Source: Coriolopsis trogii
Taxonomy: Eukaryota; Basidiomycota; Agaricomycetes; Polyporales; Polyporaceae
Assembly (NCBI GenBank): GCA_020543525.1
Contig: JAHYIO010000003.1
Location: forward strand, 992,001-1,056,000
DNA length: 64,000 nucleotides
Direction of reading: 5' to 3'
The position numbers and the translations under genes were made by a program. Below, in pieces: positions 1-64,000 of this stretch; position 1 is the stretch's first letter, and each line of letters opens with the position of its first letter. The notes beneath the pieces are model-generated. The model had not been told where the DNA came from and made no database searches. It saw only the letters and a list, made by a program, of their open reading frames with translations.

Positions 1-48
1 ACAGGGTTGCGTGCGCAGCGGAGCGGAGCATAACGAAACCACACGTAC

Positions 49-553
49 GCGCATCCGAGCGTGGCCGCCTCCTCGTGCGAGAAGGTGTCCTGGGGGACGA
101 CCCACACGAGATCGGCTGGTGTCCTGACGTACTCCGCGAACGCACCCGAGTCGGCGAACGCACCGCCGTGCACGAAGCCGGCGACATGGTCTCCGACGGC
201 GGGGATGTTGACGTTCTTGCCTGTTTTCACGACGAGCCCCGAGAAGTCGCAGCCTACGACGGACCCGGGCTTTCCAACAGAGTCGACATCTACGAGGGGG
301 GGGGAACTTCATTCCGAGCATCGGTCTTGAACAATGTTGGACTCACGTTTCCAGTCGGTCGGATTTTGTGAGAGTGCGACTGTCTTCACGAGGATGTCGT
401 TCTCTCCGACCTGAGGAACCGGATGGTCTTGCAATACGACACGACGGCCCTGGTCGAAGTAGTAAGAATTCTTATAGCCAGCACACTTGAGATCTCTCGA
501 CTCACCTCTTCAATAACAAGGGCCTTCATCGTCGAGGGAATCATATAAGGCAT
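49..553 (-). CDS. Zinc-type medium-chain dehydrogenase/reductase, 5' part only
   Basis: N-terminal part of an NAD(P)H-dependent MDR oxidoreductase of the fungal ToxD / trans-enoyl-reductase type; the rest lies beyond the left edge. Exons are 553-506, 449-347 and 289-49, with GTGAGT, GTGAGT and GTACGT donors and consistent phases. The protein begins MPYMIPSTMKALVIEE. Visible family landmarks are DHPVP, NPTDWKH, GCDFSG, GDHVAGFVHGGAF and FAEYV, which belong to the GroES-like substrate domain. Every exon boundary and phase matches the intact copy at 1443-2811, so the two are tandem duplicates. A TATATAA element lies at 616-622, 63 nt upstream of the start. The substrate cannot be inferred; the enzyme could act in secondary metabolism or detoxification. 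Confidence 0.85.
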
Positions 554-1442
554 GGCGGTATCTCACTTGGTGCGTCGCAGGATAACGAGATAGTGGTGCA
601 ACAACTATCCATTCATTATATAGCTACGCCTCGGGCATCTTCTGTGAGCCCATTAGGTTATGCACCTTGCTTCCGTTGGCGGTTGCTGCCAACCGTCGGT
701 ACGGCCCTACTTTCACTTCAGGAACACGGAGTCGGGATAATATAAGTGGTCCGTCGGTTCGTGGCTATAGTGACGCTGATGTAGGCTCCGTACAGACGGA
801 AGCGTTTCGGCAAGCATGGTGAAGTCAATCTTCATAGCATCGATCGGAGTCGACGACGAGCTCATCTTGTTCTTGCATCTGGCGGAGGACTCATGTGCCA
901 AGTTGGCTGTCCGAGAGCATTTGAACCTAACTCGACAGGTTTCAGGGGGGATCCATAATACGGATAGATGGCTGCGCGGAAGGTCGCAGGAAGAGTCGTA
1001 TTTGATATCGCCGGCGACGGTGGACTTCCGGGGGTTGGCTTACCCGTACATGCGTCCCTCGCAGGGTTCCAGGGGCGTCTACGCGTTGTCTTCCTCCGTC
1101 GGTAGGGCACAGACTACATCGGATGTTCAGGGAAACATCACCGCATGGATGTCTCGTCCCAGAGTACTAGGCGAATGCAGTTGGGCATTGAAACTGAGGG
1201 AGAGTATGTCGAGGAGCCTGAGCATTGCTGAGAGTTCCGGCGTTAGCGGCTAGAAGCCCACGTATCAAGCGCAGCTACCTCATCTCATCCCGTGTGAAGG
1301 ACGAAACATTTGTTGAGAAGCCATCAGGCGTCAATGAGACAAAATACGTACCTTCGGTGCTCACTGACCGCCAGACTTGTAAAGCAACGTGTCAGGCAGA
1401 TAGCACGCTGTTGCGCCTAATCGTGTATGCTGTCGAAGTATG
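554..1442. other. Intergenic stretch between tandem MDR genes
   Basis: About 890 bp between the 3' end of the intact MDR gene and the start of the truncated one. It must hold the terminator of the former and the promoter of the latter (TATA-like element at 616-622 on the minus strand). A 145-codon plus-strand reading frame at 816-1253 and an 82-codon minus-strand frame at 862-1110 resemble no family I know, and they look like chance frames in GC-rich DNA. Confidence 0.5.
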
Positions 1443-2811
1443 TTACACACGGTAAACGAGCTTCACTCCGCTAACTTTGCCCTCCTTCATGTACTGAAGG
1501 CCGTCCGGTATCGCACCTAAGCCACCCTCCCAGAGCTTGATCGGCAGAGGTTTGATATGGCCCTCTTGCGCTAGCTTGGGCATCTTCCGCAAGAACTCGA
1601 CGATTTGCGTCCTGTCCTCGATCGAGACAGGGTACTGCGTGTCCGGTCCGAAATCGAACGCACGGCCGAGGGCTGTGTATAAGAGCGTGTCTGGAGGCAA
1701 CGACCTCAACACATTGTAGATGATTGAAGCAGGCGTTACTCACTTTTAATATCCACGTCCTTTCTGTCCGTTACCTCGGGCCTAGGCAGTTGGAGGGTAA
1801 TAATCTGTCCCCCGGAAGGAGCCAGCGATTCTGCGGTTATCTTTTGGGAAGATTCTGAGGAGATGGTATCGAGAGCCTTCGTGATCGAATCGTGCGATGC
1901 GCGTTTGATCTTCGAAACTACGTCGGAGTCCTTGTAGTCGAAGACTTCATCGGCACCAAACGATCGCACTAAGTCGAAGTTGTGGGGGGAGGCCGTCGTG
2001 ACAACCTTGTAGCCCGAGAGGTGAGCAAGTTGGATTGCACTAAGGCCGACACCCGCTGCAAAGCATATACATGACGAGTTCGATATGCATGAATCACAGC
2101 ATCGACCTGGGAAGCTGACGTACAGCTGCCACCATAGATGAGAAGCCACTGTTCTTCGGACACTTTCTTAGGTGGTTCAACGAGTGCGAGACGAGTTGGA
2201 TGGTACAGCGCTTGAATAGCAGTCCAGAACCTAATGAGTTGCGTCAGGTTCCATCACAGCAGCTACAAGAAGGTGAAGGGTGGGTACATACGCGCAACCC
2301 AGGGCAGCAGCCTGCTCATGAGTGAAGGTATCTCGGGGCACAACCCAGACAAGATCGGCAGGCGTCTTGACGTACTCTGCGAATGCTCCCTCGTCCGTGA
2401 ACGCGCCACCGTGCGTGAAACCGGCAACGTGGTCTCCGATCTTGGGACTGTCGACGTTCTTGCCCGTCTTGACAACAGTCCCTGAGAAGTCACATCCTAG
2501 GACGGTGCCAGGTTTCCCGACAGGATAGTGGACGTCTATGTGATTTAGTTCAGAGGATCAATCGGGACAAGATGACTACTGAACGTACGCTTCCAGTCGG
2601 TCGGGTTCTGGGAGACCGCAACTGTCTTGATCAGAATATTGTTGTCTCCCACGTCAGGAACCGGATGGTCTTTGATTGCGACGCGATGGCCCTTTATGGC
2701 ATGGCCAGGACGTGGTCAGGACTCGCATTCATTCGACCAAACTACTATATATGTCTGACTCACCTCCTCAATTACAAGGGCCTTCATCGTTGAGGGTAGT
2801 TCAGACGACAT
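1443..2811 (-). CDS. Zinc-type medium-chain dehydrogenase/reductase
   Basis: Complete tandem paralog of the gene at 49-553. Likely exons are 2811-2764, 2691-2589, 2535-2292, 2230-2124, from 2055 to about 1758, and about 1706-1443. The N-terminal GroES-like domain (GCDFSGTVV, GDHVAGFTHGGAF, AFAEYVKTP) is followed by a Rossmann NAD(P)H-binding region with GGSSGVGLSAIQLA, then FGADEVFDYKD, and the C-terminus LPIKLWEGGLGAIPDGL. This order is usual for the ToxD / trans-enoyl-reductase branch, which reduces activated double bonds with NADPH and has usually lost the catalytic zinc. The last splice junction is uncertain. The reading frame closes only with a GTAACG donor and a 35-nt intron; the better GTGAGT donor breaks the frame. 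Substrate unknown. Confidence 0.85.
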
Positions 2812-3191
2812 GACTGTCTGCAGTGTGTGTTGGAGGATAGAGTAAGCTTGAGGTGCAATCATGACTGCGGTATAAATCTAGATTGGGGGCATGCCAGTAC
2901 TTGCTTATGAATCCGCCTGGGATTCTTCCCACTGACGGACGACAAGGTTTGCATGAGTTTGATGCATTGCATGGTCAGAGTTGCAAGGGAATGATGTCAG
3001 CAACGCGCAATGTGAACTGGTACATGGCCAGGCCACTCCTTCAAACTCCGCCCCTTCAGCCACAGACGCGTCGGCACGTGACAGACACCTTGCCATCCAC
3101 GACGCGTGCATTCCCTCCTAATCGACAAGCTACCCCCTTTCGCTACTCTCCTGTTGACCTACCTTCCTGCTTACATCTAGCCACGCATTGT
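2812..3191. promoter_or_regulatory. Shared divergent promoter region (MDR / CTF18)
   Basis: 380 bp between two divergently oriented start codons. No convincing TATA box is visible for CTF18, as is common for fungal housekeeping genes. An open frame runs upstream of the CTF18 start from 2883, but it shows no family features, and I treat 3192 as the first credible ATG. Confidence 0.5.
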
Positions 3192-6100
3192 ATGAACATG
3201 GCCGCCGTCGAATTTGGCCTCCCAACCAGCCTGCTTTTTCCTGCCGAGGTCAACTCCGCCATCGCACCGGGGTCTGTCGTGGACACCGCCTCACAGGACG
3301 CGTTTTTGCCTACCGGACTTTTACTTGGCGAAGAGGCAAGCGTTGAAGAGGCACCCGTTCAGGGGTCCTCCCGTATTGAGGAGTCTAACGCGTTCGGAGG
3401 TGCGTTACCTTGCTTACTCAACTTATCATGACGGAAATTACAACCAGACATCCTCCTACTCCATATCTCCTTCAGACGCGCCTCTCTTGTCTGCTGAAAC
3501 GACACATGTAAACAGGACTCTCCAGTGCGATTCTCAAGGTACGCTGTTTTGCTCTCATCTCGAGTCATACTTGTCGCTTGCTCATGCCTGTCAAGACGAT
3601 GACCTGCCAGATGTAGCAGACCTTCTACGATCTTATACTGCTCAAGTCGCGTCTCTCAAACCATCTAACTCCTCATATAAAATTATAACGGCAACGACCT
3701 TCAATGGAACTGCCGTTCACTTCACCCGCAAGCCCCGTAGAAGGGAAGGGGTTGCTACCGCAGCTCTAGTGAGTCCTCCATGGGATACGGTATGTTGGGG
3801 ATATGTCATTGAGATTCCGTAGAGACGTTCTGGCGTTCTTCGACAAGAAGACGGACAGTCCAAGAATCTCCTCGATGTACCTATACACAAGATGCTTGAT
3901 GACCTTTCTGCCTCTGCCGCCGCGCAACTCGCAGCCGAGTATGTATATGTTCCCCCACTTGGGAAAGATGGCCCTCTTGATTGCTTCTCTCCCATTACAG
4001 ACAGGAGCAACAACCGCATAAGCCAACGCAGTTTGCCACCTCGACGAATACGGCCCTATGGGTTGACCGCTACCGTCCACAGCGTTTTACCGAACTCCTG
4101 GGTGACGACCGTGTACACCGTGAGGTCTTGTCATGGGTCAAGGAGTGGGACTGCTGTGTCTTTGGGAAGAACAAGAGTCGCGGCAAGAAGCGTGCCCGGG
4201 ACGATGTTGATGGCGAGAATCTGGATCAATGGAGAAGACCACGGGAGAAGGTACGTCAACAAGAGTCAGCGAGGCCGCTATGCACAACATGTAATCCCGC
4301 ATCTGCAGCTATTGCTCCTCTCAGGTCCACCTGGGCTGGGAAAGACAACACTCGCACACATTGTCGCGCAACATGCGGGGTATAATGTCTTTGAGATCAA
4401 TGCCAGTGATGCTCGCTCTGCCGATGTGGTCGACCAGCGAATACGTCCTGCAGTAGAGAGTGGTGCTAAGATCGGCAGTGCGAGACCTAATCTCGTCGTC
4501 ATCGACGAAATTGACGGCGCGACTGGAGGATCAGATTCCGTAAGTGTTTTTGAACCAGTGAGTATGATGTGTGCTGAATTGTGAGCAGTCGGGCGGCTTC
4601 ATTCACAAGCTAATCCAATTAACGTACGACAAGCCCAGGAAGAAAGGTACAATAGTTTCTGTTGTCAGAAAGGGAGATTGCTGACAGGAAACTTGCATTG
4701 CAGGACGAAAACAGGAACCGCAAACACAGCGGCCTTTGCTGAGGCCCATCATCTGCATCTGCAACGACTTGTATGCGTCCTCGCTCACCAAACTCCGACA
4801 GCACGCACGAATAGTGCGCTTTTCGCGACCGAACGATACGCACATCGTTCGCCGCCTCCGAGAGATATGCGAACACGAAGGCATGAAGGCCGACGCTCGT
4901 GCACTGTCGACCCTCGTCGGAGTGGCACAAGGCGACTTCAGAGGGTGCTTGAATACACTGCAGATGCTGAAGGCTAGGAATAAGGATGTGACAGAGCCAG
5001 CCGTTCGGAGCGCGACCAAAGGCATGAAGGAGGCGGAGGTGTCCCAGATGACCGTCCTCAACGACCTCTTCTCTCCCTTATCCAAGAAACGTGCAAAGGA
5101 GTTGGGCGTGGCTGAGGACGAACCGCGGTATGTGTCTCGACTGAGCATGGAGGTAGAGGGATGCGACTCCATAGACAAGGTGGCAATCGGTGAGCAATGG
5201 CTGTGAATGAATTTATGCTTCCGTCAATGTACTGACATGCTGCGATCGCTCAGGCTGTTTTGAGCATTATGCTTTGCTGCATAGACATGATGGAACGTTC
5301 GGGCGGTACATGAAGGGTACGGAGTGGCTCTGTCGATGGGACGTGATGATGGGGTCCATGCGTGCAGAGCGTGAATACGCGTTGATGCCATACGCCTCAT
5401 ACCCTCTCGTCGCGTTCTATCCGCTCTTCCAAGACCGAGGCGCGCCAAAGGTCGAGAGACCCAAGGCAGACTGGGAGGTACGGACCTCTTACATTCAACT
5501 AGATTTGGTTCACCACCTAACCACTCTCTCGCCCCTTCCAGCATTACACGCAGACGAAGACAAACGAAGAGATTTACAAGTCCCTCGCCCGTTGTCTGCG
5601 CACAGCCGCGTCCCGGAGCGCAGGCGACTACCGCCACCTCGCCAGCGACGACATCCTGCGGCTCGAGTTCGCCCCGTACATCAACCGCATCATCTCCCCG
5701 CCCCTGCGCCCGGTGAACAGCCAAGTCATCCGCCCCGCCGAGAAGGCGCTCCTCGCGCGGCTCGTGGGCATCATGGCGAACCTCGAGCTCCGGTTCGTGC
5801 AGGAGAAGACGGAGGAGGGCCAGCTCGTGTACCGGCTCGACCCGCCCATCGACGTGTTCGTCACGTATGACGGGAAGCGGGCTGCGGACATTGCCGTGTC
5901 GCGGTACGCGGTGCGCCATCTCGTCGCGGCGGAGGTGAGTTGTTTTGCCCTTCACCGGAGGCCGCAGATGTGCTGACGATTGGCGCCACCCCGGGATTTA
6001 GATCGATGCGCAGGTCATTGCACGCCACGCTGAGAGCACGGAGAAGAACAAGGGCGGCAAGGGTGCATTCTTCGGGGGCGGGTGAGTGTTGTCGTGCGTG

Positions 6101-6443
6101 TGCTTGGCATGATTGCATGACGTTGACGACACGATCCTCGCTAGCCGGGACAAAGTGTCCGCTCTAGAGGACGTGCAGCCCGCAGCGAAGCGTGCGCGCC
6201 AGGACGACAAGCCTGCTGAGAAGGTGCGCTCAGCTTTGCTCGCATGGACGAGAACATAACATCGCTGACGAAACGCCCGGGCTTCAGATTGCCGTCGACT
6301 TTTTTGGGAGGCCGATCGTGCCCAAAGACAACGGCGGTGCGAAGAGCGGTCCCAAGGCTAAGCCGTACCGAGTGGCATACAAGTTCAATGAAGGGAACTC
6401 CGCGGCGGTCAGGAAACCTGTCAAAGTGTCTGCATTCCTGTAG
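3192..6443 (+). CDS. CTF18: Ctf18, large subunit of the alternative RFC clamp loader
   Basis: AAA+ ATPase that, with Rfc2-5, Ctf8 and Dcc1, loads PCNA at replication forks and supports sister-chromatid cohesion. Twelve exons: 3192-3399, 3476-3768, 3823-3938, 4001-4250, 4309-4539, 4589-4646, 4704-5189, 5254-5477, 5542-5934, 6002-6081, 6145-6223 and 6288-6443. They sum to 2574 nt and give 857 residues in frame. Landmarks in order: LWVDRYRPQRFTELLGDD, Walker A GPPGLGKTT (about residue 295), Walker B VVIDEIDGA (about 352), the sensor region RPIICICNDLYASSL, and the conserved C-terminal tail FFGRPI...YRVAYKFNEG that binds Ctf8/Dcc1. These separate it from Rfc1, which carries a BRCT domain. The start could instead be the ATG six bases downstream. 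It is convergent with the aminotransferase gene. Confidence 0.95.
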
Positions 6444-6673
6444 GACTTGTTGTGCAGTTGTGCCAATGTGCATCATGCGGCGTAAGTGTGGAGGACGAGC
6501 GTGTGGGTTTGACTGTCAGGTAGCAAGATGTATTATGACCTTAGAGCTGTGATTGTATGTATAGGATGACATTGCTATGGACTGTGTGACGGAACTAATG
6601 AATAATGATAGTTTTGTCCGGGGTACTAGGGCTACAGAGAATAGAAGTCCGAAACGACGTATTGTATGTTTGT

Positions 6674-8288
6674 TTACTTTTGCTCCTGGCAGAAGAACTC
6701 GCGGAGGACTTGTCCGAGGATCGTCAGACCCTGTTCCATCGCCTCCTCCGTTCCCGCAAACGTGGCGCGCATGTAGTTCAATCGCTGTCCATCCCAAACA
6801 CACCGTCAGTTCTCGGTCCCGATACAGGAGAGCGTAGACCGAAACACTCACGTCTTCGACCGGGTCCTCCATATCGTCATACTTCGGGTCCGCCGAGAGC
6901 GCAAAGACGGACGCGGGCATAATCACGAGCCCGTTGTCCAAGCACGTCTCGAACAGCTCCGCCATCAGCTCCTGCGTGTTCGTCCGCGCGCCCGTCACGT
7001 CGCGCGACTGCACGCGGCGGTCGGACCTGTACCGCGGATGGCGCGCGATGTCGACGCGGATCCACACGAACATGCCCGCCTCTGGGGCGGTGGCGTGCGC
7101 GAGACCCGTCGAGGCGACCTCGCGCTCAAACAGGGAGAGAAAGAACGCGCGGCGCCGGTGGTACTCGGCGCGGAGGGAGCGGACCCAGCGGTCGAAGCCG
7201 GACAGCTGCCAGCCGTGCGGGGCGAGCATCTCGGTGATGAGCATCTGCCCGAACCCGTGCGGGTGCATCGTGGACGAGTCGGTGTAGGAGACGAGCGCGT
7301 CGTGGAAGGACGCGTTGGACGTGATCCAGCCGAGGCGCATGCCGGGGGCGAACACCTTGGAAAAGCTGTCCACGCGCATCACGCGTCCGTCGGTGTCGAG
7401 CGAGAGGAAGGAGGTGCAGAACGGCCGGGAGGGGTCCGTGGTCGCGCACGAGGGCGCGTCGTACTGGAGGAAGTAGTACGGGTCGTCTTCGATGATGATG
7501 AGATCGAAACGCCGCGCAATGGCGTAGATTTGTTGGCGGCGGGCGAGGCTGAGCGTCGAGCCTGTCGGGTTCTGGCCGCAGGGGATGAGGTAGAGGACGT
7601 GTGGTCTCCGACCGCGCGCGGGGTTCCATGTCATGAGCACCCGTTCGAGTTCTTCAGGGATCATCCCACCGTCGTCCATCTTGATCCCGACCCACTTGAT
7701 GCCCTGAGCGAGCGGGACGTTCGTCACGGAGCTGAACGAGAACTCGTCGGCGAGGAATGTGTCTCCGGGCTCCCCCAGGAGGCGGAAACACTTGGTGATT
7801 CCGTCAGAGTTGCCGAGAGCCAGGGTGCAGACGTGATCGGGCGGGGCATGGTAGAAATTTGTGAGCTCAGTGACCACGCGCTGTGCGTCCGGAAGGCCAG
7901 CACCATGGCTGTACTGAAGACCGGTCTGTAATGGGAGCGCGCACGGTTCATGTGTGGATGAGGTGAATGTTTGCGAGGGAGCACTGGGTCCTCTCCGCCA
8001 TGAGGCAACGGGATCCTCCTCAGATACGGACGCCATCTCATACTCGATTTTGCGTATGGGATATAGTGAGAAATGGGGGTCACCTGTAGATATACCGATG
8101 TGAGAACGGAATCGCAATTGGAACGCATAGGACAGCGTACCGTTCGCTAATGAGACCATGTTAGGTTTGCGGCGGGTAAGTTTCCATATTGCCTTCATGG
8201 GGTTGGGCTTCCGAAGACGAGCCTCGGTAGAGAGGTGGTGGGAAAGGTCGACTGGAGTAGCCATCGCGGTACAGGAAGCAAGAGACAT
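6674..8288 (-). CDS. ARO8: Aro8-type PLP aminotransferase (aromatic / 2-aminoadipate)
   Basis: Fold-type I PLP enzyme of the Aro8/KAT-II group, which transaminates aromatic amino acids, kynurenine or 2-aminoadipate with 2-oxo acids. Three exons, 8288-8141, 8083-6852 and 6784-6674, give 496 residues. Landmarks: YSHGAGLPD, the YLIPCGQNPTG motif that contacts the cofactor, EDDPYYFLQY, and DSFSKVFAPGMRLGW with the PLP-binding lysine at about residue 292. The C-terminus is RLNYMRATFAG...LREFFCQEQK. The unspliced frame stays open through both introns, giving a misleading 590-codon ORF. A TATATAA box lies at 8414-8420, about 126 nt upstream. The gene points away from LYS1, which fits a role as 2-aminoadipate aminotransferase in lysine synthesis (inference). 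Confidence 0.9.
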
Positions 8289-9616
8289 TACGGCAATCGG
8301 GAGATTATAGCAAGTCGCGGTACGCTATGCAGGTTCCGAGGGGTATGGGTCGAGTCAAGACGAGCGCAGTCGGGCGGTGGATGATGGTGTCGACGGTCGT
8401 GCGAGCTACAGCATTATATAGTTGCTGAGTATGCGACATGTTCGGATACCAGATAGACCCCTGCATGGCGCAAGGCGATGATCCGGCGAATTTGCAGACG
8501 GGTGGCATGAACTGAGCGGATCGGAGTCAGAGCACCGCGCCTGGTGAAACGAGAGGCGCGCCCGAGGTAGTGGGCATTCACGTCACGTCCTCGGCACGCT
8601 AGGATCAGGCGGCCTTTGTGGGCGTAATGGGTGAGATGAGACGATTCGCAGGGACGAGAGTATAGAAGCGATGCAGCAAGAGGGTTGTGGCGCACATGTA
8701 GCGAGCCCATCTCTGGTCAAAAGATGATTAAATCCGCTTGCTGTACACCATCCGGTGCAAGCAGTGCACAGAAACGCCGTACTTCCACGCAGGGCTGTTG
8801 TTTGGGCAGCGCTGAATGGGCCTCGTGGTACCTGGAAAGTTTCATGAGTCATGGCAAACTTTACGTGCGCAGCCGCGAGCCTGAGCCAAAAGTACAACCA
8901 GTCTCAACAAGATGAGTACAATCGAGTTTTCAATCGCTTGCGAAAATCGCGACAAATCAATACAGTGCAACTGCATACTGTGACAACGATGGAGGTAAGT
9001 TGATGTCGATGGAGTGAATCACTGAATGGTTGGCAGAGACGAGCAGCCATTCTTGGTGGCTGTGTTGCTTGCATAATCCCCGCCAATGGCCGGCCTAGTG
9101 AGCCTGAGCGCCTCGGCTCTTGCCTTCGACTCATACTCTACGTGCCTTGGCTGCCACTCCGTACCTGGGTACGCGTACTCAGTGGGTCCTCCGTATCAGC
9201 AATAACTGTCACGAATGGTTGAAGTCAAATTAATATGTGATTACCCAAGGAACGTGCTGAATGAAAGGGTCAGACGGCAGTGACTGAGCCTATGGATCAC
9301 GATTCACAAGTCATGCACTGGCAACAGGAGTTCGAGGTTGGGCTGCTATCTGTACATTCCCCGGCTGAAGTCATCTGTCAAACAACGACCACACGCAATA
9401 TTCTGCTAGGAGGGTAAGACGTTGCACTGACTACCGTTCACTCGTGCGACGTCAGTGTGTCATCCATGCGAAGTCAACCGTGAGTGTTAGCTGAAGAACA
9501 AGTAACGCTTCATAAGGTTGAGAACTCATCTTTTGCTCAGGCGAATAGCTCGTAATGGAGATCTTGTCCATGTGGACCCTCACTCTATTCTACCCTCGTG
9601 TCTGTCTCTTGCCACC
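8289..9616. other. Intergenic region between aminotransferase and LYS1
   Basis: 1.3 kb between divergent starts. The minus-strand TATATAA at 8414-8420 serves the aminotransferase. I see no gene here; frames up to about 105 codons at 8583-8897 and 8685-8915 resemble nothing and lack splice support. The LYS1 start sits in a strong GCCACCATG context at 9617. Confidence 0.5.
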
Positions 9617-10881
9617 ATGTCCTTGCCCGCATACCGCATCTGGCTACGCTGCGAAAAGAAGAGTTCGAACGTCGAACATCTATTACCCCCACCGCCGCCA
9701 AGAAGCTGGTCGAAGCAGGCTTCGAGCTCTATGTCGAGACGGACGCCCAAAGATTCTCCAAAGACGAAGAATACGCAGCGTGAGTATCGCTCCTGATACC
9801 ATACCAAGCTCACATGACGTCTGCAGACTTGCAGAGCAGGATGCCAGCTGGTCGAGAACAATTCCTGGCCTAGTGCTCTCGTGGACATTCCAATCGTCGG
9901 CCTCAAGGACCTGCCCGCCTCCGACGACCCTCTGCCCACACCCACCTGATGTTCGGGCACTGCAACAAACAGCAAGCAGGATGGTCCAAGCTCCTCGCGC
10001 GCTTGCACCTTGTACGATCACGAGTTCCTCACCGACGAGCACGGCCGTTGTGTCGCTGCCTTCGGGTACCACGCCGGCTTTGCGGGCGCCGCTGTTGGCG
10101 CACTCGCATTTGCGGCCGAGAACGCGGGGCGACCGCTTGGTGCTCTGGAAGCGTACCAGAGCGAACAGGCGATGGTCGCCGGCGTCAGAAGAACGCTTGG
10201 GAAGCGGTCGCGGCCTGAAGGCTATCGTCATCGGGGCGTTGGGTCGGTGTGGTACGGGAGCTGTCGACCTCCTTCACAAGGCCGGGCTGGAAGAGTACGT
10301 TATGGACGGGCAGCGCGTCCCCCTTTGCTCCCCGCTCGATGACGTTGACAATTGAAGACGCGATAGGGACGATATCATGACGTGGGACATGGCGGAGACC
10401 GCCAAGGGCGGACCGTTTCAAGAGATGTTGGACGTCGACATCTTTGTCAACTGCATCTACCTCAGCTCGCCCATCCCGCCGTTCATCACCAAGGACCAGA
10501 TCGCCGCCGCTGGAAGGGAGAGACGGCTCCGCGTTGCCGTCGACGTCAGCTGTGACACGACCAACCCGCACAACCCCATTCCGATATACTCGTTCAACAC
10601 GCCCTTGACCAAGCCGACTGTCCCAGTCGAGGTTGGGTGCGTTCACATGCTGCGGCTTGTGTGCTATTATGCGCTCATACTCGTTCATGCTGAGCAGCGA
10701 GGGGAACCCCCCGATGGCTATGGTGTTGATTGACCAGTTGCCGACGTTGCTCCCGAGAGAAGCATCGGAGCAGTTCAGTGCGAACTTGCTGCCTTCGCTT
10801 CTCGAGCTGCCACACGGAAAGACCGTGCGCGTGTGGATAGAAGCGAGGAACTTGCTCAAGGCCAAGTTGGCGACGCTGTGA
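9617..10881 (+). pseudogene. LYS1: Saccharopine dehydrogenase (NAD+, L-lysine-forming), frame-broken
   Basis: Homolog of the last enzyme of the alpha-aminoadipate lysine pathway. Recognisable blocks in order are IWLRCEKK, FERRTSITPTAAKKL, GLKDLPASDDPLP, MFGHCNKQQAGWSKLLAR, LYDHEFLTDEHGRCVAAFGYHAG, LKAIVIGALGRCGTGAVDL (NAD-binding), MTWDMAETAKGGPF, VDVSCDTTNPHNPIPIYS and LPTLLPREASEQFS. Three introns with good signals remain: GTGAGT after EEYAA, GTACGT before DDIMTWD, and GTGCGT after PVEVG. However, the blocks lie in different frames. Breaks fall near 9660, 9936, 10004 and 10190; the first two look like single missing bases and the third like a missing short Gly-rich stretch. Either this is a recently inactivated copy, or the assembly has indels in a working gene. 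The protein sequence is otherwise well conserved. Confidence 0.85.
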
Positions 10882-11464
10882 AGGAGGAGAATCTGTGATT
10901 TCGCGCGGATGTACCCTCCGATGAGCGTGGTACGCCCAAAACCAGGTATATGTGACTCGATAGAGGGGTAAGAGTCAGCGAGATTCACGACGTGATCCTT
11001 GGTACTTGTAATCCGAATACCCATCAAAGTGGCGCTCCTTTATATACATGGATACAGTACGCGACTGAACCTGAGTGCATGAATGCTAATAGTCTTATTA
11101 GATTCACGGCCAAGTTGAAGAGTAGTCTGTGATCTAGTGATTGCGTGTGCTAGTAATACAATGACAGCTTGATGGTGATACACGGAAGGTGGAGGCAACC
11201 ACGGCGAAGCGATGGACTATGTACACGGCGGTATTTGAGGAACGCCTCGCCTGAATTTTGCGACAGGAGGGAAAACAATGGAACGAGCGACGGTGACAGC
11301 ATGATGCATGCAAGCGAATGCGAAAGCGAGTGTGGGTATGAACGGATATCAGTACGGGTACGATGATGTTTGCGGTATTGAAACCTGGCAAAAGTAGATG
11401 GTAGAAAGCGAATGGTGGCAGGACGAAAGCTGCATGTTCGACGGAACATAGCGACTGCAAGGGT
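10882..11464. other. Intergenic, convergent 3' ends
   Basis: About 580 bp between the LYS1 stop and the end of the DUF6593-like gene. No gene is supported. Short minus-strand frames (11134-11583) have no recognisable content. Confidence 0.5.
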
Positions 11465-12427
11465 CTAATGGGACGTGGCGGGTCCAATAGTCCGTCGTAT
11501 GCTATCCCGGAGATTCGCGAAGCTGCGAGAAGCATGGAGGCGGATAGTGTTAACGAGCGGCCGCCGCCGCTCGCCATAGACATACTTCGTGACCGAGTAC
11601 AGCCGTTCTCGGAGCGTCGAGACGAGGAGGTATGTCACTAGACGTTCCGTGAGTCGACCGCTGATAGCGCGCAAACGCCGGTCCGGAAGACATACCGATG
11701 ACTTCCAGGAACTCGTCCGAGGGTAGCTTCTCTAGCTCAAGATAGTGGCTCCCTTTGCCCGGCTGTAGTGCGGGAACGGGGCGCCCCTTGGCGAAGTCAC
11801 AATCGGTGTAAAGCCGTCCTATCACGGCATCGTCGTCGTCTAAGAGCTGTCAGCGGAAGGGTCAATCACAGGCACGCGTCAAAGACAAGTAATGGCACGA
11901 ACAGTCAAGGTTTCCGGAGTGATCCTCCACGTGTACTCCATACGAGTCGGAAGAAAGGTTTCGTCAGGTCTGAATGACACGATCAGTACGTCTGAAGAAT
12001 GTGCGAGCGTGGTTCACAAAGATGCACGGAAAGAGCAGAGCCTTGAACGTTGTACTCACAGTACGCGGACAAAGGCAGCATCGAACAACTCTGTCGTGCC
12101 CTGCAAGACCTCGTCTTCTATCCTGATCAGCGATGCGTTCCGCCCGTCCCATACGATTTCGGACACGGCCTCCCCATTTCGATCGTATAGTAATGTCGTG
12201 GAGCGCTCGCACACGGGAAGCTTCTCCTGCGAGCGGTTCGACCATGTCCAGCTCCGACTGCTTGTCGAACTCGAGCGCGACCGGGAAGGACCAGCCATGG
12301 CATTGTTGGAAGTCGAGGTGTGATAGACAGTCTCCTCTGTGGCGCAGTCAACAAGCGCGGTGTCGTGTATATCGGCAGAAGTGAGCTTGAGCAACATCTT
12401 GCAACGATGCGATGATGATGGTGACAT
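11465..12427 (-). CDS. DUF6593-like basidiomycete protein
   Basis: Small protein of a family common in Agaricomycetes and of unknown function. Proposed exons are 12427-12060, 11969-11899, 11839-11692 and 11660-11465, giving about 260 residues. The pattern matches the family: a start MLLKLTSADIHDTALVD, then TVYHTST, TLLYDRNGEAVSEIVWDGR, a core EYTWRITPETLTV, the segment VIGRLYTDCDFAKG, and a C-terminal stretch RLVTYLLVSTLRERL. The last junction uses a weak GTCTTC donor; the better GTATGT four bases upstream would break the frame, so the C-terminus is tentative. The start could be 12451 or 12397. My family assignment is from memory of the motif order. Confidence 0.6.
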
Positions 12428-13728
12428 ATAGATGGGGAGGAGGTAAGTCAAGGGTGAAGAGGGAGTTCTTCCAGCGGTCGACAGAGGCTCAGGGAATTCA
12501 GGCAGGGTAGGGCGTCGGCAAGGGCAGGAGACCCATTGTCCGCCTGGAACGTGCGTCCATTAAATACACACAATGGTGGATTGGCAGCGAAGTTTGTCCA
12601 TCAGACGAGTCCTCTCTCATCGCGCGATTGGACTGATTACGTGAAAGCTGGTGGGGAGGAGAAGCGTTCTTAGTGGACTTCACGAGGATCCGAGTACAAA
12701 GGGGAGACTCACAAAGGATGTGTGCTTAAACTCGCTTACACGCATTTGCTACCGTGTTGGGAGCACGGGATATCCCCGTTACGTCCGTGGGTAACTTGAA
12801 GACCGTGTCATCTTCCTCCGTTTGCCACTCGCTGTATGAGGGTATGTCATACAGAGTACCAGAGTATAGGCCCCTAAGTATTGTTTGGAGGCAGAATGTT
12901 GCCCACCGAGTACGAGTGCATACTACAAACTGGGAGACAAGCACAACAACGCTCCAGGTCATCAGCCGGCGCCCATGCCGGATTCGGAAGCTTGAAAGGA
13001 CGATTCCCATGACGCCTTTTCGGGCGAGTCGTTAGTCCTTCCAGTTGTAAGCGACCACCACCTCGGGGTGTCCCGTCCGCTACACTGCTAACTTGTAAGC
13101 TTTACTTCATGATGGGTTGGAAGCAACTCAAGAAATCTATGGAAGGCAGCTCGGTCACTGTTTCGTTCAAGCATGGTTCAAGCCCCACGGAGCGTTCCCG
13201 GCGCACATCGTCTATTCCCAGAGACACAAGTAAATTGCACGGTTGCCTGATAGTCAGTTCATGGCCATACAAGCTATGAGCCAACACATGTATAAGGCTG
13301 ATCTAATGCTCCAGACTGCCATAGCAGCCGAGGCTGGCCATGGAGCTCAATCAGTGTCGCAAAGGATGAGACGAGCTCAGAGATGTCCTGGTATGTAGGC
13401 CCCATCCACCCCTACGATACTGTATTCTCACCTCTGTGGGTTCGCTAGATAACATCGGCCGAAGTATAGGTTTTCGATGCCTGTAGATATGGTAGGCATT
13501 TCGTGTCAAGCTGAGACAGCGCTTGTGTGTCTTGGGGTCGCAACATTCTAATGGGGTACCCTACCGAAGACCTAACCTGAACTTAGGGTCCTACTTCCCA
13601 TGACCCGGGGTACGGTCATATGCCTTACCCCGCATCATTCCCCGCATTCCGCCCCTATCCCTACCTCTTCACTGCGCCTGCTCTTCACCAGTCAGTGTTC
13701 CAGGATATAAGGCCCATTGCGCTCCAAC
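12428..13728. other. Intergenic region upstream of acyl-CoA ligase
   Basis: 1.3 kb without a supportable gene. A 94-codon minus-strand frame at 12726-13010 and a 61-codon one at 13102-13287 show no motif. A GGATATAAGG element lies at 13702-13711, only about 20 nt before the acyl-CoA ligase ATG, which is close for a TATA box. Confidence 0.45.
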
Positions 13729-16431
13729 ATGATCCACATTGACCAAGCTGAACATCTCTACATGTCGAACAGTACGTCGTCGTCGAACTGCGACCTAGTG
13801 AAACCTGACGTGATGGCCCTCTTGATGGCAGAGGCTCTCCAGTCATTCAGACCCACCCCCGCAAGTGTTCCTCCCCCCGATGTCAACTACCGCCTCCGCA
13901 CGCCCAATGATATACCTGTTCATCAACATGCATTGGTACGCTCCGTCATCCATCTTCGCCGTGCATGTAAACCAACATGCGAATTGCAGAACCCACTCGC
14001 TTTCGTTCTTCGAGCGGCGCAGATCTATCCTAACAAACTGGCAATTGCGCATCCCGACGTGAAGCATCCGGTTATATACTCATACGCTGTTTGGTGCGTT
14101 ATCGTGTTGCAAACGGCCCTCTGCACGTCATACCCAACGTCCGATGTCGCATAGGGCACAACGTATTCAGAATCTTGCATATGCCCTAATTCAAGTCGGC
14201 ATCAAGCCAGGCGACCGTGTGGCTTATATTGCCCCAAACACGTAAGTGCTGCTATAGCATGCGCAGTCCTTCGAGTCGCATGCTGATACCGACGCGCATG
14301 CTAGCCCTGCTATTGCTGGTTCGTGTTCCTCTCGTATGCAACACGTGGATGCTCAAATTCATTGCTAGAGGGGTACCACGGCGTTCTGGCTGCCCGAGGC
14401 GTCATCTGCCCCATCAATACGCGACTAACTCACAGCGAGGTCGCGTACATTCTAGAGCACAGCGAGGCAAAGCTCATTTTCGTGGATCATGAATACACAC
14501 AACTCGTCTCTGGTACCAAGATTCCGTTCATCGTCGTCAATGACACCGGCAGGGATGACTGTCCATACGAGCAGTTCTTGACTGCTGGCCGCAAGTTCAG
14601 CGCTGAGCGTGGTTGGGCGGGCTTAGAATGGGAGCGGGACGAGAACGCACCCTGTGCACTCAACTACACGTATGTTCCCTTCTATGCTCTGACCAGGGAC
14701 CATTCACGCTCAATATTGGACTCGTAGATCTGGTACCACTGGTCGTGTACGTTCGGCCCGTCCCAAAGCTGTATGTTACCTCGAATATGCTGACGCCTGC
14801 TTGTAGCCGAAGGGTGTGTTGACCACGCTCCGAGGTGAGGATTACATTATGTTGTATGCATGTTGTCCATCGCTAAGTTGATGATAGGTTCGTATCTCGC
14901 TGCTGTCGCGAATGCGTATGAGACTGGGTGAGCTGCCTGAAAAAGTCACCAGTATATAGACTTCGTTAACGGGCTGTGGATTACAGCATGAACTACGACT
15001 CCACGTACTTGTGGTGAGTACGCTGTGACTCGACGCGAGGGAGAGATTCTAAGCCATACGACAGGATTCTTCCCATGTTCCATGCCAGTGGCTGGACATT
15101 CCCTTGGGCTATCACGTTTGCCGCCTCTGCACAAGTACGTTATTGCCCCAGTCTGTCTCATCAGACTCCTGTAACGTCATGTTCATCACTGGCAGATCGC
15201 GCTCAGAACAGTCTCATACCCACACATTTGGAACCACCTGTTGAACTCGAACGTAACGCACTACTGTGGGGCACCGACAGTACAGGTGCGCAGTGAATCT
15301 TCTCTTGCCACAGGACTCTAGACTGAGTAACCTGCATAGATCGGCTTGGTAAATGCGCCCATGGCAAAGCGGCTCGCGAAACCAGTATACGCGGTGGTTG
15401 CGGGCTCTGCGCCGACTGCACATCTCATTGGCGAACTTGAGAAGATCAACATCAAGCCAGTACATGTATATGGTCTGACGTACGTCAACGTTTGCCTTTT
15501 CAGTACGGTTGAAAAGTACTGACCACCATTTCATTATCTCATGTGTTGATACTACAGCGAGGTGAGCAAGCGAACCTTTGTCAGGTTATGATGATGGACA
15601 CTCACAGGGATCAACAGTCGTATGGCCCATCGACGAAGTGCTATATTCAACCTGCATGGGCATCGCTCTCGCTCGACGATCGCGCGAAGCTCATCGCGCG
15701 TCAAGGTATCCCATTCGCCACCGCCGACGACGCGCGCGTGGTCTTCCAGCCGCAAGAGGGCGACAGCCCCGACGCCCCACTCGTCGACGTGCCCAAGGAC
15801 GGCAAGACGATGGGCGAGGTCGTCTTCCGAGGCAATATTGTCATGAAGGAGTATTTCAAGGACCCCGAGGCGACTCGCAAGGCGTTCCGCGGCGGCTACT
15901 TCAACTCGGGTGACCTCGCCGTGTGGCATCCCGACGGGTACATCGCGGTGATGGACCGGAGCAAGGACATCATCATCTCTGGAGGCGAGAACGCCTCCAG
16001 TCTGGCCATAGAGCAGGGTGAGACACAGTCTTGTGCGAGCCCAGGAGGCTTCCTGAGTACTGTTTGTTGACCTATGCGCGCATGCATGACAGAGCTGGCG
16101 GCGCATCCGGACGTGCTCGAGGTTTCGGTCGTTGCGCGCGCGCATCCACGGTGGGGCGAGCGGCCGATGGCGTTCGTCATTCTCCATCCGCAGAAGGCGA
16201 AGAAGTGGGCAGGGCGTCATGCCGAGTTCGAGAAGGACCTGAAGGCACACGCGCGCAAACGCCTCCCTGGGTTTGCATGTCCGGAATGGGTCTCAGTCGT
16301 CGAGGAGCTTCCGGTGAGCACGGTTTGACAACTGATGATGCGAATGTTCTTGACAGCATGTTGGGACGTAGAAAACGTCTACGGGCAAGATACAGAAGGT
16401 GGCCTTGCGCAAGATGGTCGCCAAGCTGTAG
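13729..16431 (+). CDS. AMP-dependent acyl-CoA synthetase, probably peroxisomal
   Basis: Adenylate-forming enzyme that activates a carboxylic acid to its acyl-AMP and then CoA ester. Sixteen exons: 13729-13935, 13990-14093, 14155-14241, 14305-14318, 14369-14669, 14728-14746, 14807-14834, 14888-14927, 14987-15013, 15065-15134, 15196-15285, 15340-15479, 15558-15561, 15618-16017, 16093-16313 and 16372-16431. They sum to 1812 nt, or 603 residues. The P-loop TSGTTGRPKG spans two introns at about residue 238; further motifs are MFHASGW, YGLTESYGP, YFNSGDLAVWHPDGYI, DRSKDIIISGGEN and the C-terminal STGKIQK with the catalytic lysine. The last residues are AKL, a PTS1 variant, which suggests a peroxisomal medium-chain or aromatic acyl-CoA ligase. 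Five exons are 28 nt or shorter, and one is only 4 nt. Confidence 0.9.
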
Positions 16432-16702
16432 ATACATTGCGAGGAGGTACAGTAGATGCTGGTCACGAGAATAAGGACATAACAAGAATGGATGGGGAAG
16501 ATAGACGGATGCTAGTTGTATAGTATGATACGGCATGCTTGATTTTGCGTTCTAGAGCAAGAGTCCCCTGACGTGCAGATGGAGTCCAGCGTCCGAGAAA
16601 CGAGACAGGAGCGGGATGATGAAAGAGGTACGTAGTATGCGGATAAATACAGCGGATGATGGAGCGTGAGGTATCCCGGGCCATGCAAGTCACGTTAGGT
16701 GA

Positions 16703-18456
16703 CTATGTTGTCTCCCCGCCGACGGGGACAGCAGGCTGCGACTTGTTGCGGAGGAGGGCCAGACAGTGTTGTCCACCACATGCAGCGTCGACTGCGGCCC
16801 ACGATCCACCCTCTTTGCGTACAACTACCGCAGGAGTCTTCTGCTCGTCGATATCATCATCTCCGAGGCCGAGTTCGCCTACGACTTGTCGCCCCCACGA
16901 GTACAAGGCGCCACCTTTCGTCACCGCAAGATTGTTGTTCGTGCCGCATGCGATGTGGGTCACAGGATCGCTCGGATCAGGGAAAGTAACGAGCGCAGGT
17001 TCCGGCAGGCAGTCGGTATACTGCCTGTCTTTGAACGCCTCATCGTCGTCCGCAAGGCCAAGACGTCCCTCTTCAGAGAGGCCGCACGCATACACGCGCC
17101 CATCTGACGTGAGGAAGAGCGTGTGAAGGTCACCGCCGGCGATTTGGACGACCGTCGCCCCACCAAGCTCCTTCTTACTGAGGCCAATGACCAGCTTGGG
17201 AGCATGGACTTCGCGGTCAATGCTAGCGTCGGCGAGACCGGTCCCTGTCTGCCCTTTGGAGTTAACACCCCAACCCCAAGTGTTGCCCTCCTCGTCGACG
17301 GCGAAAGAGTGGTTGTTACCGGCCCCGATGACAACGGCCTTGCGACCGCGCATTCCAAGGACGATCTTCTCAGGTGTGGTGCCAGCGATTTTGCGGCGTT
17401 CAATAACGCGGCGACCGAGCTGTCCTTCCTCGCCGGTTCCAAGTGTGTAGATATTGCCGAGGGTTGTAAGGAGGATAAGATGGTTGTTGCCGGCGGCTGC
17501 AGACACCCATTGCTCGTCCTTGAGCTCAAGGACTGGCGTAGGCTTGTATTGTTTCTTGGAATGGCTCGAAAATCCGACCAGACCTTGGTTACCCTTTATG
17601 CGACGTGTCAGATCATACTAAGTGAACAGATGCATCGGTACACACCGAAAATGCGCCCCATGCACGAAGTTCTCCCTTGTCACCAATGGCAGCAGAGAAG
17701 CTGTCCCCGGCCACGATCTTCACAGCACGGAACCCCTCGTCCGCCAGACTGTGAATGGGTACAGGTTTCCAAACAGGGTCTGATGTCTTCTCGTCCACCT
17801 CCAAAGCGCTCTTGTCATCCTTGGGATCCGGGATCATCACCGTGACACGACCCAAAGCACCGTTGTCATTGGTGCCGCAGGACCACACCTACGAATGAAA
17901 CGATTAAGAAACGAGACTGCAAGCGAAACATCCTTTGACGTACCATGCCCTTCTCATCCACGAACAACGTGTGTAGTCCGCCAGCAGCGATGGACTCCAA
18001 ACCAGCCTCGTCTCCACCGAACGTCCCCTCCTCGATATGCGAGGCTACGAACGCATTTTTGCGCGGCTTGTTGATCTCCTGATTGTAGTCCATCGCTAGT
18101 TGGCTCATCTCTCCTGAACCCCATGTAAAGAGCTGGAGAGGTGGACGGTAGTGCTGTGGTATACAAGGGAGTGCGTTGATGGCTTGGGGCACTTTGCGAA
18201 CTCGGGCGGGAGCTTTCGCCTTCTCGACCTTGGTCTTCGTGGTAGCAGCGCTGGCCTTGCCGTTAGCCTTGCTAGTAACCTTGCCATTGGGTGCTGCGGT
18301 GGATTTGGGCTTCTCTACATTCGCCGCACCGGCACGGAGGACACGCTTCGCAGCGGGAGCCTTGTCCACCTCGGGAGAGGCGGCGCGTTTTGTCGCGCGG
18401 GTGCGCGACTCGGGCGGAGCGGTGGTAGTGGCTGCGCGGGCACGTCTGGGTGGCAT
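16703..18456 (-). CDS. RCC1: RCC1-type guanine nucleotide exchange factor for Ran
   Basis: Chromatin-bound exchange factor that charges Ran with GTP, needed for nuclear transport and spindle assembly (Pim1 and Srm1 in yeasts). Exons 18456-17944, 17888-17646 and 17593-16703 give 548 residues. The first 95 or so residues are basic and rich in Ala, Lys and Pro, as expected of a DNA-binding and nuclear-import tail. Beta-propeller repeats follow, with blade signatures LFTWGSGEMSQL, VWSCGTNDNGALG, LRAWGAF, IYTLGTGEEGQLGR, TWGWGVNSKGQTG, VYACGLSEEGRLG and LYSWGRQVVGELG. Between them come AGGLHTLF-, AGDSFSAA- and AGNNHSFA-type segments. This is the usual seven-blade count. It is convergent with the acyl-CoA ligase 271 bp away and divergent from the SAP kinase. 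Confidence 0.95.
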
Positions 18457-18798
18457 GGTGGATGGTGGGAGAGGAGGAAAGGGTAGCGCGGTGGTTGCGG
18501 GTACGGCGCGAGATTAAGAGCCCTTTTCCTCTGCTTACAGACCGTGGAAAAGGTTGAAAACGCGTGACGTCCGTCGCGAACAAGCACCCACGTGAAACGC
18601 ACGTGACCGGTGGCTCTTGGTGTTTGTCTGTGCTTGGCCCCCGAACATTATCGCCAAACGCGGCCAAACAGGCCGACGCTGAGGACGACGACCACCACGA
18701 CGACCGACACTCTGTCACCGCCTTCTACTATCCTCTTGCGGCCTGTCTCTATCCTCTGGCATTGCCGGACGTGCTAGCAGCTCCTCTGGACGACTGGC
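18457..18798. promoter_or_regulatory. Divergent promoter region (RCC1 / SAP kinase)
   Basis: 342 bp between divergent starts. No TATA box is obvious. If the SAP kinase instead starts at the ATG at 19054, this region would be about 600 bp. Confidence 0.45.
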
Positions 18799-21700
18799 AT
18801 GGCCCAAAGACGTTCTAGCCATCGCTCAGCTTCTCTCCAAGACACCGCCATACTCAACCGCCGCAAACTGCAGGCCCGACACGCGACTACTGGTCGGAGA
18901 CGCGTCTTTTCCTTCGCAAATCATTACATCGAATCTGCGCCTAGCTCCCACGCGTCGGGGAGTTCGCCGCCGACCTCTCGTCCTGTGCTTGTTCCTGTCC
19001 AGTTCAACCTCCGTCGGCTCCCTTCACGCAATTTTACGCGCCATAAGGACAACATGCGCGATGTATCCAACGGATGCGACGTGTCCGTCGGCATGAAGCG
19101 CAAGCGCGTCGTGAGCGGCAGCGAGAATACCTCCCGTGAGAGAGGAAGCGCTCGTCTCCCCAACCGCGCCAAGAGGCGCAGAGCTATGCCCGACTCTAGT
19201 GATGAGGAGGCTCCGAGCGGAATGGATGTCGACGAGGAGGAAAGCTGGAGTGGGTCGGACAATTCCGATGATGAAGGAGCTCTGGATTCATGTACGCACC
19301 CTTCATATCTTCCATACCTTGTGCATTGTTCACACTGTAACGCAGCCGATAATTACCTCATCAACGAGGCTCCCCCACGTCGGCTCCTTCGTCTTCGCAA
19401 GGATGAACTCGTTGCCCTGTATTCTGCTGCTGGTCTTACTGAAGATGCTGAACTCCTCACAAAACCTGAGATCGTCGATTGCATCATAGCCGCTCGTGAC
19501 GATGTGGCTGACCTGCCACCTTCTTCACCTGGCGTCGCCGATAGTGGCTCGAGTGACTATTCCTCAGATGGAGGGAACGTTGCTGGTGGGGAGGAGACGG
19601 ATTTTGGCAACTTCAGGAATGGGCTTCGGAGGAGGGCGACCGTACATGACCTTGGTCGTGTCTCACGCAGACATCTACCGGACCGAAGTCTATCTATGAG
19701 CCATATTCAGCGCCACAACGAGGAAATGTCACCCACGGCAGGCAAGCGGAAACGTGGTTTGCCAGAGATGCACGCCACTCATCTGACAAACGGGATATCA
19801 ACGAGAAGGTATGTCTACTTATTTTGTCGTGGTGAAAGTTCGCTACATCGTCGCTGCAGGCGAGGGGCTAGCAATGCAAGTTCGACGAGATCATCACCCA
19901 CTTCTACAATGCCGTCGGTTCTACCTTCACCTCCCGCCACCCGCCTTCGTACGCGGAAGGCCTCTGGAGAAATCGAGGCCGGTCCGAGTTCTACGGGCAC
20001 AACCAAGGGCAAATCCAAGGCGAAACATGTGGGTTTCAATGATGAGGTCGAAGTCAACCGATTACCGTCGCCGTCGCCGGAAGCCGAGGAGAGTGATCTC
20101 ACAGACCTGACAGAGGTTGAAGAATCGCTCCGTCGGGCCATCCCGAGTCCACGACGTCTTCGCAGTAAGGGCTCCGCCAGTAAGCTCTCTGTATCTCAAG
20201 ACAGACGCCGTGCAGACGAAGCCTTGGATCCTGGTCGGAGAGTTACGCCGGCGCGTAAAGCGAAGGGTAAAGTCGGGAACCTCCACGAGAGCACAGATGA
20301 AGAGGCCGAGGAAGACGAACTCTTGTCAAGTGGTTCGGAAAATAACGAAGTTGATGAGCTGCACGAGTCACCATCTCCTCTGGCGACGCCGAAGGCCAAA
20401 TCTACCGTATATGGTCGACGTACTCCTGTCAAGAATCGACTCCGAACCCGCCACTTACAAACCCACACCCCTCCTAGCGACGGAGATGACGAGGACAGCG
20501 AGGAGGAAGGCACGGTTGTAGCGGGTGAGGAGGGAGATGATGAGGGAAGTGATGACGGTGGACACGATGAAGCTATGCATGAGGAGCCTCGCAGACTGCG
20601 TAATGGGAAAGTTGTCGGAGAAGGTGATGTAGAAGAGGATATCGGTGAAGAGGATGAAGAAGACGACGATGAGGAGAGCACTGAGGATAGTGAGTCAATC
20701 GCGTCAACGGTGGATGAAGAGGACGAAGCGGACATTGACGCGGAGGGCGAGAGCGATGAGCCCATGGAGGACGATGACGGTGTGTTTGCTTGCATCCTCA
20801 CCATCCAAGTTTGCTGACAACCATCTAGTCGATCTCACTGTCGCTACCGCGAAGACACTTGTACGTCTACGAAGGGATGACCTTGTCAGGCTTTGTGAAA
20901 CACGAGACATCGATCCCAAGGGAACGAAGCCGCAGCTTGCCGAGGCATTGCTCCAATGGCGCGACAAGCACTGCAGCGAAGCTACATCGTCTGCTCCCTC
21001 CTCGACTGGAACTGCTCGTCCTCCATCTACCGCCCGTGTTCCGCGTCGAAGGCGAACACGCTCTCAGTCTAAGTCAGACAGCACTACACCTCCCGTTCTA
21101 CTCCGTTCGCATCACGTCCATCTCGATGAGCCCCGAACACCTCCCTTGTCTGGTCGTGCTAAGAAGGACAACGAAGGCGACATCGAGCTTGATCTGGAAA
21201 GCCTTGGGTTGGAAGACCGTGAGATCCCTCCAGAGAAGCTGACGAAGCTGGAGAAAATCGGCAGCGGTGGCTTCAAGGACGTTTATATCGGCAAGTTCAA
21301 AGGGCGTCGTGTCGCCATTGCGGAGTTCCGGGGTCAACTGAGTGAAAGTGCGTCAGTTATGCGTTGAACTCGTAAGTCGAGCAAGATCGCTGACGTTTGC
21401 GTAGTGGACATCAAGGAGCTCAAGCTGCTTGGTGACTTCGATCATCCGAACATCGTTCGTTTCGTGAGTCTGCCCGCATATGTCGTCCCGTTTTCTTCAT
21501 CCCTGACTCCCTCGTCAGCTCGGTGTCAGCATACCTGAGAACACTCGCGAGACGCCGGTCATGATCGTCAGCGAGCTGTGCGCAAATGGTGATCTCTTCG
21601 ACTACATACGCAACGTTAATCCTCCGTCGCTGTACCGCGTGGTACGTTGATTCTTTGAGAGAGTAAAGACATGACTTACAATATCGCATAGCTCTCTATC

Positions 21701-22263
21701 ATGCTCGACATTGCTCGCGGGCTTGAGTACCTCCACCTCCGCAAGCCATCCGTCATCCACCGTGATTGCAAGTCATCAAACATCCTCATTACCTCCAAGG
21801 GCGTTGCTAAGATCACCGACTTCGGTCTTGCGAAGGTGAAGCAGTCGACGCGTTCGATGGTCCGCAGTCTTGTGGGTACTGTCAATTGGCAGGCGCCTGA
21901 GCTTTGGCATCCACACCCGAAGTACAACCACAAGGTGGACGTTTTCTCTTGCGCTATGGTCTTCTGGGAGATTCTGCAGTGGCATGTACCCAACAAGAAG
22001 TACCCCTGGGAAGGCATGAACGAGCACGCCATCTACGAAGCGGTGGGCGCCAAGCGCCAGAGGTACGTGTGGATTACTCCCTCCTTGGAGCTTTTCATTA
22101 AAATATGGTGGAACATAGGCCGTCTGTTGCAGGCCTTCGGAAGCAATGGTGCCCTGAAGTCGTAGACCTCATGGAGCACATGTGGGCGCAAGATGCTGCC
22201 GATAGGCCCACCATGTCCAAGGTTGTTGAGGAGCTCGAGCATATCATCTCATTATACCGGTAG
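18799..22263 (+). CDS. SAP-domain protein kinase with relocated lysine (TKL-like)
   Basis: Large protein kinase, 1030 residues if started at 18799; the ATG at 19054 is an alternative. Exons: 18799-19291, 19346-19808, 19860-20779, 20829-21347, 21405-21463, 21519-21641, 21692-22062 and 22119-22263. A basic N-terminus is followed by a SAP-like helix pair (RRLLRLRKDELVALYSAAGL, about 176-215), a long Ser/acidic low-complexity region, and a second SAP motif (VRLRRDDLVRLCETRDIDPK, about 635-672). A kinase domain fills residues 762-1030. It has HRD with DCKSSN (882-889), DFG (902-904), GTVNWQAPE and DVFSCAMVFWE. The beta-3 position reads VAIA instead of VAIK (Ala790). A lysine sits in the glycine loop, GSGGFKDVY (Lys775). 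SAP motifs suggest a chromatin-linked role. One exon carries both the second SAP and the start of the kinase, so the fusion is real. Confidence 0.9.
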
Positions 22264-22758
22264 CCACGCAAGCAATATCTGTCGCAAAACCCTGCTCTCT
22301 TGTTCTCGCATGGGAAGACCAAGTATCGTACGCACACCCCACTACTATCCCGCACTCGCTGTCTACACTGCATTGGGACTCTCCTCGTATGACTTTCGTA
22401 TATGCCTTTTCTATCGCACCTGCGGCTGTTCTTCTATGCTCACGAGGGCCGGAAGGTGAAGATCGTTATTGCTTTGTAGGGAGATTCGGTTTTTGTTTGT
22501 ATAAGCATTATGATGAGTCTTGTGTTTCTTGCCTCTACGTACCCTTACAATCCCGCATACGGTCTAAACCAAACATCATTGTATCTTAGCACTACTCGCA
22601 ATGCATCGTATCATACAATTACAAGGAACCCATACGTGAGAGACGCGATATCTGCGACATGGGGAAGTAGGAAGCAGGCTACACACAGCGACTACTTTGT
22701 GTGCGGGCCAACAGTGTGCAAGGTACAGTATGTACGTTCTTTTATAGCAGGGATTCAC

Positions 22759-24452
22759 TCAAGTCGAAGTCCCAGTCAGCTCGGAAAGACGATCCAACGC
22801 AGCAGGCGAGTCATAATCCGCTTCGTACATATACTCTCTGATATTCAGCCCAGCAGTCGTCGGGATATGTGAGATACGGACACCCAGAAGCTCGACGGGC
22901 CACAGGTCTACGCTGTCCGAGTCCGCGACAGCTTGTTCACGCTCGACGGCCCACCAGCGCGATCCGAGCCGCTCCTCGTTCCAGATAGGCTCGTCGTCGC
23001 GCATGTAGCGGCCGTCGACGAGCGAGATGCCGATGACTCGCAACTGGCGGTTCCTCACCGCGAGGTCGTGTGCGATGCTGGCCAGCTCTGCCTCGCGGTC
23101 CTCGGGCTGGTAGTATGCGCGTATTCACAAGTTCACGACAGTCAAGGCTTGGAAGCGGGCGAGGTGAATGAGCATGTAGCACTAGAGAGAACATGGACAT
23201 CAGTCTGTGTGTGACAGAAATGATATCGAAGAGACGTCGACGGCGCACCTTACGGTTGCCTGAAAGTTCTATGATCTTTGTGTCGAGGAACCGCAGATCA
23301 GTCGCGATCGTTGGCAAATTGACCCAGAAGAGGTTGTCTGAGTTGATCCGGTAGCCACAGGACAGGACGCGAGGTTTGGTCGCGGCAACTGCGGAAAGGG
23401 CATCGGCCGAGTAGCCGCTACGGAGAAGGTCGAAGTCGAGCCACCTGATGCGACTAGAAAGTGGCCAGATGTCGAGGTCGAGGACGTCAATGTGAGCTTC
23501 GGCTAGCGGGTGAGACCAGTGTGCGCCCCGAGTGACTTCGTTGTCGAACCCATGAGTGTCACTGACAGCAGTCCTTTGGTAACGGCGGCTGCGGTACGTA
23601 ACTCGCACCAGGTTAGGAAAGAGGGCGGCCGCAAGGCCCACAGGGAAGACAGCGTTCTCGACAAATAGGGTGTGTACCGAAGGCAGGAGAACACCGGAGA
23701 CGAAGGTGGGAAGTAGACAGAACGTGTTGATAGAGAGCCTGAGCTCCTCCAAGGCTTTGTAACGAGCGAGTGGTACGAACAGCTGGTCTACAGATAATCT
23801 GTATGCACCGACGAAGTAGATGCTGATCTTGCGCATAGTGGTGTATTTGAGGCCGAAGACAGCATCCGCAGCATTGCGGGAGGCCCCATGGAGGTTCAAC
23901 TCTCGGATGTCTTTCAGCGATGTGAGAGCGTCAAAGATACGCCCGGCGGATGCTTCGAAGAGGCCTTCGGAAAACCCGTGACAGCTAAAGCTTCGCAGAT
24001 TTTGCGCGCTCTGGAGTATGTCAGCCAGCGCAGCAGCGGTTTCGGTGGACTGGGAGTCGATCTCCCAAGTCACCCCCTTCGCAAGAGACAATGACTTGAG
24101 AAACGTAGGGCGTGCATTGGTAGCAAGAAGATAGTTTCTGAATTGCTGAATTTGTTCCGGAGACCGGTCGAGTACCACCGTATGCAATGCGGGATCGATG
24201 GGGATGGCATGAGCAACCTTGCACGTGTAGGAAAACATGATCGCATCCTTAGGGACCAGGTATGATATGACGTGCGATAACACTCCCGGTGGGAGGAGTG
24301 TCAGTGTGCGACGGTTCTACGGCGAGTTGCGCTCAGCTTCAGGTACTACGTACGCATGGGAAGCGGTAAGTCCGGCAAAGTGATTCACTCACAGCAAAGG
24401 ATGTACAAGGCTGGAATGCGCTGTTGGGTGAGCGTCGAGTGTGATCAGACAT
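22759..24452 (-). pseudogene. F-box/LRR-like protein gene with premature stop
   Basis: Basidiomycete F-box protein, likely a substrate adaptor for SCF ubiquitin ligases. Exons 24452-24393, 24316-23249 and 23181-22759 join in phase. The F-box core is LLPPGVLSHVISYLVPKD...FSYTCK, followed by the usual ALHTVVLDRSPEQIQQF segment and leucine-rich repeats. In the last exon the frame reads FQALTVVNL, then TGA at 23125-23127, then continues IRAYYQPEDREAELASIA through to 22759 with family-like content. The model gives 394 residues to the TGA, against about 516 if the stop is ignored. A TGG-to-TGA change would explain it. No intron could remove the TGA without being about 22 nt long. The truncated protein may still be made. 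Confidence 0.75.
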
Positions 24453-24787
24453 GTTGGCTTTAGTGAACCGATGGTGGTAAGAACCTTGACTCGGGATGCA
24501 AACTGGCGACAGTGGCAGTGCTACTATCGGCACGCGCTTGAAGCTGAACATAACGGTACTTGAATTTCGAGCTTTGTGACTGACTCTCATCCCCAGGCCA
24601 AGTTTCGCAAAGCAGAGACAATCAACCTCTCTGGAACAGGTACGTGAGGTATCAAAAGGTCACGTACTCCTGCACTATTTACTCGTTTGATATCATTGAG
24701 GTCACGTGGTGCTATAGTTTCTTACTCCCCCACAACATGTATCTCTATGTAGGTCTTTGAAGCCACTCAAGAAACAAATGACGCACC

Positions 24788-25967
24788 CTAGGATGACGCC
24801 TTCTTCATCTGCATACTGTCCCGACCTTCCTCCCAGCACCCGGCACCCTCTTCAACACGTTCCATCCACTCCTTCTTCACCCTCGTAATGCACAGTTGGT
24901 GCGGGGCGATCCCGGGGGGCAACTTCGGCTGCACCAACGGGGGAAGCACGACCGTCGGCACCCTTGCCCGCTCCTTCACCTCCTCCAGGTACGACAGGAA
25001 TTCGCGAAAGGCCAGATGGGCGGTCCCATTCGTCTGCAGGGGCGGCGGCGCAGGGTGCGGTTCAATGACGGCATACTGCAACTGCGGGAAGAAGTCTTCG
25101 GACCCATAGTCCGTGCTGCCTAGTTTGCCTAGTCAAAGATGCGAACGTTTGGGGTCAGTCTCACTGTCAATCTTTGGCGGCATCTATGCTAGCCCCGCGC
25201 TCACCTATCACGCGCTCAAACGAAGCGATGGTGATTCGAGGGTCCGCATCCACTCGTGAGACGCGTAGGTGGGTGACGTTGGGCGCGAGGTGGGCCCATT
25301 GCACAAAGTCCACGTCTCGGCCCGAGTACGAGAGGATGTGGTGAAGGCGCTTCAGGGCGGGGTACATCGGGCGGTCGCCTGGGTTCGTCATAGGGAGGAA
25401 GGTCGGGTTCCCACCGACGATGGTGAGCTCGCGGAGAGAGGGGAAGAAGCAATCGGTGATGCTCGTGCTCCGCCACTGAGCTTGGACGAGCGCGATCGTG
25501 TAGACATCGCCCGCGACAGCGCGGATCAGGGCCGGGATGACACGATTGTATTGTTCGTCGAGCGTGTCCTGCGTCGAACGCCAGTGTTGGGTTCGGCGCT
25601 GCATGGCGGCGAAGAACTCTTCGCGGGTCTTCGGGCGGGCTGGGAGACCAACTGCAGCGTGCGGGCCACCAGGGGTCTGTAGGTCTTTGCTGAAGGAGGC
25701 GTCGAGACCTTGCCCGAAGAGGGAGAGACATAGATGACGGACACGCGGGGGGGCCTCGACTGCTCGTGAACGTTCTGCTTGGTAGCAGAGGAGGAATTGC
25801 TCGACCTTGGCAGGCGAGCTCACGAGGGTCACAGAGAAGAAACGGGCAGACCGAGAGGCAGCGCGGATGCGTCGGGAGACGAGAGAGAGGGCACAGCCTG
25901 TTTGGCCCCCGTCAGTGCAGGCGTAGAATGAGATGAGCGAAAGCAGCTCGACTGCTAGCTTGTCCAT
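24788..25967 (-). CDS. F-box-like protein (paralog of 35597-36691)
   Basis: Exons 25967-25205 and 25119-24788 give 364 residues; an alternative acceptor at 25128 adds three. The N-terminus MDKLAVELLSLISFYACTDG is F-box-like and continues ALSLVSRRIRAASRSARFF. The protein ends in a conserved motif, RVKKEWMERVEEGAGCWEE. The gene at 35597 shares the same order, including ACTDGG.TG, SVSLAS-like and RxLW.ERVEGGIGCW segments, and the same intron position and phase (after an Ile-Thr/Ile-Gly junction), so the two are paralogs in opposite orientation. A TATAAA element lies at 26021-26026 on the minus strand, about 55 nt upstream. Probable role: recruiting an unknown target to an SCF ligase. Confidence 0.8.
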
Positions 25968-27714
25968 GGTCGAGAAAGTTAGGGGATCAGACGCCTAAGG
26001 GGAGTCAATGGTCCGTTGTGTTTATACGACACGTAGGAGCCCTTCGACTTCGAATGCTTGATGCTCCAACAAGGGTCTCCGAGCTTACATGTGACAGACG
26101 ACAGCGGGCGGTAGGAACTTGAGTTCAGAAGGAACCAATGTGGTCCACAGATGCGCGTTCCGGCATCCAATGAGCACTGTATCGTAGCACTGCCTGTCGA
26201 GCACATGAGTTTAGTCAATGTAGAAACGATCACAGAGAGACGATGCAAGGAGCGCAATTCTCACATAAAAAGTGACAACGACAATGTAGGGGGCCGGGAA
26301 ATCCGTTTGCCGTCAACTCTGCTCTTCTTGATATCTCTCGAACAGCGCCGTTACAGCATGATTGTCCGCCCAGAACCGAGGATTTAGTACCATTCGTGCC
26401 GGATCCTCTGCATTCTGAAGCGGAGTAGGGAGCAACGGAAGGATTAAACAGAGGACGCGGCACGGCTCCATCGTTAACAGATGCTGCCAATGAGGGATAG
26501 ACATCCGGACATCAGTCTGACAGTACATGTAAGCATACATCGATAATGTGATTGCAACACACCTGCACGGCGTTCAGTGTCACACACTTAGCACATAGCT
26601 TGCTGAGGAAGCAACGGCTGCAGTTGAATGGGAAAAAAGGATTGTTCATGTGGTACGTTGACGGTGCCCGAAGTACACGGACGACATTGGGACTGATACA
26701 ATCTGACAAGGACATCAAAAGCATAGCGACGGGCGCACCTCTCTGTGTGTGAAGCATCATGCATATCGACAGCGGCATGCACGCATGTCAGGTAAACGAA
26801 GATGATGAGAAGAGAACACCAATTGCAGAGGCAGGAGACTCTGCGGTCTGCGCCGCACTGGTGGCACTGCTGCGCGCTGCGGAAAATTCTAATCAAATTG
26901 AACCTACCTTCAAGGTTGTTGCCCTCCGAGTGGATGGGAGGGGACTTTGAATGCCCTGCGAAGGGGTTGAAGGAACAGTTTCGGATGGACATACCGTTGC
27001 TCATCTGTCTGAGCCTGTGACAGATCTCCCAGAGCCTCCCATCCAGCCTGAGCAACAATCGCCGAACAACCAGCCCGATGGCCATACTTGCTCCTCAGAA
27101 CGCGCCAACCATCCACAGTGCGAAACGACCACCCATCTCTCTTTGACTCGGATTTGCTGTTTTGCCAATTGGAAGCCGTGTGAGATGAACAAGGTAGCAT
27201 AGTACCGACTAGTGCGACAGACAGACAGACAGAACGACAGGCGTGCAGGACGGTCTTGGTGATTGAGGAGGGCTCAGCAAATGAAGCGTCCATGCATTTT
27301 GCCAGGCGCGACCAAGAATGAAGGTGCGAGACGGTCCATGACCAATACGAAAATGAAATCTGGACGCGCCGTGCTTGGAGTCGCCCCCGCCTCGGATTTT
27401 GCCGCAAGGGCCCAGAGACAAATAGTACTTTGAATTAGGATGCCATATACTGTTAGGTAGTCGGACACAATCGGATACAGTAGCAATCCAAGAAAATAAA
27501 CAAGGATTTGGGGTAGCAGTGCACCAACAACTCTGCCTCTTGCGGGCTCTTCTACTGGGGATCGTGCAAGACAGGACTAGTAAGTACTGCTGCGTCTCAA
27601 ATGTATCAGCCCAGCCATTAGGTCTGAGATGGTCATATCCGCCGCAGATTGCGGCTGCGGACACATGCTCCTCGTCTTGGGGCTATCATGAGAAGCTATT
27701 CAGGGCCGGATAGA
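25968..27714. other. Gene-poor stretch with only short overlapping frames
   Basis: 1.75 kb between an F-box gene and an orphan gene. Several minus-strand frames of 60-165 codons overlap (26588-27085, 26910-27407, 27209-27664, 27274-27486). One includes a hydrophobic stretch (YLTVYGILIQSTICLWALAA, about 27400-27460), but I could not join the frames into a phase-consistent model. The stretch could hold a diverged or decayed gene or a non-coding transcript. A TATAAA element near 26021-26026 belongs to the F-box gene. Confidence 0.4.
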
Positions 27715-28726
27715 TTAACATCCTAAGCAGCATTGTAGAGCACATAGCAACATACCGTCCTGAGAAGTGAGCTCCACACTTGCAGGAGAAGAGACATACA
27801 GTCCCGGAGCAAACTCCATCCAACGAGGGGGGAATACCTCAACCGGTCGGATCAGCGGTGGTGGCGGGGACCATCCACACCGTGACTCAAATGGTGAAAT
27901 ACGCTCGGCCGCTTCGAGCCTCTGGGAGAGCGCACGAACGCAAATCGTGCACTCGCACTCCGGCTCGTATGTCTGCAGGGTCGCGGACTCCAGCTTCAGA
28001 GGCACCGGCATGGAGCTGGTCTCTTCGCGCAGGAGCGACAAGTCAGCGTGAAATGGCACTGTGTATGAATGATCGCAATCCAGTGAGTTTGTATGGCCTT
28101 AGACACAGAAATAGGCAAACACACCAGCACCCATACATGGAGAATAAGAAGCCCGGGGGAAAGGGGGGAAGTCCTCGATACTCTTCACCCAACCACCCGA
28201 TGTGCCATGAGACATGGGTCGTACTGTCGCTGGTGATAGTTCAGGCCGCTTGCCTTTGACATCGACGGAAAGAGCCTCTTGAAGCTCCAGACGGTCTTCC
28301 GGGTCGGATGAACCATCAGACTGACGATATGCTACGTAGTCAACATAAGTCCGATGCACAGGAGGCATGTATCATTCACCTCGTCATCAGAGCAGGTGTC
28401 CGCACATACGCCGTCCCATACGTCTTTGAATCGCGGGGTAAATCCATCGGACTTTACCACACGGGGCAGGTCTAATACGATGGGTGTGCCGAAGGGTTCG
28501 GGGGACTTAGCCATACGTGAAGGCTGCAGGACTATGAGCGATTGGCAGAATGCCCTACCACGATGGACTGCGAGCTCACCCCTGGGATAGGCGGGTCTTC
28601 GAATAGTCGAGGACGGACACGAATGCGATGAAAATCGTACAAGAAGTTGCTCCGGAGGTTTGCTCCAACGCAAGGTTCCAGGTCGACAGATTCGTTCGCA
28701 GCTTTTCGTTTATGGGGACGGTACAT
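27715..28726 (-). CDS. Orphan protein, no recognised domain
   Basis: I do not recognise this gene, but a four-exon model holds in phase: 28726-28580, 28523-28380, 28320-28125 and 28058-27715, giving 276 residues. The donors are GTGAGC, GTGAAT and GTGTGT. The protein begins MYRPHKRKAANESVDLEP and has a proline-rich middle (FGTPIVLDLPRVV). It also has an acidic stretch (CSDDESDGSSDPEDRLEL) and a C-terminal part with CECTICVRALSQRLEAAERI. The two CxC/CxxC-type cysteines are too few for a standard zinc finger. A GTATGT inside the last exon (GGACGGTATGTT) may be a further donor, so the C-terminus could differ. Probably lineage-restricted. Confidence 0.5.
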
Positions 28727-29856
28727 AGACGAGAAACCTGATGCATCCTAAAGCACGATGACCAAGCTAGGAGAATACAGACAGACCAATGAACTCACGT
28801 CAACCGAAGCACCGAGCGGAGACGGTGTTCGCTCAAATTTCCAGCCGTCGTTGGGTCCACGGTATCCGCGACATGTAGGAAGCATAGATGGTCAGGTATC
28901 TGAGGGAGGTGGATGGGATGGGATGGAGTGAGACGTCCGTCTTTTCTATCCTCGCCCCTGCAGATTCGTTGGGGTGCCATAAGAACAGCCGTCGTGCGGA
29001 GGGGCGTTGTCATTGGCAGGTCTAAAAAAGAAGCTGATTCTCATTTCCGCTCATCGACTTGGTCCTTGGCAGAAATAGGAAAGACCTTCCAATAATGAAC
29101 ATGCGACCTCGCTGATTTGCCTAAAGATGCTGCAGGAACGAGGCTAGGCGAGCGAAGAACTGGACGAAGCGACCTACCAGGTATGAGCGAGTTACGTACC
29201 ATTCATTCTGAATGCGAACTTGAAGCAACACAAAGTCACTGCACCGACCTCGCCTTACTATGTCCTGGCCTCATATTGAGCCCTGGTTGTTGTAAACCTG
29301 ATCGGGCTGATCGGGACTTGTTGAACGCTTGACCGCAGAGTCCTATTGTATGTACGCAAGTTACGATTCTGGTGGTGGCGGTTGCAGTGGAAGCGAAGTC
29401 AAACTAGCACAACGCATGAGCGCCGAGGGGAAGATGGGCGTCTACTAATATCCGACAAGCCCCGCGGAACTTGGAAGTTGAACCACGCACGCAACCACAG
29501 TTACTACGAGAAGGTAACTCCCTGTAACTCCCTCCATGCTATATGGCCCGCAGTTAGCTGGCAAACGGACCGACGTCCCTCAACGAAGAAGCGTCCTTCG
29601 TAGGTTCAGTTCTTATGGTGACTGGGGTGCCCCCCGAGGGTAACATTCAATCTTATCGATGAGGACTTAACATCACATTTAAAATGATATGGCAGACTGC
29701 AGTGTCTATGCAGCTGCACGCGCCGGTACCTCGCTTCTACGTCGTGGTGTGCATTGGAAGAGCGCACAGCTATGTGGCTCAGGCGCTTCGAGAGGTCATA
29801 TAGTGAGGCGAGAGATCACTTACTCACTCTTCACGTCTCCCTCACCTCGACCTATC
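28727..29856. other. Intergenic region
   Basis: 1.1 kb between the orphan gene and the DQGW-family gene. The longest frames (85 codons at 29346-29603, 71 at 29117-29332) show nothing recognisable. The frame of the next gene stays open upstream to 29689, but the sequence before 29857 has no family character. Confidence 0.45.
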
Positions 29857-30893
29857 ATGTTCGGCGGCAGCACTCCCCCAAGCAACAACCCTCAGCGAAA
29901 CGAGAAGTCAGTAGCCTTTCGCCAGAGGAAGATGCTCGAGAGCAGGGCTGCGCGTGGTCGGAATACGCGAGACAGGCCGTCCGCGACCGTCCCTCAGGAC
30001 ACGGCGACCAACTCATTCCTCCCTCCCATCCCCTCCGTCTTTGCCGATGCCTCCCAGCCTGACACGCCTTGCGTCGCTCTTGAAGGCGATGCCACCGCTG
30101 CTACAGGAGCGGATCCTATGACCGCGGTTCGAGAGGTCCGCGCGATGCTCTCGACCTACCTCCCTGCGGAGATCGTCCTCCGCATCATCGACCTCGCGGA
30201 GTACTACCCGGTGTTGCATACCACATGCGTCAAGAAAATCTCTGTCCGCGCCAGCCACGGCACGGAGGATTCCGTGGCCGCCGCTAGGCTTTACCTCATC
30301 ACACCGCCTCTACCACAGGCGGATGAAGGCGAGTTCTGGAGGGTCAAGAAAGTGACGTGGTGTGTCGATGGGCATGACCAAGGATGGGGTGGAGAAGCAC
30401 CCGGTGAGGATGACAGCCTTGATGTCTCGCGCGTGTGCGATGTTTGCTAACGCTGGCTCGGTCTCAAGGGGAGTTCTATCCTGCGTATTCTTGGTACGAC
30501 GCTTGCATTCTTCGGCAGAGCGCAACTTCGGCGCAGGGGGCCTGTACCGACTTTTCCGCCATCACCCGCACCACGTTCCACGACCCAGAGGGCATCGCGG
30601 ACGCCCTTGCGCCGCTGGGTTGGGCGCTCGTCGGGACTCACCACGTCTGGCGGCTTCAGTCGAACCGCATAGCCGAGCGGAAGTATGAGCAACATACCAT
30701 CTCTTGGGACGCGAATGGACTCACATGTGAAGATACGGATGCTGCGAAGGAGCGCGGCGCGGGAGATGGTGTTAGATACGTGCAGGCTCTCCAGCCAGGG
30801 GACCGGCTGGGTATTTGTATGAGGGCGATGTATCCCGGCTGGACGAATACCCTCAGGAGCGCCACAGTAGATGTGATGTATGAGATCCGTTGA
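29857..30893 (+). CDS. Fungal DQGW-family protein, function unknown
   Basis: Exons 29857-30403 and 30469-30893 give 323 residues. The order of motifs matches a widespread fungal family of unknown function: an F-box-like helix LPAEIVLRIIDLAEYYP, RLYLITPPLP, a KKVTWCVDGHDQGWGG block, AYSWYDACIL, NRIAERKYEQHTISWD, and the closing PGDRLGICMRAMYPGWTN with SATVDVMYEIR. The C-terminal half resembles a jelly-roll type binding domain, but I infer that only from the alternating pattern. An upstream in-frame ATG at 29689 is possible but has no family-like sequence behind it. A decayed tandem copy follows at 31171. Confidence 0.7.
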
Positions 30894-31170
30894 TGAAAGT
30901 CGCGTATGGCACTGGACATTTAGTCGTCTTCAAGACCGCTGCGGGAGTGCCTCTCGTTCACCGTGCTTCTGGGTCTGACAAGAACTACAAGAAAAGCGCC
31001 TTTCGACGGCCTTCAAAGCTTGTCTCAAGCTTGGGCGTTCTCTCAGGTCTCTCCGGAGCGCGTGGGACCGCTCCGGTAACGCAATCATGCAGTGTACAAC
31101 ACTATGAGGTGCACGATCAGCCCTCATGGCATGGGGCCACACGCACTCACCTTTCGACCAATGCCCACTA

Positions 31171-31996
31171 ATGCCAACCCAGCAAGCCCCGTCAAGCCCC
31201 GTCCAGAGCGTCCGCGCGATCCTCTCCGCTCAAGACTCAGAGCTCGTACTCTACATCATGGACCTGGCCTCCTATCACCCTGCCATCCGAGCAGAACGCA
31301 ATCATCAGGTATCCCTGGGCGTAAGTTCGACTACGCCACGACCGCCCTCCTCTACCTGGTCAGCCCACCCCTTCCCCCCACGCAAGAGGGCGAGAACTGG
31401 TGTGCGAAGGCAGTGCGGTGGCTTGTGACCGCCCGCGTGAACGGGCTGAGGCTCCCTGTCGGACTCGGTCAGTCAGAACGTCATCTCCGAACTGTATCCC
31501 GAACTGTGCATACACACCGCTCACGGTCTCCCACCACCACACGCCCGCACGACACCGCCTCCTGGTACGAAGCGAGCATATACAGACCGTCTGAGACCGG
31601 AAGGTCCAGGGCGTTCCCCATCGACACGATCCGAGACGTGGCCTATCGCAAGCCGGACGACTTCTTCGACACTCTTCGCTGCGCCGGTTGGTCCATCGTG
31701 CCTTGTCCTGACAGTGAGGCGGACGCCTGGTCCATCTATAGGCACGCAGTCCTGGGGAGCCTCCGACCTTTCGGGCTCCCCCTCGCACAACACGAAGTTT
31801 TATGGGATACGCCAACAGGCGCAGGAGGCGGAATTGGAGACCATGAGAAAGCAGTAGGAGTGCTGGCCGCGAGGTCGGCGAGGGGTTTCTTCCTGCGTTG
31901 AGACCTGGGGATGTGGTAGGCCTGTGGACCAGAGCCGTCGGACGTCATGTCTTCGCGAATGCAGCTGAGGTCGAAATACTGTACGATGTCCGGTGA
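31171..31996 (+). pseudogene. Decayed tandem copy of the DQGW-family gene
   Basis: Begins MPTQQAPSSPVQSVRAIL and repeats the order of the upstream gene: VLYIMDLASYHP, LLYLVSPPLPPTQEGENW, KAVRWLV, ASWYEASIYRP, LRPGDVVGLWTRA and the ending AAEVEILYDVR. The parts lie in different frames. One break is near 31322, just after HQVSLG, and one near 31870, after KAVGVLAAR; the second looks like a single lost base. The HDQGW block is replaced by ARVNGLRLPVG, and no intron matches that of the parent gene. Either this is a degenerating duplicate or the assembly contains indels here. Confidence 0.65.
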
Positions 31997-32393
31997 GAAT
32001 GCAGCAATGCGATGTTTGGTTGGTGCTACGTACCTCGTATGTTCAAGGGCAGGCCAGCACTTACCATATCCACACTCTTCTAACTGGCTTGATTACTACT
32101 GCACGGGGAAGCAAACAATACGCCACTGGCATAGCAGAAAGAAAAAGATATAAGTAGGCATCACTCATAGAGCGACATAGCAATTCGACACGGAAGTCCA
32201 TCGTACGCGCGGGTACTCGGATTAGACAAGAACTCTACCAGTCCGGTGTACACATCCCTACCTAGCCCGCTCTCATGAGCCAATCCAGGAGTACCGTAGT
32301 ACAATCATGTACGGGTACAGGGTAAGCGGTATACTCTATGTGCAGACGTAAACAAGATCCATGACCCCAAGTAGGGCCTTTTGAACCAGTCGT
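31997..32393. other. Intergenic, convergent 3' ends
   Basis: About 400 bp between the decayed copy and the NDE1 stop. I see nothing in it beyond likely 3' untranslated sequence. Confidence 0.5.
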
Positions 32394-34988
32394 TCACAGG
32401 CGAGACAGATCGCGTCCCCAAATACCCCTGGAAAACCACCGTCAGTCACCTCGGCACGCTCGTCCTCACTTCGATCACGCTACACGCACCTGACCACCCA
32501 GTCGATCATCAACAACGCCCTCGTCCGCATGCTGACCTGTTCGCTCCAGTACACACTCCGCCACGCGTACATGGCCGCGAGCCCGCCCATGAAGCTGAAA
32601 TTCCCCAGGTCGAACACCGCCGCGTTCCCGATGTACGCGAGCGAGCCCAGGTGCCGGTACTTGAACGGCGCCGCGACCGTCTCGTCGCCCTCGGCCGTGG
32701 TCAATCCATTCGCCTCGAGCACTTGTCGGTGCTGCGCGAGCGTGGAGAGCTTCTTGCCGAGGTATTTGCCTTGCTGCGAGGCCACCTGGGCCGTCTACAC
32801 GCCGCAACAATACAAGATCAGGCATGCTCGCGTGACGAACCGGAGGACGAAGACGTACTGCAGGCAATGCCGTGATCTTGTTGCCGATCTCCTGCAGGAG
32901 GACGGCGAGTTCGTTGAGGTTGAGCGAGTTGTCTGCATCCGAGTCGTACAGGTCAAAGAGCTCGCGGACTTTCTGGAGTTGGTCCTCTGCCATTGGTATC
33001 CGCTTCTTGATTCGCGAGACTAGGCGCGAAGCGAAGCATGAGACATTTGTCGTAATGAGGCAACATACGGAGGCAAGACGTACCCATGATCTCCCACTCG
33101 TCGTAGTCAATCTTGCCGTCCTTATTCTTGTCGGCCTCGTCAACGAGCTCCAACAAGTAGCTCACGACGCTCGTCTCGATCGTGCTCGCGTCTCCTATTG
33201 CGTAAATCTCACCCAGCGGGGCACCTTTCACGCGCAAGTACGCATCGACCTCTATCGCCTTCTTGTGTACCTGGTTGGGCAGCAGGTCCGATACGCGCTT
33301 GGTGAATGGGTTCATGGCAATACCAGTGCTCCAGAGCACAAAGTTAGTGGGTATCTCGTACGTTTCCGTCTTCCCATCTTGAGTACGCTTCGTGTAAGTC
33401 ACTTTGTCCGGGCCCACGGACGCAACGCGCGCAGAGGTGACCAGATCAATCTCGTCATGCATGAACTTGTCTTCTGCGTAGCGAGAGATCGCCTCGGAGT
33501 ACTGCTTCCTGTGTCAGCGCATGTTGAAGAGCATAGTGCAATAGCGTACGGTGTTCAAGATATGCTCGCGACTCTGAATGACATGGATAGAGACTTCCTT
33601 CCTGCAGATCTTGGGGAACTGCGACCACAGCAATGTCAATAAGCCATAGACAATGAATAGGTGGGAAGCGCACGTAGTTGAATAGGTCCTCCTGGCAGAG
33701 ATCATAGATCTCAGCAGCGGTCTCGACACCCGTAGGACCGCCTCCGCAGACTACGAAGCTGAGCAACCTGCGACGTTCCTCCGGGGTTGTGGTAGGTAGT
33801 GACGCTGCTTCGAAGTTGTCTGGCAACAAGTTACGCGTCAACCCGCGCTTCGACGCGTGTTAGAGTCTCGTACGCACCAATTATACGTTTGCGAATTGCC
33901 TGCGCGTCACTGATTGTCTTGAGCTGGAAGCAGTTTTCCAACCCAGGGACACCATGTGTGCTGGAGGTCGAACCAACCGCAATGACAAGCTTGTCATACC
34001 TACAGCCATTTCGTCATCAGTCTGCACACGTCCGGGGATAGTGAGAACGTACGGAATGTACATGTGCTCGCCTTTGCCTCCGCCGGGGTTGATGGTCTCA
34101 ACCTCCAAAAGGCGCTCCGACATGACAAGGTCTACGGCGCGCGCATTGATCAGATGACCGCGAAGCCGTGCCGCGACCTTCCGAAGAGGTTCAATGAGGG
34201 ATCGAACAGAAACAGTACCGACCGCAGCAGCTGTGTAGACGAGTATGAGTGTTCACACTGCATGTACAATTGAAGCTTCCCGAAATAGCGCGACCGCGGT
34301 CTTTGCGAGACATTTATTATGGTGAGCTTACATGGCAACAGAGGTGTGAATGTTGTGTATGTTTCAGGAGAAACGACGGTGACGTGGTAGTCGCCGGGAG
34401 AGATAGACTGGAGAACACCGACGGCCTGTCGTGATAGGACTGTTGAGCATATGAGAACGCAAGAGAAGGCAGATACTACGCACACCCCAGCCGCCGCCAA
34501 CTATGACCAGATGGGGCTTCTCTGAGAGTTCACGGTTCTCCTGGTCTTCCCAGTCGCTGAGAAGCGTGGAGACGACAGGTAGGTTCTTGGGACCGCCGCG
34601 TTCGGGCTTCAAGGCGCGCGGTGCGACAGGCACACCATCAATATGCTATGAAGTGTTCGAGGTCTGCGAACGAAGGATTGCAGCAAAAGAGGAAGTCACT
34701 CACGCGCTCTTGGTAAGTGAAAGCGTCATGGAGGAAGATTGCTCCAGTGAGGACGACACAGCCAACGACGGTGGACCCGCAGATGAAGAATGTATACTTG
34801 GCCGCTGTGCGTGCTCTGCGCGCAAAGGAGAAGGATGACTGAGTGCCGGAAGGCGGTGTGGCATACGTTCGCGCAACGAGAGGGTTGTGGATGGAAGATA
34901 GCGAGAGGCGAGAGTAGGCGGTGGGAGGTAACCTGCAGAGCGGCGGCGAGCGGAGGGTCCTGGCCGCCAACCGATATGTGGAGAACAT
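32394..34988 (-). CDS. NDE1: External alternative NADH dehydrogenase with EF-hands
   Basis: Type II NADH:ubiquinone oxidoreductase of the mitochondrial inner membrane that oxidises cytosolic NADH without pumping protons. Eleven exons: 34988-34704, 34645-34484, 34425-34332, 34230-34053, 33999-33878, 33819-33674, 33618-33550, 33501-33084, 33019-32859, 32794-32490 and 32427-32394. They give 657 residues. An Arg-rich mitochondrial presequence is followed by a membrane segment ([19 protein letters not shown]), an FAD-binding GGGWG (145-149) and an NADH-binding CGGGPTGVE (about 305). [12 protein letters not shown] and GEIYAIGDA follow. Two EF-hand loops lie in the C-terminal half: [12 protein letters not shown] (476-487) and [12 protein letters not shown] (517-528), the second with Asn at loop position 6. 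Calcium control is expected, as known for EF-hand NDE enzymes. It ends [11 protein letters not shown]. Confidence 0.95.
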
Positions 34989-35596
34989 GGCCGGCGATGT
35001 CGAGCAAGTGAATGCCCGGCGATGGCGACGTCGGAGGGAGTGAGCAGGTGCAGTTGGAGGACGAGCAGCACGTTGATGATGTCACCGCCGCCAGGCTCAG
35101 GGCGCGTCTCTGCCGCGCGGCACGTTCGTTGTCGCCCTCCTGCGCGCGCCCTGCAGTGCGTGACCGCGCGCCTGGTCAATGTCCACGACGTCGACCTCGC
35201 GTTCCTTCGCATCCCCTCGCGTGCCTGTAGCAACCCGCAATCCCCAACACGGTATGCGCCAAGGCGAGCACGCTGTCGTCCCGTGCGGGATATAGTCTGC
35301 TTGCCGAGACACGGTAAGGGCTGTAGTCGCCATGCCTGTTCCCGTCCTTGCTTCTAGGTCCAGCGTGTCCTCAAGCGACCGACCGGCGTCCTGACGAATC
35401 TTTGCGATTTGCATCCCTGAATCGGTAATGAACCTGACGAGATGTATGCTGCGACGTGCGCCCCAATCTGCGTATTTAACCCGACCCCTCGCGACACCCT
35501 TCCACGACACCCCCATCTCGACGAGGTTAGTATGCTCAACATGCCCTACCCTGACGCGAACGTATGCTGACCTGCAATGCAGAGGAGCGGTCGAAG
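34989..35596. promoter_or_regulatory. Divergent promoter region (NDE1 / F-box)
   Basis: About 600 bp between divergent starts. A TATTTAA element at 35473-35479 precedes the F-box ATG by 118 nt and is followed by a C-rich tract. Long open frames crossing the region show no family features. Confidence 0.5.
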
Positions 35597-36691
35597 ATGG
35601 ACTCCCTACCAGTCGAACTCGTGACGGACATCGCATTCCTTGCCTGCACAGACGGCGGTCGCACCGGTGCTGCCCTTTCCCAAGTATCAAGACACATCCG
35701 TGACGCGACCCATCCCGCTCGTTTTCACTCTGTCTCTCTTGCCTCCGACCCGGACCGTCTCGTCACTCTCCTCTCGACACTGAAAGCGCAGCGCGATCGC
35801 ATTCCCAACACCACGGCGCGCACCCGCCACCTCTTCCTTTCGCTCTTGCCTCTACAAGAACAGCCAGTTTTTCGCTTCCCGCCCATTGGACTACCCGCCC
35901 TCGCGACCGCTTACGGCGAGCACTTCGTCTACCTCGCCTCCCTCGGGCGAAAGTACGGGAGAACAGTGAGCGATATCGTCAAGATTCTCGCCTCCGAGCT
36001 CGAAACCTTCACTTTCATTCGAGGTGACTGGAGACACGTCCCAGTCGTGCGCTGTACTTTTCCGCGTCTCCGTGAGTTCACCATCGTCGACGGCTGCCCG
36101 GAGTTCCTGCGCCTAGACGACGCGCCACCATGCTTCCCTCAGATGGAACGGCTGCATGTTGTCCATTTTATGCACGCCGTACCGATGAGTCTGCCTGTTT
36201 GGGCACACCATGCTCCCACTCTCGCGCATATTAGGATACACGGTTTGCACCATCAAGACGTCCGCTCGTTGGACTTGATTAGGTCTATCACAGGTACGAT
36301 GCCACATCGCATTATGATTATGCATGCCAACCTTCACTGACACATCGTGCACGCAGGAAGCCAGCTCTCGAAGGAAGAAAAACTACCGTTCCCAGACCTA
36401 GCGCACGTTATCGTCCAACCAGTCTCCGCGGCAGCCCGTAAGGGTCACGACGCGCCAGGAGTCGACAACGAGCTGCTCCTCGCCCTTCGAGACTGTGCGG
36501 AGAAAGCGCCTAGAGGGTTGCGCTTCGATATTCCTCTGAGCTCTGCTCACTACCAGTGGTGCGATGCAGGTCAGAAGGCCGACACCCGGGCGAAAACCCT
36601 CCCGGAGTTCTGCATTCGAATGACTAGGAATTTGTGGCTAGAGAGGGTCGAGGGAGGCATCGGTTGTTGGTCGAGCGAGTATGTTACGTGA
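35597..36691 (+). CDS. F-box-like protein (paralog of 24788-25967)
   Basis: Exons 35597-36293 and 36357-36691 give 343 residues. It opens MDSLPVELVTDIAFLACTDG, an F-box-like helix, then ALSQVSRHIRDATHPARF, and closes with MTRNLWLERVEGGIGCWSSE. Domain order, intron position and intron phase agree with the gene at 24788-25967 on the other strand; identity is moderate, so the duplication is not recent. Likely an SCF adaptor with an unknown target. The ATG at 35597 is preferred to the frame's earlier start because the family sequence begins there. Confidence 0.8.
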
Positions 36692-37476
36692 GCGCATACA
36701 CGCAGATGGCGAGAAATATTCGCTTTTTGTTGGACGTTGGCACTTGGGTATGGCGGAGGTGAGCTGTCTTGACGCATTTGGAACAAGAGCATGTTGATCA
36801 TGATGGCTTTGCTCTCTTCGTAACAAGGAGCGACGATCGGCTATATAGTCATGTCTTGTTCAGCATACGGGCCAACCAGAGAATTGGATAACCCACTTCC
36901 CCATGGCCCACTCAAGTCACGCACATGCACAGTGTTGGGCACTGAGTCTTGGACATATTCACTTTCCATATAGAATCTTTGACGAAGTACTCAAGTCCTC
37001 AGTTAGATGCTCGGCATGACAACCCCTACTGGATTCGCGAGGTCCGAAGACAACATGGCAAGTATTGGACTTGTTCTCAGCTTGTACCTCCTTCAACTCC
37101 GCCGGTATCTCAGCGTGCGGTATAGGACATTGTGACCGTCAAAGCCGTCAGTATCAGGCAATCACCTCCACCCATCTACAGCTTCGTAACACCACGTACC
37201 GAGAGTCTGTAGCATGACCATACAATGCACCGCTGTTGGTGCGTGATGGCACTCCCCTGACGATGGCTTGTAGCTTGTTGTGGTGCGCATTGTTCAGGCC
37301 GCACCTCATATAAGGTGAGAGGGTCTTACTGCAAAGTATCGCCTCATCTTCGACGTCAAGTTCCGGCATTTTCCCTCGAATTTCGAGACCCCTTTTATTG
37401 ACATCTAATCGGTGCGTATTTCGCTGTATGTAGTAAGTAGACAAACTGATCACGTCCAGCAGAGCGTTCCACCAAC
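36692..37476. other. Intergenic region
   Basis: About 785 bp with no gene I can support. A TATAA at 37309-37313 lies about 165 nt before the next start and may serve it. A 117-codon minus-strand frame (37154-37507) is featureless. Confidence 0.45.
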
Positions 37477-38831
37477 ATGTTCCTACGCCCTCTGAGCCCC
37501 AGCGCATCTGTCCCAGGCAATCGAGGCGCGGACATGATTACCTCTAGTCACGCGGAAGGCTTGCCGAACGACGATGCGGCCCAGAGCTCGGTCCTCCGAC
37601 TGGGACCTATCACTCCACGGCAGTCCCGAGAGATGGGATTGGAGCGCTACGAAAATCCTCAAGTCCAGGAGCTTCACGTGGTTGTCAGCGGAATACCGAT
37701 ATGTGACAAGACCAGTAGAACAATCTGGCATCCCTCGTTGGGCGTGGCGCCTGCCCGGCTTCCCGAGCTCGTCCGTATGTCACTCAACGGCGTCTTATGC
37801 GCTGGGGACTTGTCCAGAATCCAGGCACTCTCGCTGAAAAAGAACCCGATGCATAGACCCTACGAAGGCTACAAGGCAGTCATGCCCGTCTTGGCGACCG
37901 CTCGGGCGCTGCGAGTGCTTGTGCTCGAGGACTACTTGCTGAACGCCCCGTCCGAGCCACATCTCCATACTAGAGTCAGGCTCGACTTGCCGTGCTTGCA
38001 GCATGTGATCGTCAAAGACAAGGCGTTCAACATCCGCGCGTTCCTGCGCGCCCTCACTACTGTACCACCTCAAGTGTTCACCGTGGCGAAGATGTCAGGG
38101 GACGAGTCGTATCTTTACCGTGTCTTCTCAGATATGCTTCCCGAGGGGTACTTCCGCCGTCCCCCCTTCAAGGACGTCGACTGTATCACAGTCCAGTTCA
38201 CGCACAACACAGCCTGTCTGAACCTAGCGATAGGCTCGAAGATCAACGCCAGTTTCGGTGTCTTTTGTGACATACCCCCCCGGTCCGGCGCATTCCCTCG
38301 CGACATGCAGATCGCGCTCCTCAGAACTCTGAGTGTATTCCTCAAGGACCTTCGCCTCACCAAGTTTGTCGTCATGGGCGTGCACAAGGACCTCGGCTTC
38401 GAGTCGTGGCAGGACCTGCTGCAGAGCGTCAGTAGCATCCGCGAGCTCTGCGTCTTCCCGCAGGCTGCAGGATCGCTTGAATACTTCTGGCGCGCGCTGA
38501 AGTTCTCGGGCTGCGTGGACCTGGAGACTATAACGGTATGCGGAAGCCTCTGTACGTCTCAAGCACTGGACACCATCGCAGACGCAATCTTCGGTCGCCG
38601 CAACCCGCTAGCAAGGCTTGTACTCACGGTTGTACCTCTGGCTGTCTGCGACGGAAAGGCCGTTTTGTCAAGACGGAGAAGGATGCGATGGAGGATGCGA
38701 GGGACTGGGCCAAGATGATACAACGGCTTAAGCTTGCTGAGAAGGTTGAGGTGGGCCACATTGGTGTCATCCTCCCTCCTCGGAACTCCGTATACCGGTC
38801 AGCCGGTGGCATTGCAATTCCTCTTCCATAG
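37477..38831 (+). pseudogene. LRR/F-box-like protein gene with one frame break
   Basis: An intronless frame begins MFLRPLSPSASVPGNRG and reads through leucine-rich segments such as LVRMSLNGVLCAGDLSRIQA, LRVLVLEDYLL, LPCLQHVIVKD and IRELCVFPQAA, which resemble the C-terminal part of basidiomycete F-box proteins, though I see no F-box. Near 38668, after AVCDGKAVL, the frame turns into an Arg-rich nonsense tail. The +1 frame carries on plausibly as KTEKDAMEDARDWAKMIQRL and VEVGHIGVILPP to a stop at 38831. One missing base would explain it. Without correction the product has 413 residues; with it, about 450. Confidence 0.6.
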
Positions 38832-39108
38832 ACATGTACAGGAATATACTATGTACTGTACTCTTGCCGTTAAGGCGATTGCTGAGTTTCATCGACGGTG
38901 CGATAAGTGTTGTAGACATACCAAATTAGAAAGGTCGGACAGGGCGTCTACTGCCCTCGATACCAAGCTTGCATCAGACCATCACTCACTGGCAGGTTCT
39001 TTCCGCGTACTTACTCCGTTTTGCATCTCGCGTGTATCATCATGCACACTTTCGACAGCACCTAGCTGATGCCGTTGAGGGTGTCGTGCCTATCTCTACC
39101 TCCTCCTG

Positions 39109-41489
39109 ATGCTGGCTACTACTATCGATCGACGACAATGCCGATGTCTGAGCGGTCCGCGGCCGAGGGACTTATGGTGCAACATCCTTCCTTGGGTACA
39201 TCGTATCCTCGGTCATGCTGACCAGGCTACCGCGGTTTGTATCTCTTGCGCAAGGGGGCCTCTAGCGCCGCGCTCCTGGAAGAAGATGATAGATGAAAAG
39301 CAGCCTGTCGTGTATCGGACGACACGCGAACGTCTCCTTACTGGCGAAAGGGACGGATGCGAACTGTGCCGTTTGCTCGTTGCCCTCGGCGTTGCGGAGG
39401 GATCTGAGGTTGAGGTCGACCTCCAGATAGACCAGGATCCCGATAATCCTGTGGATGACCCGCCCGATACCCAGTACTTGCTTGTCCATGCTCGCATGCC
39501 AGAGACTCCGGACAGGTACATGACGTATTGTCTGTACGCATTTGCAGGTACGTCCAGCTCTCGGTGCGCTCGCTCTCAAAAACTTACGCATCGAGTGACT
39601 CCGGATCATTGTTTTCTCAGATGACAGGGCGGCGAGAGACATCGTCTGCAAGGCTCCGACGCTCCAAGTGGATTCCCCCCGGGCTCGTCGCCTCGCATTA
39701 GAAAGGATACACGACTGCATCGCCACTCATACCATATGTATGAAACCAGGAAGGACTTCTCTACCCACACGCGTCGTTGATTGTTGGAACCTGGATATGC
39801 CCCGTCTCGTGATCAGTGCAGACCTAGAGGACGCCTTTGTACCTCACGTAGCATTGAGCTATGTTTGGGGCAAGGACTACTCTCACTGTACGTACCTGGC
39901 AAATCACGATGCATATCAGGAATGTTATCGACTTCAATGTCATCCCTCAGACGATTCGGGACGCCATCAAAGTCACAAGGGGCCTCGGAATGCGCTATCT
40001 ATGGGTCGACGCCTTCTGTATCATCCAGGACTCGCACGAAGACAAGGTCCGGGAACTAGTGAAGATGGGCCGCATCTATCGAGACGCGTACTTCACAATT
40101 ATTGCGTCCAGTTCGCCAGGAGGCAACGCAGGGTTCCTGGAGGATCGTAGTCTTCCTCCTCACTTCCACATCCCATATTACTGTCGGAGTGGGCATCTGG
40201 GTACTGTCTACGTCGGGCGTCGAGGAGACACAGTACACTCTACAGTACCAGGGAAAGAGCCGATAGACCAACGTGCATGGTGCTTGCAAGAGTGGCTACT
40301 CTCCCCGCGCAAACTGATATACACTACCGACACCCTGAGGTACCACTGTCAGACGGTGGCTCGCCCTGTTGAAGACTCTATCCGAGAGATCAGAACGGTA
40401 CACAGCGCGTCCCTGGACCATGCCTTCCTCCCTCTACCGATGGCGATTCTTGCCAACCCCGATCTCGCCGAACTCTCCTCGGAGGAGCTCTTCGCCCGTC
40501 AATGTATGCTCTGGAGCTCGATGGTATCAAATTACACTCGGCGATCGCTTTCTCGGAACACGGACAAGCTCCTGGCCTTCGCCGCGGTCGCAGAGCAGTT
40601 CGACCACATCTGGCAGGTGGAATGGCACCCGGGACGGTACATCGCTGGACTATGGGTTAGGTTCCTGCCTCGCGATCTCCTGTGGTACCGCGAGTTAGCG
40701 AGCCATGAATGGCAGGACGACGCTCTGCGTCCGCGTCCTGCCGAGTACCTTGCGCCATCGTGGGCGTGGCCTTCCGTCGACGGACATGTCCTCGCTCGCG
40801 GGGGTACGCCATATGGACCCGACATCGTCGATGCTTGCCAAGTTTTAGAGTGCGACGTCACTCTCATGGACGGTCGCCTCCCATTCGGCGGAGTCACCAG
40901 TGGACATCTCAAGCTGCGCGCAGTCGTGGCTCCATCATTCTACATCGTCGAGCCCCCTCCGCAAGGGAATAGGCCTGGTTACGGCGAGGCGTTCTACTAT
41001 AGGGTCTTTGCACCTACCGCCAAGCTGAAGCGCATGGCGGAAACTTCGCTACACACGTGTTCCGACGCCTCAGGACTCACGACATCGTTGCCACTGGGCA
41101 CGCTGCATCGAAACGAGTTCGACTTCGAGATGCATGTCACGATCCCTCCTCATCTCGCGCGCGAGGTCCGCCTCGTCGCGGTCGGATGGGGCACATTCAG
41201 ACACGATCAGTCCCTTCTCAAGAGGATCGGCCATTGTGATATCTACTTTGACAGCCCTGAGCGCAAGGACGCTGAGGATTGCTGGCTTGTTGTGGTCAGC
41301 CGGAGGAACACTCGCTCGAATCGCAGTCTTTCTGGGGAAGGACTACTCGTGACGCACGCGGGCGACGGGAGGTACAGGCGGATCGGATACTGGTGCATGC
41401 ATCTGGAGTTCGTCGACCAGTCGGACGGGCCGGAGGTCACGGCGTGGCTGGAAGCAGAGGCAGAGCACATTGTTATCAGTCTAATATGA
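39109..41489 (+). CDS. HET-domain protein (heterokaryon incompatibility type)
   Basis: HET domains occur in fungal non-self recognition proteins whose activation leads to cell death of fused cells, but most members are uncharacterised. Exon 1 is 39109-39547; exon 2 is 39621-41489. Before the domain lies CDLCRLLVALG-like Cys-containing sequence (ERDGCELCRLL). The domain shows HVALSYVWG, LPQTI-like VIPQTIRDAIKVTRGLG, MRYLWVDAFCIIQD, MGRIYRDAYFTIIASSS and RAWCLQEWLLSPR. About 300 residues of variable C-terminus follow, including LAPSWAWPSVDG. Between SYVWGKDYSHC and NVIDFNV, at about 39900-39935, the frame shifts. Only an intron of about 28 nt or an extra base would join it, so the model is uncertain there. 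Confidence 0.8.
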
Positions 41490-42009
41490 ACACTGGAGAA
41501 ATGGTACGCAGAATCTCTTGCCTACATATTATGCTCATTTTGTCATGAATGGCAGGCCTTGTACGCATGCCCGAGTCGTGCCTTGCAGATCGCCTCGACC
41601 TGACGGAGAATATGATGTACAGGTAATATGGAACTGCAGCTGCATAAGCTCTCGAAGTGACAGCGCTCCTCACCACACAGACAATCCCCGCGCTGATCTA
41701 GTATTTATGAGGAGGATCGACAGCGTATCTGTGGGCCGCGGCCTTACGAGCTCATGGAAGTTGGATCTGGAGGCGCCACACACTGTCGATGCTATATTCA
41801 GGCGCTGACGCGTTCCCAGGAAGAGCTTCGTGCAAGCCTCATGTTGCTGCTGCAGCAGCCATAGGGCATGGTAGAACAGCACTCCTCCCTCTCAAGCTTT
41901 ACATCCACCACCGACCGAGTTTCTCCCTTCGCCTGAAGGGTTCGGTTCACTCGCTCCCCTGTCGAGGAACTCCCATCACCTCAACATCTTGGATTCTATC
42001 TTCATCATT
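41490..42009. other. Intergenic region
   Basis: 520 bp between HET gene and zinc-finger gene; frames of 60-110 codons without recognisable content. Confidence 0.45.
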
Positions 42010-43415
42010 ATGCCGGCCGTACGGTGCGACCAATGCAAGCAAATATTTGGGGGTCAAAAGCTGGCAAAGCAGCATGTCGCTGCGGTCGGTCACTCTTCTG
42101 GTATCTCTTACTTCTGCATAGAATGCAACGCAACCTACGGTACCGCCAAGGAACTTCGCACACACAGGGCACTAACGGGCCATAGTGTACCAGCGGGCGG
42201 CGCACCACCTCGAGTCCCGGGCTCAGCGTCATTCAAACCGAAGGCCACACCTAAGAAACCAGTTGTGCATATTCCCACATCTTGCCCCGAGTGTCAGGTG
42301 ATGTTTCCTTCTCCTGATACCCTCCTCAGCGTATGTCTCTTGGTCTAGTCCTGAATTTTGAACCGACGATTGATTTAGCACACTCCATAGCATCGCCGAA
42401 CGGTGCACCACCTGCCCGTGCACCCCATAATGAAATGTCCGCGCTGTCTACAGAATATCCCCCTCGGACAAATATACGAACGTGCCCATTGTACCCTGAT
42501 CAAGTGCTCAATATGTAATCGACCTTTTCTGGATAACTCATCACTCGAAGATGTGAGTAAACTGGCCTCAAATTGTTCAGCGGCTCATGATCCATGGCGT
42601 AGCATATGGCGTCTTCCTCATGTGTGGTGTGCAAGCGGTGCCTGGCCCCAGAGGAATCCTTGCAGGAACACTACTTCAAGTCTGTCATGCACTCCAAGTG
42701 CGCTTCCTGCAAACTTGGTTTTGAGAATGTGGCGGCCCTCCACAAGGTGATGACTGCGTATGCAGCAAGCTGCGAAGCCACAGCCTTTGTTCACCTAGGA
42801 ATTATATTGCAGCACAACGTGAAGTGTCCCAATGTCCTAGCAACGAAAGCAGTGAAGAGGCAGCCACGACCGCCGTTGAGGGGGCATGGTCATGGTGGCC
42901 CCGAGTCACCCTCGAGTACGGTAGGACGAGTCCATCCTTGCCATGCAATGCCCATCTGAACTGCGAGGTCTCAGGCCGGCTACACCGGGCAAGATTCCAA
43001 AGCTCGTGAGACTTGGTCGCGCTCCTCGACACCCTCCCCCGACGCCACATGGCCCCTGGACTATCCTCCTCACGTAATCCCCAAAGAGCCAAGTCCCAAA
43101 CTTCCATCTCCAGAGGTACGCTGCCTCTATCAAGCACAAACTCCAGACTCAATTGTGCGTTACCTCGTCTGCACTATCATGACGGGCGTGGGTTAGCAGC
43201 TGTCGCCTTGGCGATGTAGGGCTTGCTCGGAAAATACAGTGGACCCCATAGTGACTCTTTGTGGCCACCTCTTGTGTCATGGGTGAGCCGTGCTATCAAG
43301 GTCTCTCACATACGTCGTCTCATCCCTTCATAGGTGTATCATCGCATCACTCAAGACGCAGTTGTGTTGTCCAGTATGCCAGCACGTGTTCTTGAGACGA
43401 TTGAACGATGTGTGA
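42010..43415 (+). CDS. C2H2 zinc-finger protein with C-terminal RING finger
   Basis: Seven exons, all meeting in phase: 42010-42330, 42391-42552, 42603-42746, 42813-42920, 42975-43115, 43197-43282 and 43334-43415, for 347 residues. The N-terminal fingers are CDQCKQIFGGQKLAKQHVAA, CIECNATYGTAKELRTHRAL with H-x5-H spacing, CPECQVMFPS, and CVVCKRCLAPEES with CASCKLGFENVAALH. A Pro/Ser-rich linker follows. The last 45 residues form a C3HC4 RING: CRAC, 11 residues, CGHLLCHGC, then CCPVC. A RING of this type suggests E3 ubiquitin ligase activity, with the C2H2 fingers binding nucleic acid or protein (inference). The exon 4/5 boundary is the least certain part, because another frame there also looks protein-like. 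Confidence 0.7.
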
Positions 43416-43630
43416 GGGGTCAATCGTTTGTGTATGTATTCTGCGGCTGCATTTCTGAGATCCATGAACGACGATAGCAATGCGAACCATCCATTATCCG
43501 CTCTATGCACAGCCCTCAAAGACAGCACAGATGCCAGAGGAGTGACGATATGAGAACACGTCTCGGAAGTCCATGTACCGTGACCGTCGTAATATATACA
43601 GAGACACCGCTCCGACGCCCCGCGCGCAAG

Positions 43631-46600
43631 CTATGACACCCCATCCCCATTTGAAAGCGGATGCATGCCCGACGGAGTCGGCGGCAGGTTCAGCTGTCTA
43701 TCGACAACATCTGGTGTCACTTTCCCGTTCACCAGCGGTGCGTCAGCGGCAGAAGGACCGTCCACCTTCGCCGGCGTCGGAGGAGGAACATTCGCGTCTG
43801 CATTTGCCTCCGCCTCCGCGTCGCCGTCCCCGTTCACGTCGACCTCCGAATCCACCGGATCCGAAGCCAATGGCAATCCGGTGATGGGGGCCGGAGCCGG
43901 GATCGGAACAGGAGCCCGGACGACCGCGTCGTCCGCCATCGGGTCGACCTGAGGGGTGGCCGCACGCGACTCTGGCGCAGGAGAGGGCGAGAAGCCCGGG
44001 GATGGCGTCGAGAACGGCGGTGGAAGGGCCTTCTCCACGTTCGGCGGCTGTGCAGACGCAGGTGCAGGCGCAGGGATCGGGATCGACGCTGCGCGACCGT
44101 TGACGTTGAGCGTGCCCGCTCGCGCGAGCATCCCTCGGAAGCGGCCTGCGTTGTGCACCGGCTGCTGGGGCCCCGGCTGGGCTGGGGACGGTTGCTGGAC
44201 AGGCGCTGCGACTCGCTTTTCGGACACGATGGTTTCGAGCATCGCTGTCGGTGCCGTGACGTTCTTCAGACCCGTCAGCTTCTCCTGTAGATAGCGAGCG
44301 TCTGCGAGGAGCCTGTTCCGGCCGCGATTTCCGTTATTGCGCGCAAAGTCAACGATGAAGGGAGAAACATACCTCTCCTTGGCTTCGAGCGAGGGCAGCT
44401 CGATCTTCGTGTACTCCTCCGACAGTCGATGGTTGATGGCAGCGAAGACTTGTGTCATCACGTACTAGCCACAAGTCAATCTTCCGCCCTCAGATGTTGG
44501 CCATGAAGGGACATACCTCGACTACTGAAGACGGAAGATATCGCGAGAGGACTTTGTGCAACGTCACGGTCTCCTTCACCAACACTTCCATATAATCGTT
44601 GACGCCACCGCCATCCTTGGGCACGTCCCACTTGACAGCTTGAAGAGTCCGGATGTGTGCGGTGAGACGGTCTCCCATGATAGCAATGAGCTTCGCATGG
44701 ATCTCGTTCTGATGCTCTTGGTAGTCCTGAATACAAGATAGTCGAGAGTCAGTCTCATGCTGAACGTAGCAACGGCTAAGAGCATCACCCGCTTGAGCTT
44801 GTCGAACTCGATCAACATGACGGCCTGCTTCTGGTTCAGGTGTCTCCGGAACGTCTCCCGAATATATGGAATGAGCGAGATCATGATCGCCAGCGACTGG
44901 GATGCAAGCGCTACCCAACCCCAATCAGTCCGAAGCTCCCTCCGACTCGTGCGTACAAACGAAGAGTCAACGCACCGAGATGCTTCGCCGTGATGTTCTT
45001 CAACCCGGCGGAGCGCATCGCCCCCGCGCCCAGCACCACCTGACACGTGCGCGAGTTGAACGACTTGAGCAGCTCGATGATGCGGCTCATCGTGTCGATC
45101 GTGAGCAACGGCAGGTTCACGATGACTCTCAAGTAGTCAATCAGCAGCATGAGCACGTCCAGGGTCGCAGAGACCGCAAAGTACGCGCGCTCCTCGACAC
45201 GCAGGTGTTTCGTCGGCGCGTTCGCAGATCGTCTGCGCTGCGTGCGTCCGGGTGAAGAGGGGAAGCTCGGGGAAGGAAGAGGAGAGGACGGGCGCGGCTG
45301 CCCAGAGCTGCTTCCATTGACGGTGAGCGACGGCGAAGGGGGCGCAGGAGACGGGGGGACAGGTGAGAGCGTGTCCGCTGGTGGGCGGTTCAAGAGGAGG
45401 TCGGGCGGGTCGGAGATGGAGGCGTCGACGATGATGTCCACTGTCCGTTGTATTGACGGCGCGACTTCTGCGGCGTTCCACTGCTCGTCCTCTACAAGTT
45501 TTGCGGACTGGTTGAGCTGCCCCTGATGGAAGTGCTGCAGGAAGCTCTTTGCCTGTGAAGTCCATTTCAGCCGAATCCCGCATAGCGCCGACAAGGGGAT
45601 ATTCACCTGGCTGACTATAGTCCCGCGAAGGCCGACGATCATTCGTCTACAGATGGTCTCCGACTTTACGACGAACTCCCACGACTCGTTGAACAATGCA
45701 CAGAAGCTGGGTAGGTCAAGCGCAGTGTGCTGCTCCACGCGAATGCTGATGACTGTGGATGCGCGAGCGTTCGCCAGCTCCGCCGCAGACGACAGGATGT
45801 CGGAAAGTTCCTCTTGCAGAGCCGTAACGTCCACTTGAACCTTGGGCGAACTGTAGGTCCGATGAGGGTGTCAACGGATGTCATACAATAGAGTGGACGC
45901 ACTGGATGCTCTGGATGACATCAACCAGGATGGCGTTTTGCTTGTGTAGGCCCTCGATGCAGTTTAGCAGACTGCGATACATACCGCGCGCGACTTCTAA
46001 GAACGCAGGATGTGACATGTCCCGTAACGCAGCACCAGCATTAGGCCTAAAGCATGTCAGCATATTGTCACGGAAAGCCATATCGTTGTACATACTGTAC
46101 TGGGGCTCCGTCGTCGTCTGGCATCTCGAATGAAGGTATTCGCTTGGTAATACGTCAGTACGTCGATGGTAGCGGCCTATTGCACTGTGACATACCCGCT
46201 TGATGGAACTTCGCACCTCGGTCATGACTACTTCTCTCCAGGACAATGTCGCCTCCAAAATACCTCTTGTGCGCATCAACGACTGGAGCAGCGGACGCAG
46301 GCGGTCGCGTAGAGACATGTCAAAGTCTAGTCGGCGCGCCTCCATCCACGTCTCCTGGTTTGAATCAATACGCTCTACGAGGTCGTGGCGCAGAAGATTT
46401 ACGAACTCGGACGTTAACGAAGTGGTGATTTCCATGGTAAGTGTCCGTAGATGCTCTGGAAGCGCAACAAACGCTTTGAGTGATGACAAGGGTATCTGAG
46501 GAGCCGGCGGCGGTGGGGGAGGGGGAGGCGTTGCGGGTGGTGACTCCAAAACAGTCGGTAGAGGAGATGGGGATGAGCGGCCATTCTTGACCAGTGTTGG

Positions 46601-47756
46601 TGGCGGTTGTGTGGGTTGATGTTTCTCAGTGTCGAGGTGGTAGAGTCTGTCCAGCTCCTCAATCATGTCCAGTGCTTCACCCCACTGGCCCGCGCCCACC
46701 AAGCTTCTCGCGACTCCGGTCATCTCCATGACACCTCCCACGAACCTTACGCCGTCCTTCACAGCACCCAGGTTCCGCATTCTCCCCTCTTTACGAACAA
46801 TCTCAAGTCCGCGCTTCGCGCCTTTCTCATCCACATCTTTGAGCAGTCCTCGCAGGTGTGATATTCGGTCCAGACACTGCTCCGACTCCGTCTGGAGGTC
46901 CTGGAGATTTGAAAGAGCAGCGAAGAACGAGGTCGACCGTACGGAGATCTCACGGATTAGGTGCTGCTCGATTGTGTCAGCATAGTGGGACAGCTTCTCC
47001 AGCAAGGGCAGGGAATGCGAGAGAGAGGATGGGTCGGAGAACTCCTCGCCTTCCCGCTGTTCAGTGACAGCGTTGAACGTGCGCGGGTCGCCGAGATTAA
47101 ACTCGCGCTCAAAGAACACGGGAGGGACGGTCTCTAGTGGTGGGAGCGACTTCCCTGGAGGCGGTCTTGGCGTTCGAGGGGTGCGGGGCGTCGGCGGTAC
47201 TTCCATGCTGGATGAACTCGAGGAGGGCATGAGCTGCTCCTCAATCTGCGCGGCGCCGTCTCGGCCCTGTTCGGCGTTGTGCAGAAAACGTTCCCATTCT
47301 GGCACTATTGCGCGGAGGTAGGAGTCGAAGTCTTTCCGGCGGACGCGTGGTAGGTCGGCGGGAGGTACAGCAGGAAGAGCGGAATGCGCCTTGGGCGGTG
47401 CAGACTTCTTGTGCGGGTTGTTCACCACGTTTGAAATGGCTGGTGAGAATGAGCAACCTGAGTCGTATCTTCAGCACCACAGTATGGAACACACCGTTGA
47501 ATCCATGCCTCGAGCTACTCCATTCCGAGGGAAGTGAACCAAATGCAAGAGATGTGAGGGAGGCATTGTTGTAGACATCGTACGGCGCATTGTTGGCTAG
47601 ATAGTCTCCTCTCCCTTCAGTAGTCTCGGAGACACTGCCTGGACCTGGACGCCTAGTGTCATAGTTGAAGCGGTAGGAGCGCGAGGCGGCATTGAATGTG
47701 GGAAGGTCTCCGACAGGCGTAGCAGGACGCGAAGGCGTTGACGCGTAGTCGGACAT
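43631..47756 (-). CDS. VPS54: Vps54, GARP tethering complex subunit
   Basis: Subunit of the GARP complex (Vps51-54), which tethers endosome-derived vesicles at the trans-Golgi. Ten exons: 47756-47495, 47439-46196, 46142-46096, 46046-45903, 45850-45607, 45552-44976, 44910-44789, 44726-44517, 44464-44373 and 44312-43631. They sum to 3624 nt, or 1207 residues. Landmarks: DFDSYLRAIVPEWERFL, FFEREFNLGDPRTF, LLEKLSHYADTIEQHL, the coiled region FFAALSNLQDLQTESEQCLD, PNAGAALRDMSHPAFLEVAR, RVEERAYFAVSATLD, and the Vps54 C-terminal core KLIAIMGDRLTAHIRTLQ with YVMTQVFAAINHRLSEEYTK. A low-complexity Pro/Ala tail of about 170 residues follows and seems long for the family. Pro-rich insertions also occur near 46510 and 45300. 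It is convergent with the RING gene and divergent from SAM37. Confidence 0.92.
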
Positions 47757-48014
47757 AGATCAAGACGGCCTGCGAGAATGTGAGAGCAACGACCTCAAGG
47801 TTTAGGCCCTCAGAGCGGCATAGAAACGAGGACGCAACGTCGAGGAGGTGCAGAAAGGTAGCGGGAGGGGTGGAGGAGGCAGAGGGGTTTGTGCAGTGAC
47901 TGTAAGTTGGTCCAATTCACAGCACATCTACGGGCGCTTCGCATGCAGTCATACACGTTACGTACACAACTGGCCTCTCATCCTCGACAAGCGCTCAGTT
48001 GCACCCTGACCACC

Positions 48015-49028
48015 ATGGCGAGTGCATTGGCCATCTCCCTCCCCGCCCCCCTCCGCCATTTCTTCTCGCGCTTTCCCCTCTACACACACCCAGAGATTGC
48101 GTCTCCGGAAAAAGCACGCCCAGTCACCTCGCCCACACTCTGGATACACGTCCCTTGGAGTCCGGATGCCGATGTGCTGAGTAGCGACGTCGAGTGTCTC
48201 AAATGGCAAGCGTACCTCGCCCTTCGTGGCCTAGCAGACATATCAGTACGCTGGGATGTTTCTGTTGACGGCGCGCTGGACGCGCGGCTCCCAAACCTAC
48301 ACGTACCCCTCAAGACGTTGCCTGGAGCGTCGGTCGAAGTGAAGGCGCAAGACGACGGAGAGGGCGAACTATTGCCTGCGCACTTGATCCCGGAGTGGGT
48401 AGACGGACAAGTCGGTGGTCTCGACGAGCTGGAAGGATATGCGGACGAAGCCGCGCGAGATGAGAGTCGCGCATGGGTCGCGCTTTTGGAAGGCAATGTG
48501 CATGCAGCCCTGGTACGCTTCCCGCCCTGCTCCGACGTTCTAGCATTCACGCCTATTCTTCCTAGGTATTGAGCCATTCCTCTCCGAGTACGCTTCTGAG
48601 CATCTTATCTCCATATTCCAACAAACCTCGCTCGCTCGAGGCCGTGCTTCCTCATCCACCCGCACCGCTATTTGGCATCAGCTCTTTCTTGCCCTCTTAC
48701 GGGACGCATATTGACGTCGAAGCTATCGAGCAGCAATACAAAGATGCCATCTCATCCCTTTCCGAACGTCTTGGGACCGACAAGTGGTTCCTTGGGTCAT
48801 CGTGAGTATACTCGCTCGGCTTGTGCATGCTCCTACTCACAGTTTCAAAGGTCGCCCACAGCTCTCGATGCACTCGTCTTTGCATATCTCCACTGCATAC
48901 TGCATTCCAAGGAGCACACCATACGCTTCGAAGTTACTCGACGCGTCAACCTGGTTGCCTGGGAACGACGAGTACAGAGCCAAGTACGCAGTGCCTTTCG
49001 GATGGTCCCAATAATTTCGGCCTCTTAG
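48015..49028 (+). CDS. SAM37: Sam37/metaxin-type mitochondrial outer membrane protein
   Basis: Subunit of the SAM complex that inserts beta-barrel proteins into the mitochondrial outer membrane. Exons 48015-48512, 48566-48801 and 48851-49028 give 303 residues. The N-terminal metaxin/Tom37 region contains LWIHVPWSPDADVLSSDVEC, LKWQAYLALRG and LPNLHVPLKTLPG. It continues to RAWVALLEGNVHAAL and a GST-C-like segment PTALDALVFAYLHCILHS with NLVAWERRV. The ATG at 48015 has a good CACCATGG context; the frame is open upstream but carries no family sequence. A GTACGC near the end (VQSQ|GTACGC) could be another donor, so the C-terminus may be longer. Usual fungal members end in a membrane anchor, which is not visible here. 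Confidence 0.8.
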
Positions 49029-49683
49029 TGCATGTCGTATCCCGAATATAACACGTCATGAATGCTGAGTGAAGCTGCCACTCATACTATCAGGCGTGTA
49101 CATTGGTAAGTTTGACACTCATCGATTGAAGCTGCGCATCCAAGGAGCACAAGGTTTAAGGCGGGCTTGATTATAACTCTCGTATGTCTTGTGTCTGATG
49201 TTGTAACCATGTGAGCTCTTCTCCTTCGGTTTCCGCTCATGATGGTTTATTTTACACTGTCTAGCCTACAATGCAGGATTCAGACAATGTCTGCCATCAT
49301 CCTTTTATAACGACCACAGTGAGCCCGCCCGTTCGAGGTCGCGCTCATTGAGACAGAATGGATGGAAAATTCAAGTCGAATATCCGTCAGGGGTACGAGC
49401 TCTTCAGATTACATACCGGGGGACATAAGGGCACGCACCTTCCTTTCCCGATCATCGCCCTATATCACCCGTCATACAGTCATCTATGCGCGTTCCCACT
49501 CAGAACCCAGTCTTCAACAGCTATGGGAACTGTTTGTGCGAGGGCGACCCCCATGACCTGGAGCACGTCCAAAGGACTGCGGTGATTTGACTATGTCTAT
49601 AAGTAACCCGAGGCGTATCCATTCTTATCCCAGGTCTGCGTTCTCGCCCCACTTGTGCCCATCGAACCTCCCAGCTCAGAACT
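49029..49683. other. Intergenic region
   Basis: About 650 bp between SAM37 and the monooxygenase gene. It may include a missed last exon of SAM37; otherwise only short frames (64-75 codons) are present. Confidence 0.45.
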
Positions 49684-51534
49684 ATGCCAAAGCTCTCCGT
49701 TGCCATTATGTCAGTGCCCGCTAATCTCACTGCACCTCGACGTCCTCACCTCATTCTACTTCACAGAGGGGCGGGCTTGGGCGGACTAGCATTCGCGTTA
49801 GCCTTGCAGAAATATGCGCCGGACGTCGAGTTTGAGGTTTACGAAGGCGCATCAGAGCTCGCCGAAATAGGAGCCGGGATCGGTATACAAGCACGGCCTT
49901 GGACCATCATGCGCGCCCTGGATCTCGAAGCAGACATGCTCAAGATTGCTGGTGACGGCCAGCGTTCAAGTAAGTGTAGTTACCGAAGTAATGTGATTTC
50001 GCGCCCCTCACCTCACCTCACCTCAGCTATCACCGTGGTGTATCGCAAGGCCGACCAGGCCGAGAGTGTCAGCTTCAGCGAGATCAAGCCCGACGGTACG
50101 GATCATCCACCCCTTCACGTATGCAGCCCCGCATTGAGCCAGACAAAGACATCAACTTCACCTTCCACAGAGGCGAGGTTCAGAAGGTCTTCCTCGACAA
50201 CCTCCATCCCACACACAAAGTTCACGTCGGCAAGCGGCTCGTCTCCTACGAACAGTCGCCCTCCGGCCCGATTACGCTACGCTTCTGCGACGATACGACA
50301 GCGACCTGCGATGTCCTGGTCGGGGCTGACGGCCTGCGGTCGGCCGTCCGAACACAGATGTATACGCAACTGGCAGACGCTGCGCGCGAGGCGGGTAACG
50401 CGGACGAAGCCGCTGCGCTGCAGAGCCACGTCTTGCCCGTCTTCTCTGGCTCGGTGATATACAGGACGGTGATCCCGAAAGACAGCTTGCCTCAGGGCGT
50501 CGCCACGCACCCCGCGTTCGACCGGCCTGAAATCGGTATGGTAGGTCACGGTAGCTTGCTGGTATACATGGCCGGAGCACGGACACTTACGGTGTTGTTT
50601 GTCTGCATCAGTATTGCGGGAAGGGTCGGGTGAGTGTCTCTATCGTGCCCGCACCACGTCCGACGTGACCTAGCTCTTGGGGATGTAGCATCTAGTGACG
50701 TACCCCATCTCGCAAGGCCGGGCCCTCAACGTCGCGGCGGTCATACACGCACCAGAGCAGGAGGGCTCGACCTATCCCGGTCCGTGGACGTCTTCGGTGG
50801 ATCGAGAGGAGCTCGTGAAGGAGTTCGTCGGGTGGGACGCTAACGTGCAAGAGATCATGAAGGTCGGTGAGGATGGCCCCACCCGAGGACACAACGCGCT
50901 CGCCGTGCTGACGTTGTTATCGTCAAGCACGTCCGCGGCGCATTGAAATGGGCGATCAACGTGGTCACCGATCTGCCCACGTTCGTCGAGGGACACGTCG
51001 CACTTCTCGGGGATGCGGTCGGTCGCTCCTCCCTCGGCCTCTCCTCTACTGCACACTTACCAGTACCTTCAGGCACATGGAATGACCCCTCACCAAGGTG
51101 CCGGGGCCGGGCAAGGGTTTGAGGTGGGATCTCTCCTGACCCAACGCCTCGACAACACACATTGAACGTGTGCGCTACAGGATGCCTTCCTCCTCGCCCA
51201 GCTCCTCGGTCACAAAGAGGTCTCCAAGGACAATCTCTCGGTAGCCTTGCAAGTCTACGACGAGGTCCGACGGCCCCTCGCCCAGAAGGTCGCCGCCCTC
51301 TCCCGCGAGAGCGGCCAGCTGCACCAACTCGCGTCGCCGGAGCTCGCACACCTCACGGCGGAAGAGAGCGCGACGGGCCAGGCGCTCACGGTCGAGCAGC
51401 TGCGCGCGATCGGGGAGACGATCGAGCAGCTGAAGGACTGGCGCGCGAAGCCGGTGCTGTTGCAGGAGAACGAGGCGTCGATGCGGAGGCTGGAGGAGGC
51501 TGTCCGCGAACATCGAGGACGGGTCCGAGTCTGA
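49684..51534 (+). CDS. FAD-dependent aromatic monooxygenase (salicylate hydroxylase-like)
   Basis: Group A flavin monooxygenase that would hydroxylate an aromatic ring using NAD(P)H and O2. Exons run approximately 49684-49709, 49767-49969, 50027 to about 50540, 50612-50629, 50689-50862, 50928-51017, 51073-51123 and 51181-51534. The first intron splits the FAD-binding motif: SVAII|GAGLGGLAFALAL gives GxGxxG at residues 10-15. Later come CDVLVGADGLRSAVR (the DG motif), LVTYPISQGRALNVAA and GDAAHGMTPHQGAGAGQGFE, the classic FAD/ribityl motif, followed by DAFLLAQLL. Between FSEIKPDG and EPDKDINFTFHRGEVQKVF, near 50110, the frame shifts by one base. A 33-nt pseudo-intron would not repair it. Substrate unknown; lignin-derived phenols are plausible in a basidiomycete. 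Confidence 0.82.
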
Positions 51535-54500
51535 CATGTCGTCGTTGCGTCAATGTGACCAGAGGATCTTACACTCTACCCGCGCGTATGTGGTGGTTAT
51601 GTGTGTGGTTGACCGCAGAGATGCGTCGAGCTCAGTGTTCGTAGGTGACCGGCGTTCGGACCGGCAAGCCACGACAGGGTTCTTCGAGCTCAAGAGGACA
51701 CCTCTCTGCACGAGGTAGCGCTGAGCGTGATATATGACTCGTTGTGACTCCCCCGCGATCGCGACAGAAAGGTTCTCTACGTACGTCGACGTTCGTCAAC
51801 GATCGAGGAGGACCTAATTCGAAGGCGACAGCAGAAATCGCAATTGAGCGCAATAGCCGACAGGTAAAGCAGTAGATCCCGATCGTACCAAACGTCTTGG
51901 CGTCTCTCGTTTAGACTCCGCGAACACCTCGCTCGAGGGTTCTGCGAACCTACAGCCCACATTCTGAGCGTCCGAACTCGGGATACGATCCAGGGCTGCT
52001 TGAGCGCAAGGCAATGAAGGACCAGTATATACATCCGTGTGCCCACAAGCAGTGAGAGGAGGAGGAGGAGCCCAACGAAGCGCCAGCCCGTATCGGCAAT
52101 CCCGGGCTGGTTTTTCATGTGGCGCGGAGCATCGCGCGACTCGAGTCTCGAGACAACCTCGACGCCCCCGTGCCTCCGCTATCTACGGAGATTGGATTCT
52201 GGGCAGGCGCACCCAGACACGTACGTTCACATCCTCCGCGGGTGCTTTACTCGTCCATTCGCGCGGCCGGATAATAGCAGATAGCAGCGCTCTGAGTCTG
52301 ACTGCATCATGTACACTCTCTCGTTCAGGAACGCCACTGCATTCCAATTTCGCACGTGCGCCTCGAATTCGACCACCATCGACGGCTCTGTAATATATCG
52401 AGGAAGCGGGACCCCGCGTCCTCCATGCGCCGCGCCCGCCTCGAGGAATCCCCGATCGCGACTCCGGACCTCGAGACTCGAGTCGACGTCGATAGATGGC
52501 GAAATGCGCGCCAGACCGCAGCCGGATAGATTGCGTCCACCAAGTAAGTATACGGCGGGCCGCTCAGTTGGAATCCCGCGGTGAAGAATCATGAGGCGCA
52601 TGTTCCGTGACTGCAGCGCTGAGGTGTCCACGGCGCCGCCAACAAGCGTTTACTGGAGGGCCGGTGCGGTAATAGGCATGTTTTCAATCGACTGTGGACG
52701 TGAACAGAGCTCGGGGTGGCCCCAGGTGCCAGTGGTTGTCACAGATCTCGGCCGTCACATCGTGTTTGCCGATGGCGGCGGCGTACATGGAATCCTACTG
52801 ACGAATATCGTTGAGGTAGTCGGGGCTCTGGATTGGTCCATGGGGCGGTAGCATACATGGATATGCCGAACTCACCAAGGCGATGCTGGGACCGGTGCAC
52901 AGGAAGGCCGGTCATCATAGCGTGCTGCGCATCTTCTCCGTTGCCTGTGTGCGCGCAATATCCGACGCGGCACGTACGGAGACGTCGACGTGGATGTGGG
53001 CAGACAGCGAACAGCTTGAATGTCGCTTCATCGGTGATGCTCGGCGTCCCGAAGGTGGAAGAGGATGGTGGTGGAAGCCAGTCATCGCCGAGAACGCCTC
53101 AGCTCTTTTTCTGAGGCTTGAGGACGAGGCATGCCCACGCCGCACAATGGCAGCTCTGAGGTGCCGACTGGCCGGAACGACCGCAACAGTTGCTTCTTGG
53201 ACAGGAGCGTACGCATGCCACTCCCGCCGCGTGAAGTGCCAGTGCGTGTGATGCCTGTTGGAGCGCGAGCGGAAGATGGCCGACAGAACGAACCGGCGAG
53301 TTTGGGTGATATCAGGAGATGTCTTGACACTCACGTGAAATGATGATGCGGTCCCTCTTGTGCCCACATCGGACCGCGGGGGAGACACACATCCCGAGGA
53401 TTGTGGTAACATACGCTGCTAGGAATCCGAGTGTCTGTCAACCTGTCTGCTTCCCGCAGTAACACCATTTGCACATGTTCTACCTCGGGGGGCGAGCAGG
53501 TGCTGACATGTATAGGAACGCTCATTCCAAAGGCCCGTACGGCGAAGTGACCCTGTCAGGGGGAAAAAACTGCAGCATGATAGTGTGCTTGTGGATCCAC
53601 GCTGCATTATGAACAGAAGCTTACCTACCACACGAACAATTCTCTGCTGTCCCGAGCGCTCTCCCTTTGGCTCATCACGCTGGCGCGACGCCCTGCATAC
53701 CGCAGTCGCCTGTTCAAGGGCCGAGTCCCCCAACTGGTGAACATCAAACCCAAACCTCGGAGAAGGTCGCATGGCCTGCTCGAACCCCTGTTGATAACTT
53801 CAAGTCTTGTGACCGTCGATAGGAAGTGTTCGTGCACGCTCACGACCCCTTCATACGGCAATGAGGGCTGTCTGTGCCTGTTTCGCACCGCACCAGGTCG
53901 TTTGTGACGCGCGACCGTGACAGGTGACCATGTCTGCGGCGTCGCCATATCCTAGGCCTGTGGTGTTGATAGTGCATCAGCACAAGCGTGACCTCCACCG
54001 CAAGAATACATCGGACACTGCCCATACCTGAGCCAAGATCTAGACAGGTACGGAGAAATAGGTATTGGGAGCGCTCTGTTGAGCTGTGCGTCTCCCGTAT
54101 TGCCGCTGACCTCGGATGCCGAGCTGACGGGAACGAGAGGCAGACGGGTCGGACGACATCGCATGCGGGATTGAACACTTCGCCGGTCCCTTCCCACATG
54201 GCTTAGTGGGCGTCCGTGCATGATGCGCTCGCTGTTAAGCACTGAGCGTGCTCGCAGGCCTGGATATCATGATGTCTGGATATCTGGCCAGCGGTACGCA
54301 TACGTTCCGGTCTGACCGGAGGCTGCCTGAGGATGCCACGGGCGTTGAAGTACGACGGCGGCAGATAGGTTAGACTCCGTTACCTGAGAGCTGTTGGGGG
54401 TGTGTCTGCGGGGGTGGTGTGCGGGTGGATGATTATGGGAGGACGTGCCTGGAAAACCCACGTTGGGGCGCGAGGAGTGAGTGCGTACGATGGGTGCCTG

Positions 54501-57500
54501 ATGGGTACGACTGGATATCCATTAGTCACGGCGCGGTCAGACCACTTGTCAGTCGCGACAAGCATAAGAGACCGTATCAATGGTATGCTAGAGAGACTCG
54601 TCCGCAGAATGCCGTTGGCGCATCCCCCGTTTGCCATGACACTTGGCGGCCGCCGGCGATGTGAGGCTTCGCCCGCCCGATTTGGGATATTTCTGAGGAA
54701 ACAGATCTCCGGCGTATGTAGGACATCAGGATGTTAGACGGTGGTGATGAGTCTGGACCGGCCTGTGAGCAGAGTGCAACGGACCCCAGAGATGAACTTA
54801 CATATTTCGTACATAGCAACGTCCCGCAGCATCAGTAGACGACGGGCGGAATGACGAGAGGCGTCACACCTCGATGTGCCGCCGGATAGAGACTTGAAGC
54901 CTATCAGACCGAAGTGTTTTCATGGAGCTGTGGCACTGGCAGGTACGAGAGGAACGGCATAGGTAGAAGGTTGTGAGGCTGAGCGGGGTCAGTTACAGGT
55001 GCGCACAACTACGTCATGAGCATGACATCGCGTTGCTGGTCTGCGAGCTGGTGTCTCAACTGCCCGCCCCCTGTCACAACACCGTCGACCGAACATCCAC
55101 CCCGCATTGGGGCCAGGACAGGGGAATGGCTATGGGGTCGTCACTGGTCTGAGTAAGGCTGGGGAGGCTGGCTGATGGCTGATAAGTACTTTGCGAGAGT
55201 ACCTGCAGGTGACCCATGCCCGCGGCTGCACGCGTCTCGATCGTGCCAGTGGAGTGCCCGACGGTTGGAGCAACCCAGCGCGCCGTCGCAGGTTCCTGAG
55301 ACGACGATCTGGAAGGCCGGGTCAGCGAGAAAGGCATGAGTGGGGGCATCCTGGTTGCGACCATCCTCACCGGCGGAAAGTCTCTTGTCCTTCCCTCCCG
55401 TCCTGCAGAATCCGGATCGCGCGCACACACCTCATGCTCGTGCCACCCGTTCGCGTCTACTATACCATGTCACGCGCCCCAAAGGCGCGACTGCCGCGAG
55501 CGCATCCATGCGAGTCACAAGAGTTATCCATCCGGTCACACAGACGCATGTCATGGTGACTGGGGGAGCCCCGGAGAGTCTAGACGTGGCGGAGGAGGAG
55601 GAAGAGGACGACCAGGAGAGGCGTGACAGCCCGACGCGTGACAGGACGCGTCATGACGTCAACCTTCCGATTCAAGCAGACTTGGTGACTGGCCCATCGT
55701 CGTTGACTCCTTGCTTGTCCTCCGTTACTTGTATCCAACGCTCTCCCTGACCTCTGTGGTTGCTCTGCGGCGCCTCCTGTCGTCTGCTGAGATAATCGAT
55801 ATTGGGCCAGCCGCCACGCTGCCATAGGTTGCAAGCATCGACGACGGTGACGCAAGACACACCTCGTCCACGTATGCCACCTTCACGTGGACCTCGAGCT
55901 TGTGAACGCAGCGAAGATCATCCACACACGTCAACTGAATCGCGCGTCACGTTTCCAAGGTGAGCACGACGTCTCTGAGCTTATTCTGACCTCCCTGGCC
56001 TGTCGTGATCACGCACACCATGGCTTGCACACCGACAAAGCTGCGAACATGTGTGCGCTCGCAGCTGCGATGACCTCATCGTCCGTCGGCCACTGCTGAT
56101 TGATGGCGGGCGTATGACGACACCGCGCGTGCGCCCTCCCTGTGGCCATTGGCCACCCTCGCGACAATCTGCCTCATCGTACTGTACACTCAATTTATGG
56201 TTCCGTCATTTTTTCTCATATGTGACACGCACGCCGGTGGGTGGTATATCTCCCCGATGCAGGCGGCATCATCATCGATATGGTGACTCGATGGTCACGG
56301 TGGCGGACGCCTCTCGTCGATGCGGCGTCGTCTGTACGCCCGACAGCGTCGGCCACCATGAAGCCTTTCGTGGACCATTGTACAGATACGCTCTATGCCC
56401 GTCTCGCCAACGAGCGCACTTCTTCCGAGCCACCTACATTGTTCCATCTCCTGGCTCTCTCGCCTGTATACTAAGACCGAGCCGTCTTTGTGCGAGACGA
56501 GTCCTCCCCTGATCTGCATGTCCACAAGACATTGAGGGGGATCACGGACGACTGGTCGCGTGCTTTTGCACTACCACTGCTCTTGCCGCTTCGAGGACGG
56601 TCTGCCACTCACAGCGATCGTGGCGTGCGCCGAGTCTGTGCCGAAACCGGTCACGCTCTCGCACATCCTGCTCCCACACAGGCAAAAGCTTGAATTGCGG
56701 TCACCAGGCCTGCACATGGGATCGCGAACGGGGGCTGTTGGCCTGTTGAAGACTAATGATGCTGCAGAGTTGCGCGATACCCGCACGGTGTGGACGGAGA
56801 CGTGACGTCCGTGCATTGCTGTCACGCATTGTGTCGCAATCATTCAGTTTCCGCAACGGTGTTCCCAAGAGCGTCGGGATGGGAAGAGCAGCGCGATGAT
56901 GCGTACGCGCTGCCAGTGCTGAACTTCCCAAAGTCACCGCTTGCGCTCATGGGCGGAGAAGACGTGGACGGGAGCATGTCGTTGGCTCATGACAGATGGC
57001 TACCCAACGGCGGATGTCACGCCAGCGAACCTTTTGTGCTGGATGGGTATGGGGCGCCGCCACCTCCGCCATTCCTGCGCTTTGCGACGAAGGCGAGGCC
57101 GGTGGAGCGTACGGGCAGTGCCATCGAAGGTCGATGATTGTGAGCGCGGATGTGGTGCGGAGGCGAACGACGACCAGCGTTCTGCGGGCTTTCCTGAAAC
57201 AGAGAGAAGGATGCTCGAATTGGCCTCCCGCGCGAAGTCACGCTGGGCGTGTCTGTGGGCACAATAAGAACAAGAAGGCGTTCTTGTTGTGTTCATCGTG
57301 ACACGGACGTGTCCGTCTGCATCTCGAATGCGATAGGGTGATTGATTGATGAGGAGTGACCCTGTTTATTGGGCAACATCTTGCGAGGGGGGAAAGGGTC
57401 GCTCGTTCCCCGGTCGCCATGCGCACCGCGAACCAGAAGCGTTTGCGTTACAGGTACGCACCGGCTGGAACGTGACGACAATAGGAGAACAAGCTCGAGC

Positions 57501-60500
57501 GCGCTTCTAGATCCCGACGCTCTTGCCAAACCTTGAAGGAACTGGAAGGCGCAGCAGCCTCGGCACGCGCGGCCGCACTCAATGATAATTGTATGCGACC
57601 GCCTACAGGATCCGTCCAGCTCGACGACCTGGAGCCGCCTTGGAGGCGCAACGGACGCGTTCTCGTCGACGTCGATGAGGCAGAGGTTTCCTCGAAGCTC
57701 CCTCCCCCTCAGGCCTCAGGCTTCAGCACCATTGAAGACACTTTCATTCACACACGGTCCCAAATCGGACGGCTGGACAAATGTAGATGTATGTGAACGT
57801 GTGACAAGCACCCACTGATCAGAACGGAACCCACCGCCCACCCGACTGCCCGAACGGCCGAGTGCTCGACCGACGACCGCCATTCGGGATTTCCCAAGGC
57901 GGCTTCTGTGCGCGGCGCGAACGCGCCCTCGGTTGCCCATTTGGAGCGATGTCAATGTGATGGCACTCGGCGTCGGGCTCTGCGAAGTACGTCACACAGA
58001 CCGACGCCGGCGCCGGTGTCACAAACGGAGAAGAGTCTGAGGCGGCGGGCGAGAGGAGCCGAGGAGGGAGGCTCGGGAGGTCGGGAAGAAGGTCGGGAGT
58101 TCGGGAGCGAGTTTCGCCCCTTCGAGGTCGTCGTATACCCTACTTTGTATACTGCATGTGTACGCGTCCCAGACGCGTCCTTGTGGGCCTTTCGGGATGT
58201 CGGGAGGAGGCACCCGCGTCTAGACTTTCTCTTTGCACGCGCGCATGTCAGGCTAATGAGGGAGAAGCTTGAGGACTGAGAGTGGCCTCTTCCGGGGATA
58301 CCGCGTCGGGAAGGTTGAAGCGTAAACGTAGCGAGCCTAAAAACATTGCGGCTGCGATGCCGTACGCCCCCCCATTCAAGTACGCGCGATGCGGACCGGG
58401 AGCTCCAGAGTTGAATCGACGGCGCGAGATCGCGGTGCAGTATGAGCCACGTTTAGCAGAGTTTTTGCGCGGATGCAGTGATGCTTATGCTCCAGCTATT
58501 CACGTCCAGATGAGTGCGACAATGGCGGCGGCGTCGACTGGGGATCCTCGGGCTGGAAGAGGCAACGAGTCGGGCGTGTGACGTTGTTGGCAGGTAACGT
58601 ACGTCTGTGTACGCGGATCCCGGACGCGACCCCTCAGCTGCAGATCTGGCAACTGTAAAGTTTTTCAGCCACAGCGCGAAGCCAAGTCCTACGCGATGCG
58701 AACCCTCACTCGAGTGCCAGAACGTTCTCCTTTGTTCACCGTATGCGTAACGCGTGTCCGGGGATCTTCGCGTCCGCCGTGTACGCGTCCGCGCAGGGCA
58801 CGCGGCGGGGTGGAGGTGATTCGCGCCGCGCGGAGCCCGTCCTGGGTGAAGCGTGAAAGGACGCGTGCAACGAGGTGATGCGTGCGTGAAAATCGTGAGC
58901 GGATCCGCACAGTCGATGTTTTTTTTTCCCTCGCATGCTCTGAGCGCACCGGGAGGCCACCCATCGCCATACGCCGCAGGAGGGTGCACGAGCATCGGGC
59001 GGAAGCAACGTGCACCCACACTGAAGACCCGCCAGCCCAGTCGAGCGTGGCGCGAAGGGGACGGGCGCCATCATGGACGCGGTCTAGTCCCTTCTTTCAC
59101 GTACGCGTAGCGAATCGCCGGGTTGGCTCGGGTTGGGCCTTCGCGGAGGCAAAAATGATCAAGTATCAAGTGCAAGGTACATACGTAGCGTGACGCGTCG
59201 CGAGGCGCGTCGTTGGAGAGCGGCGTCATGCTGGAGGTCACACTGGCAGACGTAGTGCGTTGCACCGACGGTCGAGAACGTGCGGTACCACGGCCGACGG
59301 TCGAGCTCGGGGGACTCGAGTGTGCATGCGTTGCGCGGTGAGTGCACTTGGTGACTGGGGAGGTTGTCTGACGTCGATGATTGAGTCAGACTAGGTCAGA
59401 CTGCGACAAGGCAGAAAGAAGAGCAGCGCCGGTCGGGTAGATAAGATATCGGCTATCCGAGGCGGAGGAGATTATCGTGCCATACGCGGTGGCGCTGATA
59501 TGGACACTTGCAGCTCGATGGGGTCATTGTAGTGACCGATGAGGTACTTGTTCGTCACTCGGCCGACTTCGTCGTCGCGCAATAGTACGACAAGCTACTA
59601 GCTATGAAGCAGGAGGCCAAGCGGTGTCGCGGATGACTCGAGTTTCGGTCAGAGTCGGACTCGGACTTGGGGTCGGACTCGATGCCAGTCGGACGCGCAC
59701 GATCGCCCTCGGCGCCATCGTGGCCAAACTCGCAGTGGGCGGGCCAAGCGGACATGGCTTCAATCACGCATTCTTTTGGACAGGCCACGCAAGAGCGTCC
59801 GAAACAAGAGAGCGGACGCTTCTCTGATCATTCTCACTGTGACTGGTGGCAGGCTGACAGGGATGCGTGATGTGGCGATACCAGCGTGAGGGAACGCGAA
59901 AGGGGATAGAAGGAGCTTCCTCGAGGAGGATCTGCTCATCATTTCATTGCTGTAGTGTAGCGCCATCGGCGGGTCGTGGATTGCGGTAATGAGTGCACGC
60001 TGCAGCGAGTGGTGCTCAGAAATATGAAAGACATGCGTGGGCGGAGAAATGGAGTGGGGTGGGCACGCGATTGTACATTGATATTCGGAGGGAGAAGGCT
60101 GAGAATGCAGGAGGCTGTTGTTGTGACTCTGGCTTCTGAGACAGTTGTATCTGGGAAGAGACAAGAACGCCCGAAGGTATTCCGTGATAAGAGGTACCGC
60201 CCGGTTTGGACGAGCGATGGCCTGAAGAGGGTCGCGACACGGACGCGAGAGGCACGTTTATTGGTGAGAGAACAAAGCAAGGGATACACGTTGGCTGGAG
60301 AGAGACAAAGGCTGTCGATGGAACGTGCATAGGAGTCTGGACACCGACGCAGCAGGCGCTGACGGGGAGGGCTGTGACGGTGACCGGAGAGTGGGCGTGA
60401 CGAGGGCCGGATGAAGCCATGTCGGGAGGGAGATCGGGGGGAGATCGCCAAGGAGGGCGCGATCGGTGTGACATGCAGTCACGGTGGAGTGGGAGTCATG

Positions 60501-60579
60501 TGCGATATTTTGGGGAAGAGCGCCTGTGTCGAGAAATGGGAGGGACCCTTCACGCGCGTTTCACAGTCGTCGAAATGTT
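51535..60579. other. Nine-kilobase gene-poor region
   Basis: No gene can be supported across about 9 kb, although neighbouring DNA carries about one gene per 2.5 kb. The longest frames (165 codons at 52915-53412, 153 at 56051-56512, 188 at 58453-59019, 170 at 59939-60451) overlap one another on both strands, lack family motifs and do not splice together. Base composition looks like the coding flanks rather than AT-rich, so there is no sign of RIP-like decay. No tRNA or rRNA was seen. Short simple tracts occur: a purine-rich run near 58050-58115, GAGGAG runs near 55590-55620, and imperfect TCGGACTC copies at 59640-59700. It may hold long non-coding RNAs, an extended promoter for the Ecl1-type gene, or remains of an old element. 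Confidence 0.5.
52141..52481. repeat. 12-bp inverted repeat
   Basis: TCGAGTCTCGAG at 52141-52152 has its exact reverse complement CTCGAGACTCGA at 52470-52481, 317 bp apart. Further TCGA-rich sequence follows the second arm. No target-site duplication or ORF between the arms was seen, so this may be chance. Confidence 0.4.
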
Positions 60580-60582
60580 TCT

Positions 60583-60589
60583 TATATAA
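60583..60589 (+). promoter_or_regulatory. TATA box of the Ecl1-type gene
   Basis: TATATAA at 60583-60589, 73 nt before the ATG at 60662, followed at once by a pyrimidine-rich tract (CCTCCGCCCTCGCCCTCCTC). This is the usual layout of a well-expressed fungal promoter and supports the start at 60662. Confidence 0.65.
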
Positions 60590-60661
60590 CCTCCGCCCTC
60601 GCCCTCCTCCAGCCCGCCTACTATCTCCCTCGTCCTTGGCCTCTCTCCTCCCGCGTCCACC

Positions 60662-62181
60662 ATGTACGAAGAGGTCTGTCTCATCTGCGGTCGCCCCGTC
60701 CTCCAAGACGGGTAAGCTTCTCTCCCCCTCGTCGGCCCGTCAGTCCCCGTCCGCTCACTCTCCGTCCTCCCCACAGCCGAGCATACTGCAGCGACGAGTG
60801 CGAGAACGTCGACGTCACGTCTCCTTCAATCTCGACAACAAGCAGCGCACACGCTTCCCCCTTCCTGCACTCAACAAACAACCCGCCCAGCCTCGCCGAG
60901 GTTCCGGCATTGCTCCCTTCTGCTCTCGGTACTGCGCTTGACGCCCGCAAGTCTCATCGAGTCCGCCACTCGGAGTCATCCTCGTCTACTTCTTCTACTT
61001 CTTGGTACGCCATCGAAGACGAATATGACGAAGAACGCGTTCCCTCTATCCTCTATGGCACAAACACGGACGATGAGTCCTACTCTATGCACACCGACTA
61101 CCTTCACCCAGATTCCGCGTCGAAGCTAAGCCCTTCGTTCGCCGCTCTCCAGCGACATGCCCAATCATCGTCCCTTGCATACGTTCGTCGTCCTTCGACG
61201 ACCAACCACCGCTCTATCATCCCCACTCTTCACCGGCGCACGTCCTCGGTGTCCACGCCTTCCACGGCAAGTACCGGCGTGTCGCGCAGCATGCCTTACG
61301 ACGGTGCTACAGAGGATGACATGTCGGACGTCCCTTCTGTACCACCCTCATCGGCCTCCATTCACTCTGGCCGCAAAGTGGAGGACTCCTCCGCCGCCAG
61401 TACGGAAGAGAGCGAGCGCGAGAAGGAGCAGGAGACTCTTACGGGAAAGAAGCGTCGGAACCGGGCAAGTCTTCCCGCGTACTTTTCACTTCTCGTTTCC
61501 ACGTCCACTACCCCACGTTCGCACAAGGGCGCTTCAGCTCTCTCGATGCTCTCCCGTTCTCTGCAAAATTCCTCATCGCCTCCCACCCCTCGTCTGGCCA
61601 AGCCTGTCGTGGATACAACGACGGCGTTTGCTATGGCGCAGTCGTCACATGTTTCCAAGGTACACACACCTCCGTTCGCGGATGCAGCGCCTCGCGGACG
61701 CAGCAGGCGGCGTGATCCTGACGGGCGTTCATCTTCGTCTCGACGCTCGCCCAGCCGCTCTCCTCGTCCTCGCGCTCACGGGCACAACCACCAGAGCGCC
61801 CAGACTCGCGCCCGGCTGGACAGCATGGAGAAGGTCGCCGATTGGGTTGCGCACAGCCCAGTAGTTGCTGCCGGCGTACGCGCAGCCCGCCATCTCGCTG
61901 AGCGTAGGAACAGCTCACCGCCCCCGCTCCCGAAGTTCGAGAGGGCAGACCTTCGGGACTCTGGAGTTGATATCGACCCTGGATACCTCAACAGCGCTGT
62001 AGAGGAGACTGACGACGAAGAAGCCGCATTGCCTGCACAGGAGACCCGGAGGGGAAGGAGAAGAGTCAACGAGTTGGACCATGTGCCGTTCGGTGCGAAG
62101 CCTATCGCTCCAGGCTTTGGCAACGGACGCAGCGGTCTCTTGGCCCGCGAACGCGGAAGGACGTCTATCATCAAGCGGTAG
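60662..62181 (+). CDS. Ecl1-type zinc-binding life-span factor-like protein
   Basis: Exons 60662-60711 and 60777-62181 give 484 residues. The N-terminus MYEEVCLICGRPVLQDGRAY continues CSDEC, a CxxC...CxxxC zinc-binding motif typical of the Ecl1/Ecl2/Ecl3 life-span regulatory factor family, with an intron inside the motif. The remaining 460 residues are mostly disordered and Ser/Pro/Arg-rich. A basic RGRSRRR...RSPSRSPRPR region is followed by a conserved-looking helix (MEKVADWVAHSPVVAAGVRA). The ending is VPFGAKPIAPGFGNGRSGL. S. pombe Ecl1 proteins are about 80 residues, so this is a much longer basidiomycete version. In yeast, Ecl1 links nutrient and zinc limitation to stationary-phase survival; that role here is inference. 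Confidence 0.75.
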
Positions 62182-64000
62182 ATCGTGGTCAGACTGTCTC
62201 CTTGACTCACGATCGAACGACCAAAAGCGCGACTGCACACGAACAGTTCAACATTGTCCATCCTCTTGCATCATCTCACTAGACGCATCATCGCATTCAT
62301 CCACACTCCTCATTCGTTCGGACTGTTCTCGGTCGCATTCGTGATACTCAACTATCGTCATGCTCTCTATCATCGCTTTCGAGTCTCCTCGGGTCCTTTC
62401 GCACGCCGCTTCGGTGCCTCCCACTCCAAAAGACATCCGGTTCACCGGTCTGCGATCTTGTCGAGCCGGCCTTGGGAACTCTTTCGGTCCCTAAGATCTG
62501 GTCCTTCACGTCACATAAGCATTTATGTATCTATCGCATCATCTTCTGCGCCAGGCCGACACATCTGCCTCGTAGGAACATCGCATCTTGTTATTCCATG
62601 CATACACACACCCCATCCAACATCAGCATACTTCATAGCAATTCTATATCACTATCTATCTACGCTCACGCTGTCATGATTCTTCTTCCGCTCTCAAAAC
62701 TGCATTCGATCCGCACGGTACATACCCACGCTCACTTCTCCTGGCCCGTCATTTGTCTCGAATAACCCACAAACATATGCACTGTCGAACATTACCCTAG
62801 TCACCCAACTTTTCGTTCGATAATGGAGGTGGCGCAAAAGCCTCCTTTACACCATTCCCTTCGCCTGTCCAATTATCGAGGGTTCTCTCTCCGCCGTTTC
62901 ATGTTCTGCTGACGAGCGTACTCCGCGTCATTCATGCCCTGTTTCGTGCAGACTCCGCGGTCGTGACTGTCGCTTTTGCCCCGTCGCGTGCTATGATTAT
63001 ATGTTCTCGAACTTTAGACGACTTCTAGGGCCTCTTCGACGTTCTGTGATCATCAGCCGCACGAACTAGAGTCCCGACTGGTCATCACTCGCATTAATGT
63101 GTGTTGTCGTTGCATGCTGGCGATCTGTGACAAGAAGCTGCTTGGTTGCGAGTATTTCTGATAGATGTCGACGCGCACGTATTCCTATCTTTGCCTGATA
63201 AGACGCTGCAGCAGCTTCCTGCGGGGGTTCTGTTATCGGAGCGTTCCTCGACGCGCGCGACCGCTATCACCATCTGACCCGTCCTCGACAAGCAGAGGGT
63301 CTTGTGGTGCTCGTTCCAAGGCGTATGCAAAGGGGCGCTGTGGCCGCACTTAGGATGGACGATGACGTGGCCCATGTATGGATCTGCTTCCTCGGGGCCA
63401 GTGCACCGTCGAACGCTCCGTCTTGGAAGTTGTCTATCAATGTCATATCACCGGCTTCAGGACCCAGGTACGGTGCCTCGGGCAGAGCTATATAGTACGA
63501 GTACTGATCCCGCCGTGCTACTGTATATCCCATATAGCGAGCGCTCGATCAGTGTACTAACTAGTAACTACATGTGTACTTAGGGCCTCGTGCACCTAAA
63601 GTGGCTTAGCACCCGTGTCTTGTATCTTGTACATAAGGTGGAAGTAAGTGGCCTCGGCGAGGGCGAGTCCCGAGACGTGCCGAGCGCAGTCTAAGGAGGT
63701 GAAGGGGGACACTGGCCATGGGTGCCAGCGGTGGGCTCAGGGCGAGACTGGCTGGCGGTGACAGAACGCTAACAGTGACATTGGATCATCTGCCAGCGTC
63801 GACGGTCGGACGGCACATGTCGGAGAACGTATGACAAAGTGGATGGGGTCAGCAGCGCAGGTATGATGCATGCTATTGCGTGTACAGCCGGGGCAAAGGC
63901 GACAAGGTTTACATACTACTACTAGATACACAGGAAGGACTTTGCCGACAGCTTCAGGCGGGATGGCGTGTCGTGCAACGCGCGGCGTAACGCCATGTAC
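62182..64000. other. Downstream region without a supportable gene
   Basis: The last 1.8 kb holds the 3' untranslated region of the Ecl1-type gene, T/C-rich to about 62800, and then sequence with no gene I can support. A minus-strand frame at 63267-63533 contains PEAPYLGPEAGDMTLIDNFQ, which reads like protein, but it has no start, partner exon or family match. It could be an exon of a gene beyond the right edge. Confidence 0.4.

What the first reader, a model, noticed from the sequence alone, without database searches (positions are those of the whole stretch)
21239..21345. Fungal SAP-kinase with a WNK-like relocated lysine
The beta-3 VAIK lysine is absent: the protein reads RRVAIAEF, with GCG (Ala) at 21320-21322. 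A lysine (AAG, 21275-21277) sits in the glycine-rich loop, GSGGFKDVY. WNK kinases lack the VAIK lysine and use a lysine in the equivalent loop position (GRGSFKTVY in WNK1). HRD, DFG, APE and the C-helix Glu region are all present, so this looks active rather than a pseudokinase. A WNK-like arrangement in a TKL-like fungal kinase fused to SAP motifs would be independent of WNKs and could, as in WNK, change chloride or nucleotide sensing.
Basis: partly seen in the sequence, partly recalled or inferred. Interest (0 to 1): 0.82.

Follow-up and report, generated by a model that had tools for sequence, protein, structure and literature searches.

The report
Fungal kinase with relocated ATP lysine
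This fungal genome carries a kinase that has lost the lysine most kinases use to hold ATP and has another lysine in the ATP-binding loop, as WNK kinases do; relatives in distant fungal groups share the arrangement, so it looks old and functional, though its activity has not been tested.

Summary
In an eight-exon gene (18799-22263, +; 1030 aa) the beta-3 lysine is Ala790 (21320-21322) and Lys775 (21275-21277) sits at the third loop glycine, the column of WNK1 Lys233. Of 276 relatives listed by three capped searches, 207 cover the region: loop lysine 203, beta-3 lysine 0 (A 138, S 50, G 10, C 9); HRD, DFG and alphaC Glu 207. The four exceptions look like gene-model errors. Relatives span three Basidiomycota subphyla plus Glomeromycota, Mortierellomycota and Kickxellomycota. 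SAP motifs precede the kinase, mostly below Pfam's cut-off. Sequence is nearest TKL kinases (CTR1, MAP3K12); the best-scoring other locus of the genome is canonical. Shared origin with WNK is disfavoured but not rejected (AU p 0.263, 0.37). WNK-type chloride sensing is unlikely: the DFG Phe, equivalent to chloride-insensitive WNK1 L369F, is invariant. Best reading: an active, SAP-tethered kinase with a WNK-like relocated lysine. Activity and the lysine's distance to ATP were not tested.

The parts
18799..22263 (+). Gene for the SAP-kinase: exons 18799-19291, 19346-19808, 19860-20779, 20829-21347, 21405-21463, 21519-21641, 21692-22062, 22119-22263 (stop 22261-22263); 1030 aa. The start codon is chosen by me and not proven.
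   Evidence: Splice model; the 120 relatives listed are 83-93% identical over the kinase domain, many of similar total length.
19378..19491 (+). First, weak SAP-like motif (about residues 176-213)
   Evidence: own copy weak (i-Evalue 0.074, residues 176-196). A profile of the downstream SAP finds a further SAP-like site at i-Evalue <0.01 in 50 of 121 long family proteins and 0 of 121 shuffles; the eight best lie at residues 179-233, the places of the others were not printed.
20864..20959 (+). SAP domain (residues 638-669)
   Evidence: Pfam SAP 14.9 bits here, below the 23.9 cut-off; over the cut-off in 3 of 19 family proteins scanned, below it in 14, not reported in 2; found in 121 of 121 long proteins with the window's own SAP as query.
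21242..22236 (+). Protein kinase domain (residues 764-1022), interrupted by four introns
   Evidence: Pfam PK_Tyr_Ser-Thr 157 bits, Pkinase 150 bits.
21275..21277 (+). Lys775 in the glycine-rich loop, third-glycine position (PKA G55 / WNK1 K233 column)
   Evidence: K in 203 of 207 relatives.
21320..21322 (+). Ala790 in place of the beta-3 (VAIK) lysine
   Evidence: A 138, S 50, G 10, C 9, K 0 of 207.
21416..21418 (+). Glu803, alphaC glutamate
   Evidence: E in 207 of 207; alphaC helix 82-93 of the P0129 model contains the equivalent E87.
21758..21766 (+). HRD motif (882-884)
   Evidence: 207 of 207.
21818..21826 (+). DFG motif (902-904)
   Evidence: 207 of 207; WNK1 has DLG here.
21893..21901 (+). 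APE motif (927-929)
   Evidence: E929 in 205 of 207 with 2 gaps; P928 in 190 of 207.

Best explanation
An active Ser/Thr-type kinase of the TKL group, tethered by SAP domains (probably to DNA or chromatin), in which the ATP-phosphate-binding role of the beta-3 lysine has moved to Lys775 at the start of beta-2, as in WNK kinases. Lys775 would reach into the pocket, contact the ATP alpha/beta phosphates and pair with Glu803, while a small residue at beta-3 (Ala/Ser/Cys/Gly) leaves room for it. The change happened once, before the split of Basidiomycota from Glomeromycota, Mortierellomycota and Kickxellomycota, most likely independently of WNK. Shown: sequence, conservation among the listed relatives, domain order, taxonomic spread. 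Inferred: activity, the contact of Lys775 with ATP, nuclear role, single origin, independence from WNK.
For: Loop lysine 203/207, beta-3 lysine 0/207, beta-3 restricted to small residues 207/207. E803, HRD, DFG 207/207, so the other catalytic residues have been kept. Of positions 762-839, three are basic in at least 90% of the 207 and in all 8 non-basidiomycete relatives: K768 before the loop (198), K775 (203) and R793 (207). Same column as WNK1 K233, and beta-3 in that of Cys250. The model of the Serpula relative P0129 (pLDDT 85.2, pTM 0.84) puts the lysine (K59) as first residue of beta-2 (strand 59-66) and E87 in alphaC. Closest solved relatives per domain are CTR1 and MAP3K12; the best-scoring other locus of the same genome, C4:1089444, reads GSGSFGNVYKG and VAIKEV, i.e. 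canonical. SAP before kinase also in Ambispora (SAP 32.3 bits, over cut-off).
Against: No activity data. R793 is invariant (207/207) and could be the phosphate contact instead, though DLK has it beside a normal lysine (alignment). A clade of this family with WNK1 is not rejected, and its place inside TKL is not settled either. SAP scores are mostly below Pfam's cut-off. No distance could be measured in the predicted model. Four of 207 relatives lack the loop lysine (P0165, P0192, P0213, P0256); in all four the whole loop is replaced by unrelated letters up to the DVY, VY or Y that follows, so I read them as gene-model errors; this is not shown.
Confidence: 0.72

Rival explanations
1. The family is the fungal descendant of WNK itself: one relocation in an early eukaryote, inherited by WNKs and by this SAP-kinase, rather than convergence.
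For: WNK1 ranks 13th among the distinct solved sequences matched by the family profile (149.6 bits), just behind TKL kinases, while no PAK or other STE kinase is among the 60 shown; in the N-lobe profile WNK1 (33.7 bits) is second to DLK (35.4) and above CTR1 (29.8); WNK1's phmmer scores to 17 family members (89-116 bits) overlap those to CTR1 (117) and PAK1 (102); the AU test does not reject the clade (p 0.263 in a panel with 7 other kinases, 0.37 with 5). WNK1 also has Glu after the beta-3 position and Ser at the S918 column.
Against: The best trees, built without the two lysine columns, put WNK1 outside a family+TKL+EGFR group (93/87) and outside family+DLK+CTR1+BRAF (77/91); neither branch is starred. 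C-lobe profile: CTR1 131, DLK 111, WNK1 105, own STE 84, EGFR 78 bits. TKL-type WxAPE (W 204 of 207) and RP in subdomain XI, DFG instead of DLG, and a short beta3-alphaC link in basidiomycete members as in DLK. Putting canonical G and K into WNK1 for scoring lowers its full-domain score by 5.6 bits and its N-lobe score by 7.9, so the shared lysine pattern explains part of its rank.
Confidence: 0.15
2. A pseudokinase: the beta-3 lysine is simply lost, the loop lysine is incidental or structural, and the protein works as a SAP-anchored scaffold or nucleotide sensor.
For: The canonical lysine is absent in 207 of 207; TKL-group pseudokinases are common in plants and fungi (PMC10211241, passages).
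Against: HRD Asp, Lys886, Asn889, DFG Asp and alphaC Glu are all kept in 207 of 207 across several phyla; a dead kinase would be expected to lose some of them.
Confidence: 0.1
3. Active kinase in which invariant Arg793, at the end of beta-3, holds the phosphates and Lys775 only shapes the loop.
For: R793 in 207 of 207.
Against: The same Arg is present in DLK together with a normal beta-3 lysine (alignment); being three residues after the beta-3 lysine position it should face the other side of the strand (inference).
Confidence: 0.06

Closest known systems
WNK kinases (human WNK1)
   Same: Lysine at the third-glycine position of the loop (GRGSFK / GSGGFK) and no beta-3 lysine; Glu after the beta-3 position; alphaC Glu and HRD kept.
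   Different: WNK1 has beta-3 Cys, DLG and no WxAPE or subdomain-XI RP; here beta-3 is A/S/G/C, DFG, TKL-like WxAPE and RP, and SAP domains precede the kinase. Sequence is nearer to TKL kinases.
POMK (SGK196)
   Same: Relocated loop/beta-2 lysine that is needed for activity (PMC10211241, passages).
   Different: POMK phosphorylates a sugar and lacks the usual HRD, DFG and alphaC Glu (passages); this family keeps all three.
DLK/MAP3K12, CTR1 and other TKL kinases
   Same: Best-scoring solved relatives per domain by sequence and profile; DLK shares the short beta3-alphaC link and the Arg at 793.
   Different: CTR1 and DLK keep Gly in the loop and the beta-3 lysine.
TKL-ccin kinases of Coprinopsis cinerea
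   Same: The C. cinerea relative P0065 bears the name TKL/TKL-ccin and is 85% identical over the kinase region.
   Different: TKL-ccin is a broader name; none of the four papers holding it comments on the lysine in the passages seen.
FslK fungal kinases (PMC3937382)
   Same: Fungal kinases related to TK/TKL, rich in Agaricomycetes.
   Different: FslK is reported lost from Ustilagino- and Pucciniomycotina and to keep ATP-binding residues (parts 1 and 2 of 3 seen); this family is present in both subphyla.
CAK-chloro kinase-like family
   Same: Positive charge moved from position 72 to 55 (PMC1821047, passages).
   Different: A kinase-like family outside eukaryotic protein kinases, with Arg at 55 and Phe for the alphaC Glu.

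Membership tests
WNK kinases | Lysine at loop position equivalent to WNK1 K233 | tested here: met
   Same alignment column; 203 of 207 relatives.
WNK kinases | No lysine at beta-3 | tested here: met
   0 of 207.
WNK kinases | DLG with the leucine of the chloride site (L369) | tested here: not met
   Phe in 207 of 207; role of L369 from PMC7606576 passages.
WNK kinases | Kinase domain groups with WNKs in a tree | tested here: inconclusive
   Best trees place WNK1 elsewhere, but the joint clade is not rejected (AU p 0.263, 0.37); WNK1 was the only WNK in the panel and a long branch.
WNK kinases | C-terminal autoinhibitory domain and RFxV motifs (recalled) | not tested
   The protein ends 8 residues after the kinase domain, so there is no room for a C-terminal tail; the motifs were not searched for.
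TKL group protein kinases | Closest sequence relatives are TKL kinases | tested here: met
   CTR1, MAP3K12, MLT/MAP3K20, TNNI3K and BRAF lead the profile list, apart from one EGFR construct at rank 1 that scores by two domains of about 104 bits each; full-domain scores CTR1 168, DLK 155, WNK1 143, EGFR 106, own STE 100. Clades family+CTR1 (AU p 0.067) and family+DLK (in the best tree, 87/74) are neither shown nor rejected.
TKL group protein kinases | Canonical beta-3 lysine | tested here: not met
   Filed as a TKL-derived variant, not an ordinary member.
Active protein kinases | HRD, DFG, alphaC Glu present | tested here: met
   207 of 207 each.
Active protein kinases | Measured phosphotransfer | not testable with these tools
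   Needs an assay.
SAP-domain proteins | Pfam SAP over cut-off | tested here: inconclusive
   Window protein 14.9 bits (cut-off 23.9); of 19 family proteins scanned, over cut-off 3, below 14, not reported 2.
FslK | Absent from Ustilagino- and Pucciniomycotina (as reported in PMC3937382) | tested here: not met
   Relatives in Meira (Ustilaginomycotina) and Mixia (Pucciniomycotina) and others.

The most novel reading that the evidence does not exclude
An independent invention, inside the TKL group, of the WNK solution to ATP binding at exactly the same loop position: an ancient, single-origin fungal family of SAP-tethered with-no-lysine kinases, kept from Kickxellomycota and Glomeromycota to mushrooms, whose emptied beta-3 pocket may bind a small ligand or ion other than the WNK chloride.
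Probability: 0.58. Interest if true: 0.76.

Novelty: new variant of a known kind. Interest (0 to 1): 0.68.

Why it matters
A 2007 survey called WNKs the only functional eukaryotic protein kinase family lacking the beta-3 lysine (PMC1821047, passages); POMK was recognised later. A widespread fungal family with the lysine in the WNK column but a TKL body would give a natural replicate of that change, separate the lysine move from the DLG/chloride pocket that WNKs also have, and warn that pseudokinase lists based on the VAIK lysine can miss active kinases. It also points to an unstudied kinase that may work at DNA and whose ATP pocket differs from that of ordinary kinases.

Tried and rejected

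Literature: ten searches listed no title or abstract start that describes this arrangement in fungi; the library holds only openly licensed papers. Papers seen: passages of PMC1821047, PMC2838846, PMC5052723, PMC7606576, PMC13397483, PMC10211241, PMC7751435, PMC4082614, PMC10890143, PMC5604158, PMC12599244, PMC1420674, PMC4557415, PMC5030230; parts 1 and 2 of 3 of PMC3937382. PMC4718504 was seen only in search listings.

Full report
What was claimed.

The gene. The DNA reads as stated: AAG at 21275-21277, GCG at 21320-21322, in GSGGFKDVYIGKFKGRRVAIAEFRGQLS. Pfam finds the kinase domain at 764-1022 (157 bits) and a sub-threshold SAP domain at 638-669. Long acidic stretches lie upstream of that SAP domain.

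Relatives. Three protein searches found 1705, 846 and 1242 proteins at E <= 0.001 and listed the best 120 of each, together 276 different proteins. After alignment 207 cover the loop and beta-3. The loop lysine is present in 203. The four others (P0165, P0192, P0213, P0256) have an unrelated stretch in place of the whole loop, ending at the DVY, VY or Y that follows; a fifth, P0210, shows GGFK, an inserted stretch, then DVYKG and counts as having the lysine. I take these as intron or exon-calling errors, which is inference. At beta-3 there is no lysine in any of the 207: Ala 138, Ser 50, Gly 10, Cys 9. All four are small, as is Cys250 of WNK1. Glu803, HRD, DFG, Lys886 and Asn889 are invariant in 207 of 207.

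Spread. The named relatives come from Agaricomycotina (also Tremella, Filobasidium, Calocera), Ustilaginomycotina (such as Meira, Malassezia), Pucciniomycotina (such as Mixia, Rhodotorula) and, through the Mixia query, from Glomeromycota (Glomus, Rhizophagus, Ambispora, Geosiphon), Mortierellomycota (Mortierella) and Kickxellomycota (Linderina) (ranks for five species, the rest recalled). Eight proteins count as non-basidiomycete, seven by name and one unnamed (P0277) by its sequence; all eight read GSGGFKDC[YF] and VAIGE[LI]R. So the arrangement predates the split of these phyla, unless it moved between them. No Ascomycota name was noticed, but the lists are capped.

SAP domain. Of 19 family proteins scanned with Pfam, SAP is over the cut-off in 3 (P0149, P0150, P0272), below it in 14 and not reported in 2. 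Using the window's SAP as query, the domain is found in 121 of 121 long proteins (120 relatives and the window's own); a profile of those copies finds a further SAP-like site in 50 of 121 at i-Evalue under 0.01 and in 0 of 121 shuffled sequences, though the window's own copy is weak (0.074). SAP domains usually bind DNA (established knowledge), hence the nuclear reading, which is inference. A Laccaria TKL-ccin kinase came out of a transactivation trap among activators classed as nuclear (PMC5604158, passages); it is not shown to be this ortholog, and the authors themselves expect false positives in that screen.

Position of the lysine. In an alignment with WNK1, CTR1, DLK, BRAF, TAK1, PAK1 and EGFR, Lys775 falls in the column of WNK1 K233 and Ala790 in that of C250. 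In the same genome 17 sites fit GxGxFGxV[YF] (control 1) and only this one fits GxGxFKxV[YF] (control 0). The best-scoring other locus, on contig C4, is canonical: GSGSFGNVYKG and VAIKEV. An AlphaFold2 model of the 313-residue Serpula relative P0129 is confident (pLDDT 85.2, pTM 0.84); the lysine is the first residue of beta-2 and the glutamate lies in alphaC. No coordinates were available, so the reach of the lysine to ATP was not measured.

Relation to WNK. By single sequence the nearest solved kinases are, after a two-domain EGFR construct, CTR1 and MAP3K12; by profile EGFR construct 209 (about 104 per domain), CTR1 175, MAP3K12 166, MLT 160, TNNI3K 151, BRAF 150 and WNK1 150 bits. Split profiles give, for the C-lobe, CTR1 131, DLK 111, WNK1 105, own STE kinase 84, EGFR 78 bits, and for the N-lobe DLK 35, WNK1 34, CTR1 30, EGFR 21, STE 7. 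Putting canonical letters at the two positions of WNK1 costs 5.6 bits over the domain and 7.9 in the N-lobe. Trees without these two columns put the family next to DLK (87/74 and 73/80) and WNK1 outside, but support is moderate, the tool warns that the DLK-family join may be a long-branch effect, and an AU test does not reject family plus WNK1 (p 0.263 and 0.37) nor family plus CTR1 (p 0.067). So convergence is favoured, not proven.

Mechanism. WNK1's loop lysine is required for catalysis and interacts with ATP as PKA K72 does (PMC1821047, passages). With the same position, an intact partner Glu, an intact catalytic loop and a small residue at beta-3 in all 207 relatives, the best reading is an active kinase with the lysine's role moved. 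A role for invariant Arg793 cannot be excluded. WNK chloride sensing is unlikely: L369 of the chloride site is Phe in 207 of 207, and L369F makes WNK1 insensitive (PMC7606576, passages); the other side-chain contacts are kept or similar (F283 column Phe 206 of 207; L299 column Ile 190, Met 11, Leu 3, Val 3; L371 column Leu 205), which is against a complete difference. The Ser382 column is Ser or Thr in 206 of 207, so regulation by activation-loop phosphorylation is plausible.

Known or new. WNK and POMK are the established relocated-lysine kinases (PMC10211241 and PMC12599244, passages). Members of the present family appear in databases as hypothetical proteins, kinase-like proteins, MAP3K12/13 or TKL-ccin. 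Ten literature searches listed no title or abstract start on such a fungal family; most subscription papers, including the Coprinopsis genome paper, were not available. I rate it a new variant of a known kind.

Noticed in passing
window 17866-18456 (-): An RCC1-like gene (Pfam RCC1 21.3 bits against a cut-off of 21.7; WD40_RLD 29.8 bits, far below its cut-off of 150, first exon only) starts at 18456 and is transcribed away from the SAP-kinase (ATG 18799), leaving about 340 bp of shared upstream DNA; whether this pairing is conserved could not be checked.
   Followed up: partly
window 22940-24316 (-): Convergent neighbour with a sub-threshold F-box (17.6 bits, cut-off 20.5).
   Followed up: partly
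window 21278-21280 and 21329-21331 (residues 776 and 793): Arg793 is invariant (207 of 207) and Asp776 nearly so (204 of 207); on neighbouring strands they may pair (inference). Asp at 776 is not seen in CTR1, DLK, PAK1, EGFR or WNK1.
   Followed up: no
window 21767-21769 (residue 885): HRD is followed by Cys (HRDCK) in 163 of 183 relatives, where Leu is usual (recalled); an unusual active-site cysteine.
   Followed up: no
window 20280-20779: Long acidic, low-complexity stretches between the two SAP-like sites; the eight non-basidiomycete relatives (362-392 aa) printed lack them.
   Followed up: no
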